A stretch of DNA of 33,716 bases from Acidobacteriota bacterium. Lineage in GTDB: Bacteria > Acidobacteriota > Thermoanaerobaculia > Thermoanaerobaculales > Sulfomarinibacteraceae. A program made the translations under genes and the position numbers. Under the pieces are notes generated by a model. It saw nothing but the letters and a program-made list of their open reading frames with translations. It was not told where the DNA came from and did no database searches. The stretch lies in assembly GCA_013152925.1 (NCBI GenBank), contig JAADFK010000022.1, positions 1 through 33,716 of the forward strand, given 5' to 3'. Within the stretch, counting starts at the first letter, position 1. Each line of letters begins with the position of its first letter. Positions 1 through 33,716 of the stretch are shown piece after piece.

Positions 1-55
1 CGCCCTGTGGTACGCCGTGGCCTGACAGCGCCGTGAACGGATCTCCGAACGCCAG

Positions 56-649
56 GTGGTCGTCCCCCTGACCCTGGCCAACGTCCCGGACAACCTCATT
101 ATCACCAACGACGTTCCTGAATCCGTTTCCCTCAGATTGCGCGGCGCCCTGACCCACGCCCTGGGCAACGACAAGGCCCTGGAAGTCGTTCTCGACCTCT
201 CCGACGCGCGCCCGGGCACCCGCACCTATCCCATCAAGGAATCGCAGATCCGCCTGCCCCAGGACGTCTCCGTCGTCAGCATCGACCCCCCGGAGATCAC
301 CCTGACCATGGAGACCACCCAGACGGCCCTGGTTCCCGTCAAGCCCTCCATCGAGGGCCAGCCGGCGCCGGGTTACGTCGTCACCGGCGTGCGCACCGTC
401 CCGCCCAAGCTCAGCGTTCAGGGGCCCACGACGCTGGTGGAGAAGCTCAAGGAGGTCGCCACGACGCCCGTCCGCATCGACGGCGCCTCCGGTCCGGTGG
501 AGACCGCAGTGCAACCCCGGCTGCCCCATCCCCTGCTCCGGTTCACCAACAGCATGCCCGTCCTGGTGGTGGTCGATATTGCGCCGGCACCCACACCGAC
601 ACCGAAACCGACACCGCGCCACAGCCGGCGAACCAGGCGCAGGAAGTGA
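56..649 (+). CDS. YbbR/CdaR-like domain protein, 5' part cut or disrupted
   Basis: Two YbbR-type beta-rich repeats are visible: about residues 1-85 (starting VVPLTLANVPDN) and about 95-170 (VKPSIEGQPAPGYVV), then a proline/threonine and arginine-rich tail. YbbR (CdaR) proteins are membrane-anchored, extracytoplasmic regulators of the diadenylate cyclase CdaA and are commonly encoded as cdaA-cdaR-glmM. glmM follows here after only 4 bp, which supports the call. The GTG at 56 is merely the first start codon after an in-frame TGA at 23-25. The same frame upstream of that stop reads ALWYAVA, like the end of the family's N-terminal membrane anchor, so the true gene probably begins left of the window. 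Either the TGA disrupts the gene or it is a sequence error. A 197-residue product from 56 would lack any membrane anchor. Family assignment is fairly secure; intactness is not. Confidence 0.7.
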   Translation: MVVPLTLANVPDNLIITNDVPESVSLRLRGALTHALGNDKALEVVLDLSDARPGTRTYPIKESQIRLPQDVSVVSIDPPEITLTMETTQTALVPVKPSIEGQPAPGYVVTGVRTVPPKLSVQGPTTLVEKLKEVATTPVRIDGASGPVETAVQPRLPHPLLRFTNSMPVLVVVDIAPAPTPTPKPTPRHSRRTRRRK

Positions 650-653
650 CACC

Positions 654-1976
654 ATGCCACGACTGTTTGGAACCGACGGCATCCGGGGCCGCGCTTTCGA
701 GCCGCCCCTCGACGAGCCCACCGTCCGGCGCCTCGGCGCCGCCCTGGCGACCGAGCTCGGGAACGGCGGCGCGCCCCGCCTCCTGATGGCCGGCGACACT
801 CGCGCCTCCACCACCCGCCTGGCGAGCTGGCTTGCCGAAGCTTTCCAGGGGGCCGGAGGCACGGTGGTCTGGGCGGGCGTCCTGCCGACCCCCGGCGTCT
901 CCCACCTGCTGCGCCGCGGCGGGTTCACCGCCGGCGTCGTCATCTCGGCCTCCCACAACCCTGCTCATGACAACGGGATCAAGGTCCTGGCGGCCTCCGG
1001 CGAGAAGGTCGAGGACACCCTGGAGGCGGCCCTTGAACGGCGCATGGAGACCCTCGAACCCGCAAGCGGCCCCGGCCTGCCCGTGGCCGACCCCTCCCTT
1101 GCCGCGGCCTACCTCGACCTGGTGGCGGCGACGCACGGCAGGCCGGAGCCTCTCCGCGGTCTTCACGTGGTGGTCGATGCGGCCAACGGCGCCGCCTCCG
1201 GGCTCGCTGGCCGGCTCCTCGACCGCCTGGGGGCGAGGGTCACGCTCCTGGCCTCCTCGCCCGACGGCGAGAACATCAACGCCGGCTGTGGCGCCACCGT
1301 CCCTGCCCACGCCGCCCAGGCCGTCCTCGCTCACGGCGCGGACGCCGGCCTGGCCCTGGACGGGGACGCCGACCGCGCCATCCTGATCGACGAGGGCGGC
1401 CGTGTCCTCGACGGCGACGACATTCTCCTGGTCTGGGCCCGGGCCCTCGATCGCGAGGGACGGCTCCGCGGGCGTCGCGTGGTCGCCACGGTCATGAGCA
1501 ACTACGGCCTCGGGAAGGCCCTCGAGGCGAGCGGCCTCGGCCTCGTGCGATGTCCCGTGGGCGACCGCTCCGTCTGGCAGGCGATACAGTCCCAAGGGCT
1601 CGTTCTCGGTGGCGAGCAGTCCGGCCACATCATCTGTGCCCACCACGGTGTCACCGGCGACGGCCTGGTCACGGGATCGCATATCCTGGCCATCGCGGCG
1701 GCCTCCGGCCCCCTCTCGTCCCTCTCCGACCTCCGCCGCTACCCCCAGCGCCTGATCAACGTCCCCGTCCGGCGCACGCCCCCCCTCGACCAGGAGCCCC
1801 TGATCCGTGAGGAGACCGCCCGCGCCGAACGCCTCCTCGAGGGACGCGGCCGCATCCTGCTCCGCTACTCCGGAACGGAGCCCCTGGCCCGTGTCATGGT
1901 GGAGGCCGACGACGCCGTGCTGACCGACCGGCTGGCCGAGCAGCTGGCGGAGGTCATCGCCTCGGCCCTCGGGTGA
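654..1976 (+). CDS. glmM: Phosphoglucosamine mutase GlmM
   Basis: Converts glucosamine-6-phosphate to glucosamine-1-phosphate in the cytoplasm, feeding UDP-GlcNAc for peptidoglycan and lipid A. The 440-residue length is normal for the family. Visible motifs: N-terminal FGTDGIRG; the phosphoserine loop SASHNP with the catalytic Ser at about 100; the metal-binding DGDADR at about 236-241 (DGDGDR in many homologues, an accepted variant); the sugar-specificity loop GGEQSGH; and the C-terminal phosphate-binding RYSGTEP. The ATG at 654 is chosen because the family begins directly at the FGTDGIRG strand and an AGGAAG ribosome-binding site lies 8 bases upstream; an in-frame extension to 579 would overlap the ybbR gene. 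It lies 4 bp after the YbbR-like gene, so they are probably co-transcribed. Its last 23 bases overlap the convergent glycosyltransferase gene. Confidence 0.96.
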   Translation: MPRLFGTDGIRGRAFEPPLDEPTVRRLGAALATELGNGGAPRLLMAGDTRASTTRLASWLAEAFQGAGGTVVWAGVLPTPGVSHLLRRGGFTAGVVISASHNPAHDNGIKVLAASGEKVEDTLEAALERRMETLEPASGPGLPVADPSLAAAYLDLVAATHGRPEPLRGLHVVVDAANGAASGLAGRLLDRLGARVTLLASSPDGENINAGCGATVPAHAAQAVLAHGADAGLALDGDADRAILIDEGGRVLDGDDILLVWARALDREGRLRGRRVVATVMSNYGLGKALEASGLGLVRCPVGDRSVWQAIQSQGLVLGGEQSGHIICAHHGVTGDGLVTGSHILAIAAASGPLSSLSDLRRYPQRLINVPVRRTPPLDQEPLIREETARAERLLEGRGRILLRYSGTEPLARVMVEADDAVLTDRLAEQLAEVIASALG

Positions 1977-4254
1977 GGTCCGGGCGCCGGGCCGGCTCGA
2001 AGGAGAGCTCCAGGAGCACCACGCCGAGATCGCGCCGGTCGGAGCCGAGCCCTTCCGCCGCCGGGTTCAGCGGCGTGGCGTCGAGCTCGAGCCTCGTCCG
2101 CCCGTTCCGGCTCTCGCGCTCCAGGATGTCGACCTTCACGGTGGTGCCGCCCGGACTCACCCGCAACGGTCCCGCGGCCTTCCGGCCACCGATCCGGACC
2201 ACCAGCTCGGCGGGCCTCCTCCGGGGGGCCGCCACGTGGATGCGGAGGATGCCCGCGCCCGCCGGCACGTTCATCCGCGCCCGGGGGCGCAGCCAGCACC
2301 CCTCGCCGAGCCGCCCGAAGCGTTCGGGCTTCCAGGCCCCGTCCACCTCCACCCCGAGCCGGCGCCGCTGGGCCGGGTTTGCCACCGGGCCTCCCCAGGG
2401 AACACCCGGACCGACCGTGCGGACGGAGAAGAGCTTGACCGACAGCGGCCGGTGATCCTTCCCGCCCGGGGGATAGCCGGTGTCCCTGGCGAGCTCGATC
2501 CGGTTGGCACCGTGATCGGTCAGCCAGCCAGGTTCGAGCCAGACGGTGCCCCGGTGGGCATGGCCATCCAGCTGCATCCTCGGTGTGCCGTCGACGAGGA
2601 TCCCCAACGGCGCGGGTCCCCTCGCTGGCCGCAGCTCGAGGATCACCAGGGTCCACGGCGGAAGGGGCGGGAGCGCCAGGCCGGCATCCGGCGAGCCCCA
2701 GACGAAAAGCTCACCCCGTGAAGTGTGCTCGGGCGCCCACCACTTCCCCGTCAGGAGCGGAGGGTTTGGGATCACGGCCGCGTCCAGGAAACGCCCCTGG
2801 GTGTAGGGGAGGAGCTCCGCGGAGGGACCGCTCCACCGGATCGTGTGACCCCAGAGCGGCGGCAGGTGCCAGCGCTCGCGGTCCGTGACCACGACCCAGG
2901 GCCGGCCGGGAACACCGTAGAAGTTCGGGTCCCAGGGGGAGAGAAAGAGCTCCGGCATTTTCGCCGGCCATCCCCCTCCCTCCAGGTACCAGCGGTAGTT
3001 GGCGAAGGGGTAGAGGCCACCCTCGCTGACCACGGCCCACTCTTTCCGCCGCGCGACCGAGAAGCCCGTGTCCACGGCCCTCCAGCCGGGAAGCTCGTCG
3101 ACGTGCTGCTCCACCAGCAGCGGCCAGGCGCCGCTGCCGGCCAGCAGGGCCAGGCCGGCCAGGCCCGCGGTGGCGATGGCCGAAGGGGCGGCCGCGGCGG
3201 CGCCCGCGGCCAGCAGGGGGGCCAAAGCCAGCTGTACCGGCACGGCGTAGCGGGTGTAGGTGCGGTTCTGGAGGAAGACCAGCTGGAGCACGGTGACGCC
3301 GAGAACCAGGACCCACAGTAGAGCGGCTCGCCGTCCGGCCCGCCGCGCCCACGTGATGAGCCCCAACAGCGAGAGGATACAGAGCGGCACGGCCCACCAG
3401 AGACCGCCTGCGCCGTGGATCAGGCCAAGATCCAGAACGCCGCCCGGGTTGTTCACCAGCCGCGAGAAATGGAACCTGGCGTGCTGTTCGAAGGCCAGCA
3501 CGAAGAGCTGCCATCCGCCCTGGGCATACACCATGGCCAGCATCGAGACGACGCCCGTGGCCACTGCCACCCCAACGCCGGGGAGCAACCGCCTGGAGGG
3601 CCGCACTGTCAGCGCACCGCCGAGCCACAGGAGCCCGAGACCCGGCAGGAGGATCGGCCGGATCAGGACGGCCGCCGCCACCAGGAGTGTGAAAGCCGTC
3701 GCCCGCCGTCCGGCCAGCCCTCCGGCCAGCAGCGCCGCGGCGGCCAGCGCGAAGGTCGTCGCCGGCGTCGACGAAAAACCGCGGACCGCGTGGAGCCAGG
3801 GGCCGGGAAGCACGAGGACCAGCAGCGCCGCCGCCACGGCCACGACCGGCGGCGCCACCCGCCGTCCCAGGGAGACCAGGGGCCACAGGGCCAGGACCGA
3901 AAGCAGGGCCGAGGCGATCTGGAGGGCCCTCAGGGGTGTGCCGCCCAGCGGCAGAAACAGGTGGCCCAGGGCCATCCAGCCGGGGAAGCCCGGAGGCTGG
4001 GGGAAGTGGGAGACCAGGTCGAAGTGGAAGATGCCCCGGGCGAAGATGGTCTCGTCCCACTCCCAGGGCCCCGAGGCCAGGAGCGAAAAACGGGACCACA
4101 GCAGGAATGCCGCCAGCCCGGCCGTCAGCAGCACGTCGATCGGGCGGCGGCGCAACCCGAAGAGGAGAAGGGCGTTCTGCCAGCCGGAGCCTCCTCCCAT
4201 GGCCGCCCCTCCGGCCTCCAGCCTCCCCCTCGTCTCCTCCGTCCCCATCCCCAT
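1954..4254 (-). CDS. GT-C family membrane glycosyltransferase with C-terminal beta domain
   Basis: About 766 residues. The first ~370 are highly hydrophobic with around ten membrane segments. The first extracytoplasmic loop carries WEWDE followed by a PQPPGFPGW stretch, the arrangement seen in GT39/ArnT-like enzymes that move a sugar from a polyprenyl-phosphate carrier to an acceptor outside the membrane. Residues ~400-766 are soluble and probably beta-rich, presumably extracytoplasmic. The gene follows the GT2 polyprenyl-phosphate glycosyltransferase; the TGA of that gene sits one base before the ATG chosen here, so the pair is likely coupled: the GT2 enzyme charges the lipid and this one transfers the sugar. 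Alternative starts are TTG at 4266 and ATG at 4200, both in frame. The 3' end overlaps glmM by 23 bp on the opposite strand. Acceptor and sugar are unknown. Confidence 0.8.
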   Translation of the reverse strand: MGMGTEETRGRLEAGGAAMGGGSGWQNALLLFGLRRRPIDVLLTAGLAAFLLWSRFSLLASGPWEWDETIFARGIFHFDLVSHFPQPPGFPGWMALGHLFLPLGGTPLRALQIASALLSVLALWPLVSLGRRVAPPVVAVAAALLVLVLPGPWLHAVRGFSSTPATTFALAAAALLAGGLAGRRATAFTLLVAAAVLIRPILLPGLGLLWLGGALTVRPSRRLLPGVGVAVATGVVSMLAMVYAQGGWQLFVLAFEQHARFHFSRLVNNPGGVLDLGLIHGAGGLWWAVPLCILSLLGLITWARRAGRRAALLWVLVLGVTVLQLVFLQNRTYTRYAVPVQLALAPLLAAGAAAAAPSAIATAGLAGLALLAGSGAWPLLVEQHVDELPGWRAVDTGFSVARRKEWAVVSEGGLYPFANYRWYLEGGGWPAKMPELFLSPWDPNFYGVPGRPWVVVTDRERWHLPPLWGHTIRWSGPSAELLPYTQGRFLDAAVIPNPPLLTGKWWAPEHTSRGELFVWGSPDAGLALPPLPPWTLVILELRPARGPAPLGILVDGTPRMQLDGHAHRGTVWLEPGWLTDHGANRIELARDTGYPPGGKDHRPLSVKLFSVRTVGPGVPWGGPVANPAQRRRLGVEVDGAWKPERFGRLGEGCWLRPRARMNVPAGAGILRIHVAAPRRRPAELVVRIGGRKAAGPLRVSPGGTTVKVDILERESRNGRTRLELDATPLNPAAEGLGSDRRDLGVVLLELSFEPARRPDLTRGPRR

Positions 4255-4255
4255 C

Positions 4256-4960
4256 TCAGTCGGCAACGGCGTAGCGCAGCAGGCACCACAGGGCCCGGAC
4301 GCCGTCGCGGAAGCCGATCTTCTTCCCCTCCTCGTAGGTCCGGCCGGCGTAGCTGATCCCCACCTCCCAGAAGCGCGGCTGGGGCTGGAGTCGCGCCAGC
4401 TTGATGGTCACCTCGGGCTCGAAACCGAAGCGGTCCTCGCGGAGGTTGATCCTCTCGAGGAGATCCCGCCGGATCAGCTTGTAGCAGACCTCCATGTCCG
4501 TCAGGTTGAGATTCGTGATGGCGTCGCAGATGGCGGTCAGCACGTGGTTGGCCACGTAGTGCCAGTAGTAGAGCACCCGGTGTGCGTCGCCGGAAGTGAA
4601 GCGGCTGCCGTAGACGATGTCGGCCTGCCCGGCCAGGACGGGCGCCAGGAGGCTCGGGATGTCCCGGGGGTCGTACTCGAGGTCGGCGTCCTGGATCAGG
4701 ACGAACTCTCCCGTGGCCGCGCCGAAGCCCGTCCGCAACGCCGCCCCCTTGCCGCGATTCTCCCCATGGAGGAGCACCCTAAAGCCCAGCTCCTCCCCCA
4801 GCGCCAGGAGGCGTTCCCGTGTCCCATCGGTCGAGCAGTCGTCCACGGCGATCAGCTCGCTCTCCACCTCGGGCCCGAGGTCCACCTCGAGCAACCGCCG
4901 GATCGCCGTCTCCAGCACGCCGGCCTCGTTGAAGATGGGAATGACGATGCTGAGCTTCAC
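4256..4960 (-). CDS. GT2 family polyprenyl-phosphate glycosyltransferase (DPM1-like)
   Basis: A 234-residue single-domain GT-A enzyme without membrane segments. Starts MKLSIVIPIFNEA, with the nucleotide-binding DDCSTDGT, the metal-binding DAD in QDADLEYDP, and YGSRF. The late motifs TDMEVCYKLIRRD and GRTYEEGKKIGFRDG are typical of dolichyl/undecaprenyl-phosphate mannosyl- or glucosyltransferases lacking the C-terminal membrane domain. It should load a sugar from a nucleotide donor onto a lipid phosphate at the inner membrane face. The next gene downstream encodes a GT-C transferase that could use this product. A GATAAT -10-like hexamer (4995-4990, minus strand) lies upstream, without a clear -35. 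Family confident; sugar identity not determined. Confidence 0.88.
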   Translation of the reverse strand: MKLSIVIPIFNEAGVLETAIRRLLEVDLGPEVESELIAVDDCSTDGTRERLLALGEELGFRVLLHGENRGKGAALRTGFGAATGEFVLIQDADLEYDPRDIPSLLAPVLAGQADIVYGSRFTSGDAHRVLYYWHYVANHVLTAICDAITNLNLTDMEVCYKLIRRDLLERINLREDRFGFEPEVTIKLARLQPQPRFWEVGISYAGRTYEEGKKIGFRDGVRALWCLLRYAVAD

Positions 4961-5262
4961 ATGGCCTCCCGTTTCGATCGGCAGACGCCATTATCTCCCG
5001 TCAGCCCATGATCCGGGGATGACCGGCGGTACATTCGTTCCCGTCCAGAAACGGCGCCTCGTTTCAATCTTGGCCCGCACTGCGGGTTCCCTTGTGCGGT
5101 CCCGAGTGCGTCTCCTCGGAATCCCTTGTCTTCCTGGCGTTCCGAAAAACCACTCGTTTTGGCACCGGGAACCACCCGGTTCCCATCCAGGTTCCCGGAT
5201 GGTAACACGTCAAATGGACGGTCGACTCGCTCGCGATGGGGCAGCTCCGACTGGAAACGCGT
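4961..5262. other. Intergenic region between histidine-kinase operon end and GT2 gene
   Basis: About 300 bases without a supportable gene. It should contain the end of the long minus-strand operon (kinase stop at 5263) and the promoter of the glycosyltransferase pair. I see a 7-bp GGGAACC/GGTTCCC hairpin at 5167-5184, several nearby repeats of GGTTCCC (a third near 5190), and a possible -10 hexamer at 4990-4995. Open reading frames here lack recognisable protein features. Confidence 0.6.
5167..5184 (-). terminator. Possible terminator hairpin after the kinase operon
   Basis: GGGAACC (5167-5173), a 4-base loop, then GGTTCCC (5178-5184): a perfect 7-bp stem. On the minus strand it lies about 80 bases beyond the kinase stop and is followed within 25 bases by a short T-run (5149-5145) but not an immediate one. 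Weak support; it could equally be a binding site. Confidence 0.25.
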
Positions 5263-6504
5263 TCAGGAATCCTGTTGGTCGGGACGTCCCGCCGTGCCTC
5301 GCGGAATCCAGGCGCGTGCGACGGCGCCGCTCCGGTCCCGGCGCCGCTTGAGCGTCAGCCGGCCGCCGTGAGCCTCGGCAATGGAGCGTGAGAGTGTCAG
5401 ACCGATCCCCATTCCATCGGGTTTCGTCGTGTAGAACGGCACGAAGACGTCCTCCCCGTCCGGTGGACCCGGGCCACAGTCCAGGATCTCGAACTCGACG
5501 CCACCGTCACGCAGCTGCCAGCGGACCCTCACGCCACCTCCTTCCGCGGTTGCCTCCACCGCGTTGCGAAGGAGGTTGAGGAGCATCTGCTCGAGCAACG
5601 TGACGTCCCCTGGCACCACCACGTCCGGCCCACCAACAACCTCCACCGCCGGGTGCCCCAGCAGGTTGGCCACCCGGGCCAACAGATCGCGTACCCGCAC
5701 GGGCGCCGGACGGGGCCGGGGCAGCCCCGCCAGGCGGCTGTAGCCCCGCACAAACCGGGTGAGCGCCTCGCCGCGGGATCGGATGGCCGAGAGGCCCTGT
5801 CGGAGGTCGTCCCGCCACCCTTCGGGCGGGTCCGATCGCTCCAGCAATCCGTGGAGAGATTCCGCGAGCGAGGTGATGGGTGCCAACGAGCCGCCCAGCT
5901 CGTGACCCAGCACCTCGAGCAAACGCCACTGGCCCATCCGCTCCCCATCGCGCCGGGCACGGCCCACGTCGGCCACCACGAGCAGTGTGTGCTCCCTCCC
6001 GTGGACACGAACCGGACGTCGCCGAACTTCCCAATAACCACGCCCGCCCGGAAGCTCGAGATCGGCCGGCTGGTCCTCTCCGAGCTTCTCGAGCGGCTCG
6101 AGGTGAAGCTCCGGGAGAGAACGGCCCAGGCACGCCCCGGGCCGTTCTCCGGCGAGTCGCGCCGCAGCGCGGTTCACCCACCGCGTCCGACCACGGGCAT
6201 CGAGCACCAGCAGGGCCACGTCGAGAGCATCGGTCACCCGTTCCAGGAGTGCCGTGCGCTCGGCCTCCCGGAGCCGTCTGTCTTGCAGGCGGGTGGCGAG
6301 GCGATCAAGGGCAGCGGCAAGCTCCGCGTGGACGCCCTGGGCGGCACGTCGTCCAACACGAACTTCGAGATCACCCTCGGCGAGGGCGGCGATCACCGCC
6401 GTCAGGTCGGCAACCTCACGCCGCGTTCGGCCAAGCACGAGCAGCACGACCGAACCGAACACCGCTGGAATGACCAGGCACGCGAGGATTCCAAGGCCGC
6501 TCAC
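5263..6504 (-). CDS. NtrY/NtrB-like sensor histidine kinase with PAS domain
   Basis: A 413-residue kinase with one N-terminal membrane segment (about residues 5-25), a HAMP-like/helical stretch to ~90, a PAS domain ~90-185, then HisKA with the phospho-acceptor in VLGHELGGSLAPI (His ~201). The ATPase domain has the N box LLNLLRNAVEA, and G boxes DCGPGPP and GMGIGLTLSRSI. The ending FVPFYTTKPDGMGIGL is typical of NtrB/NtrY-type kinases paired with sigma-54 activators. There is no periplasmic loop, so the signal is probably sensed by the PAS domain or within the membrane. Its GTG start overlaps the stop of the upstream regulator gene (GTGA, 4 bp), implying translational coupling and a cognate pair. 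As the last gene of the efflux operon it probably feeds back on the operon's own promoter. Confidence 0.9.
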   Translation of the reverse strand: MSGLGILACLVIPAVFGSVVLLVLGRTRREVADLTAVIAALAEGDLEVRVGRRAAQGVHAELAAALDRLATRLQDRRLREAERTALLERVTDALDVALLVLDARGRTRWVNRAAARLAGERPGACLGRSLPELHLEPLEKLGEDQPADLELPGGRGYWEVRRRPVRVHGREHTLLVVADVGRARRDGERMGQWRLLEVLGHELGGSLAPITSLAESLHGLLERSDPPEGWRDDLRQGLSAIRSRGEALTRFVRGYSRLAGLPRPRPAPVRVRDLLARVANLLGHPAVEVVGGPDVVVPGDVTLLEQMLLNLLRNAVEATAEGGGVRVRWQLRDGGVEFEILDCGPGPPDGEDVFVPFYTTKPDGMGIGLTLSRSIAEAHGGRLTLKRRRDRSGAVARAWIPRGTAGRPDQQDS

Positions 6505-7868
6505 GGCCGCTCCAACCCGTGTTTCTGCATTCTCCGATACAACGCCTGCCGGCTCAGGCCCAGCTGACGGGCAGCCTCGGCGATATTGCCCCGGGTTCGA
6601 GCCAGAGCGCGCGCGATGAGCTGGCGTTCCGTGGCGTGGAGGCCAACGCCCTCCGTCTTGCCAGCCGGCTCCGCGGGAAGCCAGAAGTCAGAGGGCCGGA
6701 TGCGGTCGTTGGGGGCCAGGATCACGGCGCGCTCCACCACATGCTCGAGCTCCCGTACGTTTCCCGGCCAAGAGTATGTGGCAAGCTGCTCGAGCGCCTC
6801 CGGCGAGAACCCCAGATGCTGGCGATGGTGGCGGCGCGCAAACCGCTCCAGGAACAGGTGGGCCAGGACGGGGATGTCCTCGGGTCGCTGGCGCAACGGT
6901 GGCAGCCGGATCTCGACGACATTGAGTCTGTAGAGGAGATCCTCCCGGAACCTCCCGGCCGACACTTCCTTCACCATGTCACTGTTGCTTGCGGCCATGA
7001 TCCGAACATCCACACCCCTCGTTCGTGAGGAGCCCACGGGCTCGAATTCACCCGTTTCGAGCACGCGGAGGAGCTTCGCCTGGGCCGCGGGGGAAGCGGT
7101 GGCGATCTCGTCGAGGAAGAGCGTGCCCCCGTCGGCGAGGTCGAAACGTCCGAGACGCATCTCGGCGGCGCCCGTGAACGCTCCTCGGGTGTGTCCGAAG
7201 AACTCGGCCTCGAAAAGGCTCTCGGGGACGGCACCGACGTTCACGGTGATGAACGGTTCCCGGCAGCGGCGCGAGAGAGCATGCAGCATGCGCGCGACAA
7301 CGCCTTTCCCCGTTCCCGACTCCCCAAGAATCAGCACGTTCGCCTCGGTGGGGGCCGTCCGGTGGACGAGGTCGAGCACCCGGAGCATGGCGGGTGATTC
7401 GGAGACGATGTCAGGCAAGCCGGCCTCGCGGAGCAACCGGTTTTCCGCCTCCAACCGCCGGCCCGAGCGAACCGCCCGGGCAAGCTCGGCGTGTGTCCGG
7501 AGCAATGCCACCAGCCGGGACCCCTGCCACGGCTTCTGAACGAAGTCCTTGGCTCCACGCCGCATTGCCTCCACGGCAAGTGGTACGGTCCCCCAGGCTG
7601 TCATGACAATGACCGGCAAGGTGTCGTCCACGCTGCCGAGCCAGCGAAGCAGATCGATTCCTTCGTCCCCCGACGTGGCACCACGGGTGAAATTGAGGTC
7701 GACCAGCGCCACGTCGAACTCCTGGATCCGCACGAGCTCTTGAACGTCATCCGGCGTGGCAGCCTCCGTGACCTCGAAACCCTCGTCACGCAGGAGAAGG
7801 CGCAACGCCGTTCTCACGTCCGCCTGGTCGTCGGCGATCAACGCCCGGGCTGGGTTCTCAGATGACAT
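6501..7868 (-). CDS. NtrC-family sigma-54-dependent response regulator
   Basis: A 455-residue enhancer-binding protein. Receiver domain ~8-125 with acidic pair DD (13-14), phospho-acceptor Asp57 in ALVDLNF, and Lys112. AAA+ domain ~155-380 with Walker A GESGTGKG (~182-189), the sigma-54 contact loop GAFTGA (~229-234), Walker B GGTLFLDEI, and the arginine-rich WPGNVRELEHV region. C-terminal Fis-type helix-turn-helix ~415-455 (RGNIAEAARQLGLSRQALYRRM). The intact GAFTGA and Walker motifs mean it should open sigma-54 promoters. Sigma-54-type promoters flank a dyad-rich region at 12254-12509, at the head of its own operon and of the divergent peptide operon; these are its most obvious targets (inference). 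It starts 13 bp after the permease stop and overlaps the kinase gene by 4 bp. Confidence 0.95.
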   Translation of the reverse strand: MSSENPARALIADDQADVRTALRLLLRDEGFEVTEAATPDDVQELVRIQEFDVALVDLNFTRGATSGDEGIDLLRWLGSVDDTLPVIVMTAWGTVPLAVEAMRRGAKDFVQKPWQGSRLVALLRTHAELARAVRSGRRLEAENRLLREAGLPDIVSESPAMLRVLDLVHRTAPTEANVLILGESGTGKGVVARMLHALSRRCREPFITVNVGAVPESLFEAEFFGHTRGAFTGAAEMRLGRFDLADGGTLFLDEIATASPAAQAKLLRVLETGEFEPVGSSRTRGVDVRIMAASNSDMVKEVSAGRFREDLLYRLNVVEIRLPPLRQRPEDIPVLAHLFLERFARRHHRQHLGFSPEALEQLATYSWPGNVRELEHVVERAVILAPNDRIRPSDFWLPAEPAGKTEGVGLHATERQLIARALARTRGNIAEAARQLGLSRQALYRRMQKHGLERP

Positions 7869-7881
7869 GGATTCCGCCTCA

Positions 7882-10269
7882 CTACTCGTGGCGTAGCGCC
7901 ATTGCTGTATCCACGAAGGTCACGCGCAGAGCGCCTGGCAGGGCTCCGAGGAGACCGGAAAGAGCGGCCGCGACGAGTATGGCCATCGCGAGAGCTGCCG
8001 TTGGAATCTCCAACCCTGGGATGCGGGAAGCCACGTACCACGCTCCACCAATTCCTGCGCTCACTCCCACGGCGGCCGCGGGGACAACCACCCGTGCCAC
8101 CTCGGCGAGGAGATCGCGGACGAGGCGGCCGGGCGTAGCACCGCACGCCGCGCGGATGCCCAGCTCTCGGCGCCTCTGGACGATCCAGAACGTCACCAGA
8201 CCATAGACGCCGCCACACGCGAGGGCGAGCGCCGCAATGGTCAGGCCCAGGAGCACCCTCCGCAGCAAGAGCGTGTTCTCCAGGCTTGCCCGAATCCGTG
8301 CAGAGAGCCGCTGGGGTCTGCGGACAATGACCTGGCAACCAACATCATTCACGGCACGGCGGAGCAGCCCCAGGAAACGTTCCGGCTCGGTGGAGGTCCT
8401 CGCAACCACATAGGGAGGCGTCATTGAACGTACCACGGCAAACGCTCCCCCCAGCTCCATTCCGAACGGCAGGTACAGCGTGGGCGGGGGTGGCTTTGCC
8501 GGCCCCTCCGCCAGGACATCGGTCGCGATTCCGACCACGGTCACCATGGTGTTCCCAGGAGAGAACTCCTCGCCGAGAGCCAGTCGCCGGCCCAAACGGG
8601 GTTGCTGCCACAGGCTTCGGGCCAGCCCACGGCTGACAATCGCGATGGGAGCACCGGCGCGGGTCTCGCCGGCGCTGAAGCTTCTGCCGTCGAGGATCGG
8701 AATGGCGAGGACGTCGAAGTACCTCTCCGTCACATACTGGACGCGCACCCGCAGGTGTCGTCCATCGGAGCTGACGACGTCAACATCCGAACGGGTTTCC
8801 CCGAGGGGCACGCCCGTCGACAGTGCCGTCCGTCCCAGTGTACCCCGGAGCCGATGGTAGACCTCCAGTTGCTGCTCCAGCGTGAACTTGGGCCCATGCG
8901 GCACGGGTAGAAGCAGGGAGGTGCTCACACCCTGGGGACGGAACCCCAGTGGAACCTGGACGAGCCGGCCCGCACTCCGGGTTACCGCCGCGGTGACCGT
9001 CAGCACTCCGGCAGCCATGGCAACCTCGAGTGCCACCAGGAGCCGGCGCATCCGTCCGGCCCACCGTCCGCCGCCTGACAACGATCCGACTCCCTTGAGC
9101 AGGGCGGCGTAGGAAACGCGGAGAACGGCCAGCGTGGCTGGCAACGCAGCCGCCAAGGCGGCTGCCGTCGCCACCACGACAACAATGAGGATCACCCACC
9201 GATCCACATGAACCGGGATGACCTGGGGCAACGAGCCGGTGAGTGAACGCCCCAGCCATCGCTGGACCGCCGCTGCCGCACCAAGGCCTACTGCAGTTCC
9301 CACCACGGCGAGCAAAGCGGCCTCGAGCACGACGAGACGCACCACGGTCCATGGCCGCGCGCCCACGACGACGCGCACGGCGAGCTCCCCGCCGCGGGCA
9401 TCGGTTCGGGCCAGCAACAGGATGGCGAGGTTGCACGCGGCCAGGACGGCGATCAGCCACGCGATGCCCAGAAGCGTTCGCAGAGGGCCCTCCGCGGACC
9501 CCAGGATCGCATGCCGCAGCGGCATCACCACGGGACTCACTTCACGGTTGTGCAGTAACGCTCCGAGCTCGTGGCGCACCGCCCGCCACGATGCCGGAGG
9601 GGCCCGGTGAACGAGGATCACCAGATCCCTGGAGCGGACACCCGCCGCAGATGTTGGTTGGCGGTACGGCAAGTACAGGTCGGGTCGCACCGTCTTTCCC
9701 AATGTTCCCGGGAAGGTGAAACCACGCCGGAGCACGCCGACGACCCGGCAGGGAGCGCCGTCGATTCTGACCGTGCGCCCGAGGATGGCCGGATCGGCAC
9801 CGAACCGGTGTTGCCACGTCCGCCACGCCAGAACCACAACTCGGGGAGCTCCGGCCGCGGCGTCCTCGGGGAGCAACAACCGTCCCAGCGAGCTGGTCGC
9901 TCCGAGGAGCCCGAACGCCCCCGGGGTCACGTTGGCCGCAGAGACGAGCTCGAGATCACCGCCCCCTCCGAGCGCCAACCAACGAACGGCGTACCCCTCG
10001 GCGCGATCAACGGTCCGGGCAGCGGACCGGAGGGTCTGGAGTGTCTCGTAAGATCCCGGGCCCTCCCCCCACGAGCCACGGAGCCCCACTTCGCCGAGCA
10101 GGCGGGCTTCGGGGTAGGCCAGCGGCCGGAGCAGGAGCGAGCCCGCCACGGCAACGAGAACAGAGACCACGAACATCGCCACTGCCAGCAGGCCGACCGC
10201 AGAAACGGTCAGCGCAGGCCGGCGGGAGAGTGCGGCCAGCGTGAAGCGGAAATCGTGATCGAGCACCAT
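7882..10269 (-). CDS. MacB/FtsX-type ABC transporter permease, duplicated form
   Basis: 795 residues with two MacB-like modules in tandem: an N-terminal membrane helix (~18-45), a large periplasmic domain, three helices (~265-390), a central helix (~415-435), a second periplasmic domain, and three C-terminal helices (~665-790). Both halves carry the FtsX signature after a membrane helix: ARTDARGGELAVRVVVGA and QRRRELGIRAACGATPGR. This 8-helix duplicated layout matches permeases abundant in Acidobacteria. MacB-type systems do not import; they work with a membrane-fusion protein to expel peptides, antibiotics or lipophilic molecules from the periplasm or membrane. The ATPase stop lies 2 bp upstream and the adaptor gene precedes it, so all parts of a MacAB-like pump except an outer-membrane channel are present. 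Substrate unknown. Confidence 0.9.
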   Translation of the reverse strand: MVLDHDFRFTLAALSRRPALTVSAVGLLAVAMFVVSVLVAVAGSLLLRPLAYPEARLLGEVGLRGSWGEGPGSYETLQTLRSAARTVDRAEGYAVRWLALGGGGDLELVSAANVTPGAFGLLGATSSLGRLLLPEDAAAGAPRVVVLAWRTWQHRFGADPAILGRTVRIDGAPCRVVGVLRRGFTFPGTLGKTVRPDLYLPYRQPTSAAGVRSRDLVILVHRAPPASWRAVRHELGALLHNREVSPVVMPLRHAILGSAEGPLRTLLGIAWLIAVLAACNLAILLLARTDARGGELAVRVVVGARPWTVVRLVVLEAALLAVVGTAVGLGAAAAVQRWLGRSLTGSLPQVIPVHVDRWVILIVVVVATAAALAAALPATLAVLRVSYAALLKGVGSLSGGGRWAGRMRRLLVALEVAMAAGVLTVTAAVTRSAGRLVQVPLGFRPQGVSTSLLLPVPHGPKFTLEQQLEVYHRLRGTLGRTALSTGVPLGETRSDVDVVSSDGRHLRVRVQYVTERYFDVLAIPILDGRSFSAGETRAGAPIAIVSRGLARSLWQQPRLGRRLALGEEFSPGNTMVTVVGIATDVLAEGPAKPPPPTLYLPFGMELGGAFAVVRSMTPPYVVARTSTEPERFLGLLRRAVNDVGCQVIVRRPQRLSARIRASLENTLLLRRVLLGLTIAALALACGGVYGLVTFWIVQRRRELGIRAACGATPGRLVRDLLAEVARVVVPAAAVGVSAGIGGAWYVASRIPGLEIPTAALAMAILVAAALSGLLGALPGALRVTFVDTAMALRHE

Positions 10270-10271
10270 GG

Positions 10272-10970
10272 TTATGCCACCTGCCGGATCTCGTCCACGA
10301 TGTGGCCGTCGTAGATATGAAGGACCCTGTCCGCAACCCCCGCGTATTCCGGGTTGTGGGTCACCAGGATCACCGTCGTTCCCTCCCGGTGGAGCCGCTC
10401 CAGGAGCTCGATGACGGCCGCCCCGGACGCCGAGTCCAGATTGCCGGTGGGCTCGTCGGCTAGGATCAGCTGGGGACGGGTGACCAGCGCTCTCGCCACC
10501 GCGGAACGTTGCTGCTGTCCTCCCGAGAGCTGCCCCGGATAGTGCCGCGCGCGGTGGAGAAGATCCACCTGGTGGAGGACCTCCTCGACCCGTTGCCGCC
10601 GCTCACGTGCCTTCACGCCACGGTAGACGAGCGGCAGCTCCACGTTCTCCTCCACAGTCAGCTCTGGAATCAGGTTGAAGGTCTGGAAGACAAAACCGAG
10701 GTAACGATTCCGGAGCTGTGCCAGAGCTCGTGCCCCGAGTCCGCTCGTGTCACGGCCCGCGAGCAGATACCGCCCCTGGGTCGGCCGTTCCAGCAGCCCG
10801 AGAACGAAGAGCAACGAGCTCTTGCCGCTGCCCGACGGACCCATGATGCACACGAGCTCCCCCGGGCGCACCGTGAGGTGGATCTGTCCGAGCGCATGGG
10901 TGGCGATCTGGGTTGTGGTGTAGACCTTGCTGACATTCTCGAGCCGAATGAGCACATCATCATCAGCCAT
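10272..10970 (-). CDS. ABC transporter ATP-binding protein (MacB/LolD-like)
   Basis: A 232-residue single ATPase domain. Walker A GPSGSGKSS (~44-52), Q-loop FQTFNLIPELTVEENVELPL, signature LSGGQQQR, Walker B LILADEPTGNLD, and H-loop VTHNPEYA. The phrase ADEPTGNLDS and the length are typical of the MacB/LolD/FtsE subgroup that powers FtsX-type permeases. It lies 9 bp after the membrane-fusion gene, with AAGGAGGT directly before its ATG, and 2 bp before the permease gene. This is the cytoplasmic motor of the pump. Confident family call. Confidence 0.95.
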   Translation of the reverse strand: MADDDVLIRLENVSKVYTTTQIATHALGQIHLTVRPGELVCIMGPSGSGKSSLLFVLGLLERPTQGRYLLAGRDTSGLGARALAQLRNRYLGFVFQTFNLIPELTVEENVELPLVYRGVKARERRQRVEEVLHQVDLLHRARHYPGQLSGGQQQRSAVARALVTRPQLILADEPTGNLDSASGAAVIELLERLHREGTTVILVTHNPEYAGVADRVLHIYDGHIVDEIRQVA

Positions 10971-10979
10971 ACGACCTCC

Positions 10980-12230
10980 TTACCGCTCGGCGAGCCGGAT
11001 CCTTCGAACGTTCTTCCACGGACCGGGTTCTGACACGATGACCCGGTCTCCGGGTTTCAGTCCGGCAACCACCTCGGCATACCGGGCTGAGAGTCGGCCC
11101 AGCCGCACCCGGACCCGCTCCGCCCCTCGTCCCACCCTGTCCAGCCGGTACAGCTGCAGCTCGCCGCCCGCCGTTGCGCCGGCGGGCAGCTCCACATACA
11201 GCGCGTCGGGTACCTCGGTGAGCACGATATCTCCCTCCACTGCGAGATCCGGCCGGGCTCCCGCGGGCAGCCGGGCCGGCAGAGCGGCCTCCACTTCCAC
11301 GAATCCGCCCACCACGGTCGGATCCACCCTCGTTACATGTCCTTTCACCTTCGTTCCGGCCACATCCAGCTCGACACGTTGGCCGCGCGCCACCCGGGCC
11401 GCATCGCGTTGTGCGATCTTGAGGCGAGCGACCATGGCGCCACCACCCGCAACCCGGGCGAGGTGAGCGCCGGCCGCCACCCGTTGCCCGGGCTCCACCA
11501 GCACCCGCTGAACCACACCCGTGATGCCGGCCCGCACGTGGAGAGCCGTGACCCTCGCACGAGCACGCACCGCCGCGCTCTCCAGCTCACGGACACGCGC
11601 CTGGAGCTCCCGCAGACGCGCCGCCCCCGTGCGTCCCACCACCTCGAGACGTTTCCGTTCGAGCTCGAGGTCACGCTCGAATTGCGCCACGTCGAGCCTG
11701 GCCTTACGGAGCGTGATGTCGGGTACCAGGCCACGATCACGAAGCTCCTGATCGGCTTCAAGATCGATCTTCGCCTTTTCCAGGGCGGACTCCGCCCGCG
11801 CCACGGCCGCTTCCTGGTCGAACCGGTCCCGCTCCACCCGTGCCTTTGCTTCGGTCAGCGTTGCGCGTTCGGCCCGGAGCCGGAGCTCGGCCTCGGCAAG
11901 GGCACTCTCAAGCTCCGGATTGGCCAGCTCCACCACCTCCGATCCGGGTCGCACCCGGGTTCCTGGCGGCGCCAGGATGCGCTTCACCACGGCAGGTCCC
12001 GGAGCTGCCAGCCACAGGCTCGAGGCCGGCTCGAGAACGCCGTGCGCACTGACACCAATCCGGAACGTTCCCTTCCGGACCGTGCCGATCCAGACCTCCG
12101 ATCGCGGCACCGTCGGAGCGTGCAGCAACCGGGCGCCGAGGGCAACTGCCACGAGGACACCGATCCCCGCCGCCGGGATCAGCCAGCGCCCGCGCCTCCG
12201 CGACTCGCCGGAAGTCAGTGGAAGATCCAT
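10980..12230 (-). CDS. HlyD/MacA-like periplasmic adaptor (membrane-fusion protein)
   Basis: 416 residues. An N-terminal membrane anchor (~14-33) follows a basic stretch (SRRRGRW). Then comes a split lipoyl/barrel-sandwich domain (~50-90 and ~215-260), separated by a long charged coiled-coil hairpin (~95-215, rich in Glu/Arg/Ala), then beta-barrel and membrane-proximal domains (~265-400; LKPGDRVIVSEPGP near the end). These are the parts of MacA/HlyD adaptors that bridge an inner-membrane pump to an outer-membrane channel. It is the first gene of the minus-strand operon MFP-ATPase-permease-NtrC-kinase. A sigma-54-type promoter lies 24 bp before the ATG. No TolC-like channel gene is in the window. 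Confidence 0.9.
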   Translation of the reverse strand: MDLPLTSGESRRRGRWLIPAAGIGVLVAVALGARLLHAPTVPRSEVWIGTVRKGTFRIGVSAHGVLEPASSLWLAAPGPAVVKRILAPPGTRVRPGSEVVELANPELESALAEAELRLRAERATLTEAKARVERDRFDQEAAVARAESALEKAKIDLEADQELRDRGLVPDITLRKARLDVAQFERDLELERKRLEVVGRTGAARLRELQARVRELESAAVRARARVTALHVRAGITGVVQRVLVEPGQRVAAGAHLARVAGGGAMVARLKIAQRDAARVARGQRVELDVAGTKVKGHVTRVDPTVVGGFVEVEAALPARLPAGARPDLAVEGDIVLTEVPDALYVELPAGATAGGELQLYRLDRVGRGAERVRVRLGRLSARYAEVVAGLKPGDRVIVSEPGPWKNVRRIRLAER

Positions 12231-12253
12231 GCATCACGCCCCACTCATTGAGC

Positions 12254-12269
12254 AGCAAGAATCGTACCA
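12254..12269 (-). promoter_or_regulatory. Candidate sigma-54 promoter of the efflux/two-component operon
   Basis: On the minus strand the sequence reads TGGTACG, 4 bases, TTGCT. It matches the sigma-54 -24/-12 consensus TGGCACG-N4-TTGCW at all fixed positions except one (T for C in the -24 element), with exact GG-to-GC spacing. A start near 12243 would give a leader of about a dozen bases before the ATG at 12230. The operon encodes a sigma-54 activator, consistent with autoregulation. Confidence 0.65.
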
Positions 12270-12368
12270 GCTCATCGTACCCGCTCCCGCCCCGAGATCA
12301 CGGCCCTGTGTTCCTGGGACGAGAGCCCTTCCTTGGGAAATCCCATGAACCTCATGACATCCCACTGA

Positions 12369-12386
12369 CCGTCCGGATCCGGACGG
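12369..12386. promoter_or_regulatory. Perfect 18-bp palindrome in shared control region (candidate activator site)
   Basis: CCGTCCGGATCCGGACGG is a perfect palindrome. It lies about 100 bp upstream of the minus-strand sigma-54 promoter and about 108 bp upstream of the plus-strand one. This is the usual distance for enhancer sites of NtrC-type activators. Its arms share the GTCC/GGAC core with the next dyad. Confidence 0.5.
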
Positions 12387-12397
12387 ATGGTATAAAA

Positions 12398-12423
12398 GCG
12401 GACAGTTGTCCGACACTGTCCGC
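12398..12423. promoter_or_regulatory. 26-bp dyad with CGGACA/TGTCCG half-sites (candidate NtrC-type enhancer)
   Basis: GCGGACAGT (12398-12406) and ACTGTCCGC (12415-12423) form perfect 9-bp arms around an 8-base spacer, and the spacer itself contains another TGTCCG. Three half-sites result: CGGACA at 12399, TGTCCG at 12407 and TGTCCG at 12417. Multiple inverted half-sites midway between divergent sigma-54 promoters suggest an enhancer for the NtrC-family regulator encoded at 6501-7868. Binding is inferred. Confidence 0.55.
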
Positions 12424-12493
12424 AACCTCTCCGGAGCCGGACGATCCGCTGGCTGAACCAATTTTCGTCGGCCCTTCCCAACCAAAGCGCCAC

Positions 12494-12509
12494 TGGCATG
12501 TGCCTTGCA
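12494..12509 (+). promoter_or_regulatory. Candidate sigma-54 promoter of the peptide-modification operon
   Basis: TGGCATG, 4 bases, TTGCA: only one mismatch (T for C in the -24 element) to TGGCACG-N4-TTGCW, with correct spacing. A transcript would start near 12521, about 55 bases before the precursor ATG. No better sigma-70-type promoter is obvious in front of this operon. Confidence 0.7.
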
Positions 12510-12575
12510 GATGTCCCGGCCGAGCTTGCCCGGGCAGAGCGAACAATCTCACGAGAAAGGAGGTGAAACGCAATC

Positions 12576-12725
12576 ATGCATGATGATATCATTCCCGATG
12601 TTCTCACCGATCTCAACGTCATCTCGAGCTACGCTGATCTGCAGGCGGCGCCTGCGGCGCACAGTCACACGCATACGTGCAACGTGCTCGGGGTGATCGA
12701 TGCCGACACTGACACGGCCGAATAG
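12576..12725 (+). CDS. Small RiPP-type precursor peptide (49 residues)
   Basis: Encodes 49 residues: MHDDIIPDVLTDLNVISSY, then ADLQAAPAAHSHTHTCNVLG, then VIDADTDTAE. The start is supported by a strong ribosome-binding site, AAAGGAGGTGA at 12556-12566, nine bases upstream of the ATG. The acidic, amphipathic N-terminal half looks like a leader. The C-terminal half has a His/Thr/Ser cluster (HSHTHT), a single Cys (35) and an Asp/Thr-rich end, which could be the modified core. The next gene is a radical SAM/SPASM maturase with a PqqD-like recognition domain, followed by an ABC exporter, the classic context for a ribosomally made, post-translationally modified peptide. I recognise no known precursor family. 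The modification, cleavage site and activity are unknown; AA-P-AA around residues 24-28 is one possible leader boundary. Confidence 0.75.
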   Translation: MHDDIIPDVLTDLNVISSYADLQAAPAAHSHTHTCNVLGVIDADTDTAE

Positions 12726-12739
12726 CCGTGTCACGAACC

Positions 12740-12768
12740 GGCGGGGTGGTCGTGGAGGCCACCCCGCC
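12740..12768 (+). terminator. GC-rich hairpin between precursor and maturase (attenuator-like)
   Basis: GGCGGGGTGG (12740-12749) and CCACCCCGCC (12759-12768) form a perfect 10-bp stem with a 9-base loop, starting 15 bases after the precursor stop. No T-run follows, so it is not a full rho-independent terminator. Partial termination or 3'-end protection of the precursor message would make more peptide than enzyme, as in many peptide operons. Its position also argues that the maturase starts downstream, at 12785. Confidence 0.55.
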
Positions 12769-12784
12769 TTCCTCGGGGGTGGAT

Positions 12785-14260
12785 ATGCAGGCGCTAGCTG
12801 AGGGTAACCACGGGAGACCAACGTCATCCGGCGGGAAACACGTACTTGCCCAGGCGCAAAGAACACCTCGGCCCGTTCCGGGTACGCGGTTTGAATCAAT
12901 TGACCTTCCCGGCGGGGAGCAAAGATACCGTCTTTTCAATCCCCTTCACGCGACTTTTGCTCTCCTGAACGAAGCAGGGAAGCTCATCGCCGCGGAGGTC
13001 AACGGCACCCGGTCAGTTTCGCAGCTTGCGACCATGCTGACGCGAAAAGAACCGGCATTGCCTCTTGAAGTTGCCATGGAAAGCGTCGTGGACTTTCTGG
13101 ACAGGCTCACGGCGCAGAAGCTTCTCTATTGGGACGACCAGACACCACCACCGATTCTTGAAACGACATCGTTAGATCGCCTTGAAGAAGTGTGGCTCAA
13201 CCTGACCAACCGGTGCAATCTCCGATGCATCACGTGCTTCAAGGATGCCGGCCCTGCGTACAAATCAGAGCTCAGCACGCAGGAATTGGTGGATTTGATC
13301 GATCAGATTCCTAGCCTCGTCACGGGGCGTGTCATCTTGTCGGGCGGCGAACCTCTGTTGCGCGAGGACGTTGATCTCATCCTTGAGGCGTTGGCGAAAC
13401 GCAATCTCGAGATCTTCATCATCACAAACGGTACCCTGATCGACCGTTCACGCGCCGAACGCCTGGCGCGCCTGCCTCACCTCGTCGTGCAGGTGAGCCT
13501 TGATGGATCGTGCCCGGAGGTAAATGACGGTATTCGGGGTTCTGGCAGTTTCGAGCGCGCGCTTGCAGGCGCAAGAAACCTCGCTGAGCTCGGAGTGGAT
13601 GTGAGAATCTACCCCACCGTAACCAAGCTCAACATCGAAGATCTCCCCCAGCTGCAACGCCTCTACAAGACGCTACGCCAGGATGATCGGCGCTTCGCGT
13701 TCGCCCGTTTTCACCCAACTGGTCGAGGAGCACGCCACTTTCGCGAGCTGTATATTCCTCCTGGTGAGTTCTTGAAACGTATTGCACGCATGAAGTTGGA
13801 TGGCACGCGGAAACCGGATGATGGAACCGCGCGCCGGGCTTTCAAGGACTTCATTCCGCGTAGAGTCATTTATGGCGTCCGTAAGGTCAATTGTGGCCTT
13901 GGTTCAGGAACGCTCTCGATCGACGCCGACGGAACGGTTTATCCATGTCACTGGCTCCATGACCGCCAATTCGCTGCTGGCGACTTGCGAAGGAATACGC
14001 TTGCGGAGATCTATTTCGCATCCACCCCACTGCGACGGTTCCGCGACCTGCGGGTGGACGGGCAGATTACGGCCTGCACGAACTGCGATGTCCGGTACCT
14101 GTGTGGCGGCGGTTGTCGGGCACGAGCTCTTGCCTTCACCGGCGATATTGCTGGACTTGACCCCGAGTGTGAGCTGATGCAAACAGCTTTCCGACGAGGA
14201 CTTTGGTGCGCTCCGATGTGGGAGCTGGACGACGATCATCGCGAGGAGGTGCAGGCATGA
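12785..14260 (+). CDS. Radical SAM/SPASM peptide maturase with N-terminal PqqD-like domain
   Basis: 491 residues from the ATG at 12785; an in-frame GTG at 12728 would give 510 but runs through the hairpin, whereas GGGGGT precedes 12785. Residues ~47-119 (RYRLFNPLHATFALL to KLLYWDD) resemble the PqqD-like RRE that binds leader peptides. The radical SAM motif CNLRCITC places the 4Fe-4S ligands at 144, 148 and 151, followed by LSGGEPLLRED and ITNGT. The C-terminal SPASM domain has Cys at 370, 388, 431, 434, 440, 444 and 462 (CTNCDVRYLCGGGC), enough for two auxiliary clusters. Such enzymes make thioether, C-C or related crosslinks on precursor peptides. The stop overlaps the transporter start (ATGA). 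G+C is clearly lower than flanking genes. The reaction cannot be predicted. Confidence 0.93.
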   Translation: MQALAEGNHGRPTSSGGKHVLAQAQRTPRPVPGTRFESIDLPGGEQRYRLFNPLHATFALLNEAGKLIAAEVNGTRSVSQLATMLTRKEPALPLEVAMESVVDFLDRLTAQKLLYWDDQTPPPILETTSLDRLEEVWLNLTNRCNLRCITCFKDAGPAYKSELSTQELVDLIDQIPSLVTGRVILSGGEPLLREDVDLILEALAKRNLEIFIITNGTLIDRSRAERLARLPHLVVQVSLDGSCPEVNDGIRGSGSFERALAGARNLAELGVDVRIYPTVTKLNIEDLPQLQRLYKTLRQDDRRFAFARFHPTGRGARHFRELYIPPGEFLKRIARMKLDGTRKPDDGTARRAFKDFIPRRVIYGVRKVNCGLGSGTLSIDADGTVYPCHWLHDRQFAAGDLRRNTLAEIYFASTPLRRFRDLRVDGQITACTNCDVRYLCGGGCRARALAFTGDIAGLDPECELMQTAFRRGLWCAPMWELDDDHREEVQA

Positions 14261-15993
14261 TTGTCGGACGTTTCCGTCGAGAGCGGCGGCTTCTCGAGCT
14301 ATTGGGTCCACTTCCTGGGCCTGACAGGCGCCGACTGGCGGTCGTGATCGCCATGCTTGCCGCCTCTGCCCTGCTTCGTCTTCCGGTCCCCGTGTTGACT
14401 CAGACCCTCATCGACCGGGTTATTGCGGGCGGGCAGGCCAACTTGCTTCCTCCGCTTGCTGCGGCGTTGATCGTGGTTTCGGCGTTTCAACTGCTGCTTC
14501 ACGTGTCGAAGGGAAAGCGGTTGGCCACGCTTCGCGAGGCGGTGACCGCCCGTTTCCATCACAGGCTCGTGGCTCACCTTCTCCGGCTCTCGCCAACGGT
14601 CATCGCCGAGAAGACTCCAGGATACCTGACCTCTCGTGTGGCGAGCGACGCCACGGCCGCAGGCCGGTTGCTGTCGGATTCGGTGCTGCGTCTCCTGCTT
14701 GATGCTCTCACCTTTGTGTTTGGTCTGGGATTGATGGTGCATTACGAGGCTCGATTGGCGGGACTTACCCTCGTGCTGGTACCCGTCTATGCGCTCGCAG
14801 TATTCCGCTTCGGAGAAGAGGTGAGAGAACGGTCACATGCAACTCTTGAGGCCACGGCCGCGATCCAGCGGGAGCTCCTGGATCTGGTTCGCAACGTTCC
14901 TCTTGCGTTACTCCACAATGCCGCTGGTTTTCTTGCCGAGCGGCACGAGCGGGCCTGGGGACGCGGTGTCACGGCCAGGCTGAGACTTGCCGACACACTG
15001 TTCCGCTCCACAGGGGTGACCGCATTCCTCTCCGGGTTGGCTCCCGTCGTCGTGCTGGTGGTTGGCGGAATCGAGGCAATGAACGGCCAGTTGTCGGTTG
15101 GTGGGCTGGTGGCATTCCTCGGGCTTGTGGGATACGTCTTCAATCCGGTGCAACGAGCGGCGTCGACTCGCCTCGAATTCCGACGGGCATTGGCCGCGCT
15201 CGAGCGGGCTGAGGAGCTGTTCAGGCTTCCGACGGGCATTCTGGAGCGACCAGACGTGCAGATCCTCGTTCATCCGGTGGGACACGTGGAGCTGCGCGAA
15301 GTGTGGTTTGCCTTTCGGGACAATGAGCCGGTGTTGCGCGGGGTGAATCTGGAGGCCGCGCCAGGAGAGCTTGTGGCCCTCACCGGTCCCAGTGGCGTGG
15401 GCAAGACCACCGTATTGTGGCTCGTTGCACACCTGCTCGAACCTGATGAGGGGATGGTGCTTCTTGACGGGATCGATGTCAGACGCCTGGCACCGGCCTC
15501 GGTACGTGCCTGCGTAACTATGGTTCCACAACCCGCAATGCTTCTCGATGCCACGATCCGTGACAACATACTTCTCGGCCGAACCAGTTACTCGGAAGCC
15601 GATGTCATCCTTGCGGCAGAACGTGCCAACGCCCTCGATTTCGTTCGCGGTCTGCCAAATGGTTTCGACACCCCAATTGGTGAGGGCGGTGCTCGCGTTT
15701 CCGGAGGGGAGGGCCAACGAATTGCCCTCGCACGGGCACTTCTCGAGCCAGCGCCAGTGGTACTTCTTGATGAGCCGTCGACATACCTCGACGGCGAATC
15801 GCGGGAAGCGCTTCGGGAAGCTCTGCTGGCGTTACGCACCGATCGCACTGTCATTGTGGTCACCCACGATCCGCGGCTTCTCAGCCTGGCGGACCGCGTC
15901 GTAACCTTGGAGGCGGGGCGTGTGGTACCAGGGCACCAGTGTGACACCGACACTGCTTTCTCGGATGCGATCCATCCGGTCGCCAGTGCGTGA
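14257..15993 (+). CDS. ABC exporter, fused membrane and ATPase domains
   Basis: 578 residues. Type-1 exporter fold: about six membrane helices in residues 25-290, then an ATPase domain with Walker A GPSGVGKTT (~377-385), Q-loop VPQPAMLLDATIRDNILLG, signature VSGGEGQRIALARALL (~482), Walker B VVLLDEPSTYLDGE and H-loop VTHDP. It lacks the N-terminal C39 peptidase domain of bacteriocin exporters, so leader removal needs another protease. The ATG at 14257 overlaps the maturase stop and has GAGGAGGTG just upstream; an in-frame extension to 14203 would only overlap the maturase. It probably exports the modified peptide as a homodimer. Reduced G+C matches the maturase. Confident as an exporter; substrate inferred from position. 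Confidence 0.93.
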   Translation: MIVGRFRRERRLLELLGPLPGPDRRRLAVVIAMLAASALLRLPVPVLTQTLIDRVIAGGQANLLPPLAAALIVVSAFQLLLHVSKGKRLATLREAVTARFHHRLVAHLLRLSPTVIAEKTPGYLTSRVASDATAAGRLLSDSVLRLLLDALTFVFGLGLMVHYEARLAGLTLVLVPVYALAVFRFGEEVRERSHATLEATAAIQRELLDLVRNVPLALLHNAAGFLAERHERAWGRGVTARLRLADTLFRSTGVTAFLSGLAPVVVLVVGGIEAMNGQLSVGGLVAFLGLVGYVFNPVQRAASTRLEFRRALAALERAEELFRLPTGILERPDVQILVHPVGHVELREVWFAFRDNEPVLRGVNLEAAPGELVALTGPSGVGKTTVLWLVAHLLEPDEGMVLLDGIDVRRLAPASVRACVTMVPQPAMLLDATIRDNILLGRTSYSEADVILAAERANALDFVRGLPNGFDTPIGEGGARVSGGEGQRIALARALLEPAPVVLLDEPSTYLDGESREALREALLALRTDRTVIVVTHDPRLLSLADRVVTLEAGRVVPGHQCDTDTAFSDAIHPVASA

Positions 15994-16387
15994 CAAACGG
16001 AAGGTGTGGACCAGGGCGTATTCCTGGCGCCGTTGATCCTTGAAAGGGAGCGGCCCAGCTGGCGACGACCAGCCGGAATCCGGTTCCCGATCGTGATTCA
16101 TGGGAGTTCCCCCATTCTCCTTCAGGAAAACCTGGCGCATGGCACCATCAACGATTCCTTCATTCTCCATTGAGGTGATCGTTATGGAGAGCTCTGAGGA
16201 GTGGGAGGAAACGAGAAGGTTGGCAGTTCGACCAGGCTGTTTCAACGGCCGCATGAGGAAGCCACACCCGATATCGCTGGGCGCTTCCCATGACAAGATG
16301 AAATGCGACGGCTTCCAATATGCCATGGCACTTGGACGGCTGCTGGCCTGGCGTGGAGCGGCTGAGGGTTGTGGGGCGGGAGGTGCG
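15994..16387. other. Gene-poor, lower-GC spacer after the exporter
   Basis: Nearly 400 bases between the exporter stop and the convergent sulfatase-type gene without a supportable gene. A plus-strand frame beginning at ATG 16184 has a good GAGGTGA site 5 bases upstream but no stop until deep inside the opposite-strand gene. A minus-strand frame (16326-15832) runs through the exporter end. Neither resembles a known protein. Base composition resembles the peptide operon, so this may be the right edge of an imported segment or a decayed gene. Confidence 0.5.
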
Positions 16388-19219
16388 TCAATCCGCCGGC
16401 TGTTGGACCGGCGGGAGGGAGGTGGCCGGGCGATCCTGGCGGGCCAGGTCGCCGGCGAGGCGGCGCTGGAGGTCGTAGCGGAGGACGGTGTCCGCGATCC
16501 TGACCTCCCGGCGGGCGGCGGCGTCCTCGCCGGCGCATTCCTCCACGGGCACGTTCTTCAGCGTCCTCGTGTCGAAGCACATTCCATCGTTCAGCGCAGG
16601 GCCCTTGCTGACGTAGAGGTGCCGGCCGCTGAGCCAGCTCCCATTGGGACGGGGAACGGGGCCCGGCCCCGGATTGCCGAGGAGGTTCCGGCCCAGCCAG
16701 GGCTCGGAGGCAGGGTCGATCCCCAGCAGAGCTGCCACGGTGGGCGCCATGTCCGTTTGTCCCGCCGCCTGCTCCGAGACGCCCCGTGGGCCGTTGGCCT
16801 CCGGCACATGGATGATCAGCGGCACCCGATCCTCCATGTACCATCCGGCCGTTGTGTGTGGGAAGCCCACGGCCTCGGCGATGTCGCGGGACCAGGGGAA
16901 GCCGGCGTCGTGATCCCCCCAGATGACGACGACCGTCCGGTCCAGCAAGCCGAGCTCGCCGAGCCGGTCCACCATGGCGCCCAGGGCCTTGTCGAAGAAG
17001 TGCATGGCGTGCAGGTAGTTGCCGAAAGGTGTTCCCTCGAAACGCCCCAGGTGAAGCTCCCTGAGATGCTCCGGAAACCCCTCGAAAGGATGGTGCAGCG
17101 AAAGGGTGATCCCCCACGCACAGAAGGGCTCGGGCAGCCTGGCGATCCGGTCCGCAAGCTGGAGCAGGAAGTCGCGGTCGTTGAGGCCCCACCCGATGCG
17201 CTCTCCGGGGCCGAAGTCCGAGGCGTAGAGGTTGGTGTCGAAGCCGAAGGCCGGGTGGAGGATCCGGCGGTTCCAGAAGGCCGGCTGGAAGGGAACGGCG
17301 GAGAGGGTTGCGTAGCCATGGTCCCGGAGCACCCCGGCCAGCCCGACCCAGTGGTTGGCGCCGTGGGTAAAGGCCGCCACACCGTGGAGGGCCGGGAGCA
17401 TGGAGGTCTGGGTCGTGATCTCCCCGTCGGAGGTCCGTCCCATGTTCGTCTGATCCGTGCAGCGCCGGAAGCTCAGGCACGCCGGGGCGAAGCGGTCGAG
17501 GTTGGGGGTCACCTCCTGGCCGTCGATGACGAGCCCGGGCACCCAGCCCTGCAGCGACTCCACCTGGATCATCAGGAGGTTCTTTCCCCGGCCGATCCCG
17601 AACCAGGGCCCGGCGCCGCGCCGGAGTGGCCGGCGGTCCTCGAACCAGCGAAGCACGTCAGCGTAGCCCGCATCCCCCAGGGGCGGGCGGAAGACGTTCT
17701 CCTTGAGGGTCCGCCAGGCATCGAAGAGGTGGTAGTTGAGGATCCCCACCTGCTGGACGATGAAGATACTCTGGAACACCTGGACGAAGACGCCCTTCTC
17801 GCTTCGGGCCGCCCGCCACCCTGCCATGAGGCCGGGGATCGTCAGGGCGATCAGCAAGACGGCGACCACCGGCCGGAGGAACCGGCGTTTGACGGTCTCG
17901 AGACGGGCCACCAGCGCCACCAGCAGGATACCCGGTACGAGATCGAGCCCCAGCCACAAGTCCCTGCGGTGCATGAGGGCCTCGATGCTCTGGCGCACAT
18001 CGCCCACCTGGTGGCCTGCCGACAGCGTTTCCAGCGACAGCACGTCGTGGAAGTAGCGCAGATAGACCACGTCCGCAAAGATAACGAAGCTGGCGGCAGC
18101 AACGGCGAGCCAGGAGAGCCACGGTCTCCACCGCTGCGGCAACGCCAGCAGGACGAGCGCCGTCAGCGCGACGCCCGAGGCCGTGATCCAGCCGCAATCG
18201 GGCAGGGGATTTCGTCCCGCGGCCTCCAGTACGGCCCACTGCTTCACCGTCATGGACAGGAGCAGCCAGGCGAGGTCCGCCAGCCCCGCCGCGGCCAGCA
18301 GGGCGGTCGTGCCGCTCTTCCTGGCTGCCAGGACCAGGCCCACGAGCAGGAGCGCGGCGAGCAGCGGCGCTCCGGGAGCGCGCAAAGGGTCTGGAACGAG
18401 GAAAACGGCGACGGGGGCCTGGGGCGTCGGGTCCTGCCCAGCGAACCACGTGACGCCCTCGTGCACCATGTCGAGCTGGAGGCGGGCCAGGCCGAAGCGG
18501 TTCGGCGCCACCACCTCGAGCTCCACGGCGGTGGTGCCGCCGGGTGGCACGACTCCGCTGATCCGCGTGCGCTTGCCGTCGAAGACCAGGTTCGTGCCGT
18601 CGCTCGAAAGCCAGTGGTACGAGACGTTGAACGGCTCGTCGGGACGCCAGGTGATGGTACCGTCGTTCCGGAGCACGATATGGACATGGAAGCGTTGGCC
18701 GGCCACCACGAGCCGCGGGATGGAGGACCGCCCGACCAGGGAAAAGGCGTGTACCGGCTTCTCGGCGACGATGGTGACGGGCATCACCGGCGGAGGCCGC
18801 TGCATTCGCCTTGATATCCAGCAGACCCGCTCCTGCACCACGTCCCATTGAAGGCCGTACCGTCCCGAACGCGCGGGAGCCTGGACGGTGGCATCGACCG
18901 TGACCCGGGCGCCCGGAGCGACGACCCGCGGAAATGGGGCACGCCGTCCGTCCCAGACGGCCGTCCCCCCTCTCTCATCGAGCCAGTGGTAGGACAGGGA
19001 GAATCCGTGTGCCGGGTCCCATGGCGCAGACCCCGTGTTCTGGACCGTCACCGTGATTCGCACCGGCCGTCCCGCCTCGAGGGTCCGGGGCATCTCGGCA
19101 CGGACGATCTCGAAGCCCAGCTCCGGCCGTTCCTGAGCCGGCGCCCGGACCGCGATCAGGGCGAGAACGCCCACGACCATGGCCGGCACCCGGCGCGAGC
19201 TCCAACGCCTCGTCGGCAT
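16388..19219 (-). CDS. LtaS-like alkaline-phosphatase-superfamily membrane protein with two Ig-like domains
   Basis: 943 residues from the ATG at 19219. Signal peptide (~1-28, ending RAPAQ). Two similar beta domains (~35-150 and ~155-270) share VxNxG...W, SYHW, a G..VPPG motif and a final W, recalling four-tryptophan (Nbr1-type) Ig-like domains. About six membrane helices follow (~283-465), then a sulfatase-type catalytic domain (~545-900) with metal ligand Glu ~554 in IQVESLQGW, nucleophile Thr ~596 in GRTSDGE, and WGDHDAGF. Lipoteichoic acid synthase and phosphoethanolamine/phosphoglycerol transferases share this layout, so it probably moves a phospho-head group onto an envelope glycan or lipid. 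The Ig-like N-terminus is unusual for that family. It is transcribed away from the hydrolase gene. An in-frame extension to 19636 lies over that gene and is unlikely. Confidence 0.85.
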   Translation of the reverse strand: MPTRRWSSRRVPAMVVGVLALIAVRAPAQERPELGFEIVRAEMPRTLEAGRPVRITVTVQNTGSAPWDPAHGFSLSYHWLDERGGTAVWDGRRAPFPRVVAPGARVTVDATVQAPARSGRYGLQWDVVQERVCWISRRMQRPPPVMPVTIVAEKPVHAFSLVGRSSIPRLVVAGQRFHVHIVLRNDGTITWRPDEPFNVSYHWLSSDGTNLVFDGKRTRISGVVPPGGTTAVELEVVAPNRFGLARLQLDMVHEGVTWFAGQDPTPQAPVAVFLVPDPLRAPGAPLLAALLLVGLVLAARKSGTTALLAAAGLADLAWLLLSMTVKQWAVLEAAGRNPLPDCGWITASGVALTALVLLALPQRWRPWLSWLAVAAASFVIFADVVYLRYFHDVLSLETLSAGHQVGDVRQSIEALMHRRDLWLGLDLVPGILLVALVARLETVKRRFLRPVVAVLLIALTIPGLMAGWRAARSEKGVFVQVFQSIFIVQQVGILNYHLFDAWRTLKENVFRPPLGDAGYADVLRWFEDRRPLRRGAGPWFGIGRGKNLLMIQVESLQGWVPGLVIDGQEVTPNLDRFAPACLSFRRCTDQTNMGRTSDGEITTQTSMLPALHGVAAFTHGANHWVGLAGVLRDHGYATLSAVPFQPAFWNRRILHPAFGFDTNLYASDFGPGERIGWGLNDRDFLLQLADRIARLPEPFCAWGITLSLHHPFEGFPEHLRELHLGRFEGTPFGNYLHAMHFFDKALGAMVDRLGELGLLDRTVVVIWGDHDAGFPWSRDIAEAVGFPHTTAGWYMEDRVPLIIHVPEANGPRGVSEQAAGQTDMAPTVAALLGIDPASEPWLGRNLLGNPGPGPVPRPNGSWLSGRHLYVSKGPALNDGMCFDTRTLKNVPVEECAGEDAAARREVRIADTVLRYDLQRRLAGDLARQDRPATSLPPVQQPAD

Positions 19220-19226
19220 GAGGAGC

Positions 19227-19232
19227 AGTATA
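19227..19232 (-). promoter_or_regulatory. Possible -10 element of the LtaS-like gene
   Basis: TATACT on the minus strand, 7 bases before the ATG at 19219. Transcription from it would begin almost at the start codon, giving a leaderless message; no good ribosome-binding site or -35 is visible. Weak evidence. Confidence 0.3.
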
Positions 19233-19279
19233 GACCCGGCCCGAAGGAGATCGGGTACAGTGCTTCTCGGAGGTGTACC

Positions 19280-20056
19280 GTGTGCCACGCCGATGCGTTG
19301 CAGTTGGCCTACGACCTGAACGACCTGCGACCCGCCCTGTTGCTGCTCCACCCCTTTCCATTCGACCGGCGCATCTGGGCGCCCCAGGTGGAGGAGCTGT
19401 CCGCCGAGTACCCGGTCCTTGCCGTCGATCTCCCCGGTTTCGGCGACTCCCCACCGGCGCGCTCGGCCAGCCTCGATGCCTGGGCCGACCGGGTGGATCA
19501 GCTGCTGGAGGCGACGGTGGGCGGGCGTCCGGTGGTCGTCGCCGGACTCTCCATGGGGGGGTACGTGGCGCTGCGCCTGGCGGCTCGCCACCCGGAACGT
19601 CTCGAGGGAATGATCCTCGCGGACACGCGGGCCCATGCCGACACGCCCGAGGCCCGTGCAGGCCGGGAACAGGCGGCAGCCCTGGTTCGCTCGCAGGGCG
19701 TCGGCGCCATTGCCGAGGGACTTCTCGAGAAGCTCTTCTCACCCCGTGCGGAGCCCGGCCTCGTCCAACGGGCTCGGGAGGTCATGCTCGAGCAATCCCC
19801 GGAAGCCGTCGCCACCGCCCTCACGGCCATGAGGGACCGGCCCGATTCCACCGCAATCCTCGGCCAGATCGCCGTGCCGACCCTGGTCATCGTCGGCGCC
19901 GAGGACGCGCTGACACCCCCTTCCGACGCCGAAGCCATGTACCAACGTATCCCCCGGGCTTGGCTCGTCCGGATCCCCGGCGCCGGCCACCTCTCCAACC
20001 TCGAGGCCCCGGAGGAGCTCAACGCCGCCGTCAGGGGGTTTCTTGCCGCGCTGTGA
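19280..20056 (+). CDS. Alpha/beta-fold hydrolase
   Basis: 258 residues. Oxyanion-hole region LLLHPFPFD, nucleophile elbow AGLSMGG (Ser91), acid VGAEDALTPP (Asp209) and histidine GAGHLSN (His237) form a complete triad. Closest in feel to the 3-oxoadipate enol-lactonase/BioH/haloperoxidase group, but the substrate cannot be read from sequence. The GTG at 19280 is chosen because GGAGGT ends 5 bases upstream and the fold starts there; longer in-frame starts would read through the divergent promoter. No signal peptide, so cytoplasmic. Divergent from the LtaS-like gene with only 60 bp between starts. Confidence 0.9.
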   Translation: MCHADALQLAYDLNDLRPALLLLHPFPFDRRIWAPQVEELSAEYPVLAVDLPGFGDSPPARSASLDAWADRVDQLLEATVGGRPVVVAGLSMGGYVALRLAARHPERLEGMILADTRAHADTPEARAGREQAAALVRSQGVGAIAEGLLEKLFSPRAEPGLVQRAREVMLEQSPEAVATALTAMRDRPDSTAILGQIAVPTLVIVGAEDALTPPSDAEAMYQRIPRAWLVRIPGAGHLSNLEAPEELNAAVRGFLAAL

Positions 20057-20125
20057 AGGCACGGCCGGGCTTCACCGTTCGTCCGGGTCCATCGGGTCAG
20101 GAAGCACCGGTCTCCAGGCCGCCCG

Positions 20126-20665
20126 TCACTTGGAGCCTCCGGGCTTGAGTGGATACTGCTTGTCGTACTCCTGGATGATGGCATCGGTCAGATCGGCCGA
20201 GTCCTTGAGGTAGATCAGCATCATGGGCTTGAGCACGAAGACGGCGTCGAAACCGTGGTCCTTGGCGTACCCCACGACGATCTGTTTCATCTTCTTGGCC
20301 ACATTCGCGGTGAACTCCGTTTGCTTCTCGTCGTACTGCCGCTTGAACTCCCGCGCCGAGTCCTCGAAGCGACGGCGGGCCGCGATGGCCCGCTGTTTGA
20401 GGGCATCCAACGCCTGGGGTCCGGCGACGTTTTGTTCCTTCTGAACCTGTAACGCCAGCTCGCGTGCCTTGTCGCGAAGGGTGTCGATCTCCTTGCGCCG
20501 GGGTTTCGCCCATTCGCCAAGCTTCTTCAGCGCTGCCCTTCCCTCCTTCACGGTGGTGGCGGCCCGTTCCACGTCGACGAAACCCACCTTGCCGCCGGCG
20601 AATACCGGAACCGCGGCAAATACCGTCGCAAGAGCCAGAACTGTCGAAAGCACTGCACGTCGCAT
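20126..20665 (-). CDS. OmpH/Skp-family periplasmic chaperone
   Basis: 179 residues from the ATG at 20665, preceded by GGGAGGT. A signal peptide (~1-24, ending VFAGG) leads into VGFVDVERA, the usual first strand of OmpH/Skp proteins. A long charged helical region (~35-130, Lys/Glu/Arg/Gln-rich) forms the tentacle coiled coil, and C-terminal strands (VFVLKPMMLIYLKDSADLTDAII) close the body. It holds unfolded outer-membrane proteins in the periplasm, supporting a Gram-negative-type envelope. Usually found next to bamA or lpxD; here it stands alone between the hydrolase and a response regulator. An upstream in-frame extension to 20737 would hide the signal peptide. Confidence 0.88.
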   Translation of the reverse strand: MRRAVLSTVLALATVFAAVPVFAGGKVGFVDVERAATTVKEGRAALKKLGEWAKPRRKEIDTLRDKARELALQVQKEQNVAGPQALDALKQRAIAARRRFEDSAREFKRQYDEKQTEFTANVAKKMKQIVVGYAKDHGFDAVFVLKPMMLIYLKDSADLTDAIIQEYDKQYPLKPGGSK

Positions 20666-20799
20666 GGTCAACCTCCCGTCCCGGAAACCCCGGGGCCGCG
20701 AATTGTAACACCGCTGGTCGCGGGGGCCATGCCTCACGACAATGGCGCCGGAATCCCAGGACCCGGGGTATCATGGTTCCAGCACGACCGGCGGAGGCA

Positions 20800-21528
20800 A
20801 TGACGACAACCACGGAACCGACACCGCATCTCCTGATCGTCGAAGACGACGCGCTCCTGGCGACGGGCCTGGCCCGCAACCTGGAGATGGAGGGGTTCTC
20901 CGCCCGGCACGTGGGTACCGGCGAGGAGGCCCTGGGATTGCTGGCCGATCCCTCGCAGGTCTTTGACCTGGTCGTCCTCGACATCATGCTGCCCGGCATG
21001 GACGGCCTGGAGATCTGCCAGCGGCTCCGCCAGTCGGGCAACCTGGTACCCATCCTCTTCCTGACGGCCCGGGGCTCCGACGCCGATCGCATCCTCGGGC
21101 TCCGCGCCGGCGCCGACGACTACCTGACCAAGCCCTTCCTGGTGGAGGAGCTGGTCCTGCGCGTGCGCGGCATCCTCCGCCGAACCGCCTGGGCCATGAG
21201 CGCCGCCTCCACGGGGCCGGTCATCAAGATCGGCGCGTTTTCCGTCGATCTGGCCAGCATGCAGGCCACGACCAACGACGGCACCATTCAGCTCACCGAA
21301 CGGGAGCTGATGCTGATCCGTTTTTTCGCCGAGAACGAGGGCCGCGTCCTCAGCCGGGGTGAGCTCCTGGAACGGGTCTGGGGCTACAACTTCGACACCG
21401 CAACGCGAACGCTGGACACCTTCATCCACCGCCTCCGGCGCTACTTCGAAGCCAACCCGCACAGTCCGAGGCACTTCCACACCGTCCGCGGCGTCGGCTA
21501 CCGCTTCACCACGAACCCGGAGGAGTAG
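20800..21528 (+). CDS. OmpR/PhoB-family response regulator (no partner kinase nearby)
   Basis: 242 residues. Receiver with acidic residues EDD (15-17), phospho-acceptor Asp61 in VLDIMLPG, Thr in LTARG and Lys in DDYLTKPF (~111). A winged-helix DNA-binding domain (~140-238) has LTERELMLIRFF, VLSRGELLERVWGY, RTLDTFIHRLRR and VRGVGYRF. It looks fully functional. No kinase gene adjoins it, so its partner is elsewhere. An alternative ATG at 20773 would add nine residues; the GGAGG before 20800 is rather close to the ATG. The 3' end overlaps convergent folK by 23 bp. Target genes unknown. Confidence 0.92.
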   Translation: MTTTTEPTPHLLIVEDDALLATGLARNLEMEGFSARHVGTGEEALGLLADPSQVFDLVVLDIMLPGMDGLEICQRLRQSGNLVPILFLTARGSDADRILGLRAGADDYLTKPFLVEELVLRVRGILRRTAWAMSAASTGPVIKIGAFSVDLASMQATTNDGTIQLTERELMLIRFFAENEGRVLSRGELLERVWGYNFDTATRTLDTFIHRLRRYFEANPHSPRHFHTVRGVGYRFTTNPEE

Positions 21529-22006
21529 CGAGACGTACCGCTCCGGGGTCGGCGGACCGCAGCTCGCCGGCGAGCTCCCGAAGGTTGCGGCCCAGGTATG
21601 GATGGACCCACTCCGGCGCCAGGTCCGCCGCGGGAACCACGGCGAAGGCCCTGCGATGGAAGCGCGGGTGCGGAAGGGTCAGCCGGGGACCGCGATGTAC
21701 CAGGCCCGGGGCCAACAGCAGATCCAGGTCCAGCGGACGCGGCCCCCAGCGCTCCTCCCCCTGCCGGTGCCGGCCAGCACGAAGCTCCAGCTGCTGACAA
21801 CGCTCCAGAACCCAGAGCAGCGGCATCTCCACGGCCACCAGCGCCGCCATGTTCCAGTACTCCGGTTGTGGGGGGCCCAGGGGGCGCGACCGGTACAGCG
21901 GCGACACGGCCTCGACCACCACGGCCGTTCCCATGGCCCCGAGGGCATCGGAGAACGCGGCCGGGACAGCCCCCACGTTGCCACCAAGGCCGATCAACAG
22001 CTTCAC
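21506..22006 (-). CDS. folK: 2-amino-4-hydroxy-6-hydroxymethyldihydropteridine pyrophosphokinase (HPPK)
   Basis: 166 residues, the usual length for this folate-synthesis enzyme, which transfers pyrophosphate from ATP to hydroxymethyl-dihydropterin. It begins LLIGLGGNVG, has SPLYRSRPLGPPQPEYWNMA, and the hallmark RWGPRPLDLDLLL whose two Asp bind magnesium, then LPHPRFHRRAFAVVPAADLAP. It is divergent from the PBP1A gene with 37 bp between starts, and its end overlaps the response regulator by 23 bp. No other folate gene is in the window. Confidence 0.95.
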   Translation of the reverse strand: MKLLIGLGGNVGAVPAAFSDALGAMGTAVVVEAVSPLYRSRPLGPPQPEYWNMAALVAVEMPLLWVLERCQQLELRAGRHRQGEERWGPRPLDLDLLLAPGLVHRGPRLTLPHPRFHRRAFAVVPAADLAPEWVHPYLGRNLRELAGELRSADPGAVRLATPPGSW

Positions 22007-22043
22007 GCACCCACCTCCGGCTCCCCTCTGCTACCCTGTGGCC

Positions 22044-24473
22044 ATGCGGGACCGCCTGCTTTCGCTCCTGACCCGCCTGGTTTGGGCTCTCGTCATCGCC
22101 GCCGTCCTCGGCGCCCTGACGGGCTGGATCGTCGCCCAATCCCTTCACATCCCGCAGGTGGACCAGATTACGGCCTTCCAGCCGGCCAGCGCAACCCGCG
22201 TCCTCGCCGCCGACGGCAGCACACTCGCCACCTTTGCCATCGAACGGCGGATCGTCCTCAAGCCCGAGGAGATCCCCAACAACCTCAAGCTGGCGATCGT
22301 CGCCACCGAGGATGCCGATTTCTACCACCACGGCGGCGTCGATCCCGCGGCCATCCTGCGCGCCGTTCTCTACAGTATCAAGGAGGGCCGGCTCGGCGCC
22401 CACGGCGGCGCCTCCACCCTGACCCAGCAGCTCGCCCGGAACTTCTTCCGGATGCATGAGCGGACGCTCCGCCGCAAGCTCAAGGAGATGTTCCTCGCCA
22501 TCGACATCGAAAAGCGACTCTCCAAGGACCAGATCCTGACCCTCTACGCCAACCTGATCTACCTGGGACACGGCGCCTACGGCGTCGAGGCCGCATCCCG
22601 TCTCTACTTCGGCAAACCCGCCAAGGAGCTCACCCTCGCGGAAGCCGCGCTGATCGCCGGCATGATCCAGAACCCCGAGCGCCGCTGGTCACCCCTCCGC
22701 AACCCCAAGGGCGCCATCCACCGGCGCAACTACGTGCTGGATCGCATGCGGCAACTCGGGTTCATCACGCCGGAGCAGTGCGAAGCGGCCAAGAAGGCGC
22801 CTCTGGGAGCTTCCCTCCACCGTCCCCACTACTCGACCGGGTCGTTCTTCGTGGAGACCATCCGGCAGCGGATCGAGAAAAGCTACGGCACGGACACGCT
22901 GTACTCCGGCGGGCTGACCGTCCGCACGACGCTCGATCCGGGGCTGCAGCGGGCGGCGGAACGGGCCGTTCACGAGGGGCTCGTCGGCCTGGACATGTCC
23001 CTGGGGTACCGCAGGCCGGACAACATCGTCACCGAGGGCCTTGCCGAGAAACCCGGCGACTGGGAGGCTCCATCCTGGCGCGACCTGGTCTTCGAGCCCG
23101 GGGCGATGGTCCACGCCGTCGTCCTCGAAGCTTCGCGCAGGAAGGCCCGCCTGCGGATAGCAGACCGCCATGCCGTGCTCGGCCTGGCAGGCGCCAGGTG
23201 GACGGGAACCCGCTCCCTCCGAAGAATCCTCAAGCCGGGCGATCTGGTCCTGGTGCGGCTCCCGGACCCTTTGCCCAAGGACGAGGCGGCCGATCTCAAG
23301 GTCACGCTGCTCCAGGAGCCGGCCGTCGAGGGCGCCCTGATCGCCATGGACAACAGCACCGGCGCCGTCCGGGCTCTCGTCGGGGGCTTCGACTACAGCC
23401 GCAGCGAGTTCAACCGCGCCATCCAGGCCAAGCGCCAGTGCGGCTCGGCGTTCAAGCCTTTCGTCTACATGACCGCTTTCCAGCAGGGTTTCACGCCGGC
23501 GGACACGCTCCTCGACGCACCCTTCCTGCTCCCCGACGCCGAGGGTAACCTGACCTACTGCCCCAAGAACTACTACCCCAAGTACTTCGGCATCACGACA
23601 CTCCGCCGGGCACTGGAACACAGCTACAACGCCACGGCCGTCAAGCTCCAGCAGCTGGTTGGCGGCGACGCCGTCGTCGCCACGGCGAGGAGGTTCGGCA
23701 TCTCGACGCCGCTCCACCCCTATGCCACCCTGGCCCTGGGGGCCCTCGAGGTCCGGCTGGTGGACCTGGTCCAGGCCTACGCGGGCATCGCCAACCTGGG
23801 AGAGGCGCCGGAGCCCCGCTTCGTCACCGAGGTGGACGACCGCGATGGCAGGACCCTGGAACGCAGCTACCCCACCCTCCACCGGGCCATGCCTCCGGCC
23901 GTCAGCTACCTGATGGTCCACGTGCTGGAGGGGGTCATCAAGGAAGGCACCGGCGTGCGGGCCGCCGGGCTCCCGGCCCACCTGGCCGGCAAGACCGGCA
24001 CGACCGACGACTACACCGATGCGTGGTTCCTCGGTTTCTCGCCGCGATTGACCGTCGGAGTCTGGGTCGGCCGCGACCTCAAGAAGCGCATCGGGAAGCG
24101 GATGACCGGGGCACGGGCCGCCTTGCCCATCTGGATCCGCTTCATGAGCGATTACCTCGCCACCCTCGACGATTCCGCCCGGCGGGAGGCCTTTCCCGTT
24201 CCCGCGGGCGTCGTCTTCACGCCGGTGGACTACTTCACGGGCCTCCGCGCCATTCCGTCCTGCCCCAAGGTGATCCTGGAGGCCTTTCTCGACGGCACGG
24301 AGCCCTCGGAATCCTGTTCCGACGAGTGGCACCGCATCATCAAGCTTCCCTGGCCCTTCCAGCTGCCCTACTACACACCGCGCCCCGGCGAGCCCATGCC
24401 GACGCCCGAGGCCATCGCCGTGGCGGACGAGCGGCTGACGGACACCGAAGACGCTGCCAAGCCCGCACGGTAG
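22044..24473 (+). CDS. Class A penicillin-binding protein (PBP1A type)
   Basis: 809 residues; polymerises and crosslinks peptidoglycan outside the inner membrane. One N-terminal membrane anchor (~10-33). Glycosyltransferase domain (~55-240) with catalytic Glu89 in ATEDADFYHHGGVD, GGASTLTQQLARN, and RKLKEMFLAIDIEKRLSK. A linker/OB-like insertion covers ~330-440. Transpeptidase domain with SAFK (Ser468), SYN (527) and KTGTTDDYTDAWFLGF (Lys650). All catalytic motifs are intact. The ATG at 22044 is preferred because it begins with the short cytoplasmic tail; a longer frame to 21849 overlaps folK. The C-terminal tail after ~700 is Pro/Asp-rich. Confidence 0.95.
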   Translation: MRDRLLSLLTRLVWALVIAAVLGALTGWIVAQSLHIPQVDQITAFQPASATRVLAADGSTLATFAIERRIVLKPEEIPNNLKLAIVATEDADFYHHGGVDPAAILRAVLYSIKEGRLGAHGGASTLTQQLARNFFRMHERTLRRKLKEMFLAIDIEKRLSKDQILTLYANLIYLGHGAYGVEAASRLYFGKPAKELTLAEAALIAGMIQNPERRWSPLRNPKGAIHRRNYVLDRMRQLGFITPEQCEAAKKAPLGASLHRPHYSTGSFFVETIRQRIEKSYGTDTLYSGGLTVRTTLDPGLQRAAERAVHEGLVGLDMSLGYRRPDNIVTEGLAEKPGDWEAPSWRDLVFEPGAMVHAVVLEASRRKARLRIADRHAVLGLAGARWTGTRSLRRILKPGDLVLVRLPDPLPKDEAADLKVTLLQEPAVEGALIAMDNSTGAVRALVGGFDYSRSEFNRAIQAKRQCGSAFKPFVYMTAFQQGFTPADTLLDAPFLLPDAEGNLTYCPKNYYPKYFGITTLRRALEHSYNATAVKLQQLVGGDAVVATARRFGISTPLHPYATLALGALEVRLVDLVQAYAGIANLGEAPEPRFVTEVDDRDGRTLERSYPTLHRAMPPAVSYLMVHVLEGVIKEGTGVRAAGLPAHLAGKTGTTDDYTDAWFLGFSPRLTVGVWVGRDLKKRIGKRMTGARAALPIWIRFMSDYLATLDDSARREAFPVPAGVVFTPVDYFTGLRAIPSCPKVILEAFLDGTEPSESCSDEWHRIIKLPWPFQLPYYTPRPGEPMPTPEAIAVADERLTDTEDAAKPAR

Positions 24474-24506
24474 CTGGTTCCCGCGGGAGGGCGGGGCGGG
24501 AGTGGC

Positions 24507-24995
24507 TCAGGACCGGGAAACGTAACGCTGGACGGCCTCCAGGAAGCCATCGGCCGGCATGTAGCCGGGAATACGGCCCAGCTCCTTGCCCTCGGCGCTG
24601 AGGATGACGATGGTCGGCAGCCCATCGACACCATACTTGTTGGCCATGGCGCGACCCGGGGAAGCCTCGACGTCGAGCTTGAGAGGAACGGTGTTCTCGG
24701 CAAGGTAGCGAACGACCTTGGGATCGCGGTAGGTGGTGGAGTCCAGGCGCCGGCACCAGACGCACCAGTCGGCATAGAAGTCGATCACGACGACCTTGTT
24801 CTCCTTCTTGGCCCGGGCCAGGGCATCGTCCCAGCTGGTGATCCACTTCACTCCGGAGGTGCTGTGGGATGCCGCCACCGGCGGAATCTCCTTCGCTGCC
24901 GTGCTTCCACTCTTCCGGCAGGCCGAGCTGGCCACACCGAGAGCGAGCATGGCGACCACGGCCACCAGGGCCACGGGAATCCACTGTTTCTTCAC
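24507..24995 (-). CDS. Thioredoxin-fold exported protein/lipoprotein
   Basis: 162 residues from the GTG at 24995, chosen because GGAGG lies 5 bases upstream; an ATG at 25016 would add seven residues. An N-terminal hydrophobic segment (~6-24) leads to Cys26 (SSAC), an imperfect lipobox. The thioredoxin domain (~55-160) has VVIDFYADWCVWCRRLD with CVWC at 78-81 and the cis-Pro in VDGLPTIVIL. The shape resembles the C-terminal domain of DsbD and thioredoxin_7-type proteins, so it probably reduces disulfides on the periplasmic side. Convergent with the PBP1A gene. Partner unknown. Confidence 0.88.
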   Translation of the reverse strand: MKKQWIPVALVAVVAMLALGVASSACRKSGSTAAKEIPPVAASHSTSGVKWITSWDDALARAKKENKVVVIDFYADWCVWCRRLDSTTYRDPKVVRYLAENTVPLKLDVEASPGRAMANKYGVDGLPTIVILSAEGKELGRIPGYMPADGFLEAVQRYVSRS

Positions 24996-25216
24996 ATGAG
25001 CCTCCAAAACGTGCACGGAACCGGCGTCACCACGGGCGTGCCGGTGCTGCGTCCACCCTCTTCTTTTCTCGCGGGGCCGTCTTCGTTACACCCGCGTGCT
25101 CCGGGGTGCCCGGAACGCCAACGCATTCTACACGACCTCCCACACCCAAGAGTATTGGTGAGCACGGGTTCGGTTTCCAGAACACCGCCCCACGCTGATC
25201 CCGGACCCGGTCCGCC

Positions 25217-25234
25217 TTGAGGACCTCTCCTCAA
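25217..25234 (+). promoter_or_regulatory. Inverted repeat overlapping a possible -35 before the phosphatase gene
   Basis: TTGAGGA (25217-25223) and TCCTCAA (25228-25234) are perfect 7-bp arms with a 4-base centre. The left arm can serve as a -35 (TTGAGG), 17 bases from CATCAT (25240-25245). This looks like an operator over a promoter; the transcript would start near the ATG. Confidence 0.4.
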
Positions 25235-25251
25235 CGTGACATCATACGGGA

Positions 25252-26478
25252 ATGCCGAGACGCACACGATCCCTCTTCCGACGCATCGAGAAGGCGCTGG
25301 AGACCATCGCCCGCGGGTCGACCCCGCTGGAGACGATCCGGGACACCGCCCAGTTCCTCGTGGACAACTTCTCCGAGGATCTCGGCATCCAGGGAGGCCG
25401 GATCTACGCCCGCCAGGACGAGGCCTACGAGCTCGTGGAAACCTTCGGCACGGTCAGCAGGGCGCCCATCGGTCTCTGCGTCGACCGCCACTACTCCGGC
25501 ATGGAGATCCTTCTGGACGAGGGCTCCGTCGTCATGGCCCTCTCGGACTCGGGCCTCGACCGGAGACTCGAGGAGGCGCTCGGCACCCAGGAGCACTTCG
25601 CGGCCATCGCCGTCGCCGACGGCGCCTACGTCCTTTCGTTCGACGTGGCCACCAAGCCCGAGGACCCCGACGACCTTCTTGCAACCCTCAACATCGTCCG
25701 CCTCGCCGTCAACCAGAAGCTCCGGGAGGAGCGAATGCTGGAGATCCTCGAGGAGGCGCGGAGGATCCAGACCTCGATCCTCCCCCGGCGCATCCCCGAG
25801 TACGGCGATTTCGAGCTCGCGGCCCGCTCCATTCCCGCCGAGATCGTCGGTGGCGATTTCTACGACTTCATCACCCTGACGGACACGGCCTTCAACGTGG
25901 TTGTCGCCGACGCCACTGGCCATGGACTTCCCGCCGCCCTCCAGGTGCGGGACGTCTTCACCGGCCTCCGGATGGGCCTGACCCGGGACTACAAGCTGAC
26001 ACGGACCATCGAGCGCCTCAACGCCATCATCCACCGGAGCCGGCTGGCGACCAAGTTCGTCTCCATCTTCCTCGCGGAGCTGGAGGTGGGCGGCACCGTG
26101 CTCTACGTCAACGCGGGGCACCCGCCGGGCATCCTGGTGCGGGCGGACGGCAGCCTTGAGTTTCTCCGCTCCGGTGGGATGATCGTCGGCCCTCGACTTG
26201 ACGCCCACTACACCCTGGACATCGTTCGCATGGAGCCCGGCGACCTCCTGGCCCTCTACACCGACGGGCTGACCGAGGCCACCGACCCGCAAACGGGCGA
26301 GGAGTTTTCCGTCTCCCGTCTGTCGCGACTCCTGAGCGAGGGACGCGCCACGCCGATCCACACGCTGACGGATCGTCTCTTCCAGGAGGTCCACGACCTC
26401 TCCCAACGGGAGGTGCCGGAGGACGACCAGACCCTCGTGCTCGTTCGCCGGCGAGCCAGGGATGAGGAGCCATCATGA
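25252..26478 (+). CDS. GAF-like domain plus SpoIIE/PP2C-type serine phosphatase (RsbU-like)
   Basis: 408 residues. Residues ~1-155 form a GAF-like sensory domain, ~155-185 a helical linker with EILEEARRIQTSILPRR, the usual junction in RsbU/RsbP proteins, and ~190-400 the PP2C-type SpoIIE domain. Metal-binding motifs are present: IVGGDFYDF, VADATGHGLPAAL, NAGHPPGIL, LALYTDGLTEA and DDQTLVLVR. Such enzymes dephosphorylate anti-anti-sigma (STAS) proteins in partner-switching pathways. No STAS or RsbW-type kinase gene is in the window. Soluble, no membrane helix. The stop overlaps the ATG of the acetyltransferase gene (ATGA), so the two are coupled. Confidence 0.92.
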   Translation: MPRRTRSLFRRIEKALETIARGSTPLETIRDTAQFLVDNFSEDLGIQGGRIYARQDEAYELVETFGTVSRAPIGLCVDRHYSGMEILLDEGSVVMALSDSGLDRRLEEALGTQEHFAAIAVADGAYVLSFDVATKPEDPDDLLATLNIVRLAVNQKLREERMLEILEEARRIQTSILPRRIPEYGDFELAARSIPAEIVGGDFYDFITLTDTAFNVVVADATGHGLPAALQVRDVFTGLRMGLTRDYKLTRTIERLNAIIHRSRLATKFVSIFLAELEVGGTVLYVNAGHPPGILVRADGSLEFLRSGGMIVGPRLDAHYTLDIVRMEPGDLLALYTDGLTEATDPQTGEEFSVSRLSRLLSEGRATPIHTLTDRLFQEVHDLSQREVPEDDQTLVLVRRRARDEEPS

Positions 26479-27179
26479 GCCAGTTCCTTCCCCACAGCTT
26501 CTTCGATCTCCACGGCTGGGAGCACGCCGCCATCTTCTCCCCGGGCCAGCCCGTGTGGGCTGCGCTCGGGAACATCGCCCGGTACCTCGAGGACTGGACC
26601 CAGTGGGACGATACCGGCGAGATCCCGCCGGGCGTTCATCTCCTCGGCGACCGCATCTTCCTCGGAGCAGGATGCCGCATCGAGCCGGGCGCCGTGCTCA
26701 TCGGCCCGGTCATCATCGGAGCCGGCGCCGAGATCCGGACGGGGGCGTACGTCCGCCAGAACGTCATCGTCGGCGAGGGCGCCATCGTCGGCGCCCACTC
26801 CGAGGTCAAGTCCTCCGTCCTCCTGCCGGGCGCGCGCGCCCCCCACCAGGCCTACGTGGGCGACTCCATCCTGGGACGGGACGTCAACCTCGGCGCCGGC
26901 ACCATCTGCTCCAACGTCAAGAACGTTGGCCGCGAGGTCAGCTTCCGGCACGGGGCCGAGGTTATTCACACGGGGTTGCGCAAGCTCGGCGCCATCCTGG
27001 GCGACGGTTGCAAGACCGGGTGCAATACCGTGCTCAACCCCGGTGTTCTCATGGGTCCGGGCTGTGTCACCTACCCCAACGCGACCCTTCGCGGCGGGTT
27101 CTACCCCGCGGCAACCCTGGTCAAGGTGCGCCAGGAGCAGCAGCTGGTCGAGCTGAGCCGCCTCCGGCGGGACGGGTGA
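26475..27179 (+). CDS. GlmU-like left-handed beta-helix acetyltransferase, without pyrophosphorylase domain
   Basis: 234 residues. Residues ~50-220 are hexapeptide repeats (VIIGAGAEI, VIVGEGAIVG, DVNLGAGTI). RAPHQAYVGDSILG matches the GlmU acetyltransferase segment with the catalytic His (here His124) before the YxGD turn, and LGAGTICSN corresponds to the following substrate loop. The nucleotidyltransferase half of bifunctional GlmU is missing, so this may acetylate glucosamine-1-phosphate or a related amino sugar, or be a sugar-nucleotide acyltransferase of another pathway. It is translationally coupled to the SpoIIE phosphatase. A sigma-54-type promoter begins 17 bases after its stop and serves the next gene. 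Confidence 0.85.
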   Translation: MSQFLPHSFFDLHGWEHAAIFSPGQPVWAALGNIARYLEDWTQWDDTGEIPPGVHLLGDRIFLGAGCRIEPGAVLIGPVIIGAGAEIRTGAYVRQNVIVGEGAIVGAHSEVKSSVLLPGARAPHQAYVGDSILGRDVNLGAGTICSNVKNVGREVSFRHGAEVIHTGLRKLGAILGDGCKTGCNTVLNPGVLMGPGCVTYPNATLRGGFYPAATLVKVRQEQQLVELSRLRRDG

Positions 27180-27195
27180 GACGGGAGCGCGCACC

Positions 27196-27211
27196 TGGCA
27201 CGGTTCTTGCG
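27196..27211 (+). promoter_or_regulatory. Near-perfect sigma-54 promoter of the FecR/DUF6600 gene
   Basis: TGGCACG, 4 bases, TTGCG: every fixed -24/-12 consensus base matches, preceded by the favoured pyrimidine; only the last W is G. The GC of the -12 element is 29 bases before the ATG at 27239, leaving a short leader with AAGGGAG as ribosome-binding site. The activator is not identified. Confidence 0.75.
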
Positions 27212-27238
27212 TGAGCTCAGGCTGAAGGGAGACGGACC

Positions 27239-29467
27239 ATGAGAAGGCTCCTCGCCATACTGATCATCGTGGCGGCCGCCGCCACGCCGGGCCTGGCCTC
27301 CAACGAGGACGACCTGACATCCCTGAGCTACATCTCCTACATGGAACGGTATGCAACCGTCCGGTCGGCCTCGCAGACGGAAAGCGCCGAGGCCGTGATC
27401 AACATGCCGCTGATCCCCGGCGACCGGCTCGATACGGCCCGGGAGGCGCGGGTCGAGGTTCAGCTGGCCGACGGCTCGACACTCTGGCTCGACGAGTACA
27501 CCTCCGTTTCCTTCGACGCCCTCGCCTTCAGCCGGGGCGATGCCGCCGACCGCACCGTGCTTTTCTTCGGAGACGGCGGCATGGTCCTGGAGATTCCCAC
27601 CACGGCGTTGACCTCCAAACCCACCCGCGTCGACACGGCCTCCTCCACGGTGTACCTCTCACGCCCCGGAATCTACCGGCTGGAGGCACTGCGCAACGGC
27701 GGCCTCCGTGTCGAGGTGTGGAACGGCCACGCCGAGGTGGCGACCCCGGAGGGGGGCGCCGCCATCGAGGCCGGCTCGGCCGCCGAGGTCGCTGCGGGCA
27801 GTGTGGAACGTACCGAGGCGGTGCTGACCCGCGACGATGCCTTCGCGCGGTGGGTCGAGGGGCGCCGCCAACCCGGCGGCGGCAACGCGGACCTCCACAT
27901 GGACGAACGCTACGCACGCCAGGAGGCCGTCCTCGACAGTTACGGCGGGTGGATCTACGTGGACGATCTGGGCGGCTACGCCTGGCAGCCAACGGTCAGC
28001 GCGGGATGGACGCCATACACCTATGGACGGTGGGGTTGGACTCCCGCCGGCTGGTCCTGGATCTCGTACGAACCCTGGGGATGGATGCCGTACCACTACG
28101 GGAGCTGGTACTTCAGCGTCGGTTTCGGCTGGGTGTGGAGCTGGGGGTCGTACTGGGGTCCGGCCTGGGTGGACTGGGCCTGGTGGCCCGGTTACGTGGG
28201 GTGGTGCCCCATGGGGTACTACGACCACTGGTACTGGAATCGCTATCCCGGCTACCCCACGACCCCGGGTCATCCGTCGCCCCATCCCGGGGCTCGTGAC
28301 CGCGTTCCGGGGCCGATCAACGGCGTCGGTCGCCCCGGGACCCGCCCTCCCATCCGGGTGGACCGTTTCGCCCTGGGCTTCGAGGGCCGCGCACGGCTGC
28401 GCGACGTGGATCCACGAGGCTGGAACGTGGTCCGGGCCGACGATTTCACCAACCCCCACCTGCCTCGCCTGGTCACTCCGGGCCGCGACGTCTTCCCGCG
28501 TCTTTCGCCGGACGTTCGGGGTGTTGTCCGGGCCGGCCCCCTGCTGACGGCACGTCCCACCGCCAGGAACGTCGGCACCGCCATTCAGCGGCCCTTCCGC
28601 GAGGCCGGGAACCGGGCCTCGAAGGACCTGACACCCATCCTCGCCCGCGACCCCTCACTGCCCGCCGCCCGGGCCGGGGAGCTGGTTCGGCCGACCACAC
28701 AGTCAGGGCTCATACGGTCGGCCCGCGAGCGCTCCGGCCTCAGCGGCGCCCTGCGGTCGGACGGCCGTTCCACCGGGGGTGGCCATCTCTCCTCGACCAC
28801 GCCGTCACGGACGGTCCGGGGCCCCGGGGGGCTCGGCACCCTCCCACGCAACACCAACCTCTACCGCCCCACCCTCCGGCATACCGGAGACGGCTCGGTG
28901 GTCCCCACGACCCGTGGCCGGTCCGGCCTGAGCCGCCCGGCGTCCACGGACCCGCGGCGGAGCGGATCCGTTTCGCCGTCCCGCTCCTCGCCGTCGCCGG
29001 CGACGAGCCCCCGGCATTCGGGCGAGATCGTCCGGCCCAATCCAACGAGCCGGGACCCGGTCCACCTTCGCGGGGGATCCCTCCGGACGCCTGCGGGCCG
29101 GCGGGAGCCGCTCACGAATTCCCGCAGCGGGGATACCACCGGTTCCTACGGCGGTTTCGTCCGGCCGGCCCCGCGCAGCAATACGCGGTCCGCTTCCCCC
29201 GGCGCCAGCCGCCCATCGTACGGCGGCTTCCTCCGGCCCTCGACACCGAGCAGACCCTCGTCGCGGAGCTACAGCAGGCCCTCCTCGCGGAGCTACAGCA
29301 GACCATCGTCGCGGAGTTACAGCAGACCATCGTCGCGGAGCTACAGCAGGCCATCGTCGCGGAGCTACAGCCGGCCATCGTCGCGGAGCTACAGCAGGCC
29401 ATCGTCACGAAGCTACAGCAGGCCCTCCGGGTCCAGCTCACACCGCTCCTCCGGCAGGCGTCATTGA
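27239..29467 (+). CDS. Exported FecR-domain/DUF6600-like protein with C-terminal SRPSSRSY repeats
   Basis: 742 residues. Signal peptide ~1-21 (ending GLA). A FecR-like beta domain (~45-190) has the typical MPLIPGDRLDTAREARVEVQ and LADGSTLWLDEYTSVSF. Then comes a strikingly Trp/Tyr/Gly-rich region (~235-340: repeated GW.PY.YGRW, EPWGWMPYHYGSW), as in DUF6600 proteins of Acidobacteria and Proteobacteria. Residues ~345-670 are low-complexity, Arg/Ser/Pro/Gly-rich and basic. Seven exact-length SRPSSRSY repeats (671-726) precede a GSSSHRSSGRRH end. It is presumably secreted or surface-bound; the basic tail could bind acidic polymers or nucleic acid (inference). No known function. A sigma-54 promoter directly precedes it. 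Confidence 0.85.
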   Translation: MRRLLAILIIVAAAATPGLASNEDDLTSLSYISYMERYATVRSASQTESAEAVINMPLIPGDRLDTAREARVEVQLADGSTLWLDEYTSVSFDALAFSRGDAADRTVLFFGDGGMVLEIPTTALTSKPTRVDTASSTVYLSRPGIYRLEALRNGGLRVEVWNGHAEVATPEGGAAIEAGSAAEVAAGSVERTEAVLTRDDAFARWVEGRRQPGGGNADLHMDERYARQEAVLDSYGGWIYVDDLGGYAWQPTVSAGWTPYTYGRWGWTPAGWSWISYEPWGWMPYHYGSWYFSVGFGWVWSWGSYWGPAWVDWAWWPGYVGWCPMGYYDHWYWNRYPGYPTTPGHPSPHPGARDRVPGPINGVGRPGTRPPIRVDRFALGFEGRARLRDVDPRGWNVVRADDFTNPHLPRLVTPGRDVFPRLSPDVRGVVRAGPLLTARPTARNVGTAIQRPFREAGNRASKDLTPILARDPSLPAARAGELVRPTTQSGLIRSARERSGLSGALRSDGRSTGGGHLSSTTPSRTVRGPGGLGTLPRNTNLYRPTLRHTGDGSVVPTTRGRSGLSRPASTDPRRSGSVSPSRSSPSPATSPRHSGEIVRPNPTSRDPVHLRGGSLRTPAGRREPLTNSRSGDTTGSYGGFVRPAPRSNTRSASPGASRPSYGGFLRPSTPSRPSSRSYSRPSSRSYSRPSSRSYSRPSSRSYSRPSSRSYSRPSSRSYSRPSSRSYSRPSGSSSHRSSGRRH
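29249..29416 (+). repeat. Seven tandem 24-bp units coding SRPSSRSY
   Basis: Seven complete 24-base copies (consensus start AGCAGGCCATCGTCGCGG, then AGCTAC) followed by a partial eighth. Copies differ at only one to three bases, mostly silent, so the array is young or kept uniform. It lies inside the FecR/DUF6600 gene and keeps its frame; changes in copy number would alter tail length by eight residues without frameshift. Confidence 0.95.
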
Positions 29468-29521
29468 GGACCCGTACGACGGGGGCGCACCGGGGCGGCC
29501 GGATCCTGTAAGCTCCATGGC

Positions 29522-29938
29522 ATGGAAGTCGAGCCCCACGTCATCGATCGTCTGGTGGCCGCGGCCCTGGAGGTGCGGGCACACGCCTATGCCCCCTACT
29601 CCCGCTATGCCGTCGGCGCCGCCCTCCTGACCCGGGATGGGGAGCTCTTCACCGGCGTCAACGTGGAGAACGCCTCCTCCGGCCTTTCCGTCTGTGCAGA
29701 ACGCCACGCCGTGGGCGCCGCCATCGCCGCGGGGCGGCGGCAGCTCATCGCCATGGCCGTGGTGACCGCTTCCTCACCTCCGGCAACTCCGTGCGGCGCT
29801 TGCCGCCAGGTCTTGGCCGAGTTCGGTGATTTCGCGATCATTCTGGCGAATCCATCCGGCGAACGGCGCCTGACCACCGTTTCCCTCCTGCTCCCCGACG
29901 CCTTCGGTCCCGCCGCCCTGGGCGCGGCCACGCCGTAG
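29522..29938 (+). CDS. cdd: Cytidine deaminase
   Basis: 138 residues, the size of homotetrameric zinc cytidine deaminases that salvage (deoxy)cytidine to (deoxy)uridine. YAPYSRYAVGAALL, then NVENASSGLSVCAERHA with zinc ligand Cys58 and catalytic Glu60, and PCGACRQVLAEF with zinc ligands Cys91 and Cys94. All key residues are present. It stands alone, 54 bp after the repeat-rich protein gene; no other salvage genes nearby. Confidence 0.96.
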   Translation: MEVEPHVIDRLVAAALEVRAHAYAPYSRYAVGAALLTRDGELFTGVNVENASSGLSVCAERHAVGAAIAAGRRQLIAMAVVTASSPPATPCGACRQVLAEFGDFAIILANPSGERRLTTVSLLLPDAFGPAALGAATP

Positions 29939-29941
29939 AGC

Positions 29942-29970
29942 TTGACGCCGGCTCCCCCGCGACCCATATT
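29942..29970 (+). promoter_or_regulatory. Sigma-70-type promoter candidate in the cdd downstream spacer
   Basis: TTGACG (29942-29947), a 17-base spacer, and CATATT (29965-29970): five and four of six consensus bases at ideal spacing. A transcript would start near 29977. No plus-strand protein gene follows, so it may serve a non-coding RNA. Confidence 0.45.
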
Positions 29971-29976
29971 TGAAGC

Positions 29977-30084
29977 GTCTTCGAAGACCGCGGGCGTTGG
30001 ACGGGCCTCGCAGCCGCGTGAGCCACTGCAAGGGTCCGGGCGGGCATCCCGCCACCACGAAATCCCGCGGACGCGGGATTTCGT
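29977..30084 (+). ncRNA. Candidate structured small RNA, about 108 nt
   Basis: Between the candidate promoter and a strong final hairpin the sequence contains a row of stems: a perfect 12-base palindrome GTCTTCGAAGAC (29977-29988), a longer arm pairing with GGAC (30000-30003) against GTCC (30034-30037) and GCAG against CTGC inside, GGCGGG-CAT-CCCGCC (30039-30053), and the 13-bp closing hairpin (30057-30084). It has no convincing reading frame and does not contain the signatures of tRNA, SRP RNA or 6S RNA that I know. It could alternatively be the shared 3' regulatory region of cdd and the opposite-strand gene. Confidence 0.35.
30057..30084. terminator. Strong bidirectional terminator-like hairpin
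   Basis: ACGAAATCCCGCG (30057-30069) and CGCGGGATTTCGT (30072-30084) are perfect 13-bp arms around two bases. The AAA/TTT blocks sit at the stem base instead of a separate T-tail. It lies between the convergent plus-strand cdd/RNA region and the minus-strand sensor gene ending at 30130, and could terminate both. Confidence 0.6.
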
Positions 30085-30129
30085 ATGTCCGGGGTCATGG
30101 CGCCCTCGACCCCCGCCTGGAGAGCCTCT

Positions 30130-32961
30130 TTATCCGGCGCCGCCTCCCGCCGGGCTCGCCAAGGTTTGCAACAGCTCCTGAAGCTCCTGACCCGACGGCA
30201 CGGCTTCGACGATACGCAGGGAGGGGTCTTCGGACAGCCCGCCCGCCGTCGCTCCCCCCAAGGGCACCGCCAGGAGAATGCCGGCCCGCGGATGAGACGC
30301 CCGGATCTTCCCGTAAAGATCGACCGCCATGGTCAGGGAACCGACGTCGAGAACGACCACCTGAGGTTCCTGCTGGCCACCCTGGGCCAGCGTGTCGCTG
30401 GGGAGGACGACACGGCAATTCCACCCGACCCTCTCGAGCTCCTGGACGATCAACTCGGAGTGCCGGACCCGGTCCGCAATCACCCAGGCCACGCGTCCTG
30501 CCACCCCCACGGCGCTCCGCAAGGCCCGGCGGACGGCAGCCAGCTGGGTCTCGAGCTCGAGGATCACGCGACGGTCGTCCGGGGCCTTGTCCAGCACCTT
30601 CGAGGCCGACTCCGAGAGTATCTCCATGGTGCGGGCCAAGCGCTCGCGATCCTCCGTTCTCCCCTGGGACACGCCCGCCTGCATCATCACGGCGGTCGCC
30701 AGGTCGTGTCCCCGGCCCACAACCTCGCCCAGCCTGGCGATGGACGCCTCGAAGCCGAGAACCGTATCCGCCACCCGCTGCAAGGTCTCCCGGACCCCGG
30801 CCAGGGCCCGCCGCTCCGTACGGTCGTGGACCACGGTGAGAATGCTCATCTCGCCCGAGGTGTTCAGCGCGTGGAGCTCCGCTTCCCACACCAGGGGAGG
30901 GCCACCCGGCCGGAGCAGCTCTCCCGTCTTCCGGACCGGCTCACCGTTTCTGAGCCTCTCCAGGTCGTCGCGGCCAAGCAACCGCCACACCATGGCCGAA
31001 CGTTCCTTCCCCTCGCCACCACTTCCGGCCAGCGTACCGATCTGTTCGAGGAAGCGTCTCGCCGCAGGGTTCGCCTCCAGGACCGTTCCGTCGGGAGCCA
31101 GGTCGATCACCATCTCGGAAGAGGCGGCCAGCATCTTCTCGAGTCTCAGACGCCGCTGCTCCGCCCCGCTCTGCTCGGTGATGGACCATGTGGACGTCGG
31201 ACCCCGGACGATCGAGCCCGCCTCGGACTCCATGACGACCCGGACCTTCAGCGTCCGGCCGCCGGTCACCAGGTTGAACGAGCCCACGTCATGCCCCCGG
31301 AGAATCCTCTCCAGAATCGGGATCAGCTGCTCCCGAAGCTCGGGTGTCACCACGCTCAGGAGAGCCCTGTGGCGGGCTTCAACGTTCGTGATGCCCAGGA
31401 GGCGCATGGCGAGAGGGTTGACGAAATGAACCCTCCCCGTGGCATCGACCTCCAGCACTCCCTGGTCCACCGCTCCCGTGATCCGCCGAACGCGGTCCCT
31501 GAGAACGCTCAGCCGGCGCCCCAGCTGGTGATTCGAAAGGGCCAGCGCCAGACCGACGCCGAGGAACTCCACCAGGGCCCGTTCGTCCGGGCCGAACACT
31601 CGCGGCTTCGCCCAGGTCAGAACCAGTGTGGCCAGGTGAATCCCCCCGAGGTAGGCCGGAACCACTGCCAGGGCCTCCACCTCACGGAGCGCAGCGCCCA
31701 ACTCGCCCACCACTTCGTCGGCGCCGGCGCTTCCCAGGAAAACCGGCTCCGGACGCGGGCCGAGCCGGCGCAAGATCTCCACCACAACCTGGCGCACCTC
31801 GCTCAACGTCTCCGGTTCGAGATTCCGGGACCACTCCACCTCCGAGCCCCTCCTCCCAGACAGCACGACCATGCCGTCTGCCCCGGTACCGAGAAGCACC
31901 TCTCCCCCCACCGCGGCGTAGAGCTCCTCCAGCTCAGGCGCATGCGCTATGCCTCGCAGGGCCTGCCGATAGGCTCGCGCCAGGCGCCGGTCTTCATTGA
32001 CCCGTTCCTCCGCCTCCACGCGGGCCAGAACCTCGCGGGCCAGCACGACCAGCTGCCACACGTCCGCAGCATCATCCCAGCTGAACGGACGGTCCTTGGG
32101 CGGGCCAATGACGAGCGCCACCACATCGACCCGCCCGTCGACCACGACGGGACAGAGGATCTCCTGCCCCGGAGGTGCCGTTTGCTCCCGCAATGCCCGG
32201 ACCTTCTGCAGCTCTTCCTCGGTGAGAAAGGCGCGCAGCTGAACATCCGGGTCGTCCAGCAACAGCGGGTTGCCCCGGCCCGAAAACAGGCCTGCCAGGC
32301 GTCCTCGGGACCCCCCCAAGCTCCCTTCGAGCGAATCGACGAACACCTCGAGCCGGTCCGGATCCTGGAGCATGGCCAGCAGCTTCGGACCCCACCCGCG
32401 TACCGTGAACACCAACTGGGTGCCCGGTGGCAGGTCGGAGGCCCAGGCGAGCCGTACCGCCGCTTCATCGCCCCGGTAGACCCTCAGAGCGGCCGCCCGG
32501 GGCAACAGCTCCCCAACCGCCTCCCACAACCTGCGCCACAGCTCCTCCGCATCCCGTGCGGCGGCGATCTTCGGACCGTGGTCCAGGAGGAGCCGCCGTC
32601 CCCTGTCACGAGCGGCGAAATGCGTGTGGTCCCGGAGCAACGCCAGGAGCTCGTCACCGCCGAGCTGCCGGGCGCGAACGTTGATCCGCCGAAGCACGCC
32701 GGAGACCTCGATGGCCACGGTCGTCTCCATCCCTCCGGCCGCCGGGACCTTGGCCAGCTCCGCCGCCAGCCGCTCCTTGTCCTGTGCGGTCACCAGGTCG
32801 GCCAGGGACCGGCCCACGAGATCCGAGGGCGCCCTTCGGAGCATGCGGCCGGCCGACTCCGAGACGTCGACGATGCTCCCGTCGCGGCGAAGCACAAGGG
32901 CCGGATCCGGAAGTGTTTCCAACACCGGTCTCGAATCGCCCAGGACCTTCGCCGTTCCCAT
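30130..32961 (-). CDS. Multi-sensor PAS/GAF protein with degenerate receiver, no kinase ATPase domain
   Basis: 943 residues, soluble. Order: PAS (~10-115), GAF-like (~120-325), second GAF-like (~330-510, including VFGPDERALVEFLGVGLALAL), PAS (~515-630, GVLEVDATGRVHFVNPLAMRLLGI), PAS (~635-755, MVIDLAPDGTVLEANPAARRFLEQ). A helical segment (~755-820) follows where a HisKA dimerisation region would be. The end (~825-935) has a receiver-like fold with Asp in VVVLDVG, but the acidic pair is reduced to one Asp and the conserved Lys-Pro is replaced by AVP. No HATPase N or G boxes are visible, so it cannot be a working histidine kinase on its own. It may be a signal-integrating scaffold. No partner adjoins it. 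Confidence 0.75.
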   Translation of the reverse strand: MGTAKVLGDSRPVLETLPDPALVLRRDGSIVDVSESAGRMLRRAPSDLVGRSLADLVTAQDKERLAAELAKVPAAGGMETTVAIEVSGVLRRINVRARQLGGDELLALLRDHTHFAARDRGRRLLLDHGPKIAAARDAEELWRRLWEAVGELLPRAAALRVYRGDEAAVRLAWASDLPPGTQLVFTVRGWGPKLLAMLQDPDRLEVFVDSLEGSLGGSRGRLAGLFSGRGNPLLLDDPDVQLRAFLTEEELQKVRALREQTAPPGQEILCPVVVDGRVDVVALVIGPPKDRPFSWDDAADVWQLVVLAREVLARVEAEERVNEDRRLARAYRQALRGIAHAPELEELYAAVGGEVLLGTGADGMVVLSGRRGSEVEWSRNLEPETLSEVRQVVVEILRRLGPRPEPVFLGSAGADEVVGELGAALREVEALAVVPAYLGGIHLATLVLTWAKPRVFGPDERALVEFLGVGLALALSNHQLGRRLSVLRDRVRRITGAVDQGVLEVDATGRVHFVNPLAMRLLGITNVEARHRALLSVVTPELREQLIPILERILRGHDVGSFNLVTGGRTLKVRVVMESEAGSIVRGPTSTWSITEQSGAEQRRLRLEKMLAASSEMVIDLAPDGTVLEANPAARRFLEQIGTLAGSGGEGKERSAMVWRLLGRDDLERLRNGEPVRKTGELLRPGGPPLVWEAELHALNTSGEMSILTVVHDRTERRALAGVRETLQRVADTVLGFEASIARLGEVVGRGHDLATAVMMQAGVSQGRTEDRERLARTMEILSESASKVLDKAPDDRRVILELETQLAAVRRALRSAVGVAGRVAWVIADRVRHSELIVQELERVGWNCRVVLPSDTLAQGGQQEPQVVVLDVGSLTMAVDLYGKIRASHPRAGILLAVPLGGATAGGLSEDPSLRIVEAVPSGQELQELLQTLASPAGGGAG

Positions 32962-33142
32962 TGTTCAACACCCCCGGGCCCGGATCGGGACCACCACCCA
33001 TCCGACGGCGCGATCCCCGGTTTCGCCGGGCGCGCCGATCTTCGAGCATCCGGCGCCAGCCCGCCAGGTGGGAGCTGGCCGGGGCGCTGAGACGGCCGGC
33101 GATGACTTCAAGGGCTCTGGTTTCGCCATACTATGGTCGTCC

Positions 33143-33148
33143 ATTATA
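33143..33148 (-). promoter_or_regulatory. TATAAT -10-like hexamer upstream of the multi-sensor gene
   Basis: Perfect TATAAT on the minus strand about 180 bases before the sensor gene start; no matching -35. A CCATA-C-TATGG dyad (33126-33136) lies just downstream. The 243-base spacer 32962-33204 otherwise shows nothing recognisable. Confidence 0.25.
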
Positions 33149-33204
33149 GTCCAGCCACGGCCCGGCGCCGAATGCTGGCGGCCGCCGCCGGAAAGGGGGG
33201 CTTC

Positions 33205-33716
33205 ATGTCCGAGACCCGCCAGAAATGGCTCGACGAGCAGCGCGCGATACGGCGCGCCCGGCGCCGGGAGACGTACCGCCGTGGGCTGCGGCCGTTTTCA
33301 TTGGCCGCCTGGAACATTTCCAAGGAGCACAACGTCGGCAGCCTTGTCCGGACGGCTCACGCCGTTGCAGCCACGGAAGTCGTGCTCGTTGGCAGCCGGG
33401 TGTGGAACGTGGAGGCGGCCCGGACGGCAGAGCTCTACACCAACGTTCTCCATCTGCCGGACGATCCCCACGCCCTTCTTCGCCACCTCGAGTGCCGGAG
33501 CTGGAGCCTGGTGGCCGTTGAGCTGGACCCTCGCGCCGTCAGTCTTTTCGAGGCCGAGTACCCGGAGCGGCCCTGCTTCCTGCTGGGCGCCGAGCTGGGC
33601 GGCGTGCCCTCCGAGCTCCTCGACGCCGCCCCGGTCATCGTCCAGATCCCCCAGTGGGGCCTGGTCCCCTCCCTCAATCTCGCCGTGGCCGGCTCCATCG
33701 TCGTCTACGACTACCT
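33205..33716 (+). CDS. SpoU/TrmH-family RNA 2'-O-methyltransferase, cut by window end
   Basis: The first 170 residues are present; the C-terminus lies beyond the window. From the ATG at 33205 (GGGGGG four bases upstream): a basic N-terminal helix (MSETRQKWLDEQRAIRRARR), then SPOUT fold motifs in order: motif 1 NISKEHNVGSLVRTAHA with the conserved Asn and Arg, motif 2 CFLLGAELGGVPSELLD with the conserved Glu, and motif 3 VIVQIPQWGLVPSLNLAVAG, which forms the knotted SAM-binding loop. It methylates a ribose 2'-OH in rRNA or tRNA; the exact target cannot be told. The rSAM-independent SPOUT motifs are all intact in the part seen. Confidence 0.92.
   Translation, partial: MSETRQKWLDEQRAIRRARRRETYRRGLRPFSLAAWNISKEHNVGSLVRTAHAVAATEVVLVGSRVWNVEAARTAELYTNVLHLPDDPHALLRHLECRSWSLVAVELDPRAVSLFEAEYPERPCFLLGAELGGVPSELLDAAPVIVQIPQWGLVPSLNLAVAGSIVVYDY

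Follow-up and report, generated by a model that had tools for sequence, protein, structure and literature searches.

A small peptide with alternating histidine and aspartate, encoded with a radical SAM/SPASM enzyme and an exporter in Acidobacteriota: a probable and rare RiPP system

Results

Gene content of the locus

In this study we focus on a short forward-strand gene cluster of an Acidobacteriota genome, lying within a stretch of 33,716 nucleotides that was analysed as a whole and is called the window below. The cluster comprises the following features:

12557 to 12566, forward strand: Shine-Dalgarno sequence AAGGAGGTGA, 9 nt ahead of the precursor ATG, assigned from the sequence
12576 to 12725, forward strand: precursor peptide gene (49 aa), with the leader block L-[TS]-D-x2-V-[IL]-S-S and the core HxHxH-x8-DxDxDT
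12740 to 12768, forward strand: perfect hairpin GGCGGGGTGG/CCACCCCGCC, 12 bp when folded, in the gap between precursor and maturase
12785 to 14260, forward strand: maturase with RRE-like (PqqD-type), radical SAM and SPASM domains, including all seven SPASM cysteines
14257 to 15993, forward strand: ABC exporter with TMD and NBD, and no peptidase domain

The precursor gene encodes the 49-residue peptide MHDDIIPDVLTDLNVISSYADLQAAPAAHSHTHTCNVLGVIDADTDTAE. A sequence-only reading of this DNA had described a strong ribosome-binding site, a 49-codon gene, and a maturase and an exporter overlapping by ATGA; all of these are present, at 12557-12566, at 12576-12725, and at 14257-14260, where the exporter starts (14257) before the maturase ends (14260). 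The same reading held that the peptide fits no described precursor family, and the database searches bear this out: the precursor has zero matches in Pfam, NCBIfam, PHROGs, the PDB and plasmids, Rfam likewise returned zero matches, and no further copy of the precursor was found in its own genome. The hairpin that follows the gene was considered as a rho-independent terminator and rejected; as it is not followed by a T run, it would be at most an attenuator or a stabiliser.

The maturase

The longest frame of the maturase begins at GTG 12728, but ATG 12785 is the more likely start, since the start of the closest homologue (in genome G298, described below), which is preceded by a Shine-Dalgarno sequence, aligns there. 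Pfam identifies the Radical_SAM (E=7e-27) and SPASM (E=2e-10) domains, and the cysteines are arranged as CNLRCITC, C-x12-G-x4-C and C-x2-C-x5-C-x3-C, with a later Cys462; the full cluster and SPASM cysteine set occurs in both the window and the G298 enzymes. The N-terminal domain is less clear-cut. The enzyme had been taken to carry a PqqD domain, and the Pfam PqqD model gives it 22.1 bits, just below the cutoff of 23.4, whereas the G298 homologue lies above it with 31.6. The AlphaFold model (mean pLDDT 80, built on 16 sequences) predicts a b3-a3 RRE/PqqD arrangement at residues 35-110, in a block of pLDDT 82-92.

The solved structures that Foldseek places highest are CteB, the top fold match, SuiB (including its precursor-bound form) and SkfB, which are all peptide maturases; the CteB and SuiB matches span about 460-480 columns. 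PqqE is the best phmmer match in the PDB. Among the NCBIfam models StsB, MftC and WgkB rank highest, each of them well short of its cutoff: StsB (NF045574) scores 182 bits with the window maturase, with a second figure of 202, against a cutoff of 625, and MftC 162 and 185 bits against 265. The best 25 models listed for the enzyme include neither HxsB nor HxsC, and there is no specific match to any characterised 3-CyFE family.

The divergent operon and its control

A second operon runs away from the precursor operon on the reverse strand, starting with an HlyD-like gene, and the 345 bp between the two holds one sigma-54-type promoter per strand:

10980 to 12230, reverse strand: HlyD/MacA-like periplasmic adaptor
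10272 to 10970, reverse strand: ABC ATPase, best NCBIfam model DarD/MacB-like (below cutoff)
7882 to 10269, reverse strand: ADOP-type MacB/FtsX permease
6501 to 7868, reverse strand: NtrC-type sigma-54 response regulator
5263 to 6504, reverse strand: PAS histidine kinase
12493 to 12509, forward strand: candidate sigma-54 promoter CTGGCATGTGCCTTGCA of the precursor operon
12254 to 12270, reverse strand: candidate sigma-54 promoter CTGGTACGATTCTTGCT of the divergent operon
12369 to 12386, no strand assigned: palindrome CCGTCCGGATCCGGACGG, candidate enhancer site
12398 to 12423, no strand assigned: inverted repeat GCGGACAGT-8-ACTGTCCGC, candidate enhancer site

Scored by a simple consensus, both promoters reach 16/17. 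When the gap was shuffled 20,000 times with its dinucleotides preserved, 6 and 14 shuffles attained this score on the respective strands, and none did so on both (0/20,000). Two more sites of 16/17 occur in the window, one at 9888 (reverse strand) inside the ADOP permease gene and one at 27195 (forward strand) near the end of a gene; among the other fetched loci, the sole such site lies just upstream of an HlyD homologue in G002, a member of another genus. The two perfect inverted repeats sit between the promoters, by our estimate roughly 110-170 bases away from the presumed starts, a usual distance for an enhancer. We infer from this arrangement that both operons are co-regulated, and the divergent operon (12230-5263) is probably part of the functional unit.

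A homologous locus in another class

A search of 396 genomes of the phylum returned G298, from another class, as the carrier of the one close maturase homologue (41% identity, E=1.5e-123; the next best match has 3.6e-49). At its locus (L057) the genes for precursor, maturase and exporter follow one another on a single strand, in the order seen in the window, and beyond them lie genes for a B12-type radical SAM protein and an ADOP permease. The small frame preceding the maturase has about 50 codons, encodes MPYEPPKGLSDTQVLSSILEMSAIAPGHTHKHGSGASVSFDSDSDTTPVLLD, and has a strong ribosome-binding site, AAAGGAGGGG. Immediately ahead of it is a gene for a sigma-54 activator, though the promoter match is weak (14/17), and a hairpin is also found at the equivalent place after the precursor; the hairpins have modest z-scores of -1.7 and -1.5. 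The exporters of the two loci are 34% identical; by Pfam the window exporter has no C39 peptidase domain, and no protease gene is linked to the locus. ADOP permeases near both loci were considered as a sign of linkage and rejected, being only 25% identical.

The two precursors align over 41 aa without gaps (BLASTP E=1e-7 when this one pair is compared). Their Smith-Waterman score of 69 lies above all 20,000 shuffles, of which the best reaches 52, and the G298 precursor ranks first of the 1,905 small frames from the fetched loci. The two genes agree at 0.51, 0.56 and 0.37 of their first, second and third codon positions, and different codons are used at 8 of the 14 identical residues. Because the third positions are the least conserved, conservation of the precursor is, judged on this pair, at the level of the protein. 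A conserved small frame is thus found upstream of a maturase homologue, as the sequence-only reading expected of a true precursor.

Two blocks are common to both peptides: their leaders share L-[TS]-D-x2-V-[IL]-S-S and their cores HxHxH-x8-DxDxDT. Even at E up to 10, NCBIfam has no match for either peptide. When the core motif is searched for as a DNA pattern, it occurs in 2 of the 396 genomes, both times at these loci, and its reversed control has one match; the pattern was built from these two peptides, so it measures specificity and is not an independent discovery. The core had been described as HSHTHT, a single Cys and an Asp/Thr-rich tail. Its His and Asp/Thr parts are indeed the conserved ones, but the Cys is not conserved, being absent from the G298 precursor. 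Only two members of the family are known, too few to resolve its conserved positions more than weakly.

Next to the exporter in G298, the B12-type radical SAM protein has ApyD as its closest model (237 bits against a cutoff of 750), an enzyme that methylates a RiPP tyrosine at its C-beta (PMC10635010). The window lacks this gene, and elsewhere in the window genome there is only a 27% partial match. It may represent a lineage-specific tailoring step.

Distribution

A maturase profile of the two sequences found no further members in the classes to which G298 (162 genomes) and G000 (149 genomes) belong, nor in a small class (41). In another large class (399 sampled) it gave one weaker match (G311), which is not preceded by such a peptide; the sets overlap and the larger searches scored the top few candidates per genome, so these counts fall short of proving absence. 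Other radical SAM proteins, of 25-36% identity, were checked for upstream small frames with HxHxH or DxDxD, and none was convincing. Plasmids gave distant maturase matches only, mostly annotated as MftC, and a single-sequence scan of genome contigs gave remote archaeal radical SAM proteins only. Thirteen core-motif matches in viral contigs were taken as chance; by tblastn none adjoins a maturase relative, and several lie in repetitive sequence. The precursor family is described here as very rare, with one other member found. As its two carriers sit in different classes, horizontal movement or frequent loss is suggested.

Discussion

We regard 12576-15993 with considerable confidence as an operon for the biosynthesis and export of a RiPP. 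Sequence and modelling together make it very likely that the system is genuine and that its precursor belongs to a family with no entry in Pfam, NCBIfam or PHROGs.

Relation to known systems

The sequence-only reading spoke of a probable new RiPP family. The undescribed precursor is well supported, but "new" needs qualifying, for there are already radical SAM enzymes that act on His motifs (HaaB, YhhB, ScaB, HghB/HghC), and the chemistry may for this reason be a variant rather than unprecedented. SPASM enzymes of the class defined by i,i+2 links join the C2 of His to the C-beta of a nearby residue in the case of HaaB and YhhB, with ScaB similar (PMC11002830). These His-motif triceptide systems share with the present one a SPASM radical SAM enzyme, a small precursor, and core His with candidate i+2 partners; they differ in motif, which is His-Ala-Ala for HaaB and ScaB and Tyr/His with Arg for YhhB, against HxHxH plus DxDxDT here. 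The window maturase has no assigned 3-CyFE family, and HaaB and YhhB are compared by their reported motif. In bicyclostreptin, radical SAM chemistry acts on a His-Gly-His precursor (PMC11002830); this pathway (HghA, in which the His-Gly-His is conserved, with HghB, HghC and the RRE protein HghD) also combines closely spaced His with an RRE, but uses two radical SAM enzymes, a separate RRE protein and streptococcal quorum control, where the present system has sigma-54. Among the open papers, none was found linking an HxHxH precursor to a radical SAM enzyme.

The HxsA/B/C system likewise pairs a His-rich precursor with radical SAM partners, but HxsA is a protein of His-Xaa-Ser repeats with two such partners; the peptides here match no NCBIfam model, and the sole H-x-S in either of them is H-G-S in the G298 precursor. 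Maturases of the CteB/SuiB/SkfB/StsB type have the same RRE-like, radical SAM and SPASM architecture, the CteB, SuiB and SkfB structures being 15-18% identical to the window maturase; the chemistry of CteB, SkfB and StsB needs Cys and that of SuiB Lys/Trp, neither of which is conserved here. The darobactin dar operon resembles the locus in placing a radical SAM-modified peptide beside an HlyD-like adaptor, a DarD-like ATPase and a MacB-type permease. It differs in that the transporter here is divergent and ADOP-type, that a separate one-protein exporter lies in the RiPP operon, and that the peptide has no Trp; the Darobactin models also score below cutoff (DarD 254 against 375, DarC 42 against 450). 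Finally, noursin carries a His-butyrine crosslink, binds copper and is made by a lanthipeptide synthetase (PMC10206099), and as a crosslinked metal-binding His peptide it is a possible functional analogue that does not depend on radical SAM.

Which residues may be modified

Because HxHxH fits the known i,i+2 links, we tentatively take C-C links within this motif, from a His imidazole to the C-beta two residues on, as the likeliest single chemistry. The HxHxH of both peptides is compatible with a C-beta partner at i+2, which is compatibility alone and not evidence of a link. The main rival keeps the same RiPP system and lets the enzyme act on DxDxDT or at the backbone C-alpha (by epimerisation, for example), with the His only binding metal in the product. 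DxDxDT is conserved as well as HxHxH, and many SPASM enzymes work on backbone carbons (review PMC8326336). No particular residue is positively supported, though, and the tail could instead be part of the recognition or metal site; we regard this reading as doubtful.

The sequence-only reading also proposed a thioether from Cys to backbone or side chain. A sactipeptide or ranthipeptide with Cys35 linked to a backbone or side-chain carbon would suit the single Cys of the window peptide, the sactipeptide maturase StsB as top NCBIfam model (182 bits) and the thioether-forming CteB as top fold. With no Cys in the homologous G298 precursor, and hence none conserved in the core, and with StsB far under its cutoff of 625, such a link is very unlikely to be the chemistry of the family and could at most be a lineage-specific addition. 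More generally, thioether and indole/phenol crosslinks are disfavoured, since the peptides conserve neither a Cys nor any aromatic residue but His. Dismantling of the peptide to a small redox cofactor, as in the PQQ and mycofactocin pathways, might be read into MftC as second NCBIfam model (162 bits) and PqqE as best PDB match, yet the MftC score is under cutoff, the Glu-Tyr or Val-Tyr substrate residues are not conserved, dehydrogenase and peptidase partners are absent, and both loci have a dedicated exporter; we consider it extremely improbable. Hardly any more credible is a small frame that is a regulatory leader peptide or arose by chance, with another substrate for the enzyme: the hairpins directly after the frame would agree with it, but protein-level conservation reaches the C-terminal core, third positions being the least conserved, and the Shine-Dalgarno sequence is strong at both loci.

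Proposed mechanism and significance

In the proposed mechanism, the kinase/NtrC pair would sense a signal and switch on both operons, and the peptide would be produced in excess over the maturase, as the hairpin between the two genes suggests. The RRE-like domain would capture the leader around L-T-D-L-N-V-I-S-S, and the radical SAM centre would abstract hydrogen from the core and join residues, with 2 Da lost per link. The ABC exporter would carry the product out, and the leader would be cut off by an unlinked protease. By analogy with noursin, the imidazole-rich peptide that His links would give may bind metal. A more elaborate and unlikely version has consecutive imidazole-to-C-beta (i+2) links coupling the neighbouring His of HxHxH, with DxDxDT completing a metal site, all by one radical SAM enzyme under sigma-54 two-component control.

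The conserved DxDxDT block is left unexplained by His crosslinking.

The conserved core lacks Cys, Trp, Tyr and Phe, the residues used by most known radical SAM crosslinking in RiPPs, and the reaction is for this reason hard to guess from precedent. It is readily testable, with a short peptide, one enzyme and clear mutants, and the sigma-54 two-component link offers a handle on the signal that induces the operon. Our work describes a previously unnamed peptide family, marked by alternating His and Asp.

Additional features of the window and related loci

The stop codon of the 49-residue precursor gene is spanned by a second inverted repeat, which lies directly 5' of the larger hairpin. Elsewhere in the window, a FecR/DUF6600 protein ends in a long SSRSYSRP repeat tail.

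Window 12710-12733: 9-bp inverted repeat, arms TGACACGGC/GCCGTGTCA
Window 27239-29467: FecR/DUF6600 protein

In another genome (G002), a sigma-54 site lies shortly upstream of an HlyD/ATPase pair with homologues in the divergent operon of the window.

L082 (G002:C247) 745-761: near-perfect sigma-54 promoter, 5' of the HlyD/ATPase pair

Radical SAM and small-frame genes at other loci

L057 (G298) 4887-7040, minus strand: B12-type radical SAM protein, with ApyD as its closest match
L081 and L006 (G000:C192) 4416-6667: B12-type and SPASM-type radical SAM matches
L036 (G072:C17) about 545-1317: run of four small frames in tandem

The L057 gene comes right after the exporter of the G298 cluster, and its product has no counterpart in the window. 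In the window's own genome, G000, the two matches on C192 adjoin each other. L003 (G000:C57) encodes a protein of >1,000 residues in which radical SAM is fused to a methyltransferase domain and DUF5714; several family members have matching open frames of about 1,060-1,110 aa. The small frames of L036, which carry MLNPMAF[IV]PED and CxCGW-type motifs and are followed downstream by two neighbouring PqqD-type radical SAM/SPASM genes, look like a separate Cys/Gly/Trp RiPP family.
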